A stretch of 64,000 bases of DNA from Bacteroidales bacterium (lineage in GTDB: Bacteria > Bacteroidota > Bacteroidia > Bacteroidales > Muribaculaceae). How positions within the stretch are numbered: the stretch's first letter is position 1; the number at the start of each line of letters is the position of its first letter. Shown here piece after piece: positions 1-64,000 of this stretch. The position numbers were made by a program, and so were the translations under genes. Under the pieces are notes generated by a model. It was not told where the DNA came from and made no database searches. It was given only the letters and a program-made list of their open reading frames with translations. The DNA is taken from positions 1 to 64,000 of the forward strand of contig CAJTFH010000006.1 of assembly GCA_910575545.1 (NCBI GenBank), in the 5' to 3' direction.

Positions 1-112
1 TAGGAATGTACAGCGCATCAGTATTTTTCGATATGGATATGTAAACCTGCTGCATGACTTCTGGGCAAATGTTAAAAACGAGGCGGCTAAACCGACTTAA
101 AAATGTCATGTG

Positions 113-1444
113 CTATGCGTTTTCACCCAAAGCCTCCCCATGGTCGGAAATATATATCATCACTGCATTCCTGCCTTTGATTCTGCCGATCACGTTCCAT
201 AAGAAATAATCTGTTTCGACAATCGTATTATCGTAGGAATTAATCAATTGCTCATCAGTCAAATCAGACAGTACACGACTGTTTATTTCCGGTTTGAAAA
301 CCGCCCTTGAATCGTCATAATGTGATTTATACCACCAATGCGATCCGATGGTATGCATGACCACGAGTTTAGGCCTGACACCACAGGCCAGTATGCTTTC
401 TAAATGGGGAATCAAATCAATATCAAGCCATTTATCGAAACCGTAGATTGATTTAACGGCATTGCCATAAAGTAATGAATCAGCCTCATGCATGAAATAA
501 GCATATGAAGAAAGCATATCCTGGTTGCTTAACCATGCGGTTGAATAACCGGCTTTCTTAAACAATGTGATAAAAGACTGTTCGGTAAAAGCCGCTTCAG
601 TGTTGACAGAATCAGCCCGGGTCATTATGTGGGGCACACTCCTGAACGTATGAAACGGAACAGTGGTTATGTTAGGCAAGGCAACAACAGCCGTATCCTG
701 CGAAAGGAGAGGCATAGTGCACCTTCCATAACCGTTAATATTCAAGTGGTCAGCCCGGAGAGACTCCCCGATAATCACAACCACATCGGGTGCATTACCA
801 TCTTTGGTTACACTAACATCATCGAATGTATCCCGGTATTCTTCTATATTATGCCTGTTATGCAGATACTGGTCAATATTATACCATAGTGAATACGGCA
901 GCCTGTTGAACACCGGAGCCGATATGCGTTTAACGGCAAAAGGCAATACCACAAGCATAACGCTCATAGCCATATAAATATACGCACACAACCGCCTTCC
1001 AATATGCACCTTTTCCCATCGCCACCATACGATAAAACCTGCCAATCCCAACCCTAGAAGCTCCGAAGCTATAAGTTGCGGGCTTATGACCGTCATTGAG
1101 GTCTTCATATCGGTAACAAAAGCCAATTCGATACACACAGGCGTCAGAACAACACCCATGCTGATTCTGAAATAAGCCACCGCTACAGATAACAAGACCA
1201 ATAAAGGAAATAAAACGGCAAATATGATTCTATTAAAGTTTATTAACCCCAATACACCTCCGGCAGCAAGACTGACAACGCACCATTGGCTAAAGATAAC
1301 AAGAAAGCCTTGAAAAGAAGAAAATGGGGTTCCTGAAAATTCAATAGTTATGAATATAGCGGAATAAACTACTGTCAAAAGCGCCCAGAACACCCATAAA
1401 GGCATTTTGCCATTATAAAGAACCGACAATATCCGCTTATGCAT
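113..1444 (-). CDS. Phosphoethanolamine transferase (EptA/sulfatase-like), C-terminally truncated
   Basis: Inner-membrane enzyme of the alkaline-phosphatase superfamily that would transfer phosphoethanolamine to lipid A or another envelope glycan. About five hydrophobic segments fill residues 15-170. The catalytic domain follows with VVVIIGESLRADHL (about 223-236), a CTMP motif holding the likely nucleophilic threonine, and YISDHGEALGE close to the C terminus. In EptA-type proteins the SDHGE motif is followed by a further 60-100 residues; here the protein ends six residues later at a TAG. The same frame stays open for the remaining 112 bases to the window edge, but that stretch does not resemble the expected C terminus. 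It starts 3 bp after ispF and is probably cotranscribed with it. Family is confident; activity is doubtful because of the truncation. Confidence 0.75.
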   Translation of the reverse strand: MHKRILSVLYNGKMPLWVFWALLTVVYSAIFITIEFSGTPFSSFQGFLVIFSQWCVVSLAAGGVLGLINFNRIIFAVLFPLLVLLSVAVAYFRISMGVVLTPVCIELAFVTDMKTSMTVISPQLIASELLGLGLAGFIVWWRWEKVHIGRRLCAYIYMAMSVMLVVLPFAVKRISAPVFNRLPYSLWYNIDQYLHNRHNIEEYRDTFDDVSVTKDGNAPDVVVIIGESLRADHLNINGYGRCTMPLLSQDTAVVALPNITTVPFHTFRSVPHIMTRADSVNTEAAFTEQSFITLFKKAGYSTAWLSNQDMLSSYAYFMHEADSLLYGNAVKSIYGFDKWLDIDLIPHLESILACGVRPKLVVMHTIGSHWWYKSHYDDSRAVFKPEINSRVLSDLTDEQLINSYDNTIVETDYFLWNVIGRIKGRNAVMIYISDHGEALGENA

Positions 1445-1447
1445 GAT

Positions 1448-1933
1448 TTAAAGACCTCGCGTTAGTAACGCCACGGCCTGGGCGGCAATCCCTTCGCCAC
1501 GGCCTGTGAAACCGAGATGCTCCGTTGTGGTGGCTTTCACTGAAACGCAATCCTCGGATATACCTGCATCTGCGGCTATGTTGGCTATCATCTGCGGTAT
1601 GTGGGGAAGCATTTTCGGCGCCTGGGCGATTATTGTCACATCAACATTCCCTATCTCATAACCTTTTTCCCTTACCATGCGGCAGCACTCACGCAACAGA
1701 ACACGCGAATCTGCACCTTTATAACGCTCATCCGTGTCGGGGAAGTGGTAACCTATATCCCTCAGGGCTGCCGCGCCGAGAATCGCATCGCAGAGGGCGT
1801 GGAGGGCAACATCGGCATCGCTGTGTCCGAGCAATCCCATATGATAAGGAATTTTGACCCCGCACATCCATAATTCACGCCCTTCAACCAAGCGGTGCAC
1901 ATCAAATCCGTTGCCTATTCTGATATTAGTCAT
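1448..1933 (-). CDS. ispF: 2-C-methyl-D-erythritol 2,4-cyclodiphosphate synthase
   Basis: Cyclises CDP-methylerythritol phosphate to MEcPP in the non-mevalonate isoprenoid pathway; cytosolic homotrimer. The 161-residue length is normal. Visible motifs are GNGFDVHRL with zinc ligands D11 and H13, [10 protein letters not shown] ending in the third ligand H45, AQAPK, and the C-terminal [16 protein letters not shown] that lines the cytidine pocket. It precedes the truncated phosphoethanolamine transferase by 3 bp, suggesting one transcript. Nothing unusual in the coding sequence; identification is secure. Confidence 0.96.
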
Positions 1934-2040
1934 TTTTCAACAAACCATTTGTATCTATAACAAGGGGGTAAAAATTCGATTTAAGTATATTTTATATTTG
2001 TAGTGATGCGACCGCTTAATATGGCATTATTTTTCGGCAA

Positions 2041-3291
2041 CTACCTTCTGCCACCGAACAGGTCTCGGAGACCATCCATATCAAATGATAAAGTGAAACG
2101 CAATGTCTGGTCAAGAGGCGAGGTCTGGGCTGTCGCCAGCATGTATGACGCATCAAGGCGCACCACATTAAGCGAGAAACCCGCACCGAAACCGAAATAC
2201 TGCCTGTTCCCCTTGAATTCACTTTCATGGTAGTAACCCGCGCGCACGAAGAACTGCTGGTTGTAGCTGTATTCAGCCCCCAACGAGAAGGTTATCTCAC
2301 GTAACTCCTCCTTCATGCCACCGGGCGCATCACTGAACGACTTGAATATGCCGGTTATAGGCGACATATCCTCCCAATCTTGCAATGCCTTGTCGTAAGC
2401 CTCCTTATCCTCTTGCCCGTCGGCATCGAGATAGTCTTTCTGCCGGGGACGAGTAGGCACAAGCAGTTTGTTGAGGTCAAGGCTGAAAGCCAATGTGTGG
2501 TAATCAGCCAAGGGGAACATGAACGTAGTTCCCAACCTGAAGTTCGTAGGCAGATAAGCCGGGCGGTTTCCATTCTGATATGCAACTTTCGTACCGATGT
2601 TGGATATGTCGAATCCCCAAGACCATTGGCACTCGTTCCGCCCGATTATGGGATATGTTGTAAAATATCCTGAAAGGTCGGCAGAAAAAGCCGATGCACC
2701 TGTTGAGTTGTCTCCTACATCAGACAGGTTGTAACCGAGGTCACTATATATGTAGCGGAAAACCACACCCATAGAGAATTTCTCAGAAAGTTTACGGGAA
2801 TAACCCACGTCGACAGCCATCTCATAAGGATTTATGCTCGATGTCACTCCCGCACCATCAGTGGAATTGACTTCACCGAGCGAAAAATAACGCAGTGAAG
2901 CACTCAAAGCCTGGTTATCGTTGCTTCCCAGCTTCCAATAACCGGCCAGGTTGGCAAGGAATATGTCGTTGACAAGTTTACGTAACCAAGGGGTATAACT
3001 CAGCGACACACCGGCCTGTGAATAAGCGAAAGCATATTTCGACGGATTCCAGAACTGGGAGTTGACATCAGGGTCAGTGGCCGCACCCAGGTCTCCCATC
3101 GATGCCCCTCGGGCATCAGGGGCGATACCCAACGAGGTAACACCGGTTTGAATCGGGTTGAACTCATCTTTTATCTTATTTTCGGCAAATGACAACTGCA
3201 CACCAGCCAACACCATGGCAAAAGCCACCAAGAGCACTCTGAACGTGCATTTATTGTCATATCTGTTCTTTTCCATCACTGTATTGTCCAT
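2041..3291 (-). CDS. porV: Type IX secretion outer-membrane protein PorV (LptO)
   Basis: A FadL-like outer-membrane beta-barrel that in T9SS shuttles cargo from the translocon to the PorU sortase for CTD cleavage and A-LPS attachment. The 416-residue product has an N-terminal signal sequence (about residues 18-36, ending LSFAEN), then the segment GVTSLGIAPDARGASMGDLG typical of PorV/PorQ proteins, and amphipathic barrel strands to the end. A second methionine five codons in is an equally possible start. porU is not adjacent; porZ, another attachment-complex member, lies 0.8 kb upstream on the same strand with one unknown gene between. PorQ is the closest alternative, but length and the N-terminal motif favour PorV. 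Confidence 0.85.
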   Translation of the reverse strand: MDNTVMEKNRYDNKCTFRVLLVAFAMVLAGVQLSFAENKIKDEFNPIQTGVTSLGIAPDARGASMGDLGAATDPDVNSQFWNPSKYAFAYSQAGVSLSYTPWLRKLVNDIFLANLAGYWKLGSNDNQALSASLRYFSLGEVNSTDGAGVTSSINPYEMAVDVGYSRKLSEKFSMGVVFRYIYSDLGYNLSDVGDNSTGASAFSADLSGYFTTYPIIGRNECQWSWGFDISNIGTKVAYQNGNRPAYLPTNFRLGTTFMFPLADYHTLAFSLDLNKLLVPTRPRQKDYLDADGQEDKEAYDKALQDWEDMSPITGIFKSFSDAPGGMKEELREITFSLGAEYSYNQQFFVRAGYYHESEFKGNRQYFGFGAGFSLNVVRLDASYMLATAQTSPLDQTLRFTLSFDMDGLRDLFGGRR

Positions 3292-3333
3292 GCGCAGGAT
3301 TCCTTTTCCTGTTTAATTAGCTTGCTGAAAAAC

Positions 3334-3374
3334 AAAGAGCCTTCTTTATTTAAATCATAAGGAAAAGGCTCTTT
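3334..3374 (-). terminator. Rho-independent terminator
   Basis: Arms AAAGAGCCTT (3334-3343) and AAGGCTCTTT (3365-3374) pair perfectly. Read on the minus strand the hairpin is followed by a T-rich run (TTTGTTTTT). It lies just downstream of the 174-residue gene at 3426-3950 and separates it from porV. Confidence 0.7.
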
Positions 3375-3425
3375 TCTGTATTATATAACTGATTTTCTTC
3401 TGTTTTATTGCCTCAGGCAAACGTG

Positions 3426-3950
3426 TCACCATCTCTTCATTGGTCTCAGGAACATCTGCACTTCTTCGTTGGTCAAGGTGCGCCGGCCAATCAGCCCGTC
3501 AACTATGTTTCCTACCATAATTTCAACCTCACGCTGGTTGAAAAAACGTTGGAAATAATTGAATGTCTTTGTATAAAGCGCCTTTATTTCATCGTCTTCA
3601 AGAGAGCAAAGATGTTTTCCTTCATCACTGATATGACCCAATAGCAAATCGGAAAGTTCACGACTTACACTTTCATGGTTTCTCAACATCGCACGGCTCA
3701 ACAGGTTAGATATAACCAATCCCGTCAGTAGCTGAAAATGGTTCAAACGGTCGTTCCAAACAGCTTTTGCAGAAAGCTGTGGATTCGACAAATAGAAGAA
3801 ATCAGGAGTGAAACGCAATCCTTCGTCGCTTTCGGCATCTATCGACACTGTGTCGATAAACTGCTCGCTTTCCATAACCCCCATGCAAACAACCATTCCA
3901 CCAAGCCCATATGCCCGGTCGCGCTCGTCGCTATATTTCAGTGTTACCAC
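3426..3950 (-). CDS. Conserved-looking hypothetical protein between porV and porZ
   Basis: 174 residues, no signal peptide and no membrane segment, so probably cytoplasmic. I do not recognise a domain. The first 80 residues look beta-rich and mixed (ERDRAYGLGGMVVCMGVMES), the rest is helical and charged, with a run LSDLLLGHISDEGKHLCSL and a C terminus rich in Arg, Met and Trp. Codon use and composition resemble the neighbours, so it looks like a real gene. It lies 115 bp downstream of porZ and 134 bp upstream of porV, with a terminator after it. The position between two T9SS attachment-complex genes is the only hint of a role. Confidence 0.7.
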   Translation of the reverse strand: MVTLKYSDERDRAYGLGGMVVCMGVMESEQFIDTVSIDAESDEGLRFTPDFFYLSNPQLSAKAVWNDRLNHFQLLTGLVISNLLSRAMLRNHESVSRELSDLLLGHISDEGKHLCSLEDDEIKALYTKTFNYFQRFFNQREVEIMVGNIVDGLIGRRTLTNEEVQMFLRPMKRW

Positions 3951-4064
3951 TTCTTCAAATATCTTTATAGTTTAACTTTTCAGTATATATTTCCACAATG
4001 TATAAACAGGGGATACTCCGTCTGTTAACAAGATAATCGGCTTAAAACAAACCTTTTCCTTTTA

Positions 4065-6521
4065 TCAATTTATTACCATTATCTTGGTGACACAGGCCGA
4101 ACTGCTGCCGGAAGCGTTTTGAGATGCCATCACATAATAGACACCGCTTTTCACCCTCTCACCCGAAATGTTGCAACCGTCCCACACAAACATCGAACCG
4201 TCGCTTTTCCCCTGGGCAACCACATTTCCGGCTGAATCAGCTATTTTAACCAAGGAGTTTTCCATTAATCCTGCCACTGTTATCCATCCGCCGAAATCAG
4301 GTCTGACAGGATTAGGATAGGCATAAACCCCACTATAGTCATCCTTACCGGGCGCGGAAGTCGAATTATATTCGACCAAGCCGGAAGATGTGCCGAAATA
4401 AACCTTATTGCTGTTTGGGTCACACCCAACGGCATAGACGGTGTTAGATGGCAGAATTGAATTGTCGGTGGTGTAATGCTCTATGATCTCATCTCCGTTC
4501 TCGCTTACAAGATAAACACCCGACCCTATGGTGGAAATCCACTTGCGGTTCGACGAGTCAACAGCAATCTTCGACACCATCTGGTTATCTAACAGATAGT
4601 CGGCAAGATTCGTTCCGTCATTACGGGGAACTTTAAGATGGTTTACCGTTGCGGTTGTAGAGGTTATTTTCGACGGATCAGTTATTTCGAAAACACCGTT
4701 GTCAGTACCTACCCACACACGCCCCTTTTTATCCTCACACATGGCAAGAATATGTGAAAACGACAATTCTTTTCCATCTTGATCTATATACTTGTCGGTG
4801 ATTACAAATGTATCATCATCTAACGACACCGTACCTTTGTTATTAAACCACCCTATCGACTCAGACCATCGCCCGGGGGTGATTACTACCATATCGTGAT
4901 GAAAGCTGACTATCCCGAGACCATCCCTCGACCCTTTATTAAAATCATTCGGGAAAGTCTTCCAGTCAGATGACGTCACATTTTTTTTAGTTCTTTTCTC
5001 TTTACCTAAAACATATGTCTTGGGATTGTTAACACCATCGTCATTCATCATATAAACCCACAGATTACCTTGAGTATCAACCAATGGCTGGAAACCCCTA
5101 CATGCCCATCCGTCATATTTGAATCCAGAATTGGCAGCATAATATTTATGGGTTTGTTTTCCATCTTTAATCCTGTAGACACCCTCAAAAATAGTGCCGA
5201 TATAATATGCATCAGGGTCATCGGGATCTTCAAACATATGATATGTTCCTTTTACTGGCGACAATCCCGAATTACTGCCACTGCTATGGTTTTCCTTTTC
5301 CGCCTCAATTCCTGACACATCGGTAAATAATCCGTCTCTAATAGCAACTACTTTTGATTCAAGACCTGGACGCTCTTTTAAACCTAACGTATAATTATCA
5401 CCAAGATTATAGGCATATACTGTTCCGCTTGCCCCTACATGGATATCGTATATCTCATTTGTTTTCAGCTCAGATCCGGCGTTTACCGACTGGATTACAA
5501 CCATATTGGCTGGATTTGAGGCATCCATGTAACTAATCCCATCTTTTGAACCTACCCATACGCGCTTGGCATCGTCGTAATAAGACACAACATTGCCGTT
5601 ATTCTCTCTCAATCCGGGAATATAGGTGAATTTACCTGTCTTGTCATAACTATACAACCCCGCGTCGTTAACGGCATAAACTCCGTTTTTATAAATCCTT
5701 ACCGACTTGCTGACATTCCTGGCATACCCGGATCCGCCTCCGTTTTCCACATGTCTGTTGTCAACAGTAAGATTGTCAATATCTACGGTCATGAAATATA
5801 ACGACCCGTTATCGGCTGAATGAACGAGCAGAAGATTATTCTCCCCCACACCTTTCATATCCAGATAGCTGTTTCTGCCTGAATAATTCGTGCTCGGCTT
5901 CAGTTTGTCGAATGTAGTTATATTATCAGTCTGACGCGCAAAATACAACACTTTATCGCAAAGAACACCCATGATATTGCCCATCGCAAACACATTTGTC
6001 ACAGGATGCTGCGAATATGCGGTCACTTTAACTTCATTTTTCTTGCTGTCGAAAGTCAGCAGACCGAAATCGGCGGCTACATAAAAGTTATCCTTCCCAA
6101 AAGCGATATCATTGATTTTACGTGACGGAACCGACAGGATTGCATCTTTTATATCTGACATGTTCACAATCTTGCCGTCATCATAGAGTCTGTCGAGATT
6201 GCCCGATGAATAGGCCACCACTATGCTTCTACCGTCAGGATTTCCGAATATATCGGTTACACCACTATCATTCAAACAATTACCTACATTCAAACTGTTA
6301 ACCTCATAAGTGTCTTTATCTACTCTGAAAAGCGAACCTCCAGACATGCAGTAGGCATATGTATCGGTTTCAACAATTTTTTCAACACCGTTGAATGCAG
6401 AATGGATAGTCCATCCGCCAACGGCAAGCTGGGCCGGCAATGCCAACGGCATCATTGCCGCCAACATAATCAAAACAATGCTTTTTATTGCGTTTCTCAT
6501 ACGTATAATCTTATTTATCAA
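4065..6521 (-). CDS. porZ: T9SS component PorZ-like beta-propeller protein
   Basis: Surface protein of the T9SS attachment complex (PorU-PorV-PorQ-PorZ), where PorZ is thought to present A-LPS to the sortase. A signal peptide ends near PLALPAQ; the reading frame then shows repeated propeller blades of the two-component-regulator type, for example [15 protein letters not shown] and [15 protein letters not shown]. The last 80 residues form a type A sorting-like domain ([23 protein letters not shown]). The 818-residue length fits PorZ (about 780 in Porphyromonas). The first ATG overlaps the end of rdgB by 11 bp; an ATG at 6500 also gives a good signal peptide. A generic propeller cargo protein is possible, but the nearby porV supports PorZ. 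Confidence 0.8.
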
Positions 6522-7110
6522 AAAATTCCATAAGCCTGTCGAGTGCCCGTCTGCGGTGGCTTAATGAGTTCTTCTGATGCTCTGACATCTCTGCAAAGGT
6601 CTTGTCATAACCTGCAGGAACAAATACAGGATCATAACCGAAACCGGCCGATCCTCTTGGTGATTCTATTATGCAACCGTCAACCCGGCCCTCAAAACAA
6701 TGTTCTTCCCCTCCGGCTATAAGTGCTATGGCAGTACGGAAACATGCACTGCGGTCGGTTTTCCCTTCCATGTTACGCAACAACACTTCCATGTTCGCCA
6801 AAGAGTCATGATCTGAACTCACACCCTCCTCAGCAGCATATCTGGCCGATTTTACTCCCGGAGCACCGCCAAGCACTTTGACTTCAAGACCGGTATCATC
6901 GGCAAAACAGTCATAACCATAACGCTCCTTCACCCATCTGGCCTTGATGAGCGCATTCCCTTCGAGGGTTTCGGCTGTTTCGGGTATATCATCGTGGCAA
7001 CCTATTTCTGCAAGAGACTTTACCTCACAGTTATTGCCTACTATATCTCTTACTTCCTGTAGTTTGTGACTGTTGTTGGTTGCGAAAACAATTGTGGCCG
7101 GTAGCTTCAT
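6511..7110 (-). CDS. rdgB: XTP/dITP non-canonical purine NTP pyrophosphatase
   Basis: Hydrolyses XTP, dITP and ITP to monophosphates, cleaning the nucleotide pool. At 199 residues it has the Ham1/RdgB hallmarks: [12 protein letters not shown] near the N terminus, FADDTGLEV around the metal-binding site, [11 protein letters not shown], and [10 protein letters not shown] followed by [19 protein letters not shown]. It overlaps the first possible start of porZ, so the two are probably cotranscribed. Upstream, a hairpin at 7209-7259 separates it from leuS. Confidence 0.95.
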
Positions 7111-7208
7111 ATCTTTATCATTGACAAACTCTGAGCATCAATACACACTAAGAAACAAAAACGACTTCTTATGCTAATATTTAACGGCACAATCATCTAT
7201 TTATTGTA

Positions 7209-7259
7209 ATAACCGCTCTTGGAAATGCCTATGAAACAGGCTATCCCAAAAGCGGTTAT
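7209..7259 (-). terminator. Hairpin terminator after leuS
   Basis: ATAACCGCT (7209-7217) pairs with AGCGGTTAT (7251-7259), with inner pairing of TTGG/CCAA and GCCT/AGGC. It sits between the leuS stop and rdgB. An A/T-rich tail lies on both sides, but the minus-strand T-run is weak, so termination may be partial. Confidence 0.55.
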
Positions 7260-7286
7260 AAATATTTTTCAGAACTGATTCCGTTT

Positions 7287-10058
7287 TTAGCCCACAACTA
7301 TGTTGACTATCTTTCCAGGAACAACGATTACCTTGCGTATCTGTTTCCCTTCAATCCATCTGGCGCTGTTTTCATGAGCAAGCACCATCTTTTCAACTTC
7401 CGAAGCAGGCATGTCGGCAGCCACACTCACATTGAAACGGGCTTTGCCGTTGAAGCTGACGGCATAATTAACATTGGCTTCCTTAAGATACTCTTCATTC
7501 CATTGCGGCCATGCGGCGTCACACACAGTGGTGTCATTTCCTATGGCATGCCACAATTCCTCTGCCACATGGGGAGCAAACGGGGCAAGAAGCACCAACA
7601 GGTCGGAAAGCACCGCCCTGTTATGGCATTTCTGAGATGTGAGTTCATTGACACATATCATGAATGCACTCACCGAAGTGTTATATGAGAATCCTTCTAT
7701 ATCGGTTGTCACCTTCTTTATGAGTTTGTGAATGGACTTGAGCGATTCTGCAGAAGGCTCATCATCATTGACAAGCAACATGTCACCTTTATAGAACAGG
7801 TTCCAAAGTTTCTTTATAAAACGGTTAACACCGTCAATGCCGTTGGTATCCCACGGTTTGCTCTGCTCTACCGGGCCGAGAAACATCTCATAAAGACGCA
7901 ATGTGTCGGCTCCGTAACGCTCAACAATATCATCAGGATTGACAACGTTGAACATCGATTTCGACATCTTTTCAACAGCATAGCCGCACACATATTTCCC
8001 CTCTTCAAGAATAAATTCCGCACCGGCATATTCCGGACGCCAGCCACGGAATTTTTCTATGTCAAGCACATCGTTTGTAACAATGTTTACATCGACATGG
8101 ATAGGGGTGACATCATAATCTTTCTTGAGATTATATGATACGAATTTATTGGTGTCTTTTATACGATAGACGAAGTTGCTCCTACCCTGTATCATTCCCT
8201 GGTTGATGAGTTTGCGGAACGGTTCATTCTCGCATACCTTTCCAAGGTCATATAGGAACTTATTCCAGAAACGGGAATATATAAGATGGCCGGTAGCATG
8301 TTCAGTGCCACCTACATAGAGGTCTACGTTACGCCAGTAATCATTAGCCTCTTTACCCACAAGAGCACTGTCGTTGTGGGGATCCATATAGCGGAGATAA
8401 TATGCCGAAGACCCTGCGAATCCTGGCATCGTGTTGAGTTCGAGGGGATAACCATCGGCGGTCTGCCAGTTTTTCGCACGTCCTAACGGCGGTTCTCCGG
8501 TCTCAGTAGGCAGATATTTGTCTATCTCAGGCAATTGGAGAGGCAATTGGCTCTCATCAAACATATATGGTATGCCATCTTTATAATAGACCGGAAATGG
8601 CTCACCCCAATAGCGCTGGCGGCTGAAAATTGCATCGCGTAAGCGGTAATTGGTTTTGACTTTACCTATACCCTTTTCCTCTATGAACCGCTTGGTGGCT
8701 GCAATGGCATCTTTAACTTCCATGCCGTTAAGATTAAGTTCAGGCCCGTCTGAATTTATCATTCTGCCCTCTTTGGCATCGAAGCTCTCTTCGCTCACAT
8801 CAGCCCCTTCAATAAGCGGAATTACAGGAAGGTCGAAATGGCGGGCAAAAGCATAGTCACGACTGTCGTGAGCCGGAACAGCCATGATTGCTCCTGTGCC
8901 GTAACCGGCAAGCACGTAATCGCTTACATAAACCGGAATCTCTTTGCCGGAAAGCGGATTGATGGCATAGGCACCAGTGAACACACCGCTTACCTTCTTG
9001 TCAATCATGCGTTCACGCTCTGTTTTATGCTTGATTTCATTGCGATAGGCTTCAACAGCTTCGCGGCGGTCCGCAGTTGTCACCATATCTACATATTTGC
9101 TTTCGGGAGCGAGAACCATGAATGTCACTCCGAAAACCGTGTCGGCGCGGGTTGTGAAGATTGTCATCTCCACATCGCTGTCTTTTATCTTAAACTGCAT
9201 CTCAGCCCCTTCAGAGCGGCCGATCCAGTTTCGCTGGGTCTCTTTGATTGAATCAGACCATTCAAGTTTCTCAAGGTCATCGAGCAGACGCGGTGCATAA
9301 GCGCTGACACGCAGACACCATTGCCACATCAGCCTCTGCTCAACCGGATAGCCTCCACGGATTGAAACCCCCTCGCTCACCTCATCGTTGGCAAGCACCG
9401 TGCCGAGTTTGGCACACCAGTTGACCATCGTATTGCCCAGATATGCAAGGCGGTAGTTCATAAGCGTGTCGCTCTTCTGCCTGGCATCCATATACTGCCA
9501 TTCCTCGGCAGTGAAATTCAGAGGTTTTGTCTGCGCCGCGTTTATACCTTCCGAACCATATTTTTCAAAATGCTTTTCGAGATTCTTTATGGGCATAGCC
9601 TTGTTAACGGCAGTGTCGAAATAGTGGTTGAACATCTCGATGAAAGCCCACTGAGTCCATTTATAGTATTGCGGATCACAGGTACGTATCTCCCTGTCCC
9701 AGTCGTAACAGAATCCTATACGGTCGAGCTGACCACGGTAGCGGGTTATGTTTTCGCGGGTTGTGACTTCAGGATGCTGACCGGTCTGGATGGCATATTG
9801 CTCGGCAGGAAGCCCGTATGCGTCGTATCCCATCGGGTGGAGCACATTGAATCCGCGCAGACGCTTATAGCGGGCAAATATATCAGAAGCAATGTAGCCC
9901 AACGGATGCCCTACATGAAGCCCTGCACCCGACGGATAGGGGAACATGTCGAGAATGTAGAATTTTGGACGTGTAGAATCGGTTTCAGTCTTATAAACCT
10001 TATTATCTTTCCAATAACGCTGCCAGCGCTGTTCAATATCTTTGTGCTTGTATTCCAT
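7287..10058 (-). CDS. leuS: Leucyl-tRNA synthetase
   Basis: Class Ia aminoacyl-tRNA synthetase charging tRNA-Leu. The 923-residue chain shows the ATP-site HIGH-like motif HVGHPLGY within the first 60 residues, the CP1 editing domain with [12 protein letters not shown] and [19 protein letters not shown], the leucine-specific region, and [11 protein letters not shown] (KMSKS) before the helical anticodon-binding domain ([16 protein letters not shown]). Length is normal for Bacteroidetes. The gene stands alone between nadA, 29 bp upstream, and the terminator at 7209-7259. Confidence 0.97.
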
Positions 10059-10087
10059 CTGTCTTGTTATGTCGTTTTTTGTGATTT

Positions 10088-11053
10088 TCAGCTCATCTCA
10101 AGCATCCGCTCTATCGGGCGTCGTGCTGCCTCGGCTATTTCCGGATTTACGATAATTTCCGGCTGCTCATACTTCATTGAATTATATAGTTTCTCAAGAG
10201 TGTTGAGCTTCATGAAACTGCAATCATTGCATGCGCATGTGCTGTCTTCAGGAGGTGCCGGAATGAACATCTTTCCGGGGCATTTCTTAATCATTTCATG
10301 AAGAATGCCGCTTTCTGTGGCAACTATGAATTCGTTGGCGTCGCTTTCAAGCGCATAGTTCAGAAGAGCCGCCGTACTACCGACTTTATCTGCCACAAGC
10401 ACAACGCTTTTCTTGCATTCAGGATGAACGAGCACTTTTGCCTGTGGATGTTCACTCTTCAACTGAAGTATTTTTTCAAGAGAGAACTGTTCATGCACAT
10501 GACATGCACCGTTCCAAAGCAGCATCTCCCTTCCGGTGACTGAATTTATATAATTGCCAAGATTCCTGTCTGGCCCGAAAATGATTTTTTCATCAGCAGG
10601 AAGCTGGTCTACTATATTTTTCGCATTCGACGATGTTACAACAACATCAGTCAGGGCCTTCACCGCGGCAGAAGTATTCACATAACTGACCACCGTGTGG
10701 CCAGGATGCTCTTTTATGAATGCCTCGAACTCGTCGGCCTTGCATGAGTCAGCCAAAGAGCATCCGGCATTCATGTCGGGAACAACCACCTTTTTGGCCG
10801 GGCAGAGAATTTTGGCGGTCTCTCCCATGAAATGCACCCCACACAAAACAATCATCCTGTTGGGCAGTGTCTGCGCTATCCTGGCTAAAGCAAGCGAATC
10901 TCCTATGAAATCTGCCACATCCTGGATTTCCCCTTTCTGGTAGTAATGAGCCAGCACAACGGCATCTTTCTCCTTTTTCAGTCGTTGTATTTCTTTTCTG
11001 AGGTCGAGACCTTCTTCAACCGGGGCATCCACAAACCCTTTTTCCACATTCAT
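10088..11053 (-). CDS. nadA: Quinolinate synthase A
   Basis: Condenses iminoaspartate with dihydroxyacetone phosphate to quinolinate in de novo NAD synthesis; carries an oxygen-sensitive 4Fe-4S cluster. The 321 residues include [20 protein letters not shown], a cysteine in ILCPAKKV (C84), HPECKKSV (C213) and a C-terminal CACNDC group (C273-C278), matching the expected cluster ligands. The start is preceded by an AT-rich region with DnaA-box-like motifs; one such motif (11039-11047) lies inside the first codons. A -7-like element (CAAAGTTA, 11270-11277, read on the minus strand) may drive it through a leader of about 200 nt. nadB is not adjacent. Confidence 0.96.
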
Positions 11054-11477
11054 TTCTTTATATTTAAAATGATTGAAAATAATCTTTGAAAAAATCAGCT
11101 TTTCTTAAATAGTAATAATGGGTGTTGAAATCAATGATAACTTTCTAACCGTTTTCTTGTTTTTTCAGGTTATTGAATAGAACTCCACAGAAACAACACC
11201 GTTATTAACACATGCAACTATTGATCATCAGTTGTTTATGATGCTTATCAACATTGTGTTAATAACATGCAAAGTTAATAACTTTCTTTGAATAGAACCA
11301 TCAATAACTGTGGAAATCACCATTGAAAACCATTTTATAACACACTTCGGTTTGATTTGTATGTTTAATAAGATTGCTTTATACAATGTCTTTCTGCCTA
11401 TTTCCAAATATGGTTGATTCTTTTTCACAACAGCTCTTTCAACCTGTTTTCCACATTTCTCCACATGTTTTTCCACA
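11039..11477. other. Candidate chromosomal replication origin (oriC)
   Basis: The 524-bp gap between nadA and a lipoprotein gene holds no convincing gene. It contains DnaA-box-like 9-mers: TTTTCCACA at 11039-11047, 11447-11455 and 11469-11477; TTCTCCACA at 11457-11465; TTATCAACA at 11245-11253 (one mismatch to TTATCCACA); and ATTTCCACA on the minus strand at 11309-11317. Three lie in tandem in one orientation within 31 bp. A very AT-rich stretch (about 11048-11120) could be the unwinding element. There are also paired sequences: TTGAATAGAAC twice, GTTATTAAC and GTTAATAAC, and the near-palindrome AAAGTTAATAACTTT (11271-11285). Sampled strand composition switches from C-rich to G-rich around here. 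The call is inference; dnaA is not in the window. Confidence 0.5.
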
Positions 11478-11507
11478 CCTGTCCACCACGATGGTTTCAA
11501 TATAAAA

Positions 11508-11538
11508 AACCGCCGTATAGGAAAACTATATGACGGTT
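11508..11538 (-). terminator. Rho-independent terminator of the lipoprotein gene
   Basis: A 13-bp stem with one mismatch and one G-T pair: arms 11508-11520 (AACCGCCGTATAG) and 11526-11538 (CTATATGACGGTT), loop GAAAA. On the minus strand it is followed by a T-run. It lies 39 bp after the stop of the gene at 11577-12008. Confidence 0.75.
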
Positions 11539-11576
11539 CTGATGGATTAAAACAGGGTAGGGCTGTATCCTTGAAT

Positions 11577-12008
11577 TTATAACTCTTCGGGAGTTATGGT
11601 AATTGTCTGGGTCTTGCCTGTGCCATCTTCTACATAGACATATTTGAGACCCATTCCGAGTTCTTTGAGTCGTTTCACTGCTGATTCGCCGGCCGCTTCA
11701 ATTATGTTTGCTTTGTTTTCGGCAGAATCATCTATTTCAAGTTCTGTGCCTTCCTCATATGTGCATGTGCTCACGAGATAGCCGTCTTCGATAGCCATTT
11801 TGGTGAGTGTGAGTCCTTCGCCTGTTTCAACCGGGAGTTCTTTGTTGACTTTCTCGATTTCATGCTCCATACCTTTGAGCATAAGTTTCTGTTTGGTTGT
11901 CAGTTCTTTGTTTTCAGAACCTGTTTCCCCCTCATTTTTTGAACCTGAGCATGAAGACATACCAAACACGAGAACGGCAGCTGTGAATAATTTCAGAATT
12001 TTTGTCAT
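11577..12008 (-). CDS. Small lipoprotein of unknown function
   Basis: 143 residues. The N terminus is a lipoprotein signal (MTKILKLFTAAVLVFGMSSC) with the lipobox cysteine at residue 20, followed by a Ser/Gly/Glu-rich linker and a compact acidic domain of about 110 residues (for example GEGLTLTKMAIEDGYLV and GLKYVYVEDGTGKTQTITI). It is probably anchored to a membrane facing the periplasm or surface. I do not recognise the domain. It has its own promoter (12047-12077) and terminator (11508-11538), so it is a monocistronic unit beside the candidate origin. Confidence 0.8.
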   Translation of the reverse strand: MTKILKLFTAAVLVFGMSSCSGSKNEGETGSENKELTTKQKLMLKGMEHEIEKVNKELPVETGEGLTLTKMAIEDGYLVSTCTYEEGTELEIDDSAENKANIIEAAGESAVKRLKELGMGLKYVYVEDGTGKTQTITITPEEL

Positions 12009-12046
12009 GTTAAAGAAATTTTAATTGTTAAGTCTTTATAGTTATG

Positions 12047-12077
12047 CAAAGTTATCCCATTAAATCGGTTCGGCAAA
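12047..12077 (-). promoter_or_regulatory. Bacteroidetes-type promoter for the lipoprotein gene
   Basis: Read on the minus strand: -33 TTTG (12077-12074), 19-bp spacer, -7 TAACTTTG (12054-12047). Both boxes match the Bacteroidetes sigma-ABfr consensus TTTG and TAnnTTTG. The start codon at 12008 lies about 40 bp downstream. Confidence 0.7.
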
Positions 12078-12086
12078 GCAGCCATG

Positions 12087-12116
12087 TTGTTTTTTGGAGG
12101 ATTATTAGTAGATTTG
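12087..12116 (+). promoter_or_regulatory. Promoter for the MscS-type channel gene
   Basis: A -33 TTG (12087-12089), 19-bp spacer and -7 TAGATTTG (12109-12116). Transcription would begin near 12123, after the first ATG of the frame (12084), so translation must start at 12129 or later. It overlaps the divergent promoter region of the lipoprotein gene. Confidence 0.5.
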
Positions 12117-12128
12117 CAAAAGGGAAGG

Positions 12129-13358
12129 ATGGAATGTTTTAGAACCCAAATGCATAGTTTGAGAATCATGGTAGATGCTGTTAAAGAATTTCTTACGTCT
12201 AATATTTCAGGGCCGATGAGTGGCCAGATTATAACTCTTGTGCAGCTTTGTGGAATTTTACTTGTTGCTGTTGCAGCTTACTATCTGACTAAAAAAATCC
12301 TGATGGTTCTGGAAAAAGCCATTCTCAGAAGCCCTACGGAGTGGGACGATGACCTGTTGAATCCCCGTTTCATGCGGGCTGTTTCTCAGTTGTCGCCTGC
12401 AATAACAGTGGCATGGTTGCTTCCGAAATTTTTCTCTGATACGCCTGGAGAGGTAAGATGGATAGATATCCTGACTTCCCTTTATATACTTTGGGCTGGA
12501 GTCAGGATTGTGACCATCTTCATAGATAATCTTTATGATGCCTTTATCAGCCGTGAACAGCTCCGGCCATATGCAATCAAGGGGATTTTCCAGATGTTCA
12601 AATTGGTAGTGATTTCCGTTGGTGCAATCATAGCGCTTAGCATATTGATAAATAAAACCCCTGTGGCTATTCTAACGGCTTTGGGTGCTTCTGCCGCAGT
12701 GTTGATGTTGGTGTTTAAAGACACTATTCTCGGCCTGGTGGCCAGTGTGCAGCTTACCGCTAACAAGATGCTCGACCGTGGCGATTGGATTTCTATGCCG
12801 AACCGTGACCTTAACGGTGAGGTGCTCGATGTGTCGCTGACAACGGTGAAGGTTCGTAACTGGGATAATTCAGTTACAACGGTTCCTCCATATTCTTTGG
12901 TTTCAGAATCATTCCGCAATTATCGTCCGATGCAGGAATCGGGAGGCAGACGGGTTGACCGTTCTGTTTATATCGACGTCAACACGGTCGGTTTCCTTTC
13001 TTCTGAAGAAATTGAAACGCTCCGCTCCGAAGGTTTTCTCAACGGCATTGAGTCTAAAAACAACTCCCGTGTGGTGAATCTCGGTCTTTGGCGTGATTAT
13101 ATTGAGGATTATCTGCGTAAACGTTCCGATATAAACTCTGAAATGACTTTGATGGTGCGCCAGATGCAGCCTACGAATGCCGGATTGCCGGTGCAGTTAT
13201 ATTTTTTCACCCGCACAACCGCTTGGGTGGAATATGAGCATATACAGGCTGATGTGTTCGACCATGTGTATGCAACCGTGCGCCGTTTCGGGTTAGCTAT
13301 ATATCAATCGCCGGCCGGCACTGATTTGTGTCGGATCGGGACATATTCAAGAATATAG
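12129..13358 (+). CDS. MscS-family mechanosensitive channel, YbdG-like
   Basis: Inner-membrane channel that opens under membrane tension to release osmolytes. Four or so hydrophobic segments precede the MscS core: GASAAVLMLVFKDTILGLVA is the pore-lining helix region, followed by the beta domain (DWISMPNRDLNGEVLDVSL and VRNWDNSVTTVPPYSLVSE) and a C-terminal cytoplasmic domain. Total length, about 410 residues, and the insert after NYRPMQESGGRRVDRS match the YbdG subgroup. The frame is open from 12084, but the promoter at 12087-12116 excludes that start; ATGs at 12129, 12150 and 12168 are candidates. It is divergent from the lipoprotein gene. Confidence 0.88.
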   Translation: MECFRTQMHSLRIMVDAVKEFLTSNISGPMSGQIITLVQLCGILLVAVAAYYLTKKILMVLEKAILRSPTEWDDDLLNPRFMRAVSQLSPAITVAWLLPKFFSDTPGEVRWIDILTSLYILWAGVRIVTIFIDNLYDAFISREQLRPYAIKGIFQMFKLVVISVGAIIALSILINKTPVAILTALGASAAVLMLVFKDTILGLVASVQLTANKMLDRGDWISMPNRDLNGEVLDVSLTTVKVRNWDNSVTTVPPYSLVSESFRNYRPMQESGGRRVDRSVYIDVNTVGFLSSEEIETLRSEGFLNGIESKNNSRVVNLGLWRDYIEDYLRKRSDINSEMTLMVRQMQPTNAGLPVQLYFFTRTTAWVEYEHIQADVFDHVYATVRRFGLAIYQSPAGTDLCRIGTYSRI

Positions 13359-13430
13359 TGACATGCCTTTGTTGATCGCCTGGAATTAGAATAACCGCTG
13401 TTGTAATTATTGTTTTAAACGGTTTATCTA

Positions 13431-14360
13431 TCATTGCTGATGCCGTTTGTTTCGGGGATGGTGGGTGAGTATTTCTTCGCGCAGATGCGAGTTGTCGAGA
13501 TGAATATAGATTTCAGTGGTGGAGATGTTTTCATGACCCAGCATGGCTTGGATAGCTCTGAGATTGGCACCTCCTTCAAGCAGGTGTGTCGCGAATGAAT
13601 GACGCAAAGTGTGGGGGGAAATTGTCTTGTTTATCCCGGCGGCTTCAGCCAGGCGCGAAATCATTATGAACACCATCTGGCGTGTCAGCCGTCTGCCCCA
13701 GCGGTTAAGGAAGATGAACCTGTCTTCACCCGGTTTTATTCCATAAATGCCACGCGTGCCTTCCATGTATGCCTTTATGCATTCCACAGCTATAGGCGAT
13801 ATGGGCACAAGCCGTTGTTTGTTGCCTTTACCGGTAATTATCAGATATTCCTCGTCGGGTGATATGCTTCCTACTTCAAGGTTAAGCAGTTCCGACACCC
13901 GTAGCCCGCATCCGTAAAGAGTTTCTATAATAGCCTGGTCACGGTCGCCATAAGGAGATTGGGGGCCTATGGCTTCAATCATTGCGTCTATCTCTTCTAT
14001 GCTCAAAACATCAGGCAGTTTGCGCCCCAGGCGTGGTGTTTCAAGAAGCTCAGAAGGGTCTGCTTCAATATAATTCTCGATTTTCAGAAAATGGAAAAAA
14101 GAGCGTATGCCCGAAATTACCCGTTTTCTTGAAGCAGGTGCTATTCCAAGATCGTAGAGCACGGTTGCGAAATCTTCAAGTTTCTCGTAGGTGACATCGC
14201 GCAGACGCACCCCTTCGTCGATAAGGTAATCCAGCAGTTTTCCCACATCAGAGGAATATGCCTCTGCCGTAAGTTTCGATAAACCACGCTGAAGTGTGAG
14301 ATAGCCACGGTAATCGCGCAGAATGGCATTGATATCGTTGATACTTCTCAGCTGGGGCAT
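13431..14360 (-). CDS. xerD: Tyrosine recombinase XerD/XerC
   Basis: Site-specific recombinase that resolves chromosome dimers at dif. The 309 residues comprise an N-terminal SAM-like core-binding domain (1-105) and a catalytic domain with the full set of residues: R154 (YGCGLRVSELLNL), K178 (GKGNKQR), H250 and R253 (HTLRHSFATHL), H276 (MLGHENIS) and nucleophile Y285 (TTEIYIHL). Length and a context free of mobile genes favour the housekeeping enzyme over a phage integrase. XerD versus XerC cannot be settled here; XerD is preferred by overall resemblance. Confidence 0.88.
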   Translation of the reverse strand: MPQLRSINDINAILRDYRGYLTLQRGLSKLTAEAYSSDVGKLLDYLIDEGVRLRDVTYEKLEDFATVLYDLGIAPASRKRVISGIRSFFHFLKIENYIEADPSELLETPRLGRKLPDVLSIEEIDAMIEAIGPQSPYGDRDQAIIETLYGCGLRVSELLNLEVGSISPDEEYLIITGKGNKQRLVPISPIAVECIKAYMEGTRGIYGIKPGEDRFIFLNRWGRRLTRQMVFIMISRLAEAAGINKTISPHTLRHSFATHLLEGGANLRAIQAMLGHENISTTEIYIHLDNSHLREEILTHHPRNKRHQQ

Positions 14361-14384
14361 TATATAGTGTCGGGGAGGAGATTG

Positions 14385-15017
14385 CTACATGAATACTTCA
14401 TAGTCGGTGCGGGGCAGCTTGCGTCGGGCAACGAATATGCCTGTGTATCCGTCGGTGAAAGACATGCCGAAAGGTGTGGCGTCGAGAATCTCACGCCATA
14501 TCGACGCGAATGCCGGAACTGAATGAAGGTTGCGCATGATCAGCACAATGTCGCGCGAGGCTACCAGATTGCGAAGAAGTTCCATTGTCTCTTCGGCTTC
14601 TTCATTGCTGCATTGGTTTGCAATCACAACCGGCTCACCTGTTGGTTCAGGAGTTATGCTTTTGCCACTATGGAAAAATTTAGTTTTTGCGCGGGGCACA
14701 GCGTTGCGCAGAATCACATTTGTCACCTCATGGCCATGTCCGATTTCAATGATTTCTTCCGGATTGAAATAACACAGGACCCTGAATATCAATTGCCCTT
14801 CAGGAATAGACATGTCGCGGCCGGCAAAAATCTCATTGAATCCGGCTTTGCGCGATTTGGGGCAGAATGCCGCAATTTTGGCATATGCATAATACACTGC
14901 CTTCCGCTCGCCGATTACCTTTGTTATGAAATGATAGGCGAAAGGGGAGTGCACACCGAATCCGCGGCTACGGTGCCACATAGCCGGGTATTTCAATATT
15001 TCCTTCAGCTTTTTCAT
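14385..15017 (-). CDS. Degenerate SAM-methyltransferase-like protein
   Basis: 210 residues, no signal peptide. The N-terminal MWHRSRGFGVHSPFAYHF is characteristic of a Bacteroidetes family usually labelled class I SAM-dependent methyltransferase. The expected glycine-rich SAM loop is poorly kept: the matching segment reads EIIEIGHGHEVTNVILRNA. The second half (EAEETMELLRNLVASRDIVLIMRNLHSV) keeps the spacing of the Rossmann strands. It lies 23 bp after the YfhO-like gene and 24 bp before xerD, so it is probably in one operon. Whether it still binds SAM is unclear. Confidence 0.7.
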   Translation of the reverse strand: MKKLKEILKYPAMWHRSRGFGVHSPFAYHFITKVIGERKAVYYAYAKIAAFCPKSRKAGFNEIFAGRDMSIPEGQLIFRVLCYFNPEEIIEIGHGHEVTNVILRNAVPRAKTKFFHSGKSITPEPTGEPVVIANQCSNEEAEETMELLRNLVASRDIVLIMRNLHSVPAFASIWREILDATPFGMSFTDGYTGIFVARRKLPRTDYEVFM

Positions 15018-15040
15018 TACTATAGCCGGTATTTTTGTTA

Positions 15041-17653
15041 TTAATCCTTATCTCCCCTGTTTTTCGATGTTTTGGAGAATGACCATAGAATTGCCGTTAT
15101 CACCAAAAGATAAATCAATATCACGGCTACACGGGCTGCGGCGACTGTTCCGGTCACAGATGCCGGTTTGAAGTTCATTTCAATGCTATGTGTTCCTGCC
15201 GGTATTCTGACGGCACGCAACAGGTAGTTGACACGTCCGATTTCAGCTTTATTGCCATCGATAGTGCAATCCCATCCCCAGGGGAAAAACACCTCTGAAA
15301 ATACTGCTATGCCACCTTTTTCGCTATGTGCTGAATATGTGAGCCTGTCGGGGGCATAAGAGGTTTCAAAAATAGTGTCTCCTATCGACTTCGGATTCGT
15401 TGTCTCCCCTAGGATTCCGGTGTAAAGCCTGTCGGCGACCGCTTCTGTGGCCGGATCAAGGATCTGAAGCGCCTCCATCTCCTTATCTGCCCCGTCGGCA
15501 TATGTGATGGAATCAACGAACCATGCGTTTCCAAGAGCGCCGGGGTTGCGGCTCAGCTCACCTTGCATGTTGATGATATATCTTGCATTGAGCATGTTGA
15601 GCACATTCATGTCGGCCTGTGTGGGATTCCCTGAAGTGAAATGCGACAGATGCCGGTCTATAAGGTCTTGATAGCGGGTAAGTTTGGCGGCATGATATCC
15701 TCCTATTGTCTTATGATGGAAAGATGGTGCGGCCTGATAAAAACCGGGTATGTCCATTACTCTGTAGTTCATGGCAGTGTCGGCTTTTATAATGCGGTCG
15801 TTTGCAGACATTGGGAAAGGATCCGATGCAGTTACCTGGGGGGTGCAGAAACTGTCATGGTTAAGGTAGCGTTTATCAACCGTATATAGGTCAGCCACTA
15901 CAAGTATGCCGATGATGGCAGCCGTCAGCCACGCTTTTGTTTTTCCTGCCATGCAGAGCATGATTGCGGCGAAGGCCAGGGTTATGAATATCAGTGAGCG
16001 CAGAGAATCGGCGCTCACCATCGAATGGCGCAGTTGCTCTACAGCTGACGCTATTGCTGGGTTGTCGATTGAAAACATCGCCACCGCTTCCTGGGGATAC
16101 CCCGCTTGCATAAGCTGGTAACCGAGCATATGGCTGAGCTGTATGTCTGATTCAGTTATTGCCGGGCCGTAGATGGCGGGGAAAAGCCATCCGGCGGCGC
16201 ATAGCAGGGCAGTGGTGCCGAATGATATGAAAATGGCTTTGCGATGTGACCTGACACCGTTTTTGTCGGTCAGCAGTTTCTGTAGCCCGAGTATGGCAAG
16301 CAGGGGAATGGTGAATTCTGCAATGACCAGGATGCTCTCGACTGTGCGGAATTTTGAATACATCGGCACATAGTCTATAAACAGATCTGTCAGCCACATC
16401 AGGTTGCGACCCAATGCAAGACCTGCCGACAACAGTGTGAGCGCCAACAGTGCCAATTTCACAGGGCCGCGAACAATGAAACAGCCCAATAGGAAAAGGG
16501 TGAATATTATGGCTCCGGCATAGACAGGGCCGTTTGTGCCTTCCGGTTCGCCGAAATACTGGCTTATGTAGTTTGCCAGAAACTGCCGTTCACCCTCGTT
16601 GAGCTGCATCTGAGCCGCCGTTTCTTCTGCCGCCGGAAGATCCATCACCGAGGTGCGCTCCAAAGTGCCGTTGGCTGGTTTCACCGATGCTCCGCCTTTC
16701 ACATTGGGAATGAGCAGCGAAAATGTTTCGGCACGTCCGTAGCTGTATTGTGTTATATAATCCCGGTCGAGACCCGAGGTTTTTTCCATGGCGGCTTGTG
16801 GCTCTGCGGCTGATAGTTCCGAATGGTTGCCGCGCATGGTTTCTTTAGAATACTTGTATGTGTTGTAGAGGTTTGGCAGATTGGCGGTCACTGCTAATAA
16901 TGCTGCCACTGCGAGTGCTGCCGTGGCTTTCAGCCAATTCCTTGTCTCACCCTTCTTTATAGCCTGCACAAGATAGGCGATTACCAGGCAGGCGATTACC
17001 ATAAGGAAATAATATGACATCTGCACATGGTTGCTTTGTATCTGCATCATGGCGAACAGGGCTGCCAGAGCGCTTCCTGAAAACCATCTGCCTCGGTATG
17101 CCATTATGATTCCGGCTATGGTTGGTGGAATATATGCCAGGGTTACGAATTTCCAGATATGACCGGCACCGATGATTATGACGAAATATGATGAGAATCC
17201 CCAGGCAATGGCGCCTATAAGGCCATAATACCACCTTACCCTCATTGAAGCCATGAGTATAAGGAATCCGGCCATCATCATGAACAGCAGGTTTGACGGG
17301 GATGGAAGCCCGGCGCCGAACAGGCTGTTTATCCATCTGAACAGTGAATCTGACGGGTAAGAGGGTGAAATCTGGAAAGTCGGCATTCCAGAAAAGAGCG
17401 AATTGGTCCATCGGGGTTCATCTGCTCCTGTGGCCTCGGTGTATGCCTTGGCTTCCTGACCTATGGCTGCTCCCTGTTGCATGTCGTGTTGCCGCAGGGC
17501 GTTCCCCATGGTTGCGTCGGGATAGAAAAATGCAATGGAAAGCAGGGCTATTACGGCCAGACTTACGAGGAACCCCCAGTAGCGGGGCTGCCGGATGGCG
17601 GCTGATATATTTGCCGGAATGGCGCTCAGGCGCTCTTTCAGGTTTTTAAGCAT
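15041..17653 (-). CDS. YfhO-like polytopic membrane protein
   Basis: 870 residues with about a dozen hydrophobic helices in the first 650 residues and a soluble beta-rich C-terminal part (about 660-840) closed by one more helix and a basic tail. The topology and motifs (FFYPDATMGNALRQHDM, TNSLFSGMPTFQISPSYP, FFPWGWDCTIDGNKAEIGRV) match the Bacteroidetes YfhO family, distantly related to GT-C glycosyltransferases and linked in Firmicutes to lipoteichoic-acid glycosylation. In this Gram-negative the substrate is unknown; envelope glycan modification is inference. It heads a transcript with the genes at 14385 and 13431 and has a clear promoter at 17728-17759. Confidence 0.85.
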   Translation of the reverse strand: MLKNLKERLSAIPANISAAIRQPRYWGFLVSLAVIALLSIAFFYPDATMGNALRQHDMQQGAAIGQEAKAYTEATGADEPRWTNSLFSGMPTFQISPSYPSDSLFRWINSLFGAGLPSPSNLLFMMMAGFLILMASMRVRWYYGLIGAIAWGFSSYFVIIIGAGHIWKFVTLAYIPPTIAGIIMAYRGRWFSGSALAALFAMMQIQSNHVQMSYYFLMVIACLVIAYLVQAIKKGETRNWLKATAALAVAALLAVTANLPNLYNTYKYSKETMRGNHSELSAAEPQAAMEKTSGLDRDYITQYSYGRAETFSLLIPNVKGGASVKPANGTLERTSVMDLPAAEETAAQMQLNEGERQFLANYISQYFGEPEGTNGPVYAGAIIFTLFLLGCFIVRGPVKLALLALTLLSAGLALGRNLMWLTDLFIDYVPMYSKFRTVESILVIAEFTIPLLAILGLQKLLTDKNGVRSHRKAIFISFGTTALLCAAGWLFPAIYGPAITESDIQLSHMLGYQLMQAGYPQEAVAMFSIDNPAIASAVEQLRHSMVSADSLRSLIFITLAFAAIMLCMAGKTKAWLTAAIIGILVVADLYTVDKRYLNHDSFCTPQVTASDPFPMSANDRIIKADTAMNYRVMDIPGFYQAAPSFHHKTIGGYHAAKLTRYQDLIDRHLSHFTSGNPTQADMNVLNMLNARYIINMQGELSRNPGALGNAWFVDSITYADGADKEMEALQILDPATEAVADRLYTGILGETTNPKSIGDTIFETSYAPDRLTYSAHSEKGGIAVFSEVFFPWGWDCTIDGNKAEIGRVNYLLRAVRIPAGTHSIEMNFKPASVTGTVAAARVAVILIYLLVITAILWSFSKTSKNRGDKD

Positions 17654-17727
17654 CAGTTTGTTGATTTGTCAGTATATGAATCAAACCGCGAATTCCTTTT
17701 TATGGGAATCCGGCGGCTATAGCATTG

Positions 17728-17759
17728 CAAAGTTAGCAAAACTCTGACAATGGCGCAAA
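17728..17759 (-). promoter_or_regulatory. Promoter for the YfhO-like gene
   Basis: Minus-strand -33 TTTG (17759-17756), 20-bp spacer, -7 TAACTTTG (17735-17728). The start codon at 17653 lies about 70 bp downstream. Both boxes are exact matches to the Bacteroidetes consensus. Confidence 0.7.
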
Positions 17760-17787
17760 TCTGACTTAATCAGGGGGTTTTATCGGT

Positions 17788-18195
17788 TCAACCGCAACGG
17801 CGCAGAACCGATTTCACACGCGCAAGAAGTTCGCGGGTCGAAAACGGCTTGAGCAGATAGTCGTCGGCACCTGCCCCCAGCGCATCGATAATGGTTGTTG
17901 GCGACATCTGCACCGAACATGTTATTACTCCAAGCCTGTTCGTATCGCGCGACTGTTTCACTTGCTCAACAATCCCTAATCCCGAATGGTCGTCTATGTC
18001 AAGATCGATAATCATCAAGGCATATTCGGTTAATTCAATAGAATAGAGTTCCCGTAATGTATGGCAGTCGTCAACCACATATCCGTCTGACTGGAAGTGC
18101 GCTCTGACCATGTTGCATACAATCGGGTCGGGGTCGACCACAAGTATTCTGTTGCGATTATTCTGGTTGGTAATATTACTGTTATGTAATAACAT
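17788..18195 (-). CDS. Stand-alone response-regulator receiver domain
   Basis: 135 residues, a single REC domain: acidic pocket at ILVVDPDP, phosphoacceptor in ALMIIDLDIDDHSG, the conserved Ser in GVITCS, and the lysine in DDYLLKPFS. A short RVKSVLRRCG end is where a DNA-binding domain would normally begin; no output domain follows and the stop is clean. No histidine kinase is nearby. It may signal by protein contact (CheY/SpoOF-like) or be the remnant of an OmpR-type regulator that lost its winged helix. A TAAATTTG -7 element (minus strand, 18247-18240) lies upstream. Confidence 0.85.
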   Translation of the reverse strand: MLLHNSNITNQNNRNRILVVDPDPIVCNMVRAHFQSDGYVVDDCHTLRELYSIELTEYALMIIDLDIDDHSGLGIVEQVKQSRDTNRLGVITCSVQMSPTTIIDALGAGADDYLLKPFSTRELLARVKSVLRRCG

Positions 18196-18256
18196 CGGTT
18201 TTATTTACCTTGAAAGATGCTTTTCAGCTTTCACGGTGTCAAATTTACGATAAAAA

Positions 18257-18281
18257 GGTTATCGCCTCCAAGACGATAACC
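18257..18281 (-). terminator. Rho-independent terminator
   Basis: Perfect 8-bp stem GGTTATCG (18257-18264) / CGATAACC (18274-18281), flanked by AAAAA on the left, which is a T-run on the minus strand. It lies about 180 bp after the metalloprotease gene and before the receiver gene. The rest of 18282-18462 shows no gene. Confidence 0.7.
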
Positions 18282-18462
18282 CATTTGTATCTTTTTTGTA
18301 TTGCATATTTATTAATATTGACGGTGGTGTTACAGATGTCACAACAAAACGCCTCACAGCGCTTTGTGGCGGTGTTGGCCACATTTTATATGCTAACATA
18401 TTAGGTTCTATTGCATATACATATACATAAAACAATCGTCTTATTTCTTGGCTTCCGATTTT

Positions 18463-19170
18463 TCACTTCCTGAACACCGGCCACCGGTATGTGTTAAGTT
18501 TTTTTACCAGCTCTGACTCCCGGCCGCCGAGATAGCTGTCGAGCAGTTGGTGGAAACCGGGGCCGTGGTTCATTTCTGACAAATGGGCAAGTTCGTGGCA
18601 TATCACATAGTCGCGCAAGTCGTCAGGCAGGAATAGCAGCACATAACTCAGTGATATTATGCCTCTGCCGGTGCATTGGCCGAGTATGCGGTGGCCTGAT
18701 GATATTGTCCACCCCATGGGTGAACGGCCTATATCGGAAGCAAGTTGCCTGGCATGGGGCACAAGCACTTTTGGTGCTACTTTCCGGGCTATTTTGCAGA
18801 GCATATCGCTGATTGCCAATGATGTTTGTTCGCTGTCGAAGTCGAAATCGCTGCCGACCTCAACCGATGATACCGGCACTGATGCCGTGCCGAGGATTTT
18901 CGACGGTGCGAATCCCTGGCGTCTTATCACGAAGTCTACAAACGGAAACATGAGTTCCATGCCGTCATAATAGCTGACTTTCGGACGATTTGCCAGCAGA
19001 CGTGGAGTCAGGTCGTCGAGTATGCGGTGCAGATCTATTATCCTGACTCCTTGCGGCACGTTCAGACTGACGATTCCTTTTTTCCAACGCGCTGAAACAT
19101 AGCGCGAGTTGTTTCTCACGGTTACAGACACTTTCCCAAGGGCTGCATGTTGGAGTTCACCTATTGCCAT
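18463..19170 (-). CDS. YgjP-like (DUF45/M48) zinc metallopeptidase
   Basis: 235 residues. The catalytic motif is in YVICHELAHLSEMNHGPGFHQLLD: HELAH supplies two zinc ligands and the glutamate, and the downstream NHGPGFHQLL provides the third ligand, as in the YgjP/SprT-like WLM family. The N-terminal half is beta-rich. No signal peptide, so cytoplasmic. Substrates are unknown for this family. It follows nadK by 14 bp and is probably cotranscribed with it. Confidence 0.85.
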   Translation of the reverse strand: MAIGELQHAALGKVSVTVRNNSRYVSARWKKGIVSLNVPQGVRIIDLHRILDDLTPRLLANRPKVSYYDGMELMFPFVDFVIRRQGFAPSKILGTASVPVSSVEVGSDFDFDSEQTSLAISDMLCKIARKVAPKVLVPHARQLASDIGRSPMGWTISSGHRILGQCTGRGIISLSYVLLFLPDDLRDYVICHELAHLSEMNHGPGFHQLLDSYLGGRESELVKKLNTYRWPVFRK

Positions 19171-19184
19171 TTCAGGATTGTTTG

Positions 19185-20066
19185 TTATGCCAAGGTTGTG
19201 CCCATGCCGAGTTTATCGCGAAGTGTGTCTGCAAAGGCATGGCCGGTCTGTTGTATAAGTTTCACGTTATAAGGTGCTTTTCTGAGTTCAAGCCGGTCTG
19301 AAACATGGAGTGATACCGGTTTTCCGTCAGCGCTCACGCGGTATCCGTCGGCGCGGGTTTCCACATTGATTTCTATCACAGAACTGTCTTTGACCACCAG
19401 CGGGCGCATTGACAGGGAATGTGCTGCGATAGGGGAGAGCACCCATCCTGCGAGTTCCGGATCCAGCACCGGGCCGCCTACTGACAGATTGTAGGCAGTG
19501 CTTCCGGTAGGGGTGGATATGATAAGTCCGTCGCCCATATAATTAAGCGATGACCGGTTGCCGATTCGGGCTGCTATGCGTAGCATCGCTGAATTGTCGC
19601 CACGTGTTATGGCTATCTCATTAAGTGCTATAAGCCTATGAGTTTTTTCTTGAGCCTCTTTGATGATGTCGGCCTGGAGCAACGACCGGTTTTCGACCCT
19701 GAAATCCCCAACCAGAAGATGGCTGTAGATTTCTTCGGCATTCTCGAATGTGAAGGCCGACAGGTATCCCAGATGGCCGGTGTTGATTCCTGCCACAGGT
19801 ATCTCGCTGTTTCCCACCCACCGGGCGGTTTTTAGAAATGCGCCGTCGCCGCCGATGCTTATGGCCATATCGGCTTGTGGGCGGCGGGTGAGCGGAATAT
19901 AATCGATTCCGGCGGCGAAGTGGCCGCCGAGATTGTTATCCAGATAATTAAGAAATGGCTCGGCCATTACCACATCGTGCCCTTCGCGGATAATGTGGCT
20001 GACAAGCCGGTCTATCTCTTCAAGGTGTCCTTCCTGATGTTTGTTGCCGTTGATTGCGATTCTCAT
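19185..20066 (-). CDS. nadK: NAD kinase
   Basis: Phosphorylates NAD to NADP. The 293-residue protein has the diagnostic GGDGAFL motif (about residues 73-79), INTGHLGYLSAF, the NE motif in ALNEIAI, and the glycine-rich GDGLIISTPTGSTAYNLSVGGP segment for NAD binding. Length and architecture are standard. It lies between the ACT-like gene (87 bp upstream) and the metalloprotease gene. With nadA at 10 kb, two steps of NAD(P) metabolism are in this window but not linked. Confidence 0.96.
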   Translation of the reverse strand: MRIAINGNKHQEGHLEEIDRLVSHIIREGHDVVMAEPFLNYLDNNLGGHFAAGIDYIPLTRRPQADMAISIGGDGAFLKTARWVGNSEIPVAGINTGHLGYLSAFTFENAEEIYSHLLVGDFRVENRSLLQADIIKEAQEKTHRLIALNEIAITRGDNSAMLRIAARIGNRSSLNYMGDGLIISTPTGSTAYNLSVGGPVLDPELAGWVLSPIAAHSLSMRPLVVKDSSVIEINVETRADGYRVSADGKPVSLHVSDRLELRKAPYNVKLIQQTGHAFADTLRDKLGMGTTLA

Positions 20067-20153
20067 AATACTCGCTTTATTATGCCCTTTATTATCCTGT
20101 TATCCTGTTTGTTTTGAAAAACTGTCCTGTTTGCCGGTGGGGTGCTGATGGAT

Positions 20154-20570
20154 TTATATCTCGAGATAGTGGATCAGTTCGTTGACCCTTTCCATAGCTT
20201 CGCGATGCTCAATGCTCATTTCGCAGCTCAGAGAGTGTATGACCTCATAGCCATAACGCTCAATAGAGCGGATTACCCCTGATGCTGAACGGGCATTGAC
20301 TGTCAGAGCCACAACCAGCCGCCCGTCGTCGGTGCGCATTCCGGTCACCGACAACATCAGCAGCTGCACATCGCAGTCTTCAACAGCCTTGGCCAGCATG
20401 GAAGCGCTGTAGTCGCCCGGACGACATGCAACCAGCAGCCGGCTGCAGTCGGTATGGGCCGGCATCACCGCTTCGGCTGTTTCCGCCGGAGAGAGTTCCG
20501 ACGCTATGTAGCGCCTTAACATGTCAGTCTGGCTGTTAATCTGCTGATTGAAGTGTGGCATGAGTGTCAA
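20154..20570 (-). CDS. ACT-like domain protein, apparently a CBS-less form
   Basis: 138 residues, cytoplasmic. The C-terminal 95 residues (from LLVACRPGDYSASMLAKAVE through SASGVIRSIERYGYEVIHS to RVNELIHYLEI) resemble, from memory, the C-terminal ACT-like half of a roughly 220-residue CBS-pair protein that sits between nadK and pdxJ in Bacteroides. The paired CBS domains expected at the N terminus are absent; only about 45 unrelated residues precede the ACT-like part. It is divergent from pdxJ. Role unknown; a small-molecule sensor is plausible. Confidence 0.7.
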   Translation of the reverse strand: MTLMPHFNQQINSQTDMLRRYIASELSPAETAEAVMPAHTDCSRLLVACRPGDYSASMLAKAVEDCDVQLLMLSVTGMRTDDGRLVVALTVNARSASGVIRSIERYGYEVIHSLSCEMSIEHREAMERVNELIHYLEI

Positions 20571-20758
20571 AATCTGTTAAGAGAAGAATTTAGACCCCGT
20601 TTTTCAGCTTTCCTTTGAAATTTCTGAGTAATTTTGTGGGTAAATTCCATTCACAAAGGTAGGGATTTTTCTCGATTAACCCCCTGTTTTATCAACAAAC
20701 GGAACTATATTTTAGATTTTTTGTTAACAGGGAAATGCGATGTTTTAATTGACGGAAT

Positions 20759-21478
20759 ATGACAACTAATCTGAGTGTCAATATCAACAAAGTGGCCACT
20801 CTGCGCAATGCCCGTGGTGAGAATGTGCCCGACGTGGGGCAGGTGGCTGTTGACTGTGAGTCTTTCGGGGCTGATGGCATCACGGTGCATCCCCGCCCTG
20901 ATGAGCGGCATATACGCCGTGAGGATGTTTTCCATCTGCGCCCGTTGGTGAAGACCGAATTCAATATCGAGGGGTATCCCACCCCCGAGTTTATGGATCT
21001 TGTGTTGAAAATCAAGCCTGAGCAGGTCACATTGGTGCCCGACGCCCCCGGAGTGCTTACTTCGAGTGCCGGATGGGTTGTGGCCGACCATCTTGAATTC
21101 CTGACCGGGATAGTCGATGCGTTGCGTGAGGCCGGAATCCGCAGTTCGATATTCGTCGACACCGATCCTGAAAACATTCGTATGGCGGCAAAGGCCGGAG
21201 CTGACCGTGTCGAGCTTTACACTAAGCCTTATGCCGACATGTATGAAAAAGACCCTGAAGCGGCTGTCAAACCTTATGTCGAGGCTTCACGCGCTGCCCG
21301 CAAAGTCGGTCTCGGGGTCAACGCCGGCCATGACCTCAATCTGAAAAACCTGCGTTATTTCAAAGAGCAGGTGCCGTTCCTTAACGAAGTGTCGATAGGC
21401 CATGCCTTGATTTCCGATGCCCTCTACCTGGGTCTGCCTGAAACAATACGCCGTTATAAAGCGGCTTTGAAAGTCTGA
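20759..21478 (+). CDS. pdxJ: Pyridoxine 5'-phosphate synthase
   Basis: Condenses 1-deoxyxylulose 5-phosphate with 3-amino-2-oxopropyl phosphate to pyridoxine phosphate, the last ring-forming step of the DXP-dependent vitamin B6 pathway. The 239-residue TIM barrel shows [49 protein letters not shown] and [11 protein letters not shown]. pdxB of the same pathway lies at 51.8 kb. Upstream, TAATTTTG (20629-20636) fits a -7 promoter element. The ExbB-ExbD-TonB genes follow. Confidence 0.97.
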
Positions 21479-21556
21479 TTTAAGAAATCAGGCCGGTCAG
21501 GCCGGTCTGACAATTTAACTACAAAATTGCGAATCCATTAGCCTTTTAACTGAAAT

Positions 21557-22243
21557 ATGCTTTTTCTTGACGCAGCAATAACAGGCACACCATTGGCAGA
21601 AGCTCCCGTGCGCACCGAAATGGAAATGTCGTTGTGGGACTTATGCCTGAAAGGGGGGCCGCTTATGATTGTAATCGGCGCTCTTTCGCTGGTATGTATC
21701 TACATTTTCATTGAACGTGCGATAGTTATCAACCGTGCCAACCGCGAAGACGCCACGTTTATGAAACGCATCCGCGACTATATCCACGAGGGTGAGATTG
21801 AAAGCGCTTTCAATCTCTGTAAGAAAAACGGCTCTCCTTATGCCCGGCTGATAGCGAAAGGAATCAGCCGCATAGGCCGCCCGGTAAATGATATCCTGGC
21901 TGCCGTTGAGAACACAGGCAACATTGAAATCGCAAACCTGTCGAAAGGGCTTCCTTGGCTTGCAACAACTGCCGCCGGAGCGCCTATGCTCGGATTCCTG
22001 GGCACGGTTATCGGCATGGTACAGGCATTCTACGACATAGCTTCCGAAGGTAATTCGGCCAACATCGCCACATTCTCGTCGGGTATCTATACCGCTCTGG
22101 TGACAACCGTTGCCGGTCTTGTTGTGGGGGTTATCGCCCTGTTTGCCTACAACTATCTTGTGGCGCGTATTAATTCGGTGATGAACCTGCTTGAATCGAA
22201 GTCGATGGAGTTTATGGATCTCCTCAACGAGCCTGCGGCCTGA
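21557..22243 (+). CDS. exbB: ExbB/TolQ-family proton channel subunit
   Basis: Inner-membrane component of the TonB energising complex. The 228 residues show three hydrophobic helices: GGPLMIVIGALSLVCIYIFI near residue 35-55, then a pair (LPWLATTAAGAPMLGFLGTVIGMV and IYTALVTTVAGLVVGVIALFAY) that form the MotA/TolQ/ExbB signature. First of three genes exbB-exbD-tonB downstream of pdxJ. Such complexes power TonB-dependent import, including cobalamin through BtuB-type receptors. Confidence 0.93.
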   Translation: MLFLDAAITGTPLAEAPVRTEMEMSLWDLCLKGGPLMIVIGALSLVCIYIFIERAIVINRANREDATFMKRIRDYIHEGEIESAFNLCKKNGSPYARLIAKGISRIGRPVNDILAAVENTGNIEIANLSKGLPWLATTAAGAPMLGFLGTVIGMVQAFYDIASEGNSANIATFSSGIYTALVTTVAGLVVGVIALFAYNYLVARINSVMNLLESKSMEFMDLLNEPAA

Positions 22244-22294
22244 ACCGTTGAAAGGCCTTGGTGATAGATGGCATTGCTTTTCAGATGTAATATT

Positions 22295-22328
22295 ATGAGA
22301 TTGACTAAAAATCAGCAGACAATCTCAT
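22295..22328 (+). other. Hairpin between exbB and exbD
   Basis: Perfect 9-bp arms ATGAGATTG (22295-22303) and CAATCTCAT (22320-22328), 16-nt loop, followed by an A/T-rich stretch with a short T-run (AAAATTTTTAG). It could attenuate or stabilise the transcript and so set different levels of ExbB and ExbD; this is inference. Confidence 0.4.
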
Positions 22329-22373
22329 TGAAAATTTTTAGATAATCTCTAATTTTAAAACCTTCAGTTCAGC

Positions 22374-22871
22374 GTGTTAAAACGTCAGAATCGGATGATG
22401 GCAGAATTTTCGATGGCATCGATGACCGATGTCATATTCCTTCTGCTGATTTTTTTCATGGTGACATCGACATTCGTGTTTCCCACAGGTCTTGAAGTCA
22501 CCCTTCCGCATAGCACCCAACAGAGCGCCATGAAGCCTTCAACACGTGTGTATATCGATGCTGAGCAAAACATATTCGCATCAGCCGGTGAAGATGCGCC
22601 GCAACCACTGCAGATAGACGCACTGGTCACATTCCTGCAACTTGCCCAACAACAGGATTCAACAGGGTTCATAGCTCTTTATGCCGATGAGACCGTGCCT
22701 TACGGGCGTATTGTGGAGGTGCTTAATGCCGGAGCGTCGCATAATCTGAAAATGGTGCTTGCAACCAAACCTGTGGCCAATCATGATAATGCTGCCGTAG
22801 CCCCCGCTGTGCCTGCGGAAACTGCTGAGGCTCCATCTTCCAACGGCTCTTCAGCCCAACCTGAGCGTTAA
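22374..22871 (+). CDS. exbD: ExbD/TolR-family biopolymer transport protein
   Basis: 165 residues, one transmembrane helix (TDVIFLLLIFFMVTSTFVF) after a short basic cytoplasmic N terminus, then a periplasmic domain. The aspartate in MASMTDVIFLL is the conserved proton-pathway residue. A GTG start at 22374 gives MLKRQNRMMAEFSMASM, which matches the usual ExbD N terminus better than the ATG at 22395. The C-terminal 30 residues are a Pro/Ala/Ser-rich tail. It precedes tonB by 17 bp. Confidence 0.92.
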   Translation: MLKRQNRMMAEFSMASMTDVIFLLLIFFMVTSTFVFPTGLEVTLPHSTQQSAMKPSTRVYIDAEQNIFASAGEDAPQPLQIDALVTFLQLAQQQDSTGFIALYADETVPYGRIVEVLNAGASHNLKMVLATKPVANHDNAAVAPAVPAETAEAPSSNGSSAQPER

Positions 22872-22888
22872 TCAGATACCGACAGCCC

Positions 22889-23698
22889 ATGCGAAATTCC
22901 GACCGCATATATGCCATAACGGGAACAGTGCTTTTCCATGCACTGCTTCTGATTGCGTTGCTGTTTTCGTTTTTGCGTTTTCCTCCGGAAGAAGTAGAGG
23001 AGTGGCCTCCTGAGCCTAAGAATGAGATAGTATTCGATGAGATGGAGGAATTATATGCCGCCGGAGATTTCGTGCGTACCGGTGACAACCTCAACGACTA
23101 TGTTCCCCACGACACAGAGGCACCGTCGTCTGAGACCTCTCCCGAACCTACCCAAGACTCACCTGATGCCAGTAATTCCGGGATGAAAGCCGACCCCGCT
23201 CCTACTGTCACATCGGAACAACCCTCCCCGGCGAAGATTGAAAAGAAACCGAAAGGTCCTACGAAAGAGGAGATTGCAGCCGAAAAAGCCCGTCAGGAAG
23301 CCAAGCGGCAGCAACAGACCAGGAAAAATGTGGCCGAAGCCACCACCCGTGCATTTGGAGGGGGCGGCAAGGGGAAATCCACCCCCGGCTCTGTCGAGGG
23401 TAACTCCACGACCACGGGTAATGTTACCGGCACGCCCGGCAATGGTGTGAAAGGGCGCACCTTAGAAAAATGGACCTCTGTGCGTGGTCGCAAACTCGGT
23501 TCTATTGCAGTAAATGTGAAGGTCGATTCGCAAGGGCGCGTTGTAAGCGCCTCATATAATGCCGCCCGCAGCAGTGGCACTGTGTCGGCCGATGAGAACA
23601 TGCGCCGCCAATGCGTTGTCCGTTCCCGTGAGTGCCGCTTCTCTGTAGCTGAAGGCTCTCCGGTTCAGTCAGGCACAATCACCTGGACATTCAAATGA
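22889..23698 (+). CDS. tonB: TonB-like energy transducer
   Basis: 269 residues: an N-terminal membrane anchor (TGTVLFHALLLIALLFSFL), a long Pro/Glu/Ser-rich and then Lys-rich periplasmic linker (about 35-180), and a C-terminal domain (about 190-269) with LGSIAVNVKVDSQGRVVSASYN and a final SGTITWTFK, as in Bacteroidetes TonB-family C termini. It couples the ExbB-ExbD motor to outer-membrane receptors. Gene order exbB-exbD-tonB supports the call. It converges on the nucleoside kinase gene with only 10 bp between stops. Confidence 0.9.
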   Translation: MRNSDRIYAITGTVLFHALLLIALLFSFLRFPPEEVEEWPPEPKNEIVFDEMEELYAAGDFVRTGDNLNDYVPHDTEAPSSETSPEPTQDSPDASNSGMKADPAPTVTSEQPSPAKIEKKPKGPTKEEIAAEKARQEAKRQQQTRKNVAEATTRAFGGGGKGKSTPGSVEGNSTTTGNVTGTPGNGVKGRTLEKWTSVRGRKLGSIAVNVKVDSQGRVVSASYNAARSSGTVSADENMRRQCVVRSRECRFSVAEGSPVQSGTITWTFK

Positions 23699-23708
23699 AT
23701 GTAATCAT

Positions 23709-25427
23709 TCAATAGTGGAAGGAGCTGCCACCAAGGAATTCGCGGAGCAGGCTTGTTGGCGGCACGTCGCGCTCGCCGATGGCTTTGAAATAGCCCAGGA
23801 AACGCCGTAGCCTGTAGGCTTCGGCATATTCCGGCAATGCATTGGGCACTTCGCGCAGGAGGGTTTCCCCATAGTCTTTCATCACGCCTAATTCAAACAG
23901 AAGGGAAGAATTGAAAGTGCTGTCGGCATTTTCCTGGTAGGGGAATATCCATTTTTCCTCCCCACGGCGCACGCTCGGCCACCGGCGCAAGGTCTCGACG
24001 GCTGATGTGCCACGGTATTTATGGTCGCGGATTATGCGGCGGAGCAAACGGTTGTCGGTTGTGGGAATCCAGTTGTGGTCATCAATAGACAGGGTGGTGA
24101 GCGCCGACACATACACGCGGTATTTCATCCTTTCGTCTATGGCGGCTGTGAGTTCCGGATTCAGTCCGTGTATGCCCTCGATGAGTATTATCGAATTCTC
24201 TTCCAGACGCAGTGTGTCACCCTTATAGATACGTTTTCCAAGCTCAAAATTATATGTGGGCATCATCACCTCATCTCCGCGCAAAAGAGCCGTCAGATCG
24301 CGGTTAAATGAGTCCAGGTCGAGTGAATAGAGCGATTCGTAATCATAGTCGCCGGTCTCGTCGCGCGGAGTGCAGTCGCGGTTCACAAAATAATTGTCGA
24401 GCGAAATCATCTTAGGCTTCAGCAGGTTTGTCATAAGATAGATTCCCAACCGCTTCGTGGTTGTTGTCTTTCCCGACGATGATGGCCCGGCGATCAGCAC
24501 TATGCGCGCCCCGCCGTTATGGTAGCGGCGGGTGATTTCATCGGCTATGGCGGCGATTTTTTTGTCGTGTAGCGCTTCGGCCACGTTGATGAGTTCCGAC
24601 GTGCGTGAGAGTTCAACGGCCTTGTTGAGCTGCCCCACATTCGATATGCCTATCACTTCGTTGAAGTGGAGATAGTCAACATAAGCCTCATACATTTTTT
24701 CCTGTGTCACCTCCTGTGCCGGCATATCGGGATTATGTTTGTCGATACCCATCAGCAGGAATCCCTTTTTATACGGGATGAGGTTGAACGTGTCGAGGCA
24801 TCCGGTCGAGGGTGCCAACGCCCCGTAATAGCTGTCGATTACCCCGTCGAGACGGTAATAGGTGGTGTAGAGTTCGTTGACGCTTTCTAACAGTTCCACC
24901 TTGTCGGGCTGGCCGCCTTGACGGAATTTGTTGATAATGTCGGATGTTAGTCGTTCTTTCCGCTCAAAGGCCACGTCGCGTTGCTGCAGAGAGCGCATGG
25001 CGCCGAGGAGTCGCCCGGTGATTTCGGCCATTTCGGCTGGGTCTGACACGCCGTAGGTATTGCCGGAGAGTGTCAGCAAGCGGCAATAATATCCTCCGGC
25101 AATGGAATGCTCAATGCGTAGGCGCACATCGGGCAGTTCCTGCCTGACGGCGCAATAGAGCATCATGCACAGCGACCGTATGTAGACCCTCTCGCCCGAT
25201 GCGCTGCGGCGGTCGAGGAATTCCACCTGTTTGGGAGCGAAAACCTGATATTGGAGCGGCTCTGTCTTGTTGTTGACGGAGGCACAGATGGGCGACATCC
25301 CTCCGAGGCGCTCTGATAAGGCCTCTGCAAGTTGCAGCAGGGATTCACCACCTTTTATGTCGACATATTCCTCTATGTTCTTGCAATATATTTTCATCGT
25401 AGAGCTCATGGCACTGTTTATTGGCAT
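23709..25427 (-). CDS. Nucleoside (uridine-type) kinase with N-terminal TGS-like domain
   Basis: 572 residues. The first 60 form a TGS/ubiquitin-like domain as in threonyl-tRNA synthetase; residues 60-270 resemble the ThrRS second additional domain. The kinase part starts near 290 with Walker A in LIAGPSSSGKTTTTKRLG, followed by ISLDNYFVNR, YDYESLYSLD and LIEGIHGLNP, the pattern of uridine kinase/phosphoribulokinase P-loop enzymes. This fusion is widespread in Bacteroidetes and clostridia. Substrate specificity cannot be read from sequence. The start may be a few codons later (MSSTMKIYCKN). Confidence 0.88.
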   Translation of the reverse strand: MPINSAMSSTMKIYCKNIEEYVDIKGGESLLQLAEALSERLGGMSPICASVNNKTEPLQYQVFAPKQVEFLDRRSASGERVYIRSLCMMLYCAVRQELPDVRLRIEHSIAGGYYCRLLTLSGNTYGVSDPAEMAEITGRLLGAMRSLQQRDVAFERKERLTSDIINKFRQGGQPDKVELLESVNELYTTYYRLDGVIDSYYGALAPSTGCLDTFNLIPYKKGFLLMGIDKHNPDMPAQEVTQEKMYEAYVDYLHFNEVIGISNVGQLNKAVELSRTSELINVAEALHDKKIAAIADEITRRYHNGGARIVLIAGPSSSGKTTTTKRLGIYLMTNLLKPKMISLDNYFVNRDCTPRDETGDYDYESLYSLDLDSFNRDLTALLRGDEVMMPTYNFELGKRIYKGDTLRLEENSIILIEGIHGLNPELTAAIDERMKYRVYVSALTTLSIDDHNWIPTTDNRLLRRIIRDHKYRGTSAVETLRRWPSVRRGEEKWIFPYQENADSTFNSSLLFELGVMKDYGETLLREVPNALPEYAEAYRLRRFLGYFKAIGERDVPPTSLLREFLGGSSFHY

Positions 25428-25443
25428 TTGTTGGCAATCAGGG

Positions 25444-26256
25444 TTATTTGCCGATAAGATGTTTGAAATTTTCTTTGCGCTGGTGGCCTTTGCGATAGTC
25501 GTGTGCGGCTTTTATGGCCATTGCCACGGTTTTTTCGCGGTCGGTTCCTGCTGCCAAGGCATATTCGGACGCGAGTTTATCGAGCCATTCGTCGTTGAAA
25601 GTGATGGATTTGAACATCTGCATGAGTTTACGGCGGTCTGTGACGTTGAACTCCATCCTGTTCAGATCCACATAATAGAACTCATAACTCCCCCCTGCGG
25701 TTTCCTTGGCCATGATGTTTCCTGGTGAAAAATCCCTGAACCATATCCCCGCGCGGTGAATCCGGGCTATCTCTGCCCCGAAAGCCGGCAGAAGCCTGTC
25801 TATGTCGGGGCGTTGTTCCCAGTTGCGGAAATTTGCCAAAGGCAGTTGTTCGCAGAAATAATAGCTGCGGGTCAGCCTGGGCCAGAGGCCATGTTTTCCG
25901 AATGTCCTGATTCCTTGGCGGCATTCGCTGTAGCCCAACGGCAGGGGAGTGTGGAACCCCTGCCGGAGCAGTTCAAGCGCATGGTTATAGGAGCGTTGTG
26001 CTTTGCTATGCCTGAAACTGCGGTAGACGAAATCGTTTGGAAAGGGGGGGATGCGGAACGCTTTCACGTTGATGTGCATCCCTGTGGAATTATCTATAGC
26101 CCCGTCAGAGCAATTTATGTCTACAAGGGTGTTGCGCCGACCTTTATAGACCGTGGTGGTGCTTTCCTCAGGTAGGCCCCCGCAGGTCACTTTCTCAATG
26201 ATAGCGCGGGCGTGTGGCACTGACGGATTGACTACTATTTTATGTTTCGTGGCCAT
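25444..26256 (-). CDS. Lipopolysaccharide (Kdo/WaaP-type) kinase family protein
   Basis: About 270 residues from ATG at 26256 (MATKHKIVVNPS); the frame extends to 26313 but would overlap the PAP2 gene, so the shorter form is chosen. Protein-kinase-like fold: catalytic loop in IHRAGIWFRDFSPGNIM with the general-base aspartate, and the metal-binding segment FYYVDLNRM. These match the InaA/KdkA/WaaP family, which phosphorylates Kdo or heptose in the LPS core at the cytoplasmic face. It lies 28 bp downstream of a PAP2 phosphatase, suggesting a lipid A/core modification unit. Exact acceptor is unknown. Confidence 0.8.
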   Translation of the reverse strand: MATKHKIVVNPSVPHARAIIEKVTCGGLPEESTTTVYKGRRNTLVDINCSDGAIDNSTGMHINVKAFRIPPFPNDFVYRSFRHSKAQRSYNHALELLRQGFHTPLPLGYSECRQGIRTFGKHGLWPRLTRSYYFCEQLPLANFRNWEQRPDIDRLLPAFGAEIARIHRAGIWFRDFSPGNIMAKETAGGSYEFYYVDLNRMEFNVTDRRKLMQMFKSITFNDEWLDKLASEYALAAGTDREKTVAMAIKAAHDYRKGHQRKENFKHLIGK

Positions 26257-26284
26257 TAGCGGATAAGGCAAGGTTGTGGATGAG

Positions 26285-27280
26285 TCAGAATGTGATGCTG
26301 CAGGAAACGCCATAGGCTCCGGAGCCTATGGCCGGGGATGCCATCCATGTCATCCCCGTTGTTTTCTTTTCTGGAAGGATATTGCGCTCTAAAAGTTCAT
26401 CGCGGTGCATCCGCGTGCGTTTGCGGAATATTTTGGGATATATCCAATAGGCGAAAGTGGTGCTGAGATATCCCAGCGCAGCCCCTCCCACAACGTCGTT
26501 GATCCAATGTCGGTCGTTGTGTATGCGAAGATAGCCTACGCCGAGGGCGACCACATAGCCCGACATGGCCACCCATTTGTTCTGGTCCCAGTATTCGCGC
26601 CGCAGATATTCTGCTCCGGTCACAACAGTGCCGGTGTGGCCTGAAGGGAAAGAATTGTGGGCGTTGCTGTCGGGGCGTTTTTCGCCGAATGCGAATTTGA
26701 GGCTGTTGTTGAGCACGGCGAATGTGGCGTAGCTCATGGCCAGCAGTATGGTGCGGTCTAACAGAGAGTGTTGCCCTTTCATCCCGCAAAAGTAGAGTCC
26801 GTAGGCTCCGACCATAGGGAGGTATTGTATGTAGTCGTCGACAGGTGTTTTGTGTTTGCCATGCTGCGAGAGGTGTTTCTGCACATATTTGCGGGCTTTC
26901 ACAAGTGCGGGAGTCCTGACAAACAACGCTCCTGCGGTGAATACGCCCACAGGTACGGCAAATTCGGCAATCGACACGTCGTGGGAAGAGTCTCCGAGCC
27001 TGATGAGGTCTTTGCCCACATTCTCCGACCGCAGCCATTCCGGGGTGTCGGCAACGATGGTCGACTCAACCGTCTCCCCTTCGGCCTCTATGGTGACACT
27101 TTCGTCTCCGTAGATGTCATCCGGTGCCGGCACCTCAGGCGATTGGATTATGACAACCGTATCGTTCTCTGCCTGGATATTGACTGCCGTAGGTTCGGGA
27201 ATTGTGAGCGGTGCGTTGCCATAGACCAACGATGCCGCTCCGAAAAACATAATTATGCCTGTTATGATTGATTTATTCAT
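26285..27280 (-). CDS. PAP2-family membrane phosphatase
   Basis: About 331 residues from ATG at 27280 (MNKSIITGIIMFFGAASLVYG, a signal peptide). The frame continues to 27301, but the promoter -7 box at 27317-27310 places transcription start next to that ATG, favouring the inner one. Type 2 phosphatidic acid phosphatase motifs are present: KFAFGEKRP, FPSGHTGTV and YLRIHNDRHWINDVVGG. Several hydrophobic helices surround them. Likely substrates are lipid A phosphates, undecaprenyl pyrophosphate or phosphatidylglycerol phosphate; the LPS-kinase neighbour favours lipid A. About 40 C-terminal residues after the last helix are of unknown use. Confidence 0.85.
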   Translation of the reverse strand: MNKSIITGIIMFFGAASLVYGNAPLTIPEPTAVNIQAENDTVVIIQSPEVPAPDDIYGDESVTIEAEGETVESTIVADTPEWLRSENVGKDLIRLGDSSHDVSIAEFAVPVGVFTAGALFVRTPALVKARKYVQKHLSQHGKHKTPVDDYIQYLPMVGAYGLYFCGMKGQHSLLDRTILLAMSYATFAVLNNSLKFAFGEKRPDSNAHNSFPSGHTGTVVTGAEYLRREYWDQNKWVAMSGYVVALGVGYLRIHNDRHWINDVVGGAALGYLSTTFAYWIYPKIFRKRTRMHRDELLERNILPEKKTTGMTWMASPAIGSGAYGVSCSITF

Positions 27281-27309
27281 AGTTATGTGTATAATTGCCA
27301 TGCATGATG

Positions 27310-27348
27310 CAAAGATACCGATTATTTCGCGTATTTTCTCTAAATTTG
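27310..27348. promoter_or_regulatory. Divergent promoter region
   Basis: Minus-strand -7 TATCTTTG (27317-27310) for the PAP2 gene and plus-strand -7 TAAATTTG (27341-27348) for the phosphoethanolamine transferase at 27387. Clear -33 boxes are not seen for either. The shared region suggests the two envelope genes may be coordinated. Confidence 0.5.
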
Positions 27349-27386
27349 TATGTTATAACGTTTGAGGTGGGATAAGTTGACAAATT

Positions 27387-29213
27387 ATGGCATATATAGT
27401 TTATCTTGTGGCGGCAGTGGCGGTTTTTGGTTTTACCACTGCATTGTGGCGAGGCCTGTCGAAGGGGCTTTCGCGCAGTGCAAAGGGGCAGCAGATCACC
27501 CGTTTTGCCGTGGGGTCGTTGTTGGCGGTGTTGCCGTCGGCAGTAGCCGGGCCTCCGGCGTTTTCGCTGAATGTGGTTCTTATGGGGGTGGTGGCGGTCT
27601 GCTGGATGCTTGCGTTTCCGTTGTTTGATTTTGTGGCTAACCGCCGGTCAAAGTCGGAAATCGATAACCGGATGGATTTCGCATTCGGCCTGTATCTTTT
27701 CGGTTTCCTCACCTCGTCATATTATGCCCTTACTGCGGTTTTTCCTTCATGGCTGACAGTTATCGACACTCTTTATGCCGCCGTGGAGATTCCGTTGATA
27801 ATCGCCTACCTGTTTCAGGTGGCCTATTTCGCTATATATAAGTCATCGGTCGACCATGACGGTTTGAAACTTGTGCTCGACACCAACGTTAACGAAGTGC
27901 TTGAATTTGTAAGGTCGTTTCCGGTGTGGGCGGTAATATGCGGTCTGGTGGCGCTTGTGCTTTTTGTTATTCTTTGGTTCTTCTGGAATATAGCCTATGA
28001 AATTCAACCTGAGGGTCTGCATCTGTTAAACATCTCTGCGGAAATTCTTTTTTCGGTGGTTCTTGGTTCATTAATGTTCAAGGGGAGGAAAGCGGCATTC
28101 CGCCGTTCAGGATTGCCTGGGATTTATTATGATAATATTGAATATGCCCGGCAGATGGCCGATTATGATGCACACCGCTCATCCCGCATTGAAGAGCTTA
28201 AAATTTCATCACCTTTGATGAAAACAGAGGATCATGGTGTGCGGAAGGGGAAAACGTTCATTCTTGTCATCGGTGAATCAGCCTCGCGCGATTATATGGA
28301 AGCGTTCACCCCGACGGATGCCAACCGCCACACAACCCCATGGTTATCTGCAATGGCTGGCAACACCAGCCGGGTGTTTCTGTTTTCTAATGCTTATTCG
28401 TGTCATTTCCAGACGGTGCCCACACTCGAAAGGGCGCTTACGGCGATGAGCCAGTATAACTCGTTGCGTTTTGTCAGCGCTCCGTCGATAGTTGACGCTG
28501 CTCATGCGCTTGGCATAAAGGTCTACTGGTTTTCAAACCAAGGTCATATCGGACAAAACGATACGCCTGTCACTCTTGTGGCGGAAAATGCCGATTATGC
28601 AAAATGGACGTCGCAGCGGCTCAATCATCAGCCCTATGATGGAGAGATGGTTAAATTGTTGCCCGAAATCAACGTTTCCGAGGATAAACTGCTCGTGTTT
28701 CATCTCATGGGTTCGCATTTCACTTATAGCAATCGTTATCCGCCGGCACATGAGTATTTCCCCACCCATGGCGGGGCAGACTATGTGGCTGCATATCGCA
28801 ACTCAATCCGTTACACCGATTCTTTCCTCAAGGCGGTATATGATTATGCTTCGGAAAACCTGAATCTCCAGGCAATGGTATATTGTTCCGACCATGCCGA
28901 TATACCAGACCGCCGCCGTTCACCGAGTTTCGACGGTTTCGGCCAGGTGCGCATCCCCCTTGCCGTCATGCTCTCTGATTCTTATGTCTCGGAAAATCCG
29001 GAAGTGGCGGCTGCTTTGTCGACGAACACCATGAAACCTTTCTCCAATGACTTGCTCTTTGACTTGATGGCCGGTCTTTGGCGTGTCGAATCTCCGGTGC
29101 TTGACAAAAGTCTGTCGCTTGCTTCTTCATCCTACCGGCTCACTCCGGAAACCACCTTCGTTCATCTGAATTCCCTGGCAGTATCTGCCGATCCGAATTT
29201 TAACCGCGTCTGA
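27387..29213 (+). CDS. Phosphoethanolamine transferase (EptA/CptA-like)
   Basis: 608 residues. The first 230 contain about five hydrophobic segments; the periplasmic catalytic domain then shows FILVIGESASRDYMEAF, NRHTTPWL with the candidate nucleophile threonine, CHFQTVPTLERALT, LLVFHLMGSHFTYSNRYP and YCSDHADIP with the metal-binding Asp-His. It continues about 110 residues past that motif, so unlike the copy at 113-1444 it is complete. The usual SDHGES is SDHADI here. It likely adds phosphoethanolamine to lipid A, masking charge against cationic peptides. Divergent from the PAP2/LPS-kinase pair. Confidence 0.87.
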   Translation: MAYIVYLVAAVAVFGFTTALWRGLSKGLSRSAKGQQITRFAVGSLLAVLPSAVAGPPAFSLNVVLMGVVAVCWMLAFPLFDFVANRRSKSEIDNRMDFAFGLYLFGFLTSSYYALTAVFPSWLTVIDTLYAAVEIPLIIAYLFQVAYFAIYKSSVDHDGLKLVLDTNVNEVLEFVRSFPVWAVICGLVALVLFVILWFFWNIAYEIQPEGLHLLNISAEILFSVVLGSLMFKGRKAAFRRSGLPGIYYDNIEYARQMADYDAHRSSRIEELKISSPLMKTEDHGVRKGKTFILVIGESASRDYMEAFTPTDANRHTTPWLSAMAGNTSRVFLFSNAYSCHFQTVPTLERALTAMSQYNSLRFVSAPSIVDAAHALGIKVYWFSNQGHIGQNDTPVTLVAENADYAKWTSQRLNHQPYDGEMVKLLPEINVSEDKLLVFHLMGSHFTYSNRYPPAHEYFPTHGGADYVAAYRNSIRYTDSFLKAVYDYASENLNLQAMVYCSDHADIPDRRRSPSFDGFGQVRIPLAVMLSDSYVSENPEVAAALSTNTMKPFSNDLLFDLMAGLWRVESPVLDKSLSLASSSYRLTPETTFVHLNSLAVSADPNFNRV

Positions 29214-29402
29214 GACTGAAATTCACGTGCTGCTGCCTTAGAAATCGGAAAAAACGCGCTCTCGGAGCGTTAAAATGCCTGTTCTTGGGGGCTAATCGCA
29301 ATATCCATAGGCTGTTGCATGGCATTTTTGCCTGTGGTCTTTTTCGGATGAAATAATTTGAAATTTTAGACAATCAACAATAACCCGATAAATCGACCGA
29401 CT

Positions 29403-30635
29403 GTGGTACTTAATTACATCTGGATAGCTTTTTTTCTTGTGACTTTTGTTGTGGCCCTGTTTCAGACGGTGGTGGCCGGCGACCTTTCGGTCTGGTCATC
29501 CATCATGTCGGCATCATTCAGCTCGGCAGCCACTGCGTTTGAAATTTCGTTGGGGCTGGCGGGAATCCTGTCATTATGGTTGGGGTTGATGAAGATCGGT
29601 GAACGTGCGGGTGTCATCGGTTTTTTCGGGAGGTTGGTGTCCCCCTTGTTCACGCGGCTTTTCCCCGGAGTGCCGAAAGGGCACCCGGCAATGGGTTCGA
29701 TTTTCATGAACGTGTCGGCAAATATGCTTGGTCTCGACAATGCCGCTACGCCGCTCGGACTGAAAGCCATGCAGGAGCTTCAGTCTATCAACAAGAAGAA
29801 AGACACCGCCACAGATGCCATGATAATGTTTCTGGTGCTTAACGCCTCGGGACTATGCTTCATCCCAATCAGCATAATGATGTATCGTGCCCAGGCCGGG
29901 GCAGCGAATCCTACCGACATTTTCCTCCCCATCCTTCTGGCCACCTTTATTTCCACACTTGTGGGGATTGTTGCCCTTTGCATAAAACAGCGCATCAGGC
30001 TGACCGACCCTGTGCTGCTGGCATGGCTTGCTGGCATGGGAGCGATAATCGCGTTAATAGTATGGCTGTTTTCAGGCATGGAAGGTGAAAGGGTAGAGCA
30101 GTGGTCGGGATTCATTGCGAATGCATTGCTCCTAAGCGTTATTGTTCTCTTTCTGATGGCGGGAATGCGTAAAAAGGTAAATGTCTACGAGACCTTCATA
30201 GAAGGGGCTAAGGAGGGCTTTAAAACAGCCGTCACTATAATTCCTTATCTCGTGGCCATACTTGTTGCCATAGGCATGTTCCGTGCGTCAGGGGCGATGG
30301 ACTGGCTTACTCGTGGCGCAACGTGGATTGTGGGTTGCTGCGGCATCGACACCGGCTGGGTGGAGGCGCTTCCCACCGCATTGATGAAACCGCTCAGCGG
30401 TTCCGGCTCGCGCGGCATGATGATTGATCTGATGACAGCCCATGGGGCTGATTCTTTCGTAGCCCGCGTGTCGGCGGCAATCCAGGGTTCTACCGACACT
30501 ATGTTTTATGTCCTGGCCGTGTATTTCGGCTCTGTCGGCATCCGCAAGACCCGCTATGCCGTGGGTTACGCCCTCCTGGCCGACATCGCCGGTTCCGTCG
30601 CAGGTGTCCTCGCCGCCTACCTCTTCTTCAAATAA
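29403..30635 (+). CDS. Fused SpmA-SpmB (nucleoside recognition domain) membrane protein
   Basis: 410 residues with about ten hydrophobic helices in two halves. The first half carries SLWLGLMKIGERAGVI and MNVSANMLGLDNAATPLGLKAM, the SpmA signature; the second carries FIEGAKEGFKTAVTIIPYLVAI and ALMKPLSGSGSRGMMIDLM, the SpmB signature. These are separate spore-maturation genes in Bacillus and are commonly fused in non-sporulating Bacteroidetes, where the function is unknown. The start codon follows a 190-bp gap with no other gene. Confidence 0.88.
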   Translation: MVLNYIWIAFFLVTFVVALFQTVVAGDLSVWSSIMSASFSSAATAFEISLGLAGILSLWLGLMKIGERAGVIGFFGRLVSPLFTRLFPGVPKGHPAMGSIFMNVSANMLGLDNAATPLGLKAMQELQSINKKKDTATDAMIMFLVLNASGLCFIPISIMMYRAQAGAANPTDIFLPILLATFISTLVGIVALCIKQRIRLTDPVLLAWLAGMGAIIALIVWLFSGMEGERVEQWSGFIANALLLSVIVLFLMAGMRKKVNVYETFIEGAKEGFKTAVTIIPYLVAILVAIGMFRASGAMDWLTRGATWIVGCCGIDTGWVEALPTALMKPLSGSGSRGMMIDLMTAHGADSFVARVSAAIQGSTDTMFYVLAVYFGSVGIRKTRYAVGYALLADIAGSVAGVLAAYLFFK

Positions 30636-30679
30636 CTGATATTGACAAATTGGGCTAAATTGCCACTTTTGTGCTGTGT

Positions 30680-30856
30680 GAGGGTGTGTCATAATGGCTC
30701 ATCTGGGTCGTCGCCCGAGGGCTTCGGGTTCGGTCATTGACCTTAGTCAACTCCCTTCACCCTCACCCTCAGGCTCCTACCATCTGAACCATTCTGACAG
30801 CACCCTCTCCATCCGGATGCCAAAAAGGCGTTGGTCGAATTTCGACACAACGCCTT
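30680..30856 (+). repeat. Dispersed structured repeat, copy A
   Basis: 177 bp, matched in inverted orientation by 45084-45266 with no difference except one extra hexamer in that copy. Internal structures: TTGAC-CTTA-GTCAA hairpin, the palindrome CATCCGGATG, and a terminal hairpin (AAGGCGTTG paired with CAACGCCTT) followed here by an A/T-rich tail like a terminator. A small ORF (ATG at 30694, 54 codons, product starting MAHLGRRPRASGSV) spans it. It lies between the spmAB fusion and the ybeY promoter. No transposase is present; it may be a MITE-like element, a structured RNA or a terminator-type repeat. Confidence 0.85.
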
Positions 30857-30869
30857 AATTATTTTTTAT

Positions 30870-30877
30870 TATCTTTG
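30870..30877 (+). promoter_or_regulatory. Promoter -7 element for ybeY
   Basis: TATCTTTG followed by TAG fits the Bacteroidetes -7 consensus TAnnTTTG. It is 30 bp before the ybeY start and immediately after repeat copy A. No good -33 box is visible; that position falls in the repeat's terminal hairpin. Confidence 0.5.
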
Positions 30878-30906
30878 TAGCCGGTTAAATTTGCTTTTAG
30901 ACGCTT

Positions 30907-31338
30907 ATGGAAAACCGGTTCCAATGGTTGGCCGAGGGGGTAGAACTCCCTGAGCTTGATTATGGATTGCTTGAAAAATGGATTGAGTCTGTGGCATCAT
31001 GCCATGGCCGCATAGCCGGCAATCTATCGTATATATTCTGCAACGACGACCGTATAATTGAAGTCAACAGGCAGTTCCTCAACCATGATTACTACACCGA
31101 CATAATAACTTTCGATGATTGCAGGGGCAGACTGCTGCGCGGCGACATGTTCATCTCGCTCGACACTGTTGCAACGAATGCAGAGCTTCAACGAGTGTCG
31201 TATGGCGATGAATTGCTGCGTGTCATAATCCACGGTGTGCTCCATCTTTGCGGCATCAACGATAAAGGCCCCGGTGAGCGTGAAATCATGGAGGCAAATG
31301 AAGATGAGGCTTTGGCCATGCTCAAGGGTATGGCTTAA
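30907..31338 (+). CDS. ybeY: Endoribonuclease YbeY (rRNA maturation factor)
   Basis: 143 residues. YbeY processes the 16S rRNA 3' end and assists ribosome quality control. The signature region reads RVIIHGVLHLCGINDKGPGE: the first two histidines of the HxxxHxxxxxH zinc motif are present, but the third position is aspartate instead of histidine. Upstream, YIFCNDDRIIEVNRQFLNHDYYTDIITF is the usual central segment. It precedes mnmG by 71 bp, and the two are probably cotranscribed. Confidence 0.9.
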   Translation: MENRFQWLAEGVELPELDYGLLEKWIESVASCHGRIAGNLSYIFCNDDRIIEVNRQFLNHDYYTDIITFDDCRGRLLRGDMFISLDTVATNAELQRVSYGDELLRVIIHGVLHLCGINDKGPGEREIMEANEDEALAMLKGMA

Positions 31339-31409
31339 TGCCGGCCGTTGTGATGCGGAGGTGTTTTAATCAGAAGGAATATCAGAAGAAATAGAAGAGA
31401 CAACAGACG

Positions 31410-33395
31410 ATGAAATTCGACTATGATGTGATAGTGGTTGGTGCGGGGCATGCCGGTTGCGAAGCAGCCTCGGCAGCTGCGCGGCTTGGAGCAAGCACCC
31501 TGCTGATTACTATGGATTTGAACAAGGTGGCTCAGATGAGCTGTAACCCGGCGGTGGGAGGCATCGCAAAGGGGCAGATTGTCAGGGAAATCGATGCCCT
31601 CGGAGGCCAAATGGGGATTGTGACTGACCGCACGGCCATACAGTTCCGTATGCTCAACCGCTCGAAAGGACCGGCTATGTGGAGTCCGCGTGCGCAGTCT
31701 GACCGCATGAGGTTTTCGGAGATGTGGCGCTCCATACTCGAAAATACTCCGGGGCTTTCGCTTTGGCAGGACTCAGTGACAGAGCTTGTTTTTTCCAATG
31801 CTGATAACGGTGGGGTAGGGGAGTGCCATGGTGATAAGAAGAAAACAGCCGTCACCGGTGTGAAGACTGCCCTTGGGGCGACTTTTTCGGCGCGTGCAGT
31901 TGTGTTGACTAATGGCACTTTCCTTAACGGCCTTATGCACATAGGGCGCACTATGATTGAAGGAGGGCGGATTGCAGAGCCGGCTTCGCATGGCATAACT
32001 GAACAGCTTAAATCGTTGAGTTTCAGTGCTGAACGCATGAAAACCGGAACGCCTGTCCGTATTGATGGCCGGTCTGTTAAATGGGAATTGACTGTGCCTC
32101 AGGAACTTGAAGAGGATTTTCATAAGTTCTCATATCTACCCGATGTAAAACGAGGGCTTAAACAGCGCCGTTGTTTCACTGTTTTCACAAGCGAAAAGAC
32201 TCATGAGATATTGCGCCGCGGACTTCCGGATTCACCCCTTTACAACGGTCAGATTCAGAGTATCGGTCCCCGCTATTGCCCGTCGATAGAGACTAAGATA
32301 GTGACCTTTGCCGACAAGACAGAGCACCAGCTATTCCTCGAACCTGAGGGTGAGACCACACAGGAGTTTTATCTCAACGGATTCTCCTCGTCGCTTCCGA
32401 TGGATATCCAGATTGAGGCTCTGAAGACTATTCCTGCGTTTTCAGATGTCCGGATTTATCGCCCGGGGTATGCAATTGAATATGACTTTTTCGACCCGAC
32501 CCAGCTGACCCATTCATTAGAGACAAAACTTGTGGATAACCTCTTTTTCGCAGGTCAGATTAACGGTACCACCGGTTATGAGGAGGCTGCCGGACAAGGG
32601 CTGATTGCCGGAGTGAATGCCGCTATCAACTGCCGCAACATTGCCGCCGCAGAATCAGGAGGAGAGATTACCCCTCCCTTTACCCTGGCTCGCGATGAGG
32701 CATACATCGGTGTGCTGATTGATGACCTCGTGACAAAAGGGGTGGATGAACCATACCGCATGTTTACCTCTCGTGCGGAATACCGCATACTTCTCCGCCA
32801 GGATGATGCCGACATGCGTCTGACTGAGAAAGCCTACCATATAGGCCTTGCAACACCCCGGCGCTATGAACTAATGGCTGAAAAACGGAATATGCGCGAT
32901 TCTCTTATTGATTTCATAAGCGGATATTCGGTGAAAGAGGCAGATGTGAATGATTGTTTTGCCAGGCTTAACAGTCAGCTCGGATTGATAGGCAGCCCTT
33001 CGGAACTCTTGCCGGTAAGGGAGGGGTGCAAATTGAAAAGCCTCGTTCTCCGTCCGCAATTGGGTATATCATTGTTGGCCCGCGTAATCCCTGCTCTTCG
33101 TGAAGAACTGTTGAAATTACCCTCTGACCGGCGTGAAGAGATTGTAGAGGCGGCAGAAATACTGCTCAAATATGAAGGGTATATAAAGCGAGAAGATATG
33201 ATTGCAGATAAAATCCGCCGTCTTGAGGCAATCCGTCTTGGCGACCGCTTTGACTATTCTTCGATTAATTCAATATCAACGGAAGCTCGGCAGAAACTTG
33301 AACGAATACGCCCCGAAACAGTTGCCCAGGCATCGCGCATCCCGGGGGTTTCTCCGGCCGACATAAATATTCTCCTGCTTTTATGTGGGAGATAA
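31410..33395 (+). CDS. mnmG: tRNA uridine-5-carboxymethylaminomethyl modification enzyme MnmG (GidA)
   Basis: FAD enzyme that with MnmE installs cmnm5 on wobble uridine-34 of tRNAs. The 661 residues start with the Rossmann motif VVGAGHAGCEAASAAARLG and continue with CNPAVGGIAKGQIVREIDALGG, the family signature, FAGQINGTTGYEEAAGQGL in the second FAD-binding part, and the helical C-terminal domain that binds MnmE and tRNA. Length is slightly above the usual 630. In many bacteria gidA is near oriC; here a parS-like palindrome begins 13 bp after its stop. Confidence 0.97.
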   Translation: MKFDYDVIVVGAGHAGCEAASAAARLGASTLLITMDLNKVAQMSCNPAVGGIAKGQIVREIDALGGQMGIVTDRTAIQFRMLNRSKGPAMWSPRAQSDRMRFSEMWRSILENTPGLSLWQDSVTELVFSNADNGGVGECHGDKKKTAVTGVKTALGATFSARAVVLTNGTFLNGLMHIGRTMIEGGRIAEPASHGITEQLKSLSFSAERMKTGTPVRIDGRSVKWELTVPQELEEDFHKFSYLPDVKRGLKQRRCFTVFTSEKTHEILRRGLPDSPLYNGQIQSIGPRYCPSIETKIVTFADKTEHQLFLEPEGETTQEFYLNGFSSSLPMDIQIEALKTIPAFSDVRIYRPGYAIEYDFFDPTQLTHSLETKLVDNLFFAGQINGTTGYEEAAGQGLIAGVNAAINCRNIAAAESGGEITPPFTLARDEAYIGVLIDDLVTKGVDEPYRMFTSRAEYRILLRQDDADMRLTEKAYHIGLATPRRYELMAEKRNMRDSLIDFISGYSVKEADVNDCFARLNSQLGLIGSPSELLPVREGCKLKSLVLRPQLGISLLARVIPALREELLKLPSDRREEIVEAAEILLKYEGYIKREDMIADKIRRLEAIRLGDRFDYSSINSISTEARQKLERIRPETVAQASRIPGVSPADINILLLLCGR

Positions 33396-33407
33396 AAATA
33401 AATCGCA

Positions 33408-33423
33408 TGTTCCACGTGGAACC
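33408..33423. other. parS-like centromere site
   Basis: TGTTCCACGTGGAACC contains a perfect 14-bp palindrome (33409-33422, GTTCCACGTGGAAC) and differs by few bases from the ParB-binding consensus TGTTTCACGTGAAACA. It lies in the intergenic space between mnmG and apt. No other copy was seen in the window. ParB/Spo0J sites are usually origin-proximal, which fits the candidate oriC 22 kb away. Confidence 0.75.
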
Positions 33424-33490
33424 ATCGCATCTGCTCAGGATTCAGACGGTTACACAGATTTAATAAAGATTATAACAACTAAAAAACGAT

Positions 33491-34009
33491 ATGGAATACA
33501 TCAAATCAAAAATCCGCGATGTCTACGACTTCCCTCAGAAGGGGGTAGTGTTTAAAGACCTTACCACAGTGTTTAAAGACCCGCGAGCCCTCCATATAAT
33601 CGGATGGGATCTCTCTCAGCTCTATCGCGACAAAGGGGTGACGAAAGTTGTCGGAATCGAGTCGCGCGGTTTCATCGGAGGCTCTATCCTTGCCTTTGAA
33701 CTGGGTGCCGGTTTCGTGCCGGTTAGGAAACCCGGCAAGCTGCCTGCCGACACTCTCCAGGCTTCATATGACAAGGAATATGGCAAAGACACGATTGAAA
33801 TACATCGCGATGCCATAACAGAAGATGATATTGTGGTGCTCCACGATGATGTGCTTGCCACCGGCGGAACCATGGCCGCTGCCTATGAGTTGGTGAAGCG
33901 CATGAACCCGAAGAAAATTTATATCAATTTCATCATAGAATTGGGTATGCTCAACGGCAGGGCCAACCTCCCTGCCGACGCTGAAGTCACATCGTTGATC
34001 AAATATTGA
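33491..34009 (+). CDS. apt: Adenine phosphoribosyltransferase
   Basis: Salvages adenine to AMP with PRPP. The 172-residue protein has FPQKGVVFKDLTTVFKDP near the N terminus, VVGIESRGFIGGSILAFELG, the flexible-loop region VRKPGKLPADTLQASYDKEYG, and the PRPP-binding motif VVLHDDVLATGGTMAAAYEL. Length is standard. Transcription likely ends at the very strong hairpin 34016-34074. Confidence 0.97.
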   Translation: MEYIKSKIRDVYDFPQKGVVFKDLTTVFKDPRALHIIGWDLSQLYRDKGVTKVVGIESRGFIGGSILAFELGAGFVPVRKPGKLPADTLQASYDKEYGKDTIEIHRDAITEDDIVVLHDDVLATGGTMAAAYELVKRMNPKKIYINFIIELGMLNGRANLPADAEVTSLIKY

Positions 34010-34015
34010 ATCGGC

Positions 34016-34074
34016 ATACAACAGCAAAAGCGGCCCCGGCAGATTTAGTGCCGGGGCCGCTTTTGCTGTTGTAT
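34016..34074. terminator. Perfect 26-bp inverted repeat, bidirectional terminator
   Basis: Arms 34016-34041 and 34049-34074 are fully complementary over 26 bp (outer ATACAACAGCAAAAG, inner CGGCCCCGGCA) with a 7-nt loop. It separates convergent apt and the endonuclease gene, 6 bp past the apt stop. The A-run in one arm and the T-run in the other allow termination from either side. The stem is far longer than other terminators in this window. Confidence 0.75.
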
Positions 34075-34082
34075 ATGTGGAT

Positions 34083-36491
34083 TTATTTCACAAGCACGCG
34101 GCGGGAGAAGTCGCGTACAACGACGATATATAATCCCGGGGTTAGGTTGAGGGCTGTTTCGCCTTTAGGGAGTATGTCAGAGTAGACCTCTGTGCCGTCG
34201 ATGGAGTAGACGCTTACAATATCGCCTGAGGTGCCGTTTGATTCAAGTATAAGCCGGCCTGAACGGCTGTATGCGTCCCATGAATGGTATTCGGCCTTGT
34301 TGGCTTCTACAACTCCGCTTTGATTCCGGTAATCGCTTATGCGTAGGTCATCGAGCATCAGGCGTGCTCCGGCGGTCTGTTCCAGTTTGAGGCGCAACAT
34401 ACCTTCTTTATTGATTGGAAGAGTGTATTCCGCATACGCATTATTGCCGCCTGTTGAGGTGGACGGTATGGTGATTGTACCTACGGTCTCCCAGGTTGTG
34501 CCGTTGTCTGCCGACAGTTTCACGTCGAATTTGGCCGTTGTTGTCTCGTTGCGCCACAGGTGCGCCCAGAAGCTCAATGTTCCCATACCGCCGGGTTTGG
34601 ATTCGAGCATGGTCAGATAACCTCCGCTTTTAGGCATACGTGCGGCCTGTTCGCCGTCGTGTGGGTATGCGTTGCTGCCACCTTTCTCAAACAGTGCGTT
34701 GGTCTGCCATGAACATGCCGAACCCACATAGGTCTTGTCGTTGTAGCTCGCCGCTCCTGTTGACTCGAAATCTTCATGGAATGAGCCGGAGTTCTGGCTG
34801 ACTTTGCCCTCTACGGTCAGATCATCGGTGAAATAACTGCCGGCCGTGGCTGTGACTGAGGTGGAATATTCACCTTCGCTTTGGCTGAACAGACGCATGT
34901 AGAAGCGCTCTTCTTCCGGCTGGAGCGTGATCGATGTGCTCCATTGTGATTTGTCGGTGCTTACCTGGAAGGGGGATTTTACAATGATTGTGACGTTCTC
35001 GGAGATGTTTTCTATCTCCATCAGTATTTCTGCAATTTCCGAAGGTTCGCCCGGGATGGCAAAGAATTGCAGTTCACCGTCGTAGAGAAATGATATTGAA
35101 GGTTGGGGAGCCGAGGTGGTCACTTCAACCGGTTCCGAAGTCTGTGTGGGGGAGCTAACGGTGTAGCTGTATGCCGTTTCAGGTTCAAGCCCCGTCACAA
35201 TGGCCTTCTCATCGCCCGAGCGCACCTGGCGGGGGTAGCCCGGCAGTGTTTCTCCGTCGCGGTAAACGTGGAGGCTGTAAGGGGTGGATGGGTCGTCGAT
35301 GCAGCTCCAGTTTGCCATGAATGAGTTTTCGGTTATTTCTGTTGCAGGCCCGACGGGTAGTCCTTCTACTGCAGTGCATATGATAGTGCAGACCGATGTG
35401 GCATCTCCCGATTTCAGCAGAAGCACTCCGCTGCCGTGGGTGGCAGAGGCCGACCGGTAGCTCACGGTTATCTCTGCTCCGTCGTTATTCACTGCATCGG
35501 CACTCAAGGTGGCCGGAGTGGCGGTGAATCCAGTGCCTTGCGTGGTCACAGTAACGGCAGATGTCAGGGCCGTTCCTTTCACTATTACGGTTGTCGACCG
35601 GCTTATATCCGTAGAGGTCATTCCCAGGTCGATGAGAGAGCCGTCGGCAGGTTCAAGAATCTGGGGTTCGGTAGAGGCATTGACATACCATGCCACACCT
35701 TTCTTGTTGCCCCATATGTACTCGGCCAGTTCCGGATGGTCGATGAATGGATTGCGGTTTTTCTGGTGTTTGCTCACCTCTTCGTTGCGCACAATCTCTT
35801 TTTCGCTCACGGGGTCTTGCCTCGACCATTTCAGCAGCATATTAACCGCCCATTCGCGGTAGACGGGATAGTTGTTACCGGCCATCATGTCGGAATGCCA
35901 CGACGAGATGCGGTCGTTGTAGGCTGCCGCCATATAGAAATAGGTTCTCGCGAAATCACCTTTGTATTGGTCGTCGGGTTCAAAGACCGTTCCGGTATAA
36001 CCGGGGAAAGTGCTTGTGCCCAGACGCCCCAGCGGTTTTACGTTCCCATTGGCCGCCAGGTATTTGCCGTTGGCGCATTCTCCAAATGGGTGATTGCTTC
36101 GTTGCCCGTTCACCTTGCCGTCGGTCGGATAGAGGTGGTAGGCGTCGGAATACATCGGGTAAGCGTCGTCGAACCAGCTTTTGGGCATCGAATGCTCTTT
36201 GTTAACACAGTCGCCGACAACTTTGTAGTTGCCGCATTTGGTGAAATTCTTAGGCCATTGTTTGGTTGAATACATATCCCACAATGTGCCGTCGGGGCGC
36301 ACATCCGAGGTCTTGTAGACTTCCCACAGTCCGGTTTTGTAGTCAATCTTCGTGTGGGGGCCTACAACGCTTAGGAGCGATTTAAGAAGAGCTTCGCCCG
36401 TTTTCCCCTCGCATGCGGAGTAGTAGCCCTCCGGCTCGGCGGCGTTTGCCATAAACGCCGCCCCTGCCAAAAATGCAATCAATTTCTTCAT
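34083..36491 (-). CDS. Secreted endonuclease I with T9SS sorting domain
   Basis: 802 residues. A signal peptide (MKKLIAFLAGAAFMANA) precedes an endonuclease I (EndA/NucM-type) domain, about 20-270, with NKEHSMPKSWF carrying the catalytic histidine, HLYPTDGKVNGQRSNHPFG and ARTYFYMAAAYNDR. Then come Ig-like domains (about 280-375), a fibronectin type III-like domain (LPVGPATEITENSFMANWSC onward), a carbohydrate-binding-like beta domain (about 570-730), and a T9SS type A C-terminal domain (VSVYSIDGTEVYSD, LNLTPGLYIVVV). It probably degrades extracellular DNA at the cell surface for nutrients or biofilm remodelling. Confidence 0.88.
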   Translation of the reverse strand: MKKLIAFLAGAAFMANAAEPEGYYSACEGKTGEALLKSLLSVVGPHTKIDYKTGLWEVYKTSDVRPDGTLWDMYSTKQWPKNFTKCGNYKVVGDCVNKEHSMPKSWFDDAYPMYSDAYHLYPTDGKVNGQRSNHPFGECANGKYLAANGNVKPLGRLGTSTFPGYTGTVFEPDDQYKGDFARTYFYMAAAYNDRISSWHSDMMAGNNYPVYREWAVNMLLKWSRQDPVSEKEIVRNEEVSKHQKNRNPFIDHPELAEYIWGNKKGVAWYVNASTEPQILEPADGSLIDLGMTSTDISRSTTVIVKGTALTSAVTVTTQGTGFTATPATLSADAVNNDGAEITVSYRSASATHGSGVLLLKSGDATSVCTIICTAVEGLPVGPATEITENSFMANWSCIDDPSTPYSLHVYRDGETLPGYPRQVRSGDEKAIVTGLEPETAYSYTVSSPTQTSEPVEVTTSAPQPSISFLYDGELQFFAIPGEPSEIAEILMEIENISENVTIIVKSPFQVSTDKSQWSTSITLQPEEERFYMRLFSQSEGEYSTSVTATAGSYFTDDLTVEGKVSQNSGSFHEDFESTGAASYNDKTYVGSACSWQTNALFEKGGSNAYPHDGEQAARMPKSGGYLTMLESKPGGMGTLSFWAHLWRNETTTAKFDVKLSADNGTTWETVGTITIPSTSTGGNNAYAEYTLPINKEGMLRLKLEQTAGARLMLDDLRISDYRNQSGVVEANKAEYHSWDAYSRSGRLILESNGTSGDIVSVYSIDGTEVYSDILPKGETALNLTPGLYIVVVRDFSRRVLVK

Positions 36492-36666
36492 CAGGCAATA
36501 TATTAAGATTTAAACTTTTCCCATAGCATTTCCCGAACTTTCCGGTTCGGGAAAAAGGACATAAAATTACCTTAAAATTAATTATTATTGTCGTATGTTA
36601 ATTGATTTAACTATTGGGTGCGGCAGTCCCGGTCTATGGCCGGATATGTCACGTTATTTGAAATGA

Positions 36667-36698
36667 TTGGAGAGGATGAGTATTTTTCATTAACTTTG
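36667..36698 (+). promoter_or_regulatory. Promoter for rbfA
   Basis: A -33 TTG (36667-36669), 21-bp spacer and -7 TAACTTTG (36691-36698), about 95 bp before the rbfA start. The leader between them contains an inverted repeat GGCTGCC...GGCAGCC that could fold in the 5' UTR. The remaining part of this 302-bp gap has no gene. Confidence 0.55.
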
Positions 36699-36792
36699 TG
36701 ATGCGGGAGGATGTTATTATTCCTGGAGGCTGCCATGGTAGTTCCCTATCCGATGGGCAGCCCGGTCTGTTAAATTTATAAACGTTTCAATT

Positions 36793-37128
36793 ATGGAATC
36801 TACACGTCAAGCCAAAATAGCGCGCCTTATCCAGAAGGAGCTGAGTGAAATCCTGAGGCTGGAGACTGCCAAAACCCACGGTATCCTCGTGTCTGTGTCG
36901 TCGGTGAAAGTGAGTCCCGATCTAAGCATAGCCCGGGCTTATCTGTCGATTTTCCCCTCTGCCAAAGGGCAGGAGATTCTCGATAATATCAACCGCAACG
37001 CCCGTACGATCCGGTATGAGCTGGCACAGCGTGTGCGTTTCCAACTGCGCAAAACCCCGGAGTTGACATTCCACCTCGATGATTCGCTCGACTACATCGA
37101 GAATATCGACAATCTGCTCAAACAGTGA
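36793..37128 (+). CDS. rbfA: Ribosome-binding factor A
   Basis: Small KH-fold protein that binds the immature 30S subunit and aids 16S rRNA 5' end maturation. The 111 residues show TRQAKIARLIQKELSEILR at the N terminus, VSVSSVKVSPDLSIARAYLS in the centre and the conserved RYELAQRVRFQLRKTPELTF with FHLDDSLDY at the end. Length is typical. It lies 19 bp before the ABC-type permease gene, likely one operon. Confidence 0.95.
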   Translation: MESTRQAKIARLIQKELSEILRLETAKTHGILVSVSSVKVSPDLSIARAYLSIFPSAKGQEILDNINRNARTIRYELAQRVRFQLRKTPELTFHLDDSLDYIENIDNLLKQ

Positions 37129-37147
37129 GCTTTATTCCTGTCACATT

Positions 37148-38374
37148 GTGCTGTCACTGCGCATAGCGCTCCGTTATCTGCTTTCGCGCAAATCACACGG
37201 GGCTGTAAACATAATATCGGCGATTTCACTTGCGGCAATAGCTGTGGCTGCCGCAGCCATGGTCATAGTGCTGTCGGTGTTCAACGGTTTCACGCACCTT
37301 GCCGACAGCAAACTGTCGGCCATTGATCCCGACTATATGGTGGTGCCTTCGTCGGGAAAGACTGTAGCCGGGGTCGAATCGCTCGTCAAAGATTTGTCGG
37401 ATGTTGACGGTGTGTCTTTGGCTGCCCCTGAGATTACCGAACAGGCTTTTGCCGTTGGAGGCGGAAGCCAGATGCCGGTCACTGTGAAAGGTATGCATCC
37501 GGAGGCCATCAGCCTTTCCGGCATAAGGGATATAATTGTCGACGGTTCGGCCGCGATGGATTCGTCATCGTCGCTGCTCAGCGTTGGTGTTGCCATGAAT
37601 CTCAGTCTGCGCCCCTCTGCCGGTGGCGACTCTCTGACCATTTACGAACCGCGACGCATAGGGCGCATCAATCCTGCCAACCCGATGGCGGCTTTCCGCA
37701 GCGCTATGGTTTTCCCTGTAGGGGTTTATCAGGTGGAGCAGGAGGAGTATGACCGGGATATGGTTGTTGTGCCGTTTGAAACGGCTGCCTCGCTGCTTAA
37801 CTACTCCGATGAGGCCACCTCTGTTGCGGTGTATCTCACGGCCGGGGCAAAAGTTTCCTCTGTTGCTGAAGGCCTCCGGGAGGTGTGTCAGAAACGGGAC
37901 CTGGTTGTCAAAGACCGGCGTCAACAGCAGCAGCAGGCTTTCCGCATGATTGCAATAGAGAAGTGGATAACATTCCTGATGCTTGCATTCATCCTCATTA
38001 TTGCTTCTTTCAACATCATCTCCACACTGTCGATGCTCATTATCGAGAAAGAGGGGAACATGGCCATCCTTTCAGCTATGGGCGCTACACGGCGCATGGT
38101 TTCCGGCATTTTTGTGGCGCAGGGATGGCTGATTATAGTGATAGGCGGAATGGCGGGTATGTTACTTGGAACGGTTCTTGTGCTTTGCCAGCAGCATTTC
38201 GGTTTTATTAAGCTTGGTGCTTCCGACCCGTCGTTGATGTCGATAGAGGTTTATCCTGTCATGCTCCGTGTGGCTGATTTGTTGGTTACATTTCTGACCA
38301 TAGTGGCTGTGGCGTTGGCAATCACTCCCGTTATCCCGCTTATAAGAAAACGGGAGGCAGTCCTCAACGACTGA
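37148..38374 (+). CDS. FtsX/LolC-LolE-type ABC transporter permease
   Basis: About 408 residues starting at GTG 37148 (LSLRIALRYLLSRKSHGAVN), the normal N terminus of LolE-like permeases; the frame runs back to 37079 inside rbfA but that part is not protein-like. Topology is one helix (IISAISLAAIAVAAAAMVIVL), a large periplasmic MacB-like domain, then three helices near the C terminus (ITFLMLAFILIIASFNIIST, WLIIVIGGMAGMLLGTV, and a last one). It would release lipoproteins from the inner membrane for Lol transport. The ATPase partner is not adjacent. Confidence 0.87.
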   Translation: MLSLRIALRYLLSRKSHGAVNIISAISLAAIAVAAAAMVIVLSVFNGFTHLADSKLSAIDPDYMVVPSSGKTVAGVESLVKDLSDVDGVSLAAPEITEQAFAVGGGSQMPVTVKGMHPEAISLSGIRDIIVDGSAAMDSSSSLLSVGVAMNLSLRPSAGGDSLTIYEPRRIGRINPANPMAAFRSAMVFPVGVYQVEQEEYDRDMVVVPFETAASLLNYSDEATSVAVYLTAGAKVSSVAEGLREVCQKRDLVVKDRRQQQQQAFRMIAIEKWITFLMLAFILIIASFNIISTLSMLIIEKEGNMAILSAMGATRRMVSGIFVAQGWLIIVIGGMAGMLLGTVLVLCQQHFGFIKLGASDPSLMSIEVYPVMLRVADLLVTFLTIVAVALAITPVIPLIRKREAVLND

Positions 38375-38385
38375 CCTCCCGTTTT
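38347..38385. terminator. Bidirectional terminator overlapping the permease 3' end
   Basis: AAAACGGGAGG (38347-38357) pairs with CCTCCCGTTTT (38375-38385), with further AGTC/GACT pairing inside. The left arm is within the last codons of the permease gene. The T-run in the right arm and the A-run in the left serve both convergent genes (permease and SulP). Confidence 0.7.
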
Positions 38386-38410
38386 CGCGAATTTACCCGA
38401 TTAAATTCCG

Positions 38411-40147
38411 TTATTCCATATCATCCCTGGAGGGCTGCCTCTCCGGGGTGCCTTTGGCCGCCACAATGCGGTTGGCCATCTCAATAGCCACTGAGATGTG
38501 GGGGCAGATGTGGTCGGCGCCGACAAGGCGGTCGATACCGGCATGAATCAGGGTTTCCCTGACATTTTCCCTGACTCCCGACAGCACGATGTGTATTCCT
38601 TCGCTTTGCGATGATTTGATGAGAATCTCAAGGTTATGGAGAGCCGTGGAATCGATGAACGGCACCTTCCTCATGCGCACGATTCTGACTTTAGGTTTCT
38701 CTGCAAGGGTGGTGCGCATCATTTCGTCGAACTTGGTTGCCACACCAAAGAAAAACGGGCCGTCGATTTCATAGACTTCCACTCCTGGAAGCACGTTCAG
38801 AACCTCATGGTGGGAGGCGTCGAGGTCTGTCCCCTCAGCCACGTCGAGCTGTTCGGAGTAGACCTTTATCGAAGTGTTCTCCATGACGCGGCGCAGGAAA
38901 AGCACCACCGCCAGCAGCAGGCCTATTTCTATCGCGATTGTGAGGTCGAAAACCACCGTGAGAAGGAATGTCACAGCCATGACCGAAATGTCGCTCTTAG
39001 GGGCTTTAAAAAGCCCCACGATAGTGCGCCAGCCGCTCATGTTATACGACACTACTACCAGCACCGCCGCCAGACATGCCATCGGCACATAATTGATCAG
39101 CGGCATAAGGAAAATGAAAATCAACAGCAGCACTACGGCATGGACAACCCCTGCCACAGGGGTGCGCCCGCCGTTGGTGATGTTGGTCATGGTGCGGGCA
39201 ATGGCGCCGGTCACAGGAATACCACCGAAAAACGGCACTACGACGTTGGCCAGTCCCTGGCCGATGAGTTCGGTGTTGGTCGACGTGCGCGAGCCGGTCA
39301 CACCGTCGGCAACCGTTGCCGACAGCAGCGATTCTATTGCGCCCAACACGGCGATGGTGAATGCCGACGGAAGCAGCATGTTGATGTTGGCCATTGTGAG
39401 AGTGAATCCGTGCACTTCGGGGATGTCGGTCGACATGGCGCCGAAACGGTCTCCGATGGTGTCTATCGCCACCCCGGGGAGGTAGCTTTTCATCAGATAG
39501 ACTATCGCTGTGACTATTATTATCGCCATCAGTGCTCCCGGCAGACGCTTTGATATTTTCGGTGTAACGATGATAATCGCAAGCGAGAGGAGCGCCACAC
39601 CGAGTGTGGGCAGGTCGATGTTGCCGAAGTTACGGAAATACACCCCCCATTTTGAGATGAACTCCCCCGGCAGGTCTTTCAAGCCAAGCCCGAAGAAGTC
39701 GTTGACCTGGGTTGAGAGGATGGTCAGGGCTATACCGGCGGTGAACCCCACGACTATGGGATAAGGAATGAACTTTATCACGGTGCCGAGCTTGAAGACA
39801 CCCATAAGCACCAGTATCAGACCGGCCATGAACGTGGCTACGGCCAGCCCTTCAAGGCCGAACCGCGATATGATTCCGTAGACTATTACGATGAATGCTC
39901 CCGTGGGGCCGCCGATCTGCACAGAGTTGCCGCCGAATGCCGACACCATGAAACCGCCGATAATGGCAGTTATAAGGCCGATTGTCGGGCTGACGCCCGA
40001 CGCTATTCCGAATGCTATGGCCAACGGAAGGGCCACGATGCCTACCACCACTCCGGCGATTATATCGGCCTGGAGTTTCGCAGTGTTGTAATGGCGCAAT
40101 GCCGACCATAATTTTGGCCGGAAGTCAATTGAACCGCTAAAATTCAT
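38411..40147 (-). CDS. SulP-family anion transporter with STAS domain
   Basis: 578 residues. About 12-14 helices form the SLC26/SulP transport domain, beginning ADIIAGVVVGIVALPLAIAF and including AFGGNSVQIGGPTGAFIVIV and FFGGIPVTGAIARTMTNI. A cytoplasmic STAS domain follows (about 440-560: GPFFFGVATKFDE, VPFIDSTALHNLEIL). Members move sulfate, bicarbonate or dicarboxylates; the anion cannot be told here. It has a good promoter at 40242-40274 and a long AT-rich upstream gap with mobile-looking repeats. Confidence 0.9.
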   Translation of the reverse strand: MNFSGSIDFRPKLWSALRHYNTAKLQADIIAGVVVGIVALPLAIAFGIASGVSPTIGLITAIIGGFMVSAFGGNSVQIGGPTGAFIVIVYGIISRFGLEGLAVATFMAGLILVLMGVFKLGTVIKFIPYPIVVGFTAGIALTILSTQVNDFFGLGLKDLPGEFISKWGVYFRNFGNIDLPTLGVALLSLAIIIVTPKISKRLPGALMAIIIVTAIVYLMKSYLPGVAIDTIGDRFGAMSTDIPEVHGFTLTMANINMLLPSAFTIAVLGAIESLLSATVADGVTGSRTSTNTELIGQGLANVVVPFFGGIPVTGAIARTMTNITNGGRTPVAGVVHAVVLLLIFIFLMPLINYVPMACLAAVLVVVSYNMSGWRTIVGLFKAPKSDISVMAVTFLLTVVFDLTIAIEIGLLLAVVLFLRRVMENTSIKVYSEQLDVAEGTDLDASHHEVLNVLPGVEVYEIDGPFFFGVATKFDEMMRTTLAEKPKVRIVRMRKVPFIDSTALHNLEILIKSSQSEGIHIVLSGVRENVRETLIHAGIDRLVGADHICPHISVAIEMANRIVAAKGTPERQPSRDDME

Positions 40148-40241
40148 AATTTCAAACCTTTATATTTTCTTACCTTAGTCAAAGACAACATATGCAGTCA
40201 AAGTCTGCCAATGCCAATTCCACATCCCGCGTTTGAGGCCG

Positions 40242-40274
40242 CAAAGATACAAAAAAAACGTTAATTCGCGCAAA
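40242..40274 (-). promoter_or_regulatory. Promoter for the SulP gene
   Basis: Minus-strand -33 TTTG (40274-40271), 21-bp spacer, -7 TATCTTTG (40249-40242). Start codon at 40147, about 95 bp downstream. Confidence 0.65.
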
Positions 40275-40352
40275 TTTCCGTTATCATCCAGCGCCCGAAA
40301 AAATTCCTAAGAACGTTTTCCGATGTTTTATTTTTATGGAAAAATATCTGTT

Positions 40353-40483
40353 ACAACAGTTCGGTAATTTTTGAGCAGGCATAGCTGTATCGCACTGATA
40401 CACAATAGTTTGCATTGATATTGAATTGTTGCTGCATCTTATTGATATTCAATTGAATATGCAAATTTTACCGAACTATTGTG
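40353..40483. repeat. Fold-back element 1 (131 bp)
   Basis: Imperfect terminal inverted repeats: ACAACAGTTCGGTAATTTTTG at the left end (40353 on) and the complement of CACAATAGTTCGGTAAAATTTG at the right (40462-40483), about 18 of 21 positions matching. Inside are a second partial copy of ACACAATAGTT and the perfect 16-bp palindrome ATATTCAATTGAATAT (40445-40460). No ORF. It abuts fold-back element 2 directly. Confidence 0.6.
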
Positions 40484-40484
40484 T

Positions 40485-40670
40485 TAAGTAAGTCGTCACA
40501 ATTATTTTATATTATCGGAGAGAGATTTTTCAAGGGATTTTAGCCTGAGAATGAAGGAGTGTAGTTGTCTACACGACTGAATATGAAGGCTAAAAGCACC
40601 GAAAAAGCTCCGCCGATGATATAAAGTCTCAAAATTCATAATATGCGTAATAATTTTGATGACTTACTTA
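40485..40670. repeat. Fold-back element 2, MITE-like (186 bp)
   Basis: Terminal inverted repeats of 22 bp, TAAGTAAGTCGTCACAATTA.. (40485-40506) and its complement at 40649-40670, with two mismatches. Pairing continues inward: TTTATATTATCGG and TTTTAGCCT on the left match the right arm, so almost the whole element can fold into one long imperfect hairpin, with GTGTAG-TTGT-CTACAC (40559-40574) near the tip. The ends begin TA and finish TA, as expected for a TA target duplication (IS630/mariner type). No ORF; probably a non-autonomous element. Confidence 0.7.
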
Positions 40671-40988
40671 TACTTTTGCGTGATATAACAAGCGCGACAC
40701 ATGGTAACATCTCATGCAGGAGGTAGCCAATGGCAACGTAAAACTGAATCTACAATAGAAGCCGACAATATTTTGATTATAGTGATGCGACATAGTTGCT
40801 GCCACTTTTTTCAACTATTTGGGAAGTATGCCATTATAGATCAATCAATTCCACATCATATTGATAACCATCCGATTTGCAGGATTTGGGAATATGTGCT
40901 AATTTTGACCTGCAGTCAGCATTGAAGGTGCTGGTTGTAGAGACGGGGCAGACCGGATGCCCGTAACAGAGCAATAACTTTAAATAGC
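40671..40988. other. Intergenic stretch without recognised gene
   Basis: 318 bp between the fold-back elements and the tRNA/rRNA methylase gene. A TACTTTTG motif at 40671-40678 resembles a -7 box right at the edge of element 2, so the insertion may bring a promoter; no matching -33 box is at the right distance. A 74-codon plus-strand frame (40701-40925) has no protein-like character. No RNA gene seen. Confidence 0.5.
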
Positions 40989-41516
40989 ATGGAGAAGAAA
41001 ACGATATGGGAGATGGGGCGCGATTCGGTCGAGGAATTCAAACGCAAGCGGAAGATTCCGCTGGTGGTGGTGCTTGATAACGTCAGGAGCCTGAACAACA
41101 TCGGGTCTGTGTTCCGCACATCCGACGCTTTCCGCATTGAGCAGCTATGCCTTTGCGGCATCACGGCGACGCCCCCCTCTGCAGAAATCCATAAAACGGC
41201 TCTTGGTGCGGAGGACTCGGTTGAATGGCGCTACTTCACCGACACTATGGATGCAGTGGCCGATTTGAAAAGCCGGGGCTACACCGTCTGCGCCCTGGAG
41301 CAGGTCAACGGCAGTGTGCCGCTCGACGGCTTCTGTCCGGAACCCTCAGGCAGATATGCTGTCATCGCCGGGCATGAAGTGAACGGGGTGGCACAGGAGG
41401 TTGTCGATGCCGCCGACCTCTGCCTTGAAATCCCGCAGGAGGGAACAAAACACTCTCTTAACGTGGCCGTCAGCACCGCCCTCGCCATATGGCATTTCTA
41501 CTTGTCGCTACGTTGA
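40989..41516 (+). CDS. SpoU/TrmH-family RNA 2'-O-methyltransferase
   Basis: 175 residues, a SPOUT-fold enzyme that methylates a ribose in tRNA or rRNA. Motif 1 is VVVLDNVRSLNNIGSVFRTS, motif 2 is YAVIAGHEVNGVAQEVVDAA, and motif 3 is TKHSLNVAVSTALAIWHF; the trefoil-knot SAM site is formed by the last two. The N-terminal substrate domain is short. Which RNA position is modified cannot be inferred. Confidence 0.9.
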   Translation: MEKKTIWEMGRDSVEEFKRKRKIPLVVVLDNVRSLNNIGSVFRTSDAFRIEQLCLCGITATPPSAEIHKTALGAEDSVEWRYFTDTMDAVADLKSRGYTVCALEQVNGSVPLDGFCPEPSGRYAVIAGHEVNGVAQEVVDAADLCLEIPQEGTKHSLNVAVSTALAIWHFYLSLR

Positions 41517-41608
41517 TTTCACTACACAAGAGGCAAACCCTGATGGGGGCGTAGTTGTTGGTTTTTATAAATTCTATTAAATCAAGGTGTTTTTCACTTT
41601 GTTTTTAG

Positions 41609-41616
41609 TAATTTTG
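41609..41616 (+). promoter_or_regulatory. Promoter -7 element for topA
   Basis: TAATTTTG matches TAnnTTTG, about 42 bp before the topA ATG. No well-placed -33 box is seen. Confidence 0.45.
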
Positions 41617-41657
41617 CCCCCGAATTTTGAAAGCGCACCTCTAAAAAACAGCCTCCG

Positions 41658-43982
41658 ATGGTCAAAAATCTTGTGATAGTTGAGTCTCCGGCAAAAGCCA
41701 AGACGATAGGAAAATTCCTCGGCCCCGATTTTACGGTCATGTCGAGCTACGGTCATATACGCGACCTGAAAAAGAAAAACTTCAGCATCGATGTCGACAA
41801 CCGTTTCGAGCCGCAATATGAAATCCCAGACGACAAGAAGCCGTTGGTGGCCGAGTTGAAAAAGAAGGCCAAGGAGGCGCAGGTGGTTTGGCTCGCATCC
41901 GATGAAGACCGCGAAGGGGAGGCCATCGCATGGCATCTCTATGAGGTGTTGAAACTTAAGCCGGAAAATACCCGGCGAATAGTTTTCCATGAAATAACCA
42001 AGGAGGCCATTCTCCACGCCATCGAGAATCCGCGCAGCATCGACATAAACCTTGTCGACGCGCAGCAGGCGCGACGCGTTCTCGACCGCATAGTCGGATT
42101 CGAGCTGTCGCCTGTGCTGTGGAAGAAAATCAAACCGGCGCTCTCGGCCGGGCGTGTGCAATCGGTGGCTGTCAGGCTCATCATGGAGCGCGAGCATGAA
42201 ATAAAGAATTTCAAGCCTGAGGAGTTCTACCGTGTAAACGCTGATTTCCTCACCACAGGAAATATTCCCGTCAAGGCTGAACTGACGAAGCGTCTGCCCG
42301 ACAAGGCCTCTGCCGAGAAATTCCTTGCCGACTGTGCCGCGACATCGTTCAAGGTCAGCGCAGTCAATGTGCGCCAGGGAAAGAAATCGCCCGCGCCCCC
42401 CTTCACCACTTCAACTCTACAGCAGGAGGCTGCCCGCAAACTCGGCTTCACCGTGTCGCAGACGATGATGGTGGCCCAGAGACTTTATGAATCTGGGCAT
42501 ATAACCTATATGCGAACCGACTCGCTCAACCTGTCGAACCTCGCAATAGCTTCCCTTGAAAAAGAGATTACCAACCACCTGGGTGCGGAATATCTGAAAG
42601 TGCGTCACTACCACACCTCATCGAAAGGCGCCCAGGAGGCCCACGAAGCTATAAGGCCGACTTATATCGACCGGCAGACCATCGACGGCACACCGCAGGA
42701 AAAACGCCTCTATTCACTGATCTGGAAGCGCACACTGGCTTCCCAGATGGCCGATGCCGAAATCGAGAAGACCACTATCGACATTGCCCCAGCCTCGCGC
42801 CCCGAGCATTTCACCGCCACAGGCGAAGTGATTAAATTCGACGGTTTCCTGAAAATCTACATGGAGGGGAAAGATGACGATGGCGCTGACGAAGCGCTCC
42901 AGGGCATCCTGCCGGCCATGCATGAAGGTGACACCGTTTCTCTCGAAGAGATGACCGCCACGCAGCGCCACACCCAGCAGCCTCCGCGCTACACTGAGGC
43001 TTCGCTGGTGAAAAAGATGGAAGAACTGGGCATCGGACGCCCGTCTACTTATGCCCCGACAATCTCAACCATCCAACAGCGTGAATATGTTGAAAAGGGA
43101 GAGAAAGAGGGCGTGCCCAGGCAATTCGACGTGATAACATTGCGCGGGGGAAATATCACCTCACAGCAGAAAACCGAAACCGTCGGTTCTGAAAAGGGTA
43201 AACTCGTTCCTACCGATATAGGCGAGGTGGTCAACAGTTTCCTGACTGATTTCTTCCCAGATATACTCGACTATAATTTCACCGCACAGATTGAGGAGAA
43301 GTTCGACAGCATTGCCGAAGGGAAGCTCCCATGGCACAATGAGATAAAAGATTTCTACAACCAGTTCCACCCAACGGTCGACAAGGCTCTTAACATGCGA
43401 ATGGAGCATAAAGTGGGCGAGCGCGTGCTCGGCAACGACCCTGCCACAGGCAAGCCTGTGTCGGTTAAAATCGGCCGTTTCGGCCCGATGATTCAGCTTG
43501 GTGATGGAGAGGGCGATGAGAAGCCGCAGTTTGCATCGCTGCTTAAAGGGCAGTCGGTGAGCACAATCACCCTTGAAGAGGCGTTGAAGCTATTTGAATT
43601 CCCCCGCATGATCGGGGAATATGAAGGGCAGCCGGTTACTGTGGCGATAGGCCGTTTCGGCCCATATGTGAAACATGAGGGCAAATTCGTGTCGATTCCA
43701 AAAGAGCTGTCGCCTGCCCATATTACCCTTGAAGAAGCTGAAGCGCTCATACGCGACAAACGTGCGGCAGAGGCCAATAAGGTTGTAAAGACATTCCCCG
43801 AAGATGAGGCCCTGCAGATTCTCAATGGCCGTTACGGAGTCTATATCTCATATAACAAAGGCAACTACAAGATACCCAAAACGGTTGATGACCCTGCGGC
43901 TTTAACTCTGGAGGAGTGCCGCCGGATAATCGCCGATTCAGACGCCAAGCCTAAACGTCCGAAAGGCCGCAAGAAAGCGTAA
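41658..43982 (+). CDS. topA: DNA topoisomerase I
   Basis: Type IA topoisomerase that relaxes negative supercoils. 774 residues: N-terminal Toprim domain with VIVESPAKAKTIGKFLG and ASDEDREGEAIAWHL (the DxD-type metal site), the active-site tyrosine in GHITYMRTDSLNLS, and EELGIGRPSTYAPTIS. The C-terminal part holds repeated topoisomerase C-terminal modules (VKIGRFGPMIQLGDGEGDEK, VAIGRFGPYVKHEGKFVSIP, GRYGVYISYNKGNYKIP) instead of cysteine zinc ribbons, and ends in a Lys/Arg tail. Normal for Bacteroidetes. The pseudouridine synthase gene follows after 25 bp. Confidence 0.97.
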   Translation: MVKNLVIVESPAKAKTIGKFLGPDFTVMSSYGHIRDLKKKNFSIDVDNRFEPQYEIPDDKKPLVAELKKKAKEAQVVWLASDEDREGEAIAWHLYEVLKLKPENTRRIVFHEITKEAILHAIENPRSIDINLVDAQQARRVLDRIVGFELSPVLWKKIKPALSAGRVQSVAVRLIMEREHEIKNFKPEEFYRVNADFLTTGNIPVKAELTKRLPDKASAEKFLADCAATSFKVSAVNVRQGKKSPAPPFTTSTLQQEAARKLGFTVSQTMMVAQRLYESGHITYMRTDSLNLSNLAIASLEKEITNHLGAEYLKVRHYHTSSKGAQEAHEAIRPTYIDRQTIDGTPQEKRLYSLIWKRTLASQMADAEIEKTTIDIAPASRPEHFTATGEVIKFDGFLKIYMEGKDDDGADEALQGILPAMHEGDTVSLEEMTATQRHTQQPPRYTEASLVKKMEELGIGRPSTYAPTISTIQQREYVEKGEKEGVPRQFDVITLRGGNITSQQKTETVGSEKGKLVPTDIGEVVNSFLTDFFPDILDYNFTAQIEEKFDSIAEGKLPWHNEIKDFYNQFHPTVDKALNMRMEHKVGERVLGNDPATGKPVSVKIGRFGPMIQLGDGEGDEKPQFASLLKGQSVSTITLEEALKLFEFPRMIGEYEGQPVTVAIGRFGPYVKHEGKFVSIPKELSPAHITLEEAEALIRDKRAAEANKVVKTFPEDEALQILNGRYGVYISYNKGNYKIPKTVDDPAALTLEECRRIIADSDAKPKRPKGRKKA

Positions 43983-44007
43983 ACACCTCTTTAAACATCC
44001 CCGACCG

Positions 44008-44934
44008 ATGCCAAGACCTGTGATAAAAACCAAACCGGGGGCTGAACGCAGAGCGCTGCGCCCCGACACCATAGTGACCTTTGCAGTTGCCGGGCCGTCG
44101 AAGCTGCTCGAATTCCTTTTCGCAGCCATGCCCGACCGCAAGCGCACTAACATCAAAGAACTGCTGAAATATGACCAGGTTATGGTCAACGGCACTGTCA
44201 CGCGGCAATTCGATGCTACGCTGCAGGCCGGCGACGAGGTGAGGATAAACCTCACACGGGCTTTTGTAACGTTCTACAATCGCCGTGTGCAGCTTGTTTA
44301 TGAAGACGACGACCTGCTCGTTGTAAACAAAGGCTATGGACTGTTGTCTATCGGCAACGACAAGATAAGGGAGGGTACGGCATATTCAATCGTGCGCGAT
44401 TATCTTAAAAATAAAGACCCGCGCAACAAAGTGTTCATAGTCCACCGTCTCGACCAGCACACATCCGGGCTGATGGTGTTCGCTAAAAATATTGAGGCAA
44501 AAGAAGGGCTGCAGCATAACTGGAACAACATGGTCCGCCGACGCCAGTATGTCTGCGTGGTCGAAGGGAAGCTCGTTCCACCCGCCGGCGATGTGAAAAG
44601 CTATCTGGCAGAAAACTCCGAGCATGTTGTCTATTCAACCGATAACCCGGAAGAGGGGCAGTTTGCCTTGACCCGTTACAAGACTGTCGCATCAGCCAAC
44701 GGCTACACCCTCGTGGAGGTTGAGCTTGAAACGGGTCGCAAAAACCAGATCCGCGTCCACATGAAAGATCTCGGGCACCCCATAGCCGGCGACCGCCGCT
44801 ACGGTGCCCGCACGTCGCCCATCCACCGCCTCGCCCTCCACGCGCGCACCCTCGAATTCATCCATCCCGTCACCCGCAAGCTCCTCAGCTTCTCCACCCC
44901 TGTTCCGGCTCCCTTCCAGTCGATGGTGAAATAA
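44008..44934 (+). CDS. RluA-family RNA pseudouridine synthase
   Basis: 308 residues. An S4 RNA-binding domain (about 25-90: LLEFLFAAMPDRKRTNIKELL) precedes the catalytic domain, with the active-site aspartate in VHRLDQHTSGLMVFAKN, YVCVVEGKLVPPAG and GRKNQIRVHMKDLGHPIAGD. It isomerises uridines in 23S rRNA or tRNA; the paralogue (RluD, RluC or other) cannot be fixed. Probably cotranscribed with topA. Confidence 0.92.
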   Translation: MPRPVIKTKPGAERRALRPDTIVTFAVAGPSKLLEFLFAAMPDRKRTNIKELLKYDQVMVNGTVTRQFDATLQAGDEVRINLTRAFVTFYNRRVQLVYEDDDLLVVNKGYGLLSIGNDKIREGTAYSIVRDYLKNKDPRNKVFIVHRLDQHTSGLMVFAKNIEAKEGLQHNWNNMVRRRQYVCVVEGKLVPPAGDVKSYLAENSEHVVYSTDNPEEGQFALTRYKTVASANGYTLVEVELETGRKNQIRVHMKDLGHPIAGDRRYGARTSPIHRLALHARTLEFIHPVTRKLLSFSTPVPAPFQSMVK

Positions 44935-45083
44935 CCGGCTTACCGGTTGTATATCAGTAAGCCTGATTCCATGGTATGAGAGTGCCATGAGATGTTTTCA
45001 TGGCAGTGCTGCCGGTGTAAATTACCGACAAACGGTCTTTTGGAACGGATACGAGGTTGCTCCATTTGTCAAGACATTTGAAG

Positions 45084-45266
45084 AAGGCGTTGTGTCGAAA
45101 TTCGACCAACGCCTTTTTGGCATCCGGATGGAGAGGGTGCTGTCAGAATGGTTCAGATGGTAGGAGCCTGAGGGTGAGGGTGAAGGTGAAGGGAGTTGAC
45201 TAAGGTCAATGACCGAACCCGAAGCCCTCGGGCGACGACCCAGATGAGCCATTATGACACACCCTC
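45084..45266 (-). repeat. Dispersed structured repeat, copy B
   Basis: 183 bp, the reverse complement of 30680-30856. The sole difference is one extra hexamer of the CTTCAC/CCTCAC type (three units in place of two), so the embedded small frame stays in phase and gains two residues (PSPSPSPS instead of PSPSPS). Outside these limits the flanks differ at once. In this copy the terminal hairpin has a T-run on the plus strand (GCCTTTTTGG) because of the repeat's own sequence, which can terminate rluA-side transcription. It lies between convergent rluA-type and lrgB genes. Confidence 0.85.
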
Positions 45267-45296
45267 TTTATTTCATAGGCGTGACGGTTTTCTCCC

Positions 45297-45995
45297 TCAG
45301 ATAGTGTAGCCGATAAGGTGGAGGATTAGGGGGGCGAGGATGGCAGTGAGCAGCCCGTTTATGGTAAGTCCCAATGAGGAGAATGCGCCGTAGCGCTCGC
45401 TTAGTTCCATGGCGGCGGATGTGCCCATGGCATGGGCAGCGGTTCCCATGGAGAGTCCCTTGGCTATAGGGCTGTTGACACGTCCGAGCCTGATTATGCG
45501 GAATCCGGCCATTCCGCCAAAAATGCCTGTGCAAACAACCACGGCAGCAGTCAGGGCGGGAATGCCTCCGATTGAATTTGACACTTCCATGGCTATGGGG
45601 GTGGTGACGGCCTTAGGCGCCAGCGACATTATCACTTCTTGTGACGCCCCGAGGAAACGGGCGGCAAGCACCACGGATATCACCCCTGCCACGCATCCGG
45701 CCATCTCGGCCACTAACAGCGGCAGCATCTGTTTCCTGATAGCCCCTAACTGTTTATAGAGCGGCACTCCGAGTGCCACCACGGCAGGCTTGAGCCAGAA
45801 ATCGATATAGTCGCCGCTTTCTTTATAGGTCGAGTAGTCTACCCCTGCCGACATTAGGATGCAAATCAGAACCACTATGGAAACGAGGATTGGATTGAGC
45901 AGTTTGACCCCTGTGGCTCTTTGGAGTTGTTGGGCCAGCACGAACACGATGAATGTCAGGGCTATGAGGAATAATTTGTTTGTGAAGAAATCCAT
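45297..45995 (-). CDS. lrgB: LrgB/CidB-family membrane protein
   Basis: About 232 residues from ATG 45995 (MDFFTNKLFLIALTFIVF); the frame extends further upstream but overlaps lrgA. Six or more hydrophobic helices and the family signature AEMAGCVAGVISVVLAARFLG, LAPKAVTTPIAMEVSNSIGG and GTAAHAMGTSAAMELSE. LrgAB/CidAB were first linked to control of murein hydrolases and, in plants and bacteria, to glycolate, lactate or pyruvate export. The start lies 7 bp after the lrgA stop, so the pair is one operon. Confidence 0.9.
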   Translation of the reverse strand: MDFFTNKLFLIALTFIVFVLAQQLQRATGVKLLNPILVSIVVLICILMSAGVDYSTYKESGDYIDFWLKPAVVALGVPLYKQLGAIRKQMLPLLVAEMAGCVAGVISVVLAARFLGASQEVIMSLAPKAVTTPIAMEVSNSIGGIPALTAAVVVCTGIFGGMAGFRIIRLGRVNSPIAKGLSMGTAAHAMGTSAAMELSERYGAFSSLGLTINGLLTAILAPLILHLIGYTI

Positions 45996-46002
45996 ATGCC
46001 GG

Positions 46003-46419
46003 TTAATCTGCGATTTTCGTTGGTTGGTTTGCTCCCGCGTTATCATGTCTGTGCCTTTGGCGTATGCTCCGGCGCATGAATTGATGCACATGTCCGGTCA
46101 CAACCAGTATGACTGTGGTGCTGACGACGGTTGCCCCCGCTATCGGCATCCATTCCCTTGCGATAAGCCCCAGGCAGCTCATAAGTCCGACCCCGGCCGG
46201 CACGAAAAAGAACCCAAGATTGTGCACCAGGAAATCGGCGGTTTTTTCCACATGCCTGAGTTTCACCACTTTCAGCTGTAACGCGAGTGTCAGCAGAAGC
46301 ATCCCAATGATGCTCGACGGCACTGATATGCCGGTGAGCCACACCGTAAACTCTCCGAGCGCAAGAAATGCGAACAGCACCCCGCATTGAAATATCATGT
46401 TCATCAGAATAACGGTCAA
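46003..46419 (-). CDS. lrgA: LrgA/CidA-family holin-like membrane protein
   Basis: 138 residues with four hydrophobic helices, including LALGEFTVWLTGISVPSSIIG and FFFVPAGVGLMSCLGLI, the CidA/LrgA pattern. The C-terminal 25 residues are hydrophilic and basic. Partner of lrgB directly downstream. Upstream, TAACTTTG read on the minus strand (46485-46478) is a likely -7 box. Confidence 0.9.
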   Translation of the reverse strand: MTVILMNMIFQCGVLFAFLALGEFTVWLTGISVPSSIIGMLLLTLALQLKVVKLRHVEKTADFLVHNLGFFFVPAGVGLMSCLGLIAREWMPIAGATVVSTTVILVVTGHVHQFMRRSIRQRHRHDNAGANQPTKIAD

Positions 46420-46580
46420 AAATACAAAAGCCAGCCATCAAAAGTTTTCACGGCTGGTCATAACAGATTTCACAATGCAAAGTTACAATAATTACCCCGG
46501 ATGTAACCGCTTTTTAACACTAATTTTCAGGATGCATCCCCCTGCAACCTTCTGCCAATCCATCCGGCGCAGTTTATCTG

Positions 46581-46623
46581 TTCCAGACTATTCCAATTTG
46601 AGCAAGATTGGAATAGCCTGGAA
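46581..46623. terminator. Long hairpin between acetyltransferase and lrgA genes
   Basis: TTCCAGACTATTCCAAT (46581-46597) pairs with ATTGGAATAGCCTGGAA (46607-46623) with one mismatch in 17 bp and a 9-nt loop. It lies 18 bp after the acetyltransferase stop. No T-run follows on the minus strand, so it may act as an mRNA 3' stabiliser or processing site instead of a classic terminator. Confidence 0.5.
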
Positions 46624-46640
46624 AGGTGGGTGGTGGGGAT

Positions 46641-47228
46641 TCAGAGGGTGATCTGTATCCCTCTCTGGCCATGGGGGTAGGCTTGTTTTTGCCAAGCCTC
46701 TGAAGAAAGTTTCAGGAAATGGATGATTTGTGGGGAGGTGGCATTTGAGAGGGTGGTGTTGTCTGTAATCGCTTCATTCCCGGAATGGTCATATGTGGAT
46801 CCGCATTTTTCGGCAACGCGGCGCGAGCGCAGGTTGCCGTCAAAATGGCTTATCCATAGGCATGAGAGGCCTAAGTTATTGAAACCGTGCTCAACCAAGG
46901 CTTTGGCCGCTTCTGTCATATAGCCGTTGCCCCAGTGCGTTTTCCCCATCCAGTAGCCGATTTCCGCCTCACCCTCCGGATAACGGTTTGCGTCAGAGAC
47001 TATGCCGATGGCTCCTATGGGTTCTGCGGTAGATTTCAGAACAATAGCATAGGTTTCCGGTTCCGAAAACACTGTGCGTATGATTTCAAGGCTGTTTTTC
47101 ACAGATGTGTGTGGAGGCCACCCTGCGGCAGGGCCTACAGCCGGGTCTTTGGCATATCTGAACAGTGATTCGGCATCTTCGTCGGCCCAACGCCGGAGTA
47201 TCAGCCGCGATGTTTCAATTATCGGCAT
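46641..47228 (-). CDS. GNAT acetyltransferase, RimJ/RimL type
   Basis: 195 residues. ETSRLILRRWADEDAESLFRYA is the standard RimJ/RimL N terminus; EAEIGYWMGKTHWGNGYMTEAAKALVEHGF contains the acetyl-CoA pyrophosphate-binding loop, and LWISHFDGNLRSRRVAEKCG the following helix. Substrate could be a protein N terminus or a small molecule. Its start overlaps the end of the upstream beta-lactamase-like gene by 14 bp, so translation may be coupled. Confidence 0.88.
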   Translation of the reverse strand: MPIIETSRLILRRWADEDAESLFRYAKDPAVGPAAGWPPHTSVKNSLEIIRTVFSEPETYAIVLKSTAEPIGAIGIVSDANRYPEGEAEIGYWMGKTHWGNGYMTEAAKALVEHGFNNLGLSCLWISHFDGNLRSRRVAEKCGSTYDHSGNEAITDNTTLSNATSPQIIHFLKLSSEAWQKQAYPHGQRGIQITL

Positions 47229-47613
47229 TGTTGGTAAGATGGCTGTATATCGTGGCGGAAATCATGGCAATGATTTTTTCTGCCTCCTCTTGGCTACCGC
47301 CGAAATCTTTTATGAATACCGCGATGGAATATCCATTCCCGTCGGGAAGTGCCACATAGCCCCCGTCGTTGACCGCAACGACCTCCCCGCGAGAGTTGGT
47401 ATAACCCGAACCGGTGCGGTGGGCGAATCTCACTTTGCCGGGTTGCTCCTTGATTATCGCAGATAGTGAATTCTGCAAGCCGGCTTTATCCGTGATTCGG
47501 CCACTGTTATCCTTGTTATGGCTGTTGCCGCATGAAACCAGGCCCATGCAGAGCAACAGCATAGTTATGGCCCTGCCAAGGCCTTTATGGGAAATATTCA
47601 AGAATGATGTCAT
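47215..47613 (-). CDS. Lipoprotein carrying only the C-terminal part of a class A beta-lactamase
   Basis: 132 residues. A lipoprotein signal with lipobox LVSC (cysteine 28) is followed by about 30 linker residues and then a segment (62-126) that resembles the end of class A beta-lactamases: FAHRTGSGYTNSRGEVVAVNDG holds the KTG-box equivalent (HRTGSG, Lys replaced by Arg), then YVALPDGNGYSIAVFIKDF and a C-terminal helix. The SxxK, SDN and Glu166 regions are all missing, so it should not hydrolyse beta-lactams. The frame is intact with a proper signal. Either a deletion-derived remnant or a repurposed fragment. Confidence 0.7.
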   Translation of the reverse strand: MTSFLNISHKGLGRAITMLLLCMGLVSCGNSHNKDNSGRITDKAGLQNSLSAIIKEQPGKVRFAHRTGSGYTNSRGEVVAVNDGGYVALPDGNGYSIAVFIKDFGGSQEEAEKIIAMISATIYSHLTNNADN

Positions 47614-47645
47614 GATTTGTGTCTGGTTTGAAGTTGACCCCCCTA

Positions 47646-48494
47646 TTAATATTCCGAGAAGAGCGTGGGTTTGATGACTATGCCGACGCGTAGCTGCGAA
47701 TGGTATTGCTTATAGTCAAGAAGCCCTTCGCCATAGCCGTTGTAGTATTGGGCGAAAAGATACTGGTTGGATTTGAGGGAGAAACGATAGGCGGCTTCGA
47801 TAATGAAATTATAGTTGAAGTTCCATCCCGAGCGTTTCACCATGGTGACGCCGCACGACAGCTTTTTGTCGTTGGTCTGGAACGACCATCCGATCTGGTA
47901 GATGCCGCAATATTTTAGGATATCCTTGTTGTTGACACCGTCGACATAAGGTATCCAGAATTTTCCATAGACTATGAAATTGGGATCCACCATTATTGAG
48001 CCGCCAAGCGTCAGGCGCTCCCATGAGCGTGATTCAAGCCCGTCGCGGCCATTGCTCTCATGCTCCAGCTGCAGGTTGATTTTCCCGATAAAACGGTTCT
48101 TGATGAATATCGGCTTGGCCAATCCTATGCCGGGATTAAAATTCAGGTCGGTCATCGGCATGGAGTTCTGCAACACGTTCCAGAACACCTTCTGGGTGTA
48201 GTAGAGATAGAGATAAGTGCCCCATGGCAGGGTGTTCTTTGTCAACTTCTGCGCTATTGAAATCTGGAATTTTATGTTGGTATTAGCTGCCGTGGGCTTA
48301 CGGCCGATGGGGGGGCCGAAAATAAAGTAGTTATCGCGATAGAGGCCGAAATAGTAGTGGGTGTCGGCAAAAGCCCGTTTCAGCGAGTCTACATTGACCG
48401 TCTCATCCTCAACGGGCACAATCTGCCCTTGTGCATCAAATGAGGCAAGGCATATCATCAATGGGAGTAGTATGACCGGTAATCGGAATTTCAT
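47646..48494 (-). CDS. Outer-membrane phospholipase A family protein
   Basis: About 282 residues from ATG 48494 (MKFRLPVILLPLMICLASFDAQGQ, signal peptide). The upstream ATG at 48557 lies before the likely transcription start: TAACTTTG read on the minus strand at 48562-48555. A 12-strand barrel protein with LEHESNGRDGLESRSWERL: the catalytic His and Ser of the HxSNG motif are present, but the position of the helper Asn (SRSWN in E. coli PldA) is Glu. C terminus ends in a barrel strand. It would cleave phospholipids misplaced in the outer leaflet, if active. Confidence 0.85.
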   Translation of the reverse strand: MKFRLPVILLPLMICLASFDAQGQIVPVEDETVNVDSLKRAFADTHYYFGLYRDNYFIFGPPIGRKPTAANTNIKFQISIAQKLTKNTLPWGTYLYLYYTQKVFWNVLQNSMPMTDLNFNPGIGLAKPIFIKNRFIGKINLQLEHESNGRDGLESRSWERLTLGGSIMVDPNFIVYGKFWIPYVDGVNNKDILKYCGIYQIGWSFQTNDKKLSCGVTMVKRSGWNFNYNFIIEAAYRFSLKSNQYLFAQYYNGYGEGLLDYKQYHSQLRVGIVIKPTLFSEY

Positions 48495-48648
48495 AAAAAA
48501 ACAGTCGGCAACCGGAATAAACGTGTATGTCGGCAAAAGGATTCGGTTGCTATGCAAAGTTAATCAAATTCTCCGCAAAACGGAGGCTTCACCGCCAGGT
48601 AGGGCAAATTGAGGAAAGAAAAAGAAAAATAAGAACACAATTTATCGT

Positions 48649-48656
48649 ATCTTTGC
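48649..48656 (+). promoter_or_regulatory. Promoter -7 element for the DUF4369 lipoprotein gene
   Basis: TATCTTTG followed by CGG fits TAnnTTTG; the start codon is about 50 bp downstream. The -33 box is not obvious in the A-rich upstream sequence. It is divergent from the phospholipase promoter about 90 bp away. Confidence 0.5.
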
Positions 48657-48708
48657 GGATAGAGGCATTGCAGATTCCTACACGATGCCCGCCAAATCAA
48701 ACCGAGCA

Positions 48709-49746
48709 ATGAAAAATAAATTTATCAGTGCCATGGCCGCAATGGCGGCAGCCATAATCCTTGTGGCCTGCGGCGCCGACAAGGAATTCCGCATCGATGG
48801 CCGTATCGACGGGTTCGGCACAGGTAACCTCCGTCTGGTCTACTATAACGGCGAGGGGGTGCAATCGATGGCCGCCACGGCTGTTGACGGTAGGTTTATG
48901 GTCACAGGCAGGCTCAACAAGCCCGCGATGATGAGAATCTACACCAACAACGGCGTAGTTGTGGGGCGTCTGGTCATCGAACCGGGAGAAACCGTAAAGG
49001 CCGTGTTCAATCTCACCGATCCGTTTAACATAAAACTCGAAGGCAATGATGATTCGCAAAGATATGCCAGGTTCATCACCGATAATGCAGATGTGATTAA
49101 ATCAGGCGACAGGAGTGCAATCAATGCTGCAATCGATAAATATGCGGTGTCAAACCTTAATAGGGCGGTTTCAGGGCTGCTTATCGCAGACTACTACGAC
49201 AGCAACGGATATGAAGAGCGCGCATTGGAGCTTATAAACCAGCTTGGACGCGACGCCCGCAACACGGCCGCTCTCGACGGATTGCGCGACATGTTGCAGT
49301 CGTTGTCATATCCGCTCGATTCCTTGAGGCTGGAACCCTTCAGGCTCTTCGGGCAGTGGGATTCGCTCTCATCCATAGACCCCGGGCGTGTGGCGCTGAC
49401 GGTAATCACACTCACAACAGCCGAAAACCGTGGTGCGGACTCAATAGATGCAGCCATAAGCCTGATAAGAAACGGAAAACAACACCGAAAAGTGCAGGTT
49501 GCCGACATTTCCTGCGACACCGACACCTCCACATGGAAACAATCGCTCAGGCAGCTGGCCGACAGCGGCAAGACTTCCGCCGATATCCGCCGGTTCTGGA
49601 CTCCGTCGGCCTATAACCTGGAGGTTTTCGAGAATATGCCCGTAAGGCGTGTGCCATGGTTCGTGGTGGCCGATTCCACCGGGCGTGTGCTCTATAGAGG
49701 CAGCTCGGTGGCTGAAGCCCGTAAATCAACAGAACAACACTCTTAA
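48709..49746 (+). CDS. DUF4369/thioredoxin-like lipoprotein
   Basis: About 345 residues from ATG 48709 (MKNKFISAMAAMAAAIILVACG), a lipoprotein signal with cysteine 21; an ATG at 48685 would add eight residues. Residues 25-120 match the DUF4369 beta-sandwich (FRIDGRIDGFGTGNLRLVYY, FMVTGRLNKPAMMRIY, LVIEPGETVKAVFNL). The last third has a thioredoxin-like layout ending VPWFVVADSTGRVLYRGSS, but the CxxC expected in TlpA-type oxidoreductases is not seen (IRRFWTPSAYNLEVFENM occupies the later part). It is probably a periplasmic, redox-inactive relative. The yifB gene follows after 36 bp. Confidence 0.82.
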   Translation: MKNKFISAMAAMAAAIILVACGADKEFRIDGRIDGFGTGNLRLVYYNGEGVQSMAATAVDGRFMVTGRLNKPAMMRIYTNNGVVVGRLVIEPGETVKAVFNLTDPFNIKLEGNDDSQRYARFITDNADVIKSGDRSAINAAIDKYAVSNLNRAVSGLLIADYYDSNGYEERALELINQLGRDARNTAALDGLRDMLQSLSYPLDSLRLEPFRLFGQWDSLSSIDPGRVALTVITLTTAENRGADSIDAAISLIRNGKQHRKVQVADISCDTDTSTWKQSLRQLADSGKTSADIRRFWTPSAYNLEVFENMPVRRVPWFVVADSTGRVLYRGSSVAEARKSTEQHS

Positions 49747-49782
49747 GAAGGCGTTTCATAACACACTGAAAACCATCAGACC

Positions 49783-51327
49783 ATGCTTGTAAAAATCCTC
49801 GGAGCGGCGCTGCAGGGCATCGACGCGATTCCAATCACCATAGAGGTAGTGACCGACACCGGTTTCCAATATGTCATGGTCGGGTTGCCAGACACAGCTG
49901 TGAAGGAGAGTGCCGAAAGGGTTATGTCGGCCATCCATCAGAGCGGGTTTGAATTCCCGCGTAGGAAAGTTGTCGTCAACATGGCCCCCGCCGATGTGAA
50001 AAAAGAGGGGTCGGCCTACGACCTCCCCATAGCTCTCGGGGTGCTTGCCGCCGATGAGAAAATCCCTGCCACACGCCTTGGCGATTTCCTCATCATGGGG
50101 GAACTGTCGCTCGACGGCAGCCTGTTGCCGGTGAAAGGGGTGCTCCCGATGGCGATAATGGCACGCAGCCGGGGAGTGAAGGCAATGATAGTGCCGCAGG
50201 CGAATGCCACAGAGGCGGCTGTGGTCAATAATCTGGAGGTCTACGGCATGGATAGCCTCCGCGAGGTCATAGGCTTCCTCCGCAATGAAAAAGAGCCGAC
50301 GCCTACAGTGGTCAACACCCGGGAGGAGTTCGGGCGGGCATTTATGGATTTCGACCTCGATTTTTCCGACGTAAAAGGGCAGGAAAGCGTCAAACGTGCA
50401 TTTGAAGTGGCATGTGCGGGTGGCCATAACATCCTGCTGGTAGGCCCTCCCGGAGCCGGGAAATCTATGATGGCCAAACGGCTTCCGTCGATAATGCCAC
50501 CCCTTACCCTCGGCGAGGCGCTTGAAACCACTAAAATACATTCCGTTGCAGGGAAGCTCAAAAGCGGTTCAACACTTATGACAACGCGCCCCTTCCGCTC
50601 CCCCCACCACACCATCTCGCCCGTGGCGCTCGTAGGTGGCGGCGCGAATCCAATGCCGGGGGAAATCTCGCTGGCACACAACGGGGTGCTGTTTCTTGAT
50701 GAATTCCCTGAGTTTTCGCGGTCGGTGCTCGAAGTGATGCGCCAGCCGCTCGAAGACCGCCACATCAACATCTCACGCGCAAAATATTCAATTGACTATC
50801 CCGCAGGATTCATGCTCGTGGCGAGTATGAACCCCTGCCCATGCGGCTATTACAACCATCCTACCAAAGAATGCCACTGCACCCAGGTGCAGGTGCAGCG
50901 CTATCTCAGCCGCATCTCAGGGCCGTTGCTCGACCGCATCGACATACAGGTGGAAATCATGCCTGTGCCTTTCCGGGAACTTCAGGATATGCAGCCCGGC
51001 GAAAGCTCCACCACCATCCGCGAGCGTGTAATCAAAGCCCGTGACATCCAGCGCGAGCGTTTCTCCGGTGAGAAAGGAGTGCACTGCAACGCTCAGATGA
51101 CCCCGAAGATGATAGCACAACACGCACGCCCCTCCCAGGCCGCCATGAACATCCTCCAGCAGGCAATGACCCGCTTCGACATGTCGGCCCGTGCCTACGA
51201 CCGCATCCTCAAGGTGGCCCGCACCATCGCCGACCTCGACGCTTCCCCCGACATAACCACCCTCCACATGCATGAAGCCGTCTCCTACCGCAACCTCGAC
51301 CGCTCCACCTGGGGCCTCAAAGGCTGA
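49783..51327 (+). CDS. YifB/ComM-family Mg-chelatase-like AAA+ ATPase
   Basis: 514 residues: an N-terminal Lon-protease-like domain (about 1-170), then AAA+ with Walker A in LLVGPPGAGKSMMAKRL, Walker B in GVLFLDEFPEF, and the Mg-chelatase segments RPFRSPHHTISPVALVGGG and LVASMNPCPCGYYNHPTKEC, followed by a C-terminal helical domain (RAYDRILKVARTIADLD). ComM-type hexamers promote branch migration in natural transformation and recombination. Length is normal. Confidence 0.93.
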   Translation: MLVKILGAALQGIDAIPITIEVVTDTGFQYVMVGLPDTAVKESAERVMSAIHQSGFEFPRRKVVVNMAPADVKKEGSAYDLPIALGVLAADEKIPATRLGDFLIMGELSLDGSLLPVKGVLPMAIMARSRGVKAMIVPQANATEAAVVNNLEVYGMDSLREVIGFLRNEKEPTPTVVNTREEFGRAFMDFDLDFSDVKGQESVKRAFEVACAGGHNILLVGPPGAGKSMMAKRLPSIMPPLTLGEALETTKIHSVAGKLKSGSTLMTTRPFRSPHHTISPVALVGGGANPMPGEISLAHNGVLFLDEFPEFSRSVLEVMRQPLEDRHINISRAKYSIDYPAGFMLVASMNPCPCGYYNHPTKECHCTQVQVQRYLSRISGPLLDRIDIQVEIMPVPFRELQDMQPGESSTTIRERVIKARDIQRERFSGEKGVHCNAQMTPKMIAQHARPSQAAMNILQQAMTRFDMSARAYDRILKVARTIADLDASPDITTLHMHEAVSYRNLDRSTWGLKG

Positions 51328-51371
51328 CCCCAACCATGCTAAGAATTAGACCAATTAGACCAATATGAAAT

Positions 51372-51539
51372 TCATAATTCCTGCCTCAACGCGGTAATTT
51401 CAGGAATTCCAGGGAAACAGAAATAAAGCTGCTCAATGTCGCCAGGGCATCTCTTCAGGAAGCATGATTCAAACCATACTGCACCCTCTTTCTTTTCAAC
51501 CGGAAATGTTATCGTGCTCCAAGAATGGTTATTGCCCAA
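51372..51539 (-). other. Possible small ORF or gene remnant
   Basis: A 55-codon minus-strand frame with a possible TTG start (51539) that reads like protein: STITFPVEKKEGAVWFESCF, LKRCPGDIEQLYFCFPG, stop at 51372. No ATG and no visible promoter. It could be a real microprotein or the 3' end of a decayed gene. A tandem AATTAGACC duplicate lies just beyond its end near 51350-51370. Confidence 0.3.
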
Positions 51540-51587
51540 TTCGGCTGTATTTGACTACCCGGTTTGGCGGTTCAATGTCCGGGTTAT

Positions 51588-51785
51588 TTAGGCGGGAGAG
51601 GAGGTAGGCGCGGAGGGCGGCCCAGGGGTAGAGGCGGGTGACGGGGCTGTGTCAGATTCGACGGGATAGGTATAGTAGATGCCCCCTGAGCGGCGCGGTT
51701 CATCGGTGACCTCCTCATAGACCGACGCAAAGGCGGGGAAAGAGGCCAATAAAAGAAGTAACGGCAGAAACAGGCTGCATTTCAG
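51588..51785 (-). pseudogene. Small secreted-protein ORF with no standard start, probably decayed
   Basis: A 65-codon minus-strand frame gives a clear signal peptide (KCSLFLPLLLLLASFPAFA) followed by SVYEEVTDEPRRSGGIYYTY and a Pro/Ser-rich end. The only start in place is CTG at 51785, one base from ATG; the frame is the same as that of pdxB, whose TGA is 19 bp upstream. A second frame overlapping its 3' half also looks protein-like (VTRLYPWAALRAYLLSRLNN), stopping near 51530. Together this suggests a frameshifted secreted-protein gene. The product family is not recognised. Confidence 0.4.
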
Positions 51786-51803
51786 GGTATACCGGTTGGT
51801 GGC

Positions 51804-52895
51804 TCAGAAACCGAGTTCGTGGCGTAGGGGATAGTTGTTGCGGAGCGATTCAAAGACTGAAGGTGTGAAGCCTCTCTTCAAAACAGCGGTGTCGGCAAGC
51901 GGATTATATGAAGCAAGCACCTCCTGTGGAGTTATTTCGAGCCCGCAGGGAATGGCTGGAGGGGGTGCTGGCAATCCTTTAAGGGCGTCTGCGGCATCTT
52001 GAGGGGTTATCAACCGTTCATGCCGGAGAATATCTATTAACGCCGACAATGCCGCATGGGTGGCACGCTGCTTCCCCTCTGTCGAGTATCCGGCGATATG
52101 TGGTGTGGCGATTGCCGCCAGCTCCAATAGCTCGCGATTTAAGGCCGGTTCCCCCTCCCAGCAGTCAACTGCCGCCGAAAGCGATTCTTTTGCCGTCAGC
52201 GCGTTTAAAATGGCCTCTGTGTCGACAACCGGGCCTCGTGCGGCATTTATCACAACCCTGCATCGGGATAAATCGTTGAAGAATGAGCTGCCTGCCATAT
52301 GGTGGGTCGGGAAATCCCCCGACAGGGTGTGTGGGGTGTGGAATGTAACCACATCCGCCCGGGCCGCAATCTCCTCGAGCGATACAAACGGCTCGTTTCC
52401 GGCCATGGCCGGGTTTTGCGGATTCCATCCCCCGTCGGCAATCCGGCGCGGAGGGTCACATGCCATGATGTCCACGCCAAGCCTACGCCCCCAGTCGGCT
52501 ATTATCGAACCCACATGTCCCAGTCCTACTATGCCGAGGGTTATCCGTTGCCAGTCCTCAGGCAGAAGGGTGAATATGGAAGCCCACACATACTGGGCCA
52601 CCGCCGGTGCATTGCAGCCTGGCGCGGAGACCACCCGTATGCCGTTATCCGCGCACCAGGGCAGGTCGATATGGTCTGTGCCTATGGTGGCTGTGGCCAC
52701 AAGGCGCACCTGTGAACCACCGAGCAATGCGGCATTGCAACGGGTGCGCGTGCGCACAAGAACCGCACATGCGTCTCTGACAGTCTCCGGTGTTATCTCT
52801 CCGGGGGAAAGACGTAAAACCTGTGCCGCCCCGGCCAGGAATCCCTCGGGGATAAACGGGATGTGCGATTCGATTATGATTTTCGGTTGTGACAT
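51804..52895 (-). CDS. pdxB: Erythronate-4-phosphate dehydrogenase
   Basis: Second step of the DXP-dependent pyridoxal phosphate pathway, oxidising 4-phosphoerythronate. 363 residues of the D-2-hydroxyacid dehydrogenase family: VRTRTRCNAALL, TIGTDHIDLPWC, the NAD-binding LGIVGLGHVGSIIADWGRRLG-type loop, VINAARGPVVDTEAIL, and IATPHIAGYSTEGK with the catalytic histidine. The C-terminal PdxB dimerisation domain is present, supporting PdxB over generic dehydrogenases. pdxJ of the same pathway is at 20.8 kb. Confidence 0.93.
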   Translation of the reverse strand: MSQPKIIIESHIPFIPEGFLAGAAQVLRLSPGEITPETVRDACAVLVRTRTRCNAALLGGSQVRLVATATIGTDHIDLPWCADNGIRVVSAPGCNAPAVAQYVWASIFTLLPEDWQRITLGIVGLGHVGSIIADWGRRLGVDIMACDPPRRIADGGWNPQNPAMAGNEPFVSLEEIAARADVVTFHTPHTLSGDFPTHHMAGSSFFNDLSRCRVVINAARGPVVDTEAILNALTAKESLSAAVDCWEGEPALNRELLELAAIATPHIAGYSTEGKQRATHAALSALIDILRHERLITPQDAADALKGLPAPPPAIPCGLEITPQEVLASYNPLADTAVLKRGFTPSVFESLRNNYPLRHELGF

Positions 52896-52951
52896 AGCCG
52901 GTTGAATTTATATCCTCAACAAAAAAGAGGGGTAAGGAACATTCCATGGCA

Positions 52952-53941
52952 TCAGGCAGCCATGGCCCATATGTAGAAACCGAAATAAACCAGGATTATT
53001 GCAAGAATGGGGATGAAACTGTTGCGGTGACGGCGATAGGTGAAGAAGTGCCCCACCTGGTATGCCGCCATGCAGTTGAGCAACGGCAGATAGAATGCAA
53101 GATTGCTGAAATTCACCGCCGAGAGTACAGCAGTGAACATGAACAGCATTGTGAAGAAGCCGTTGAAAGCCCTCACTCGCGAGTTATAGCTCAGAATTTT
53201 CAGGATATTGGCCACAGTGAAGAACGTGCCGGTCAATATGGTGAAAACGGCCACTACCATTATACGCACCATAGCCCTGCTGCCTGGCAAAGCCCATTCC
53301 CCCACAAGTTCGCGCACATGGATCAGCCTCGGGTCAACGATTCCGAAGCCGAATATTATCCAGGCCGGGGTGATAAGTCCGAGAAGCGCTGCAAGGAAAC
53401 CCCGCAACGACAAGACCCTCATCTGGGCGCAGCCCAACAGCAGCACCGGAACAAAAAACAGATATGCCGCTCTCGAAAACGCAACGGCGCCTATTATGCA
53501 GAACACCAGGAACACCCGCCGCTGCCCCTCCGGGTTATCGAACACGGAAAACAACAGCATCGAACACACGAGCATCACTATAGCCAGCACCGTGCCGTCG
53601 TTAAACCGTGCCAATTCAGATGGAACGGCAATCTGCATGGCCAGGAACATAGTGGCCACCAAAGCCGTAAGGCTTCGCAGGATATTGAAAGCGCGGTTTA
53701 TATAGATTATCAGAATAGCCACGGCGGCGTTGGCCGCGATATTGGCTATCGCAGATGCCTCTCCGAAAGGAATCCACAGATTTGCCGACGGGAGGCAGAC
53801 CCCCACATCGGCCCTGTCGGGTGTGACCGCCCCCCACTGCCATGCGGAGAAAGCACACAAACACGCCACCGCCAGCATGGCCACCGCCGAGGACTGGGCA
53901 TGTAAGAAAGCTGTGACCGAGCGTGCTTTGATTATTGACAT
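52952..53941 (-). CDS. Polytopic membrane protein of unknown function
   Basis: 329 residues with about eight or nine hydrophobic helices (for example AIANIAANAAVAILIIYINR, VLAIVMLVCSMLLFSVFD, FSRAAYLFFVPVLLLG) and few charged loops. It resembles, from memory, the DUF6427-type membrane proteins found next to purD or pdxB in Bacteroidales. No catalytic motif visible. It lies 39 bp after purD and 56 bp before pdxB on the same strand. An equally long plus-strand frame over it is His/Glu-rich and not protein-like. Confidence 0.75.
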   Translation of the reverse strand: MSIIKARSVTAFLHAQSSAVAMLAVACLCAFSAWQWGAVTPDRADVGVCLPSANLWIPFGEASAIANIAANAAVAILIIYINRAFNILRSLTALVATMFLAMQIAVPSELARFNDGTVLAIVMLVCSMLLFSVFDNPEGQRRVFLVFCIIGAVAFSRAAYLFFVPVLLLGCAQMRVLSLRGFLAALLGLITPAWIIFGFGIVDPRLIHVRELVGEWALPGSRAMVRIMVVAVFTILTGTFFTVANILKILSYNSRVRAFNGFFTMLFMFTAVLSAVNFSNLAFYLPLLNCMAAYQVGHFFTYRRHRNSFIPILAIILVYFGFYIWAMAA

Positions 53942-53980
53942 GGACGACGAGGGTGTTTAAGAACGGCGGGCGGTATGTGA

Positions 53981-55309
53981 TCAACGGCCTGAGGCCAAAG
54001 CCATCAGGTCGCGGCCTATGTCGCGGCGGAAATATTTGCCGTCGAAGCACACCTTGCCGGCGGCATCATAACTGCGCGACAGGGCTGATGCTATAGCCTC
54101 GGCAGCATCAGGAAGCATGTCGCCATACGACGACAGGGCTATCACACGGCCGCCGGATGTGAGCAGACGTCCATCTTTCAGAGCCGTGCCTGCATGGAAG
54201 GGGATGGTTTCGGCTTTTCCCCCTGCTGCCGGCAGGAGGGCTTCCAGCCCTGTAATCTCCATCCCTTTGGGATATGAGCCTGGATAACCGCCCGACACAA
54301 GCATCACGGTGACAGCCGTGCGCGGGTCGATGTCCATAGGCATATCGCCGAGATTCCCTTCGGCGGCGGCTTTCATCAGAGCCACCAGGTCGCTTTCGAT
54401 GCGTAACATCACAACCTCGGTCTCTGGATCTCCCATGCGTACGTTATATTCGATTACCATCGGCTCCCCATCAACCTCGATGAGACCGAGGAATATGAAT
54501 CCGCGATAGTCGATGCCGCGCGCGATAAGCCCGTTGACCGTGGGCTGCACGATGCGCTCCTCTACTTTATGCATGAACACCTCATCGGCAAATGGAACGG
54601 GGCTCACAGCCCCCATGCCTCCTGTGTTAAGACCCGTATCACCTTCTCCAATCCGTTTGTAGTCTTTAGCCACAGGCAGTATGCGGTAGCCTCCATGGCC
54701 GTCGGTCAGAACGAAAACAGAGCATTCCACCCCTTTGAGGAATTCCTCTATGACCACCGTGGCCGAAGACGCCCCGAACATGCCCGAAAGCATTGCTTTG
54801 AGTTCCTGCTTCGCTTCTTCAATAGAATCGATGATAAGCACTCCCTTGCCGGCAGCCAGCCCGTCGGCTTTTAGCACATAAGGGGGCTTGAGAGATTCAA
54901 GAAAACGGTAGCCTTCTTCAATGTCGGCAAGGGTGAAGCTGCGGTAACGCGCGGTCGGGATATTGTTCTCAACCATGAACTGCTTTGCGAAATCCTTGCT
55001 TCCTTCGAGCATGGCACCGGCTTTTTCAGGCCCTACGACCAGCAGCGACGGAAGTGCCTGGCGGAAATAGTCTGTGATTCCGGCTACCAACGGGTCTTCA
55101 TTGCCGACCACAAGCATGTCAACGGCATTTTCGGTCACGAATTTCCCTACAGCCGGGAAATCGAGCGGAGACAATGCCACATTAGTGCCATAAGCGCCGG
55201 TGCCTCCATTGCCGGGCGCAATAAAGAGCTGGTCTACGAGAGGGCTTTGTGCTATTTTCCAGGCGAGAGCCGATTCGCGGCCGCCAGAGCCAAGAAGAAG
55301 GAGGTTCAT
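53981..55309 (-). CDS. purD: Phosphoribosylamine-glycine ligase (GAR synthetase)
   Basis: Second step of purine synthesis. 442 residues: N domain MNLLLLGSGGRESALAWKIA and FIAPGNGGTGAYGTNVALSP, ATP-grasp with YVLKADGLAAGKGVLII, TGGMGAVSPVPF, and GDPETEVVMLRIESDL for metal and nucleotide binding, then the C-terminal domain. The length is about 15 residues above E. coli PurD. It lies 38 bp after the rRNA methylase gene and heads into the membrane-protein and pdxB genes. Confidence 0.96.
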   Translation of the reverse strand: MNLLLLGSGGRESALAWKIAQSPLVDQLFIAPGNGGTGAYGTNVALSPLDFPAVGKFVTENAVDMLVVGNEDPLVAGITDYFRQALPSLLVVGPEKAGAMLEGSKDFAKQFMVENNIPTARYRSFTLADIEEGYRFLESLKPPYVLKADGLAAGKGVLIIDSIEEAKQELKAMLSGMFGASSATVVIEEFLKGVECSVFVLTDGHGGYRILPVAKDYKRIGEGDTGLNTGGMGAVSPVPFADEVFMHKVEERIVQPTVNGLIARGIDYRGFIFLGLIEVDGEPMVIEYNVRMGDPETEVVMLRIESDLVALMKAAAEGNLGDMPMDIDPRTAVTVMLVSGGYPGSYPKGMEITGLEALLPAAGGKAETIPFHAGTALKDGRLLTSGGRVIALSSYGDMLPDAAEAIASALSRSYDAAGKVCFDGKYFRRDIGRDLMALASGR

Positions 55310-55347
55310 GGGTAGGTGTTTGGGGTGGGTAATATGGTTACAGGAAA

Positions 55348-57078
55348 TTAATCTTCTGAATTATTGTCGGAATTTTTTTTGCGTGAACGCATAGGCGACA
55401 ACGACGGCTGTTTGCCGGTAATCATCTTCAGGGCGTCTTCATTTCTGCGTGCTGCCAGGGGGTTCTCAGAATCCACCGGCTTTTGTTGCGGAGCCTCATA
55501 CCGTGAAGAAATTCCGAATTTCTCTTCACGGCCGAATTTCACGTTACGGTCGAAACGGTCGTCGCTGCGGCGGAATGTTTTCCCTGCACCGGGACGCCCG
55601 GGGCGGTAGCGCTCTTCGAGCGGATTGCGCGGCGGCCGGGCTGTGTTTTCGCGACGCTCGCGGCGCTTGTCGGCGAAATCACGTTCTTTGGAACGTCCGT
55701 CGCGGAACCGCGGCCGTTCATCCCGGAATCGCGGGCGGTCGTCGCGGAAACGGGGTCTTTCCTCATCGTCGTCGAAACGTCGACGCTCGCCCCAGCGCGG
55801 CGCTTTCCTGTCGGCAAACCGCCGGGGGCGGTCGCCATTATCGCCACGCCCGAAACGGCGCTCACGGCGCTCGGAGCGCTTTTCTTCCTTCTTATCCTCA
55901 AGTTCGCGCAAGCGTCCCCCTTCGCGGCGGAACGACTTGTAGTCGCCCTCGAAAATGATGTATTCACGCAACTCGCATTCCAACGCTCCGTTGAGAATCG
56001 GGATTTTCACCGAAGGGGCAAGCCCGATTTTGGTGATATATTCGTTTTTGGCGGCGATAATCCAGGCATGATAGCCTTTAAACACATTCTTGAGTTTCTG
56101 CCCGATGAGTTCATACAGGCCGTCCATGTCGGCTGCGCTTATGCGCTCGCCATAGGGGGGATTTGTCACGAGCACACCGTCGGCAGGGGCTTCGGTCCAG
56201 GCAGACAGAGGTTTTGTCTGCAGGTCAATCATGCGCCCCACACCTGCGCTCTTGATGTTTTTTGCGGCAATCTCAACCGCTTTTGGCGACATATCCGCCC
56301 CATAGATTTTGAAGTTGAACTCGCGCTCGCCCGAATCGTCGTTATAGAGCTTGTCGAACAGCTCGTGGTTGAAATCTTTCCAGTTCTCAAAAGAAAAATG
56401 GCGGCGGTAGACCCCCGGATTGATATTTGCGGCAATGAGGGCGGCCTCGATCAGGAATGTGCCCGAACCGCACATGGGATCGACCAACGGGGAATCGCCT
56501 CTCCAGCCGCTACGCAGGATTATGCCGGCGGCAAGCACCTCGTTAATCGGCGCTTCTGTCTGGGCAACACGGTAGCCGCGTTTGTGGAGCGATTCGCCTG
56601 AGGAGTCGAGCGACAGGGTCACATCCGAACCGGAGATATGCACATTAATCATCACATCGGCATCCTGGAGCCTGACCCCCGGGCGCTTATCCTCGCCGTA
56701 GCGGTCTTTGAACCAGTCGACTATCGCGTCTTTTACACGGTAGGTTACGAAACGGGAATGGGTGAATTCGTCGCTGAACGCAACGGTGTCGATAGAGAAA
56801 GTGCTTCCAACCGACATCAGGCTGCCCCAGTCGAATTCCTTGGCGCGTTCATATAGCTCGTCGGTGTTGCGGGCGGTGAACTTATGGATAGGCTTGAGGA
56901 TGCGCAAGGCTGTGCGGCAACACAGGTTTGTTTTGTATAGCATCTCCAGGTCGCCTTGGAACGACACCATGCGACGGCCGGGTTCAACATTTTCCGCGCC
57001 TAAATTGCGCAGCTCCTCGGCCAGGACATCTTCCAGACCCTGGAAGGTTTTAGCCACCATTTCAAATTGATTGTTCAT
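55348..57078 (-). CDS. THUMP-domain RNA methyltransferase (RlmL-like) with long basic tail
   Basis: About 576 residues from ATG 57078 (MNNQFEMVAKTFQGLEDVLA); a frame start at 57138 coincides with a promoter -7 box and is unlikely. N-terminal THUMP/ferredoxin-like domain, then a Rossmann methyltransferase with PLVDPMCGSGTFLIEAALIA (SAM loop), and VTNPPYGERIS, the NPPY motif of N2-guanine or N6-adenine RNA methylases. From about residue 380 to the end (196 residues) the chain is a low-complexity Arg/Asp/Phe-rich tail with repeats of RPRFRD. Homologues usually stop near the tail start. The tail is probably disordered and RNA-binding. Confidence 0.87.
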   Translation of the reverse strand: MNNQFEMVAKTFQGLEDVLAEELRNLGAENVEPGRRMVSFQGDLEMLYKTNLCCRTALRILKPIHKFTARNTDELYERAKEFDWGSLMSVGSTFSIDTVAFSDEFTHSRFVTYRVKDAIVDWFKDRYGEDKRPGVRLQDADVMINVHISGSDVTLSLDSSGESLHKRGYRVAQTEAPINEVLAAGIILRSGWRGDSPLVDPMCGSGTFLIEAALIAANINPGVYRRHFSFENWKDFNHELFDKLYNDDSGEREFNFKIYGADMSPKAVEIAAKNIKSAGVGRMIDLQTKPLSAWTEAPADGVLVTNPPYGERISAADMDGLYELIGQKLKNVFKGYHAWIIAAKNEYITKIGLAPSVKIPILNGALECELREYIIFEGDYKSFRREGGRLRELEDKKEEKRSERRERRFGRGDNGDRPRRFADRKAPRWGERRRFDDDEERPRFRDDRPRFRDERPRFRDGRSKERDFADKRRERRENTARPPRNPLEERYRPGRPGAGKTFRRSDDRFDRNVKFGREEKFGISSRYEAPQQKPVDSENPLAARRNEDALKMITGKQPSLSPMRSRKKNSDNNSED

Positions 57079-57137
57079 CGTCGTCAGCAGATTACGTTGT
57101 TGGGGGGAAGAGGCCACGCCCGCCCCCGAATGCGCCA

Positions 57138-57145
57138 CAAAGTTA
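57138..57145 (-). promoter_or_regulatory. Promoter -7 element for the RlmL-like gene
   Basis: Minus-strand TAACTTTG (57145-57138), about 60 bp before the ATG at 57078. No clear -33 box. Confidence 0.45.
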
Positions 57146-57195
57146 CGACATTTACCTTGACCCGCAAAATTTCAACCCATCAGCCGTCAAAGAAA

Positions 57196-57222
57196 ACGCG
57201 GCTGCCTCGCCGGCAGCCGCGT
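57196..57222 (-). terminator. Rho-independent terminator of the giant surface-protein gene
   Basis: Perfect 11-bp stem ACGCGGCTGCC (57196-57206) / GGCAGCCGCGT (57212-57222), 5-nt loop, followed on the minus strand by TTTTCTTT. It lies about 70 bp after the stop of the gene at 57294. Confidence 0.8.
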
Positions 57223-57293
57223 CTCCGTTAAAACCCAAACGTATTTTCATCCACGGTCTTCATTGAGAAAGTGTCGTGGCGAAAGAATCTGTG

Positions 57294-60200
57294 TCAGCGC
57301 TTGATAAAGCGCACCGCCGTGTGGTTGCCCTTACGGTCGGCGATATCAGCGATATATGTGCCGGGGGAAAGCGTGGCTGTAGATGCCGAAGCGCTCCCTT
57401 CCAGTTCGTGGGCTGCATGGAGCATCCCGTCGGGCGAATAGATGCGGAGAGTGTAGTCACCTTCGATTCCGATAACCGACAGAAGGTCTGCGTTAGGAGT
57501 GAGAACCTTCACATCGTTCCAGGATGCTGCATCGAGAGCGGAATATGCCGGGTCGGGAGCACCGATGCGGTCGAAGCAGGCGTAGGCGGGAACTTTGTCG
57601 GGTTGCGAGCTGTCGTAGCTGAAACGGAGTTTGCTGACTTTGCCCAGCGGAGACAGATCGAACCATTTCCAGTCGGAGAGAACGGACGTGGCGTCGGCGC
57701 GGGTCTCTGTTGAGGTGCGGAAATCAGCCAGCGGAATTTCAACCGTGGCTTTGACAGTACCGGCAGCATCGAGTCCTTCGATAAAGAGGGTGAAATAGTC
57801 GCCGTTTTCCGCAGAGAATTTCTCGCACCAGCCATCGCCGTTGAGCATTGAATTCATCGCATAGGCTGTGTTGGTGACATAGATACCAGGCACAGAAAGC
57901 CCTTCGTCGGAAGCAGCCCCGATAGCAACAGACATGTCGTTGCCTCCCATCATGTAGGCTACCCCGTAGTTGGACGAACCGTCGGCACCTCCCCCCACGA
58001 CATTGCGGAACTGGTCGTGGTAGTCGCGGAACTCCGTTGAGGTCTCGTTGGCATAGCCGTAGCCTGTCCATGAAGCATACAGGAACCAGGGATAGTTGGG
58101 GAAACGGAATGAGCCGCTGTAGAACATGTCGGAGGTGGCATCTTCGGGCAGGGTGGTGTCGAACATCCAGTAGCTTTCGGATTCAAGCGGCAGGTCGTCG
58201 AAATCGGCGATATGCAATTTGCCGTTAAGCACATCGACAAGGATTTTCGCACGGGCTTCCTGCCCGTCGGCAGAGGATACGCATATGCGGTATGTTCCGC
58301 TGACAGTAGCCTCGCGGGTCAGAACGGCGTCGCTGCCTACTACATTGCCCATCTGGTCAGTCCATTCATAGCTGTAGGGCGTTTTACCACCTGCAGCTAA
58401 TGCCTCAACGGAAAGTGTCTCACCTTCGTTGATTGCCGTGCCGTCGAAATCGGTCTCTACGGTCAGCGGCTCGATGGTTTCAAGCGTTGTGAACTCCTCG
58501 GATGCTATGATGTCAGACTCCATGCCCAATGCGCTCACTGCAAGGAAGTAGGCCTTATAGGCTGTGAGCTGGTCGAGGAACCGGAAATTGGTAGTGACTT
58601 CCGCATCAGCCTCGAAGGCCGCATGGCGCGATGATTTGATTTCGTCGGCTGTGGGAGCCTCTTCCGAGGCTTCCTTCACCATTGAATAGAGGCTTCCCCC
58701 TATGTTCCAGCGGGTGCGGACTGTTGCTGTGGCGTCGGTCAGGAGGCCTGTCTGCGGATAACCGTCGGCGATTGCGGGTGCATCCTGCGACACTGCAGCG
58801 AACTCATATGCCCCTGCGGTTGTCTGAGCAGGGCGTTCCTTTCCGTCGGCATCTGCCGCCACTGCGTCGAGACGCTCCATGGCTATCCCCTCCGGGGCTT
58901 GGAGCAGATGGAGGTCGGTTGCGCTAAGGAATTCCACTCTCTGCCAAAGTGAAGTGTTGTCGGAGGCGAGAACCTGGTAGCTTTCAAAGGTGGTGGGGGT
59001 GGTTTCATTGTCGATATTCCGGGTTCCGGCTGCGCCATAATAGACGTTTCCGCTGAAAGAAACAGATTCATAGACATTGACATCAGGCACGGTCATAACC
59101 GGACTGATTGACCCGCCCTGGAATATGTTGTTGCGGACTTCAAGGCCTGAAATGTCGGAGGTTTTGCCGGAGATTGCAAAGGGATAGCCCTCTTTGGCTG
59201 TCTCAGAGCCGCCGACAAACGAACTGTTGTGGGCAATCACGAGGTTGTGGATCTGGGCGGCAGCCTGGATGCCTCTCGAAGAAGTGCCATGACCTTTGAC
59301 GATTGACACTGCGTTGTTGACCACCATTGCTGGATGTGAGGCGTCCTCAGTGCCGGCAGCCCCGTTGGCACGCATATAGATGCCGGTGGAGTATTGGCCG
59401 AGGTCGTTTACCACTTTGTTGGAGGCGATGACGAATGCTCCGTGGGGCCAGTAGATATCCATTCCCTGGTAGTCGTTTTTGGTCGACGTGGAGCATGCCA
59501 CCGTGTTGCCTTCAACAGTGAAATCCTCGGCATTTGCCAGATAGATGCCTTTGGAGCGGGCATTAACAATCGTGTTGCCTTTAACCACAATCCCTTTCTC
59601 GTTTGGTTCGGCCACTTTCTGGCTTCCATACGAATAGATTGAGATGAATCCGTTTTCAAAATAGGAATCCTTGACTGTCAGATAGTCGCAGTTCTGGTTG
59701 GCTTCGCTGCCCGATTCGGTCTTTACAAGCGATGTGCCTGTAGAGCCTGAGGCTTCGGCGCCGATTACGGCGCAGTTGTCGATAACACCGTAGCGGGAAC
59801 TGTTGCGGTAGAGGATAATCGAGGGGTATGTAGCGCTTGAGGTAGAGAATGTGAGAGTACGGAAGTGGATGTAAGGGGTGTTCTCGACTGTCACCATCGG
59901 GTTTGACGTGTCGAGCGAGCCGGTAATCAGCACTGCGTCGCGGTTGCCCGATAGGGAGGTGAAAATCACCGGATGGGCTTCGGAAGTGCCCTGCACGTTT
60001 GCGATTTCTATGTTTTCTTTGTATTCCCCGTCTTCAAGCTGGAAGATAACGACATCTTCAACACCGCATTTCAGGGCGTTGACGGCAGCAGAGATGGTTT
60101 TATAAAGCGCCTGGTCAGACGGGCCTATGCGGTATGTGCCACCCATGCCTGTGATTATGTGGCGCGAGCCGGTGGCTTCAGGCACTTCTACAGATGCGCC

Positions 60201-63200
60201 ATTGGCAGTCAGGCTGCTCAGACGCACAGAAGCGACATTGTCGGGCACAGCCTTCGCCGAAAGGTCGGCGGCAATCCACAGGTTGTAGCTTCCGGCCTCA
60301 TCTACCACAATCGGTTCATCGAGGGTGAATGTGGCCACTCCGTCGGCAAGTTCTGTCACTTTTGCAATCTGCGTTGTGGCTGAATAAGAGGTTGACTTTC
60401 CGGTGTAGCAGAGCGAAGCGGAAATGATGTCGGCAGTATTGGTCGATGGGGTGAAGTCTGCTTTTATTTCCGAAATCGATATTTTGCCATAGTTTCCACT
60501 GACATTTAATGTTGCCTGGAGCAGAGCCACATTTTCCGCCCCACGGGTTACATCTTCATCTGAGGCGGGTGCGCACTCCACCGATTCCACCACATGGTCA
60601 ACAGGTTCGACAGGGGTGATGGCGATTGCGAAACCTGATGTGGAGCTGTAGGTGCTGCCGGTGAATGTGATGGTGATAGTGCCGTCGTCGGCTTTGGAGA
60701 AGAGATTGTCAGGGCCTGTTGTGGATGAATAGCCTGTGACAGAACCTATTTTTGCGTTTTCAACGGCTTCACGGCCGCTGTAGACATACATGCGGCCTGA
60801 GCCGATGCCGCAGTCAACGGTGTTGATGCCGATGATTTTCCCGACGGGTGGAACAAGCGTCACCTGGCCCTGGAAGTTCTTCGTGTAATTGCCGTCGGGG
60901 CCTCCGTCGTCGTAGAGAATCAGGGCCTTGTCGACATTCACAACAGCCTCGCCGGGCTGCATTATATGGATGTTTTTGGTAAGGCGAACTCCTTCGGGGT
61001 CGCCATTCTCAACTGCGTAGGTCTTGTCGCCGAACAGGAGGGCCGTCAAGGCGGCATCAACCTCAACGTCGCTCTCAACAGATTCATTAACATCGACAGC
61101 CACACGGAACCAGTTGCTCTGGTCGGCAAGCACGGTCGAGGTGTTGTCGGCCGATGGCAGAATAGTGACCTCGTTGCCTTCAGCAGGCATTCCGGCCTCA
61201 CCCCAGACCACTGCTTTCGTGGGGTCGTTGGTGTCGCCCGTCGACAGCAGGGTGATTTTGGCAATCTCCGAACCCCCTTTAAGGCGCAGTTTCACTCCTG
61301 TGAGGTGGAGAGGGTTCTTCAATCCTTCGGTGTAGACGTTGAAATCGATGACAGGTTCGCCGGTGGCACCCGGTGCGAGAATGGCATCGCTTGCCTGGAC
61401 GGCATCGACTTTCCGCACCTCCGCGTCATGGTCGATATACTGGCGCACGGCGGCTTTCCATCCTTTCCGGGTGTAATAGCTTGATGTGGTGTTGGGGTTG
61501 AATCTAACGGTCAGAGAACCGTCGGCAGCCGTAGAGCGTAATTTCTTGCCGGGGCCGGTTTCGGCTTTCGAGGCATCGTCGAGTTTCCACAGAAGGTTTG
61601 ACTGCCGGGTATCTGTGCCGCTGTATATTTCAAAAAGGGCTTTAGTGCCATATGATGTGGAAGCATACTGAACATCAAACGAAGAAAACTCCAATTCAAC
61701 CACAGCCCCCGGTTCCGACGGCATGAAAGTGACGATATGGTCGGCATTGACTGCCGGATAGTTTTCGCTGTAAGATGTGGGAGGCGCCGCAGGGCTGTAG
61801 AATTCCCATTCGCTGTAGAGGGTGTGGGAATGGGATCCTTCGGTCATGGTGCAATGGTTGCTGATTGTCACTTTGGCCGGGATGTCTTCGGCGGGAGTGG
61901 CCGAAGTATCACCAACTTTCACCGTGCCTAATTTTATTGATGCCTCCATTGCATTGAGGGCTTCGGGGTCGATATCGGCGGTAACGGCAAACCAGTTGTC
62001 TCCCTCGGCGAGACGGCATTCACCTGTAAGTGCCGTGCCTGATGCGGAGAATGGGCTTTCTGCGTAAAGGCCAGACAGTGGGGCGTTTTTGTTTTCCCCG
62101 AGTTGGAATACCGCCACTTTTTCGATGGCGGCGCTTTCAGCCCCTGCGGGAACTGTCACGGCCACTTCTCTTAACTGAATGGGATTCAGTTGGTTTTCTG
62201 CCTTGATATTGAAATAGAGCATCGGCACACGCTGCTGACCGGCATAGGCGAATGTTTCGGTTCCGGCGGCTTCAACATCGAGGCCTGTGAATGTCATCTG
62301 CGTGGGGACGAACTGCGACACTGTGGCTTCCCACCCTTTTTGCCGCTGGTTTTCGTTGCCTTGTTTTGATCTGAACCACACGGTCAGAGAGCCGTCGGGG
62401 GCAGATGATTTGATGTTTTTCGGATTTTCAACCAGGGTGGCGATAAGGTTCTCTTCCAATGCTTCCCGCCCGTTGTAGATTTTCATCACGTCGTTGTTGC
62501 CTACCGACACAGCCGAGGAATTGTCGAAAAGTTTGAACTGGGAGAAGTCGATTTTCACCGACTGCCCTTCGGTGGCGGGGATGAAGGTTGCAGTGCCCTC
62601 GGAGTTCATCGGGATATTCCCGTCTGCTCCACCTGCGTCGAAAAACGCAACATCATCGCCTACGGTATAAATCTGATGGGATTTGTCGGCAGCTATCAGG
62701 ATGCTGTTGGCGATTTCGAGGGTGGCGACCGCCGATGCATCGACCTGGCGGGACTCTCCGGCCACAGAAAGCGCCGATACCTCCGGAGCGGCGAGTGCAC
62801 CGGTCACGTCGGGTTTCACATCGGCATATATCGAATAGGGGTTGGTGCGTTTCAAAACGGCTCCTGACACGGCAAAAGATGTTTCACCCTCGTCAAGTGT
62901 GGCCACCAAGGCCTCTTCTTTAGGCTCGGCTGCGCTGTATAGGCGGATATTCTCCACTTTGCCGGAAGCGGCGGTGGCTGTGAGGTCGAATGAGAGGTTG
63001 TCGATTGACAGCGGGTTGAGAGTGCCGTCGGTGGCTATGTCGAAATTCAGCAACGGTATGTTTTTTGCCCCGCGCCAGGCCTGTGTGGAGGCATTCGTCG
63101 CGGTGGCGCTGACAAAGGTCATATCGTGTGGCACACCGGCTGTCACCGTTGCGGTGTAGGTGCCGGTGATTGTGCCGGAACTTGCCGCAGGGGCGGCATA

Positions 63201-63617
63201 CAGCACACAGAGTTTACCGGAAACGGCGGTGTATTCAATTCCCTCCTCCGCAGGTGTCATCGCCACGAGGTATCCCTCCGGAGCAGGTTTTGAATAGCCT
63301 GTGAAACTGGTTTTAAGAGCTTCGTCACCGTCATAAACAAATACCACCGGCTTGTCGCCACGCAGGCAATTGAAGTCGGTAAAGGTTATCGACACCGGAT
63401 CCCCTTCGTTCTCCGCGGAGAAAGTAACCCATCCGCCATTAAAAGTCGGAGGATTTGATGGATAGCCCATGTTGTGGTAAATCACACCCTCGGGGCCTAC
63501 GGTGTAGTCACATTCCGCAGTATGGAGGTCTTTTTTCGGATGGTTCCATTCCGGCGTTGCCGCCACGGTTGTAGCCATGGCAAACATTGCAATCAAAAAA
63601 GTCGGAAGACGTTTCAT
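57294..63617 (-). CDS. Giant modular T9SS-exported surface protein with DUF4465-like module
   Basis: 2107 residues with a signal peptide (MKRLPTFLIAMFAMATTVAA). Residues 25-1150: four CUB-like beta modules (for example VAFFDAGGADGNIPMNSEG, ILYDDGGPDGNYTKNFQG), each followed by a domain like the N-terminal BNR-neuraminidase-associated one (LLNFDIATDGTLNPLSIDNL). About 1160-1605: right-handed beta-helix (IVVKGNTIVNARSKGIYLAN). About 1610-1797: fibronectin- and Ig-like domains. About 1800-2025: DUF4465-like module (VVGGGADGSSNYGVAYM, PGIYVTNTAYAMNSMLNGDG, AYACFDRIG). About 2030-2107: T9SS sorting domain (LSPGTYIADI). A cobalamin riboswitch lies about 250 nt upstream on the same strand with no gene between, so expression should fall when B12 is plentiful. 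A role in surface capture of cobalamin is inference. Confidence 0.85.
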   Translation of the reverse strand: MKRLPTFLIAMFAMATTVAATPEWNHPKKDLHTAECDYTVGPEGVIYHNMGYPSNPPTFNGGWVTFSAENEGDPVSITFTDFNCLRGDKPVVFVYDGDEALKTSFTGYSKPAPEGYLVAMTPAEEGIEYTAVSGKLCVLYAAPAASSGTITGTYTATVTAGVPHDMTFVSATATNASTQAWRGAKNIPLLNFDIATDGTLNPLSIDNLSFDLTATAASGKVENIRLYSAAEPKEEALVATLDEGETSFAVSGAVLKRTNPYSIYADVKPDVTGALAAPEVSALSVAGESRQVDASAVATLEIANSILIAADKSHQIYTVGDDVAFFDAGGADGNIPMNSEGTATFIPATEGQSVKIDFSQFKLFDNSSAVSVGNNDVMKIYNGREALEENLIATLVENPKNIKSSAPDGSLTVWFRSKQGNENQRQKGWEATVSQFVPTQMTFTGLDVEAAGTETFAYAGQQRVPMLYFNIKAENQLNPIQLREVAVTVPAGAESAAIEKVAVFQLGENKNAPLSGLYAESPFSASGTALTGECRLAEGDNWFAVTADIDPEALNAMEASIKLGTVKVGDTSATPAEDIPAKVTISNHCTMTEGSHSHTLYSEWEFYSPAAPPTSYSENYPAVNADHIVTFMPSEPGAVVELEFSSFDVQYASTSYGTKALFEIYSGTDTRQSNLLWKLDDASKAETGPGKKLRSTAADGSLTVRFNPNTTSSYYTRKGWKAAVRQYIDHDAEVRKVDAVQASDAILAPGATGEPVIDFNVYTEGLKNPLHLTGVKLRLKGGSEIAKITLLSTGDTNDPTKAVVWGEAGMPAEGNEVTILPSADNTSTVLADQSNWFRVAVDVNESVESDVEVDAALTALLFGDKTYAVENGDPEGVRLTKNIHIMQPGEAVVNVDKALILYDDGGPDGNYTKNFQGQVTLVPPVGKIIGINTVDCGIGSGRMYVYSGREAVENAKIGSVTGYSSTTGPDNLFSKADDGTITITFTGSTYSSTSGFAIAITPVEPVDHVVESVECAPASDEDVTRGAENVALLQATLNVSGNYGKISISEIKADFTPSTNTADIISASLCYTGKSTSYSATTQIAKVTELADGVATFTLDEPIVVDEAGSYNLWIAADLSAKAVPDNVASVRLSSLTANGASVEVPEATGSRHIITGMGGTYRIGPSDQALYKTISAAVNALKCGVEDVVIFQLEDGEYKENIEIANVQGTSEAHPVIFTSLSGNRDAVLITGSLDTSNPMVTVENTPYIHFRTLTFSTSSATYPSIILYRNSSRYGVIDNCAVIGAEASGSTGTSLVKTESGSEANQNCDYLTVKDSYFENGFISIYSYGSQKVAEPNEKGIVVKGNTIVNARSKGIYLANAEDFTVEGNTVACSTSTKNDYQGMDIYWPHGAFVIASNKVVNDLGQYSTGIYMRANGAAGTEDASHPAMVVNNAVSIVKGHGTSSRGIQAAAQIHNLVIAHNSSFVGGSETAKEGYPFAISGKTSDISGLEVRNNIFQGGSISPVMTVPDVNVYESVSFSGNVYYGAAGTRNIDNETTPTTFESYQVLASDNTSLWQRVEFLSATDLHLLQAPEGIAMERLDAVAADADGKERPAQTTAGAYEFAAVSQDAPAIADGYPQTGLLTDATATVRTRWNIGGSLYSMVKEASEEAPTADEIKSSRHAAFEADAEVTTNFRFLDQLTAYKAYFLAVSALGMESDIIASEEFTTLETIEPLTVETDFDGTAINEGETLSVEALAAGGKTPYSYEWTDQMGNVVGSDAVLTREATVSGTYRICVSSADGQEARAKILVDVLNGKLHIADFDDLPLESESYWMFDTTLPEDATSDMFYSGSFRFPNYPWFLYASWTGYGYANETSTEFRDYHDQFRNVVGGGADGSSNYGVAYMMGGNDMSVAIGAASDEGLSVPGIYVTNTAYAMNSMLNGDGWCEKFSAENGDYFTLFIEGLDAAGTVKATVEIPLADFRTSTETRADATSVLSDWKWFDLSPLGKVSKLRFSYDSSQPDKVPAYACFDRIGAPDPAYSALDAASWNDVKVLTPNADLLSVIGIEGDYTLRIYSPDGMLHAAHELEGSASASTATLSPGTYIADIADRKGNHTAVRFIKR

Positions 63618-63870
63618 GAAAAAATGTGTTGTTGGTTAATAATTATCAATAATTGCGATAACCATCTTCCACACAATGAAATGCCGGGTTGAAAAAGGAT
63701 AGACACAACGATGCCGGCGAAACCGCGAATAGGGATTCGTCGTTGCAAGCAGTCAGACCCGCAGGTCGCCTGTTGTGATGAAATCGGTTTGGCTTAAACG
63801 GAAAATGTCGGCAGCCCCAGTCTTAATCCTCGAAGACATATCAGTTGGTTTGATGGCTAAAAACGACGCA

Positions 63871-64000
63871 CAGGCAGGTCTTCTGACTTATCTTCATTTC
63901 CTGTCGGCCTTGCCTTCCCACGCCCCTTTACAGACAGGGGGCAGTGGCATTTCCTTACGGAACCGGCCAGACAAGATGGATTTTACAAGTGTCGACTCTT
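63871..64000 (-). promoter_or_regulatory. Cobalamin (B12) riboswitch, 3' part; 5' part beyond window
   Basis: Read on the minus strand: ATGCCACTGCCCC (conserved GCCACTG at 63948-63941 and neighbours), GTGGGAAGGC (GGGAAGGC at 63919-63912), then the B12 box AAGTCAGAAGACCTGCCTG (63889-63871). Order and spacing match the AdoCbl/cobalamin riboswitch core. The upstream half, expected to contain the GGGAA..CCGG segment, lies past base 64000. The next gene downstream on this strand is the giant T9SS protein, start 63617. The intervening 250 nt contain a short GACC-TGC-GGGTC hairpin (in 63740-63765) but no reading frame of note. Confidence 0.9.

Follow-up and report, generated by a model that had tools for sequence, protein, structure and literature searches.

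We propose that the repeat which stands twice, in inverted orientation, in the window (the whole stretch of 64,000 nucleotides of Bacteroidales DNA that was analysed) is a short non-autonomous mobile element, built of a core of the ERIC/IRU type and a terminator hairpin and spreading into the stems of terminator hairpins; we would give this reading a probability of roughly two in three. What it rests on was observed directly, namely the copy number, the homology of the core to ERIC, the covariation, the strand preference, the position of the units, the palindromes formed by their flanks and, at two sites, the terminator hairpins of sister species. According to our analysis the 175-bp unit is a new variant, in which an ERIC core is joined to a terminator hairpin and carried by a vehicle that has no TA ends and targets hairpins. 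The nature of ERIC, its movement and its retention have been open questions since about 1990.

Along the plus strand the unit consists of a 128-nt core, a 19-nt linker and a 28-nt hairpin of terminator type (Table 1). The first-pass annotation had placed copy 1 at 30680-30856, and a unit does stand there, except that the last two T's are flank and the unit ends at 30854. The two copies had been described as an inverted pair, identical apart from one hexamer, and copy 1 indeed differs from the reverse complement of 45086-45266 by a single 6-nt insertion and no substitution. The abrupt ends were confirmed as well, the suspected terminator-like end corresponds to a terminal hairpin in the fold, and the unit itself indeed lacks a transposase, as reported. 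The roughly 60 copies in the genome, a third, diverged member in the window (40503-40628) and the ERIC relationship had escaped that annotation, which likewise left the family, the strand, the insertion mode and the second vehicle unidentified.

Table 1. Elements in the window and the genes beside them (R1 and R2 are the covariance models described in the text)
Feature	Position	Strand	Basis or remark
Gate (nucleoside recognition) domain protein	29403..30635	+	Pfam; its stop 44 nt before copy 1
Copy 1, whole 175-bp unit	30680..30854	- (RNA sense of core)	among the 53 full units of the genome
Copy 1, ERIC-type core hairpin, 128 nt	30680..30807	- (RNA sense)	R1 150.9 bits, R2 124.2 bits; fold; covariation
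Copy 1, linker, 19 nt	30808..30826	-	present in this genome's units, variable in sister species
Copy 1, terminator-type hairpin, 28 nt, closing the unit	30827..30854	.	fold; same hairpin type found alone elsewhere
YbeY endoribonuclease, after copy 1	30907..31338	+	Pfam
Third element, unit of 186 bp that encloses the same type of core between IS630-like ends (TAAGTAAGTC...)	40485..40670	.	
Third element, diverged ERIC-type core	40503..40628	+	R2 47.2 bits, E 1.4e-9
Pseudouridine synthase, upstream of copy 2 on the RNA-sense strand of copy 2	44008..44934	+	Pfam
Copy 2, whole unit of 181 bp with an additional 6-nt repeat, in inverse orientation to copy 1	45086..45266	+	
Copy 2, terminator-type hairpin	45086..45113	.	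sequence
Copy 2, ERIC-type core, RNA sense	45133..45266	+	R1 137.4 bits, R2 111 bits
LrgB family protein	45297..46091	-	Pfam; its stop 30 nt from copy 2

A lack of further copies would have refuted the first-pass annotation; in the 3.27-Mb genome (73 contigs) the 22-nt 5' motif of the unit, with at most three mismatches, occurs in 60 places, 29 forward and 31 reverse, and its reversed control in none, which puts the repetition well outside what chance would give. A complete unit end is present in 53 of these places, and the remaining seven, which have no standard 3' end, are excluded from the unit statistics. Twenty-one of the 53 units equal copy 1 over all 175 nt, 51 are at least 97% identical, and a single one has a 45-nt deletion. 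Positions 142 and 171 covary (C142/A171 in 25 copies, A142/G171 in 19, A142/A171 in seven, other combinations in two). Our first homology search, of 61 genomes including the window's own, found the element in 11, nine of them from the window's genus. The mobility of the 175-bp unit is well supported. Recent spread and strong selection had both been offered as causes of the identity of the window pair, and each has gained ground, the former from about 60 copies in one genome at sites that differ from those of sister species where checked, the latter from compensatory base-pair changes in the core. Some loci are of more complicated structure: a pair of inverted copies at a distance of about 660 bp, whose surroundings mirror each other (L034 and L042; G011:C26, about 11269-12296), forms a large palindrome or an assembly fold-back, in a diverged copy (L083; G000:C18, 12000-18500) the tip of the terminal hairpin encloses a further long palindrome, GTGCACCCCCAAAAGTT..., and the core of L084 contains a palindromic repeat of a different kind.

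The core of copy 1 folds into one long interrupted hairpin, with -105 kcal/mol (z -11.6) on the minus strand against -79.8 kcal/mol (z -8.2) on the plus strand, the two stretches folded differing by a few bases. In an alignment of 18 sequences from three genera of the window's family (A2) standard pairs fill 92.4% of the cells over 46 named pairs, against at most 40.2% in slid structures; in 26 of the 46 pairs both partners have changed, and the observed value was not reached on any measure in 500 shuffles. The consensus reaches -58.4 kcal/mol with 37 pairs on the minus strand and only -21.5 kcal/mol with 23 pairs on the plus strand, and because of this better fold we take the minus strand of copy 1, and the plus strand of copy 2, as the sense strand. 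G-U combinations number 181 against 67 of A-C, with a fixed wobble pair excluded. Judged from these sequences, the core is conserved as a single-stranded nucleic acid; strictly no more than single-strandedness follows, and RNA is the simple reading.

A second alignment of 91 rows from many phyla (A4), fitted to the model R1, gives a similar picture: 90.8% of the cells pair against 55.3% after shuffling, and double changes are found in 44 of the 46 pairs. Among its rows are two antisense ones, of loci also represented in sense (L032, L036), and a partial one (L203:4146-4188); the loci L057 and L191, equal in length and score, look like one contig. In the core the outer arms are variable yet covary, the internal loop is conserved and the tip, GG-GA-G(stem)U-GA-CC, is almost invariant; the information per column averages 0.25 bit in the outer arms, 0.80 bit at inner unpaired positions and 1.36 bit at the tip. 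As the rows from other phyla were picked partly by pattern, their apical conservation is partly selected. A conserved interior with free arms is unusual for a MITE, whose ends are expected to be the conserved part.

The minus strand of copy 1 bears the motif GGGAG-stem-TGACCGA. The ERIC of E. coli was located by means of what we take to be the ERIC-PCR primer sequences, which are present in joined form in 5375 of 5426 E. coli genomes, and the locus between ybhJ and ybhI was taken. Two covariance models were applied, R1 from 18 Bacteroidales sequences and R2 from the 91 rows, with Enterobacterales excluded from training. Within the 3-kb E. coli locus the top match of R1 is exactly the central hairpin of ERIC (15.1 bits, E 0.006, local only), and R2 matches this ERIC at full length (37.8 bits, E 1.6e-7), as it does elements of Serratia (56.6 bits), Citrobacter (55.3) and C. 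freundii (34.5); no other match in the 27 kb scores above 14.2 bits. On the strength of these sequence models we assign the 128-nt core to the structured ERIC/IRU family, and it meets the criteria of that family: an imperfect hairpin of about 127 nt, a homologous GGAGC-stem-GTGAC module at the centre and dispersed intergenic repetition, the last by naive ORF calls. With ERIC, IRU and RU-1 of enterobacteria (MITEEc1, MITEPlu5) it further shares the inner motif order AAGG ... AACG, the many copies and the lack of a transposase inside. It differs from them in the host phylum and in its coupling to a terminator hairpin; the 175-bp unit, moreover, has no TA termini, is inserted in hairpins and does not fulfil the criterion for a TA-type MITE, since its 53 junctions have varied flanks and no TA duplication. 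The ends of ERIC carry TA (PMC2229807, Table 1) and those of the Photorhabdus ERIC resemble IS630 elements (PMC6267812), as far as the accessible parts of these papers tell, and the literature examined, likewise available in part, places ERIC/IRU in Gammaproteobacteria. We found no description of ERIC outside Gammaproteobacteria or in Bacteroidota in the literature searched, which left subscription journals mostly uncovered and is no proof. Rfam 15 gave no match above the gathering score on the element, either in the window or at 17 loci including the E. coli ERIC, and the sole match below that threshold was a chance one to mir-611. Covariance models are now available for annotating such elements.

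The third element of the window, on which R1 scores 35.9 bits (E 3.9e-7) at 40500-40630, represents another carrier of the core. The end motif of such 186-bp units (TAAGTAAGTCGTC...) has 48 matches in the genome and none in controls, and the forms read with IS630-like ends comprise units of 186-187 bp, a 118-bp form and core-less forms of 55-56 bp. The 186-bp units start and finish with TA, and a resident IS630-type element has an end that is identical to theirs at 27 of 30 positions, so that the criterion for an IS630 MITE, ends in common with such an element, is met, for the 186-bp units only. Of the resident element just the last 118 bp are present, in five places at contig ends of the genome; complete copies were found in sister genera of the family (NCBIfam IS630 transposase, 117 bits against a cut-off of 100), and a search for the IS630 end in plasmids gave no match. 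In their ends and terminal TA the 186-bp units are like IS630 MITEs such as RUP; unlike them, they carry an ERIC-type core inside, and core-less forms exist too. One genome therefore holds the core in two vehicles, and it would be logical to regard the core as a passenger separable from any one of them.

By simple ORF calls, made without a gene finder, the 53 units of the 175-bp type have convergent neighbours in 24 cases, neighbours of one direction in 26 and divergent ones in one, with a neighbour missing in two; mostly the units stand just past stop codons. Their flanks are inverted repeats of each other, flush with the unit and specific to the locus. Over the 53 copies the exact inverted matches of the flanks sum to 134 nt; when left and right flanks were paired anew 10,000 times, the sum averaged 47.7 and never exceeded 82. 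The match is at least 3 nt long in 21 copies, the best being 11, 11 and 12 nt; at the junctions of 17 copies, including copy 1 of the window, an exact inverted match is lacking, and at copy 2 it spans just 2 nt. A direct repeat of at least 4 nt occurs at one copy only (L076; G000:C30, about 7459-7634), where it is 19 bp long (CACACCCTTTTTATGATAT). The criterion of insertion into inverted repeats without duplication, as for an IS1182/IS1272-type MITE, is thereby met.

Two sites were compared by eye with those of relatives. Behind prfB a plain terminator hairpin stands in 10 of 13 sister species; two are unclear, and one (G001) has an element of its own, 8 nt past the stop; the terminator-hairpin type of the unit stands at this site in one sister species. 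Beside tRNA-Pro a plain hairpin is found in nine of ten readable relatives, and G010 has a hairpin with an apparent core-less remnant of a unit. The terminator-hairpin type of the unit also occurs alone elsewhere in this genome. At one such locus (L093; G000:C5, about 155706-155733) perfect, locus-specific arms of 17 bp flank a solo 28-nt hairpin of the unit's terminator type, as if terminator tips had been swapped between loci. Past the prfB terminator of another genome (L260; G008) lies a sequence like that with which, we presume, group II introns begin.

IS1272, of the IS1182 family, enters hairpin stems and terminators, with a part of the hairpin lost and no duplication made, according to the parts of PMC4923244 and PMC5678879 available to us. 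This precedent, taken together with the inverted flanks and the hairpins at the sister sites, leads us to suggest that the 175-bp units behave like passengers of such a transposase. The unit would insert into the stem of an existing terminator hairpin behind a gene and would replace the hairpin tip, a step that we infer without an empty site from the same species; the locus-specific arms would remain as flanking inverted repeats, with no duplication of the target. The putative mover, again inferred and not found, would be a transposase of the IS1182/IS1272 type supplied in trans, and the core may act as RNA, for which we have no transcription data.

The unit shares with IS1272/IS1182 elements the kind of target, an inverted repeat which is often a terminator, and the missing target duplication (PMC4923244 and PMC5678879, both accessible in part); it differs in having no transposase gene and in terminal repeats that match each other at just 11 of 16 positions, and the family itself went undetected in the assembly. 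The IS1182 transposase domain PF13751 has no match in the genome, and no autonomous parent with the ends of the 175-bp unit was found in the DNA examined, so that the criterion of terminal repeats in common with a resident IS1182-type element is not met. A scan with what we assume to be an IS1182-like transposase motif, a weak one, also found none. We regard the absence of the transposase as a weak negative, because the assembly lacks the interiors of repeated insertion sequences, as the IS630 remnant illustrates. The genome has three reverse transcriptase genes, and nothing connects them to the element.

That no transposase was found leaves room for a movement without one, in which hairpin tips would be copied between palindromes by template switching or by host repair of hairpin breaks. 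The barely conserved arms beside the conserved interior, the reverse of what a transposase binding terminal repeats would lead one to expect, are in line with it, and so are solo terminator hairpins with common tips and locus-specific arms, L093 and others. We nevertheless hold tip copying to be unlikely: nearly all copies in the genome have the same arms, which is what a transposed unit should show, the apical conservation across phyla is in part a product of the selection of rows, and IS1272, as far as its partly available description goes, offers a transposase with just such an insertion mode.

Somewhat less probable still is that the repeat does not move at all and is a regulatory RNA or terminator module of the host kept by selection. 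The strong covariation at the RNA level would suit such a module, as would the position of the RNA-sense strand behind a gene of the same strand in 41 of the 52 copies with a gene called on that side; the Yersinia ERIC affects mRNA stability, as stated in the accessible part of PMC2229807. It is hard to reconcile with 53 almost identical units in one species, with functionally unrelated neighbours and with the mostly different hairpins that sister species have at the two sites read. A REP/REPIN element moved by RAYT, a Y1 transposase, would also be a dispersed intergenic hairpin repeat of many copies, an imperfect palindrome with bulges; we consider it very improbable, since the sequence differs and its homology is to ERIC, and Y1_Tnp (PF01797) has no match in this genome by a search that was positive in five of 14 control genomes. 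Open reading frames of 213-231 bp that start inside the unit are called at several copies and might suggest a short protein-coding repeat with an open frame of about 70 codons; this is scarcely tenable, given that the start codon is missing in the relatives that G027 carries (AATAAG for AATGGC) and that base pairing, not codons, governs the changes. Finally, the 53 units with their varied flanks on many contigs rule out both an element confined to the window and an artefact of assembly, and a duplication made in assembly, for which only the division into 73 contigs could be pleaded, can be dismissed on the same evidence.

Across the order, R1 detects the family in 35 of 393 genomes, which belong to 28 of 206 genera. 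A 20-base pattern of the tip has at least 119 matching stretches in GTDB contigs, where by our own estimate about two would be expected by chance; the record titles among the matches listed name Bacteroidota, Clostridia, Bacilli, Coriobacteriia, Gamma- and Alphaproteobacteria, and also Desulfovibrio, Myxococcales and Verrucomicrobia. R1 was given 80 loci of these stretches (L131-L210), at which the conservation of the tip is selected, and reaches E < 0.001 at 61 of them, mostly at full length. For the same reason the flanks of the tip were tested without the model on 117 elements among the matches listed. AAGG stands upstream in 64 (mostly 22 or 23 nt away), AACG downstream in 57 and both in 33; shuffled flanks give 29.7, 22.4 and 5.5, with maxima of 42, 39 and 15 in 300 shuffles. 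The longest reverse-complement match across the flanks of these elements averages 8.4, against 5.2 when shuffled.

It is tempting to go further and to suggest, as a tentative view to which we give rather less than even odds, that ERIC is one branch of a bacteria-wide passenger RNA, which would be selected in its interior, would change its vehicles and arms recurrently, would have colonised several phyla and would bind a conserved cellular partner by its tip and loop. Its vehicles, as a part of the same tentative view, would include IS630 MITEs of the TA type, hairpin-replacing MITEs like those of IS1182, and others. A partner at the invariant tip or internal loop, for which there are no binding data, would aid persistence or make insertions behind genes harmless. 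The family reaches beyond enterobacteria, one strand of its single-stranded hairpin is conserved, and two transposon contexts coexist in one genome; these two contexts allow the core to be distinguished from its carrier, and both the carriers and a reader of the tip and loop thus become testable.

A few observations on the wider set remain. Neighbouring genes are hardly shared: at 83 elements the largest clusters hold only four proteins, at three or four loci. A search of phages returned two stretches with the generic tip pattern, on two viral contigs (L285, L286), and none of the window's own element type. In two Coriobacteriia records and one of Sporosarcina the element abuts the 5' end of 16S rRNA (L141:2323-2557, L177:4208-4329, L179:73-196), at the first of these loci in tandem, and at five others (L138, L146, L150, L153, L174) it is tandemly repeated with a spacing of about 123-129 nt.

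What the first reader, a model, noticed from the sequence alone, without database searches (positions are those of the whole stretch)
58000..58230. DUF4465-like module placed just before the T9SS sorting domain in the B12-controlled protein
Residues about 1800-2025 show the DUF4465 pattern (GGGADGSSNYGVAY, YVTNTAYAMNSMLNGDG, PAYACFDRIG). From memory, DUF4465 proteins recur in Bacteroidetes B12 loci and may relate to cobalamin-binding surface proteins such as BtuH; I am not certain of that link. With the riboswitch, this module is the best candidate for binding cobalamin, with CUB-like and beta-helix parts as a long stalk or glycan-contact region.
Basis: partly seen in the sequence, partly recalled or inferred. 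Interest (0 to 1): 0.8.

Follow-up and report, generated by a model that had tools for sequence, protein, structure and literature searches.

The report
Giant surface protein carrying B12-binding domain
A gut bacterium encodes a 2,107-residue surface protein, apparently made when vitamin B12 runs low, whose last module before its anchor belongs to a domain family recently shown to grip B12; the module is known, but its mounting in a giant secreted protein with a separate, B12-regulated front half appears to be new.

Summary
Residues 1801-2020 (window 57558-58217, minus strand) of the 2107-aa ORF are a DUF4465 domain (PF14717, E 3e-42) directly before a T9SS tail. DUF4465 is no longer of unknown function: eight diverse members bind vitamin B12 (PMC13398666). 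The nearest solved chain is a B12 complex (9HMU, 3e-28), and both named B12-contact tyrosines of BtuJ1 are present (Y1919, Y2012). The BtuH link is wrong; the relatives are BtuJ1/BtuJ2. The riboswitch is real (71.3 bits once followed past the window edge) and is the only one detected in this genome, as is the DUF4465.

New here: a conserved giant architecture, [CUB-like + Ig]n - beta-helix - FN3 - PKD - DUF4465 - tail, found in 40 Muribaculaceae genomes; 38 of 39 testable genes have a cobalamin riboswitch just upstream. Related genes keep the riboswitch with only the back half (3 genomes) or only the front half (4 genomes without any DUF4465), so the front half is probably more than a stalk. 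C-terminal anchoring should put DUF4465 near the membrane.

The parts
57294..63617 (-). ORF of the 2107-aa secreted multidomain protein (signal-peptide-like N-terminus, no lipobox Cys)
57558..58217 (-). DUF4465 (PF14717) domain, residues 1801-2020; Pfam core 57564-58079
57861..57863 (-). Tyr1919 codon, aligned with BtuJ1 Tyr146 (DE loop/helix B12 contact)
57582..57584 (-). Tyr2012 codon, aligned with BtuJ1 Tyr245 (HI loop B12 contact, here VPAY)
57297..57488 (-). T9SS type A C-terminal sorting domain (TIGR04183), residues 2044-2107
   Evidence: profile A2 also hits solved T9SS tails (8qb1, 8glk)
58233..58520 (-). PKD/Ig-like domain, residues 1700-1795, kept next to DUF4465 in relatives
58488..58784 (-). 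FN3-like domain, residues 1612-1710 (named by appearance; no Pfam hit)
58782..60149 (-). Right-handed beta-helix domain, residues 1157-1612
60147..63527 (-). Four CUB-like + BNR_assoc_N (Ig-like) pairs, residues 31-1157
63856..64000 (-). Cobalamin riboswitch RF00174, 3' part; runs on to contig position 64124 outside the window

Best explanation
The protein is a cobalamin-scavenging surface protein. When B12 is scarce the riboswitch lets the gene be expressed (shown: riboswitch sequence and position; inferred: OFF-switch logic, from the known behaviour of Bacteroidetes cobalamin riboswitches). The protein is exported by Sec and then the type IX system, which removes the tail and fixes the protein by its C-terminal end to the outer surface (shown: tail and a SprA gene; inferred: export and anchoring). 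The DUF4465 jelly-roll next to the anchor binds cobalamin through its DE and HI loops (inferred from family biochemistry and conserved tyrosines) and holds it near the BtuB/BtuG-like uptake proteins encoded elsewhere in the genome (inferred). The distal CUB/Ig/beta-helix half probably has its own contact role, with a glycan, a matrix or a B12-carrying partner (inferred).
For: DUF4465 membership, E 3e-42; D5EK51-B12 complex 9HMU at 3e-28. Both named contact tyrosines present. In 40 giant homologues the HI position is Tyr in 37 and the DE position Tyr or Trp in 37. Eight of eight published family members bind B12. The only cobalamin riboswitch detected in the genome lies 238 nt upstream, and 38 of 39 testable giants have one just upstream. 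SprA and 28 T9SS-tail matches in the genome. BtuB-like and BtuG-like genes at contig C10, one FecCD permease, and a B12-dependent methylmalonyl-CoA mutase.
Against: No binding or expression measurement exists for this protein. Two sister giants (G008, G010) have lost both tyrosines (M/L and L/L), so binding is not constant in the group. No structural model could be made. The BtuB-like locus in this genome has no detectable riboswitch, so co-regulation with uptake genes is not shown.
Confidence: 0.78

Rival explanations
1. The front half (CUB/Ig/beta-helix) is the main functional part, for example a glycan or partner adhesin made under B12 limitation, and DUF4465 is an optional capture add-on.
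For: Four genomes keep riboswitch + front half + short tail without DUF4465 anywhere; the beta-helix is well conserved across giants.
Against: The four genomes form one clade on a long branch, so it may be a single, decaying case. Three other genomes keep only PKD-DUF4465-tail under the riboswitch, and three genomes of other families have no CUB/Ig part.
Confidence: 0.2
2. The DUF4465 here has lost B12 binding and serves another role, such as a structural cap before the anchor.
For: Relatives G008 and G010 in the same genus lost both contact tyrosines.
Against: The window protein keeps both tyrosines and the P-x-Y of the HI loop, and its nearest solved match is a B12 complex.
Confidence: 0.08
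3. The riboswitch serves another transcript and the giant gene lies downstream of it by chance.
For: The leader is long (238 nt), and in relative G176 the riboswitch is 4.5 kb away.
Against: Same strand, 65-750 nt upstream, in 38 of 39 testable giants, although genomes of this family carry only about 1-5 such riboswitches each.
Confidence: 0.02

Closest known systems
BtuJ1 (BT_1491, PDB 9FCT) and BtuJ2 (9I2L), B. thetaiotaomicron
   Same: DUF4465 domain; riboswitch-regulated; B12-contact tyrosines Y146/Y245 of BtuJ1 aligned.
   Different: They are small lipoproteins encoded with btu transport genes; this one is a 2107-aa type IX cargo encoded alone.
D5EK51 of Coraliomargarita akajimensis (PDB 9HMU)
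   Same: Best solved relative (3e-28), a B12 complex with matching DE-loop NT-x-Y and HI-loop VP-x-Y elements.
   Different: A chain of about 250 residues without tail or extra modules.
BtuH2 (BT_1956)
   Same: Multidomain surface protein with PKD domains before a C-terminal B12-binding domain, from riboswitch-regulated loci.
   Different: Its B12 domain is treated as a different family in the literature; lipoprotein, not type IX cargo. Not compared directly here.
T9SS-secreted multidomain surface proteins of Bacteroidota
   Same: Signal peptide, repeated beta-rich modules, type A tail.
   Different: This group is tied to cobalamin riboswitches and carries DUF4465.

Membership tests
DUF4465 (PF14717, IPR027828) | Profile match above the curated cut-off over the whole domain | tested here: met
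   145.4 bits vs cut-off 25, profile positions 3-176 of 176
DUF4465 (PF14717, IPR027828) | HI-loop tyrosine (BtuJ1 Y245) and DE-helix tyrosine (Y146) | tested here: met
   Y2012 and Y1919
DUF4465 (PF14717, IPR027828) | Augmented beta-jellyroll fold | not testable with these tools
DUF4465 (PF14717, IPR027828) | Binds cobalamin | not testable with these tools
   Shown in the literature for eight other members
BtuJ-type DUF4465 lipoprotein | Lipoprotein signal (lipobox Cys) | tested here: not met
   No Cys in the first 35 residues
BtuJ-type DUF4465 lipoprotein | Encoded beside btuB/btuCDF transport genes | tested here: not met
   Neighbours read as an RNA methyltransferase, purD and an efflux-type operon (read from sequence); the btuB-like locus is on contig C10
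BtuH | Homology of the binding domain to BtuH2's C-terminal domain | tested here: inconclusive
   No BtuH chain among PDB hits for DUF4465, beta-helix, CUB or Ig profiles, but no BtuH sequence was run as a positive control; literature treats them apart
T9SS type A cargo | C-terminal sorting domain above cut-off | tested here: met
   24.1 bits vs 23; clearer in a relative, 31.3 bits
T9SS type A cargo | Type IX machinery in the genome | tested here: met
   SprA, 2722 bits; other components not searched
Cobalamin riboswitch RF00174 | Full-length match above gathering score upstream on the same strand | tested here: met
   71.3 bits vs 31.5, positions 1-189

The most novel reading that the evidence does not exclude
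The giant is a two-ended B12-acquisition protein: the membrane-proximal DUF4465 grips cobalamin, while the distal CUB-like/Ig/beta-helix half recognises something that brings B12 (a glycan-rich surface, or a host or microbial B12-carrier protein) and is useful enough to be kept under the riboswitch when DUF4465 is gone. That mammals use CUB domains (cubilin) to take up intrinsic factor-B12 makes a carrier partner a testable idea, but that is speculation from my own knowledge.
Probability: 0.15. Interest if true: 0.8.

Novelty: new variant of a known kind. Interest (0 to 1): 0.5.

Why it matters
It extends probable B12 capture by DUF4465 from small lipoproteins to giant type IX cargo in a common gut family. 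The published family survey counts over 70% lipoproteins and the rest with periplasmic targeting, and mentions no type IX or multidomain forms. The natural set of full, front-only and back-only versions, all behind the same kind of riboswitch, makes the role of the front half directly testable.

Tried and rejected
PDB profile searches of the CUB-like part gave chance-like WD-repeat hits and weak enteropeptidase hits; the Ig part hit the N-terminal part of sialidases weakly; the beta-helix gave only weak alpha-galactosidase hits: no ligand can be read from these. A sigma-70 scan and an RNA fold of the leader gave nothing useful, so the switching mechanism (translation or termination) is open. 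A riboswitch or remnant at the BtuB-like locus was sought and not found. The genome-contig scan found only one close named relative. Which architecture is ancestral was left open: trees have weak deep support.

Full report
Observation. The minus-strand ORF 57294-63617 encodes 2107 residues. Its residues 1801-2020 (57558-58217) are a DUF4465 domain: Pfam 145.4 bits, E 3e-42, boundaries widened with a profile from relatives. It is followed by a T9SS type A sorting tail.

Regulation. Inside the window only the 3' part of a cobalamin riboswitch is visible, below Rfam's gathering score. Followed along the contig it is a full-length RF00174 match, 71.3 bits, at C6:63856-64124 minus. It ends 238 nt before the start codon, and a Bacteroidetes-type -7 element (TAACTTTG, starting at 64126) lies at its 5' edge. 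It is the only cobalamin riboswitch, and the DUF4465 the only one, detected in a 99.99% complete assembly.

What the domain does. FEBS Open Bio 2026 (PMC13398666) reports that eight diverse DUF4465 proteins bind B12 by loops of an augmented jelly-roll, with conserved tyrosines on the DE helix (Y146 of BtuJ1) and HI loop (Y245). phmmer alignments to 9FCT and 9HMU place two tyrosines of the window protein on these positions (I counted back along the 9FCT chain numbering); they are Y1919 and Y2012. Over 44 diverse DUF4465 domains the HI position is Tyr in 42, and the DE position Tyr in 34 and Trp in 6. In 40 giant homologues the figures are 37 Tyr, and 28 Tyr plus 9 Trp. Two giants of the same genus have lost both.

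BtuH or BtuJ. The DUF4465 proteins of B. theta are BtuJ1/BtuJ2. BtuH2 binds B12 with another C-terminal domain, for which a DALI search found low structural homology to any known structure. I did not compare a BtuH sequence directly.

Architecture. Profiles cut from the alignment of giants show four CUB-like + BNR_assoc_N (Ig-like) pairs, a 456-residue beta-helix, an FN3-like and a PKD-like domain, DUF4465, and the tail. I found 40 proteins of this type in the family: 11 in a first set of relatives and 29 more in a wider draw of 297 genomes. Two of the 29 have a single CUB-Ig pair, and one lacks the first CUB in its open frame; a tail match was not seen in every one. One first-set gene is cut by a contig end, leaving 39 testable for the riboswitch. 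38 of these have it on the same strand 65-750 nt upstream: 10 from the first set and 28 from the second. The exception, G176, has one 4.5 kb upstream. The family is Muribaculaceae, judged from the named match L054, whose contig length equals that of G009's contig.

Natural variants. Back-half only: G001, G002 and G006 carry PKD-DUF4465-tail (406-410 aa) behind a riboswitch, and the neighbouring genes match those of the full-length gene in G009. Their DUF4465 groups with the full-length ones of the genus (99/96). Intermediate: G089, G108 and G121, from other families of the order, have beta-helix-DUF4465 proteins (FN3 and PKD matches in G108 and G121 only) behind a riboswitch. Front-half only: G004, G007, G012 and G013 have the CUB/Ig/beta-helix part followed by only about 80 residues, behind a riboswitch, with no DUF4465 in the genome. 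The T9SS-tail match in these is weak, below cut-off, or absent. They form one clade on a long branch, so this may be one event.

Mechanism. Shown: riboswitch, domain identity, contact residues, sorting tail, SprA, 28 tail matches in the genome, a BtuB-like/BtuG-like locus on contig C10, one FecCD permease and methylmalonyl-CoA mutase. Inferred: repression by B12, export and C-terminal anchoring, B12 binding, and hand-over to uptake proteins. Anchoring by the C-terminus puts DUF4465 close to the membrane and the CUB/beta-helix part outermost, which argues against the picture of that part as a stalk holding the B12 module away from the cell. What the front half contacts is unknown.

Verdict. The B12-binding assignment is expected from 2025-2026 literature. 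The giant type IX architecture and the riboswitch-linked front-only and back-only versions were not found in the papers read or searched, which is a limited library. Filed as a new variant of a known kind.

Noticed in passing
L061 (G000:C10:2001-22000), 8645-14665: The genome's BtuB-like/BtuG-like locus has no detectable cobalamin riboswitch, unlike the corresponding locus in relative G005; the 499-aa DUF5074 protein there ends in a weak T9SS-type tail (22.5 bits, just below cut-off).
   Followed up: partly
L071:3004-8460 (G001): An 1818-aa protein joins six BspA-type leucine-rich repeat copies to a BtuG-type DUF5074 propeller, in a locus with a cobalamin riboswitch: a second kind of giant built on a B12-related domain.
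   Followed up: partly
L032:7247-7314 (contig C6:64247-64314, just outside the window): A FopS-family sRNA (RF04319, 59 bits) lies on the same strand just upstream of the riboswitch.
   Followed up: no
L040 and L041 (G008, G010): Giants whose DUF4465 has lost both B12-contact tyrosines although the riboswitch is kept.
   Followed up: partly
G000 whole genome: A PF02310 search found methylmalonyl-CoA mutase and one weak sub-cut-off match, and no MetH-like protein.
   Followed up: no
L048 (G121), L101 (G315): Proteins with two DUF4465 matches in one chain (tandem, with its own PKD domain, in G121; the extra match in G315 was not inspected).
   Followed up: no

What the first reader, a model, noticed from the sequence alone, without database searches (positions are those of the whole stretch)
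63617..64000. Cobalamin riboswitch directly upstream of a giant T9SS cargo gene
The minus strand carries the B12 box (63889-63871), GGGAAGGC and GCCACTG in correct order, and the first gene downstream is the 2107-residue T9SS surface protein. Known B12-riboswitch targets in Bacteroidetes are BtuB receptors, BtuG/BtuH-type surface lipoproteins, transport and synthesis genes. A large non-lipoprotein exported by T9SS as the regulated product would be a new kind of B12-linked surface factor.
Basis: partly seen in the sequence, partly recalled or inferred. Interest (0 to 1): 0.9.

Follow-up and report, generated by a model that had tools for sequence, protein, structure and literature searches.

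The report
B12-riboswitch-controlled giant B12-binding surface protein
A gut-type bacterium keeps its only vitamin B12 sensor RNA in front of a 2,107-residue surface protein that carries a known B12-binding module, and this pairing recurs in many related bacteria, so a very large B12 catcher seems to be a regular but undescribed part of B12 scavenging in this order.

Summary
Extended past the window edge, the element is a full-length RF00174 cobalamin riboswitch (71.3 bits, C6:63856-64124, minus strand), the only one in a 99.99% complete genome. No competing gene, terminator or second promoter was found before the 2107-aa gene. The model of this domain matches B12-bound 9HMU and BtuJ1, and both key tyrosines are present. 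The rest is four alternating CUB-like/BNR_assoc_N-like pairs, then a beta-helix. Of 80 related loci in Bacteroidales, 71 hold complete giants (1647-2616 aa). All 71 carry DUF4465; 67 have a same-strand riboswitch upstream, directly or in riboswitch-btuB-btuG-btuH-giant operons. Three of the other four lie at contig ends; the fourth probably has a weaker riboswitch. Most likely it is a B12-repressed extracellular B12 capture protein. It is not categorically new: eight DUF4465 proteins bind B12, and 229/824 were already annotated with a T9SS tail. The giant multidomain, riboswitch-controlled form appears undescribed in the papers searched. A same-genus relative lacks DUF4465, so the stalk may have its own role.

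The parts
63856..64000 (-). Cobalamin riboswitch aptamer, 3' half; continues outside the window to C6:64124. B12 box 63889-63873, GGGAAGGC 63919-63912, GCCACTG 63948-63942
   Evidence: RF00174 full length 71.3 bits; 23.1 bits in the window alone. A Bacteroidetes-type -7 box TAACTTTG sits at C6:64126-64119, just 5' of the aptamer
63820..63837 (-). Putative P13/L13 hairpin GUCUU-CGAGGAUU-AAGAC; loop GGAUU is complementary to AAUCC of aptamer loop L5 (kissing loop)
   Evidence: Sequence; kept in the sister species L194 although the rest of the leader diverges; TCGNGG core found after 52 of 84 riboswitches against 224 of 1600 random windows. Pairing itself is inferred
63618..63855 (-). 238-nt leader between aptamer and start codon; no terminator or second TAnnTTTG box found; contains a 28-codon ORF (63839-63753)
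57294..63617 (-). Giant B12-riboswitch target gene, 2107 aa
   Evidence: ORF; full-length relatives in 7 sampled genera of the family, 27-37% identity, and in 80 loci of Bacteroidales
63558..63617 (-). N-terminal export signal (MKRLPTFLIAMFAMATTVAA); no lipobox cysteine seen
   Evidence: by inspection; no signal-peptide predictor was available
60159..63485 (-). Stalk-like N-terminal part: four alternating CUB-like and BNR_assoc_N-like modules (residues about 45-1153)
   Evidence: PF14873 three stretches and CUB over Pfam cut-offs; four of each found by profiles built from one repeat, with the first CUB-like one weak
58773..60170 (-). Right-handed beta-helix domain (residues 1150-1615)
   Evidence: AlphaFold2 pLDDT 92.3; PDB neighbours are beta-helix glycan enzymes and adhesins, best lacto-N-biosidases E 2e-7, TM about 0.5
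58218..58775 (-). Linker/Ig-like region (residues 1615-1800)
   Evidence: weak matches to Ig/PKD-like chains in the PDB
57543..58211 (-). DUF4465 B12-binding domain (residues about 1803-2025; Pfam hit 1847-2018)
   Evidence: PF14717 E 3e-42; 9hmu E 5e-27 by sequence; model pLDDT 92.3, Foldseek 9hmu E 1e-19, BtuJ1 E 3e-14
57861..57863 (-). Codon of Tyr1919, equivalent of BtuJ1 Tyr146 (DE loop helix)
   Evidence: alignment
57582..57584 (-). Codon of Tyr2012, equivalent of BtuJ1 Tyr245 (HI loop)
   Evidence: alignment; Tyr in 40 of 42 giants
57297..57488 (-). T9SS type A sorting domain (residues 2044-2107)
   Evidence: TIGR04183 24.1 bits, cut-off 23; SprA and two PorU-type sortases in the genome

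Best explanation
The gene encodes a giant extracellular vitamin B12 capture protein that is made when B12 is scarce. A promoter just 5' of the aptamer starts the transcript. When adenosylcobalamin (or another cobamide) is plentiful, the class-I aptamer binds it and the L5-L13 kissing loop forms, lowering expression; when it is scarce, the gene is on. The protein leaves by the Sec route and the type IX system. Its C-terminal sorting domain is removed and the chain is anchored or released at the surface. The DUF4465 jellyroll next to the sorting domain then binds cobamide and passes it to BtuB-BtuG. The four CUB/BNR_assoc_N-like pairs and the beta-helix form a long outer part that probably holds a glycan or matrix partner. 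Shown here: the riboswitch, its position and conservation, the domain make-up, B12-pocket residues, operon company and the presence of T9SS and Btu genes. Inferred: repression by B12, B12 binding by this copy, surface location, hand-over to BtuB-BtuG, and the role of the outer part.
For: Full-length RF00174 directly upstream, sole one in the genome. DUF4465 with both key tyrosines and a confident model whose best PDB matches are B12-bound DUF4465 structures. DUF4465 as a B12-binding domain: eight family members tested in PMC13398666. All 7 giants in 59 sampled family genomes have a riboswitch directly upstream. In genome contigs, found with patterns from the CUB-like repeats and not from DUF4465, 71 of 71 complete giants carry DUF4465 and 67 of 71 have a same-strand riboswitch upstream, 44 of them within 27-360 nt; Infernal confirms 13 riboswitches in 12 loci. 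In 8 loci the order is riboswitch-btuB-btuG-btuH-giant. The sister species of L194 and Prevotella aurantiaca also have one riboswitch only, before the giant. The genome has btuB-btuG, a PF01497 binding-protein gene at the head of a btuFCD-like ABC set, a B12-binding-domain gene with the size and neighbour of methylmalonyl-CoA mutase, SprA and PorU. B. theta riboswitch operons are repressed by B12 in reporters (PMC12751083).
Against: Nothing was measured. The giant of a same-genus genome (L077, 1745 aa) is riboswitch-headed but lacks DUF4465. The HI loop of this copy reads KVPAY, not NTPxY; however the proven binder D5EK51 has VPSY. The own riboswitch scores lower (71 bits) than most in the family and the expression platform is unresolved. 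TIGR04183 recognises only 16 of 72 tails in the giant set. The 71 of 71 figure may be inflated because tblastn ranking favours full-length relatives.
Confidence: 0.75

Rival explanations
1. The giant is mainly an adhesin or glycan-binding factor that uses low B12 as an environmental cue; B12 binding is minor or lost in this copy.
For: Most of the chain is CUB-like, BNR_assoc_N-like and beta-helix; the beta-helix resembles glycan enzymes and the adhesin PfbA. The same-genus L077 giant keeps the riboswitch but not DUF4465.
Against: DUF4465 is in all 71 complete giants and is about as well conserved as the stalk or better; the pocket tyrosines are kept; several giants sit inside btuB-btuG-btuH operons.
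Confidence: 0.15
2. The riboswitch is a decayed or bystander element and does not set expression of the giant; its original target was the btuB operon, which now lacks one.
For: 71.3 bits is low for this family, P6 region is enlarged, the leader is 238 nt, and own btuB-btuG has no detectable riboswitch.
Against: All core motifs and a plausible L13 are intact and conserved in L194; a promoter box abuts the aptamer; giants across Bacteroidales have their own riboswitch, so the association is ancestral, not a leftover.
Confidence: 0.06
3. The riboswitch turns the gene on with B12, or acts through the small leader ORF, so that the protein is made when B12 is plentiful (storage or display).
For: A 28-codon ORF starts within the L13 hairpin; a riboswitch-uORF interplay is known in M. 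tuberculosis (title and abstract of PMC11260477).
Against: B. theta B12 riboswitch operons tested with reporters are repressed by B12; the leader ORF is not seen in most giants.
Confidence: 0.04

Closest known systems
BtuJ1/BtuJ2 (DUF4465, IPR027828) of Bacteroides thetaiotaomicron
   Same: DUF4465 fold, pocket tyrosines, B12-riboswitch control, B12-uptake operon company
   Different: BtuJ are small lipoproteins of about 250-300 residues; this is a 2107-aa non-lipoprotein with a T9SS tail and four CUB/BNR_assoc_N-like pairs plus a beta-helix
T9SS-tailed DUF4465 proteins counted in PMC12751083 (229 of 824 carry IPR026444)
   Same: DUF4465 plus C-terminal extracellular targeting motif
   Different: that paper gives only a count; no giant architecture, riboswitch link or operon position is described in the section read
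D5EK51 of Coraliomargarita akajimensis (PDB 9HMU)
   Same: closest solved structure by sequence (E 5e-27) and fold (E 1e-19), including the VP[SA]Y variant of the HI loop
   Different: single-domain protein from another phylum
BtuG and BtuH surface lipoproteins
   Same: riboswitch-controlled surface B12 binders, often neighbours of the giant in operons
   Different: other folds; lipid-anchored

Membership tests
RF00174 cobalamin riboswitch | covariance-model match over the curated score, full length | tested here: met
   71.3 bits against 31.5, positions 1-189
RF00174 cobalamin riboswitch | L5-L13 kissing loop typical of the class with an expression platform | tested here: inconclusive
   candidate L13 with loop GGAUU complementary to L5 AAUCC; pairing not proven
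RF00174 cobalamin riboswitch | ligand binding and control of expression | not testable with these tools
   needs in-line probing or reporter assay
DUF4465 / BtuJ B12-binding family | PF14717 match over the gathering score | tested here: met
   145.4 bits against 25
DUF4465 / BtuJ B12-binding family | augmented jellyroll fold | tested here: met
   model pLDDT 92.3, Foldseek to 9hmu, 9fct, 9qpm, 4jqr
DUF4465 / BtuJ B12-binding family | conserved HI-loop Tyr (BtuJ1 Tyr245) and DE-helix Tyr (Tyr146) | tested here: met
   Tyr2012 and Tyr1919
DUF4465 / BtuJ B12-binding family | Asn241 and Thr242 of the HI loop | tested here: not met
   own loop is DKVPAY; the proven binder D5EK51 has GVPSY, so this pair is not required for binding in the family
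DUF4465 / BtuJ B12-binding family | binds cobalamin | not testable with these tools
   needs purified protein
BtuJ lipoproteins proper | N-terminal lipidation signal, small size | tested here: not met
   2107 aa, no lipobox cysteine in the N-terminus on inspection
T9SS cargo (type A) | C-terminal TIGR04183 domain over cut-off | tested here: met
   24.1 bits against 23; marginal
T9SS cargo (type A) | T9SS machinery in the genome | tested here: met
   SprA 2722.8 bits, two PorU-type sortases 901 and 535 bits
T9SS cargo (type A) | export and CTD cleavage | not testable with these tools
   needs proteomics

The most novel reading that the evidence does not exclude
The giants form a distinct class of B12 acquisition device in which the outer CUB/BNR_assoc_N/beta-helix part grips a glycoprotein or mucin-bound form of the vitamin (for example host B12-carrier glycoproteins) and the membrane-proximal DUF4465 domain takes the cobamide, so the bacteria take B12 from carriers rather than only from solution.
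Probability: 0.1. Interest if true: 0.85.

Novelty: new variant of a known kind. Interest (0 to 1): 0.58.

Why it matters
B12 supply shapes competition in gut communities, and the known Bacteroidetes catchers are small surface lipoproteins or vesicle proteins. A conserved family of 2,000-residue, apparently T9SS-exported B12 binders under B12-riboswitch control adds an overlooked part to that machinery in Muribaculaceae, Prevotella and relatives. In this genome, its sister and Prevotella aurantiaca it is the only riboswitch-headed gene found. Its stalk raises a testable question: what, besides free cobamide, does it hold? Cultured carriers exist (Bacteroides salyersiae DSM 18765, Xylanibacter muris, Muribaculaceae Isolate-013, Prevotella aurantiaca).

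Tried and rejected
(1) Chance or truncated riboswitch: rejected by the full-length hit. (2) Another gene, terminator or promoter between element and gene: none found; my own hairpin scan also listed none, but it missed the known FopS terminator, so terminator absence is only moderately secure. (3) A riboswitch before the own btuB-btuG operon that had been overlooked: relaxed Rfam scan of the upstream region found none, and only about 170 nt separate it from the preceding ORF. (4) A conserved leader ORF: present in this genome and L194 but not general, so not adopted as the mechanism. (5) FopS sRNA as part of the switch: not found near other riboswitches (only one other copy, 5.4 kb away). (6) Downstream rlmL and purD as co-regulated B12 genes: housekeeping families, 156 nt or more away, no B12 link. 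(7) A simple GGATT-hairpin count for L13 was too strict (11 of 84); the looser TCGNGG core is enriched. (8) Plasmid origin: no plasmid match to the leader and aptamer. (9) Searches were faulty inputs and gave nothing; one search was an incomplete submission.

Full report
OBSERVATION. The window ends inside the element, so Rfam gives nothing over threshold in the window and a truncated 23.1-bit RF00174 match with relaxed settings. The genome in which the window lies (G000, 3.27 Mb, 73 contigs, 99.99% complete) continues past 64000. There the aptamer is complete: C6:63856-64124, minus strand, 71.3 bits, all 189 model positions. It is the only RF00174 match in the genome.

LEADER. A Bacteroidetes-type -7 box, TAACTTTG, lies at 64126-64119, abutting the aptamer. 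Such a box was found near 10 of 81 riboswitches of related loci, against 1.7% of random windows. Downstream of the aptamer a hairpin GUCUU-CGAGGAUU-AAGAC (63837-63820) offers GGAUU to AAUCC of L5. It is kept in the sister species L194, where the rest of the leader has diverged. The related core TCGNGG occurs behind 52 of 84 riboswitches against 14% of random windows. That fits a class-I switch with an L5-L13 kissing loop; the pairing is inferred. No minus-strand terminator and no second promoter box were found before the start codon, so control may be translational; this is not settled.

PROTEIN. The target (57294-63617, 2107 aa) has an N-terminal export signal by eye. Pfam finds BNR_assoc_N (three stretches), CUB and, decisively, DUF4465 at 1847-2018 (E 3e-42); NCBIfam finds a T9SS type A tail at 2044-2107, just over cut-off. 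Profiles built from one repeat show four CUB-like and four BNR_assoc_N-like modules in alternation in nearly every one of seven aligned giants. The beta-helix (1150-1615) models well (pLDDT 92.3) and resembles lacto-N-biosidases, PL6 lyases and the adhesin PfbA at TM about 0.5; that is fold-level only. The DUF4465 model (pLDDT 92.3) finds B12-bound 9HMU first (E 1e-19) and BtuJ1 next (E 3e-14). Tyr1919 and Tyr2012 match BtuJ1 Tyr146 and Tyr245. The own HI loop is KVPAY and lacks the Asn-Thr of BtuJ1; so does D5EK51 (GVPSY), which was crystallised with B12.

GENOME. btuB and btuG stand at C10:10.7-13.9 kb, 72% and 65% identical to those of a same-genus genome, with no riboswitch detectable upstream, although the same-genus operon has one. 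A btuF-like binding protein with a neighbouring permease and ATPase is on C11 (the permease and ATPase were named from sequence by eye). The only strong B12-binding-domain hit is a 712-aa frame beside a 624-aa one on C1, the layout of methylmalonyl-CoA mutase. T9SS core genes SprA and two PorU-type sortases are present.

CONSERVATION IN THE FAMILY. In 59 family genomes DUF4465 occurs in 38 and RF00174 in all 59. Seven proteins are giants (2089-2345 aa), from seven genera, and all seven have a riboswitch directly upstream. Of 118 riboswitches read, the first gene is BtuB in 58, a DUF4465 protein in 21, BtuG-like in 14, BtuH-like in 3; 43 operons contain a protein with a T9SS-like tail by a home-made profile.

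CONSERVATION BEYOND. A scan of genome contigs with patterns from the CUB-like repeats gave 142 relatives, the best 80 kept. They come from Muribaculaceae, Prevotella and Prevotellaceae, Bacteroides salyersiae, Porphyromonadaceae, Paludibacteraceae and a few other MAGs. Of 71 complete giants (1647-2616 aa) all carry DUF4465. A same-strand riboswitch lies upstream in 67: 44 directly (27-360 nt), the rest further off, mostly behind other genes. In 8 loci the order is riboswitch-btuB-btuG-btuH-giant, and in most of the others one btuH-like gene intervenes; the btuH-like gene matches PDB 7biz and 8blw. Infernal confirmed 13 riboswitches in 12 loci and several more at the expected places in whole genomes. 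Three of the four loci without a riboswitch begin close to a contig end; the fourth (L227) has a 48.6-bit match in its genome at coordinates that fit (contig identity inferred). The sister species of L194 and Prevotella aurantiaca have one riboswitch each, before the giant. The tblastn ranking favours full-length relatives, so giants without DUF4465, such as L077 of the same genus, may be under-counted.

MECHANISM. Best reading: a B12-repressed extracellular cobamide catcher, exported by T9SS, that supplies BtuB-BtuG. Because the DUF4465 domain is next to the C-terminal sorting domain, it would sit near the membrane if the chain is anchored, with the repeats outward; this is inference from how T9SS cargo is anchored. 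What the outer part holds is unknown; its fold relatives suggest glycans.

KNOWN OR NEW. DUF4465 as a B12-binding domain (eight members) is PMC13398666; BtuJ1/J2 and the count of T9SS-type tails (229 of 824) are PMC12751083. BtuG and BtuH are known riboswitch-controlled surface lipoproteins (PMC10404256, PMC8941943). I found no description of the giant architecture or its conserved riboswitch link in five searches of the open library, which holds only part of the literature. I therefore call it a new variant of a known kind.

Noticed in passing
contig C6:64247-64314 (-), L002:1247-1314, outside the window: A FopS sRNA (RF04319, 59.2 bits) with its own promoter-like box lies 123 nt upstream of the aptamer on the same strand; not found near other giants.
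   Followed up: partly
63839-63753 (-): A 28-codon ORF (MSSRIKTGAADIFRLSQTDFITTGDLRV) starts inside the L13 hairpin; L194 has a 35-codon one with the same first seven residues. Most other giants lack it.
   Followed up: partly
G000 C10:10651-15083 (L091): The btuB-btuG-lipoprotein cluster of this genome has no detectable riboswitch although the same-genus G043 operon has one.
   Followed up: yes
L077:4338-9575 (-), genome G022 of the same genus: A riboswitch-headed 1745-aa giant with BNR_assoc_N, beta-helix and T9SS-like tail but no DUF4465.
   Followed up: partly
L086:7374-9659 (-), L155:6876-9800 (-), L124:5962-9798 (-): Riboswitch-headed proteins joining a BtuG-type (DUF5074) propeller to a T9SS-like tail: a second B12-binding fold apparently routed to T9SS in this family.
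   Followed up: partly
L196, L201, L207, L229: Tandem pairs: a 463-468 aa DUF4465 protein and a giant, each with its own riboswitch.
   Followed up: no
L085:5486-5696 (+) and gene 5729-6871: B12 riboswitch directly before a 380-aa protein with a weak match to cobalamin-independent methionine synthase, the expected target logic for a B12-free alternative.
   Followed up: no
47215-47613 (-): A 132-aa ORF matching only the C-terminal third of class A beta-lactamases; possibly a remnant or a frame broken by an error.
   Followed up: no
G000 C30:9383-17542: Two PorU-type T9SS sortase genes lie close together.
   Followed up: no
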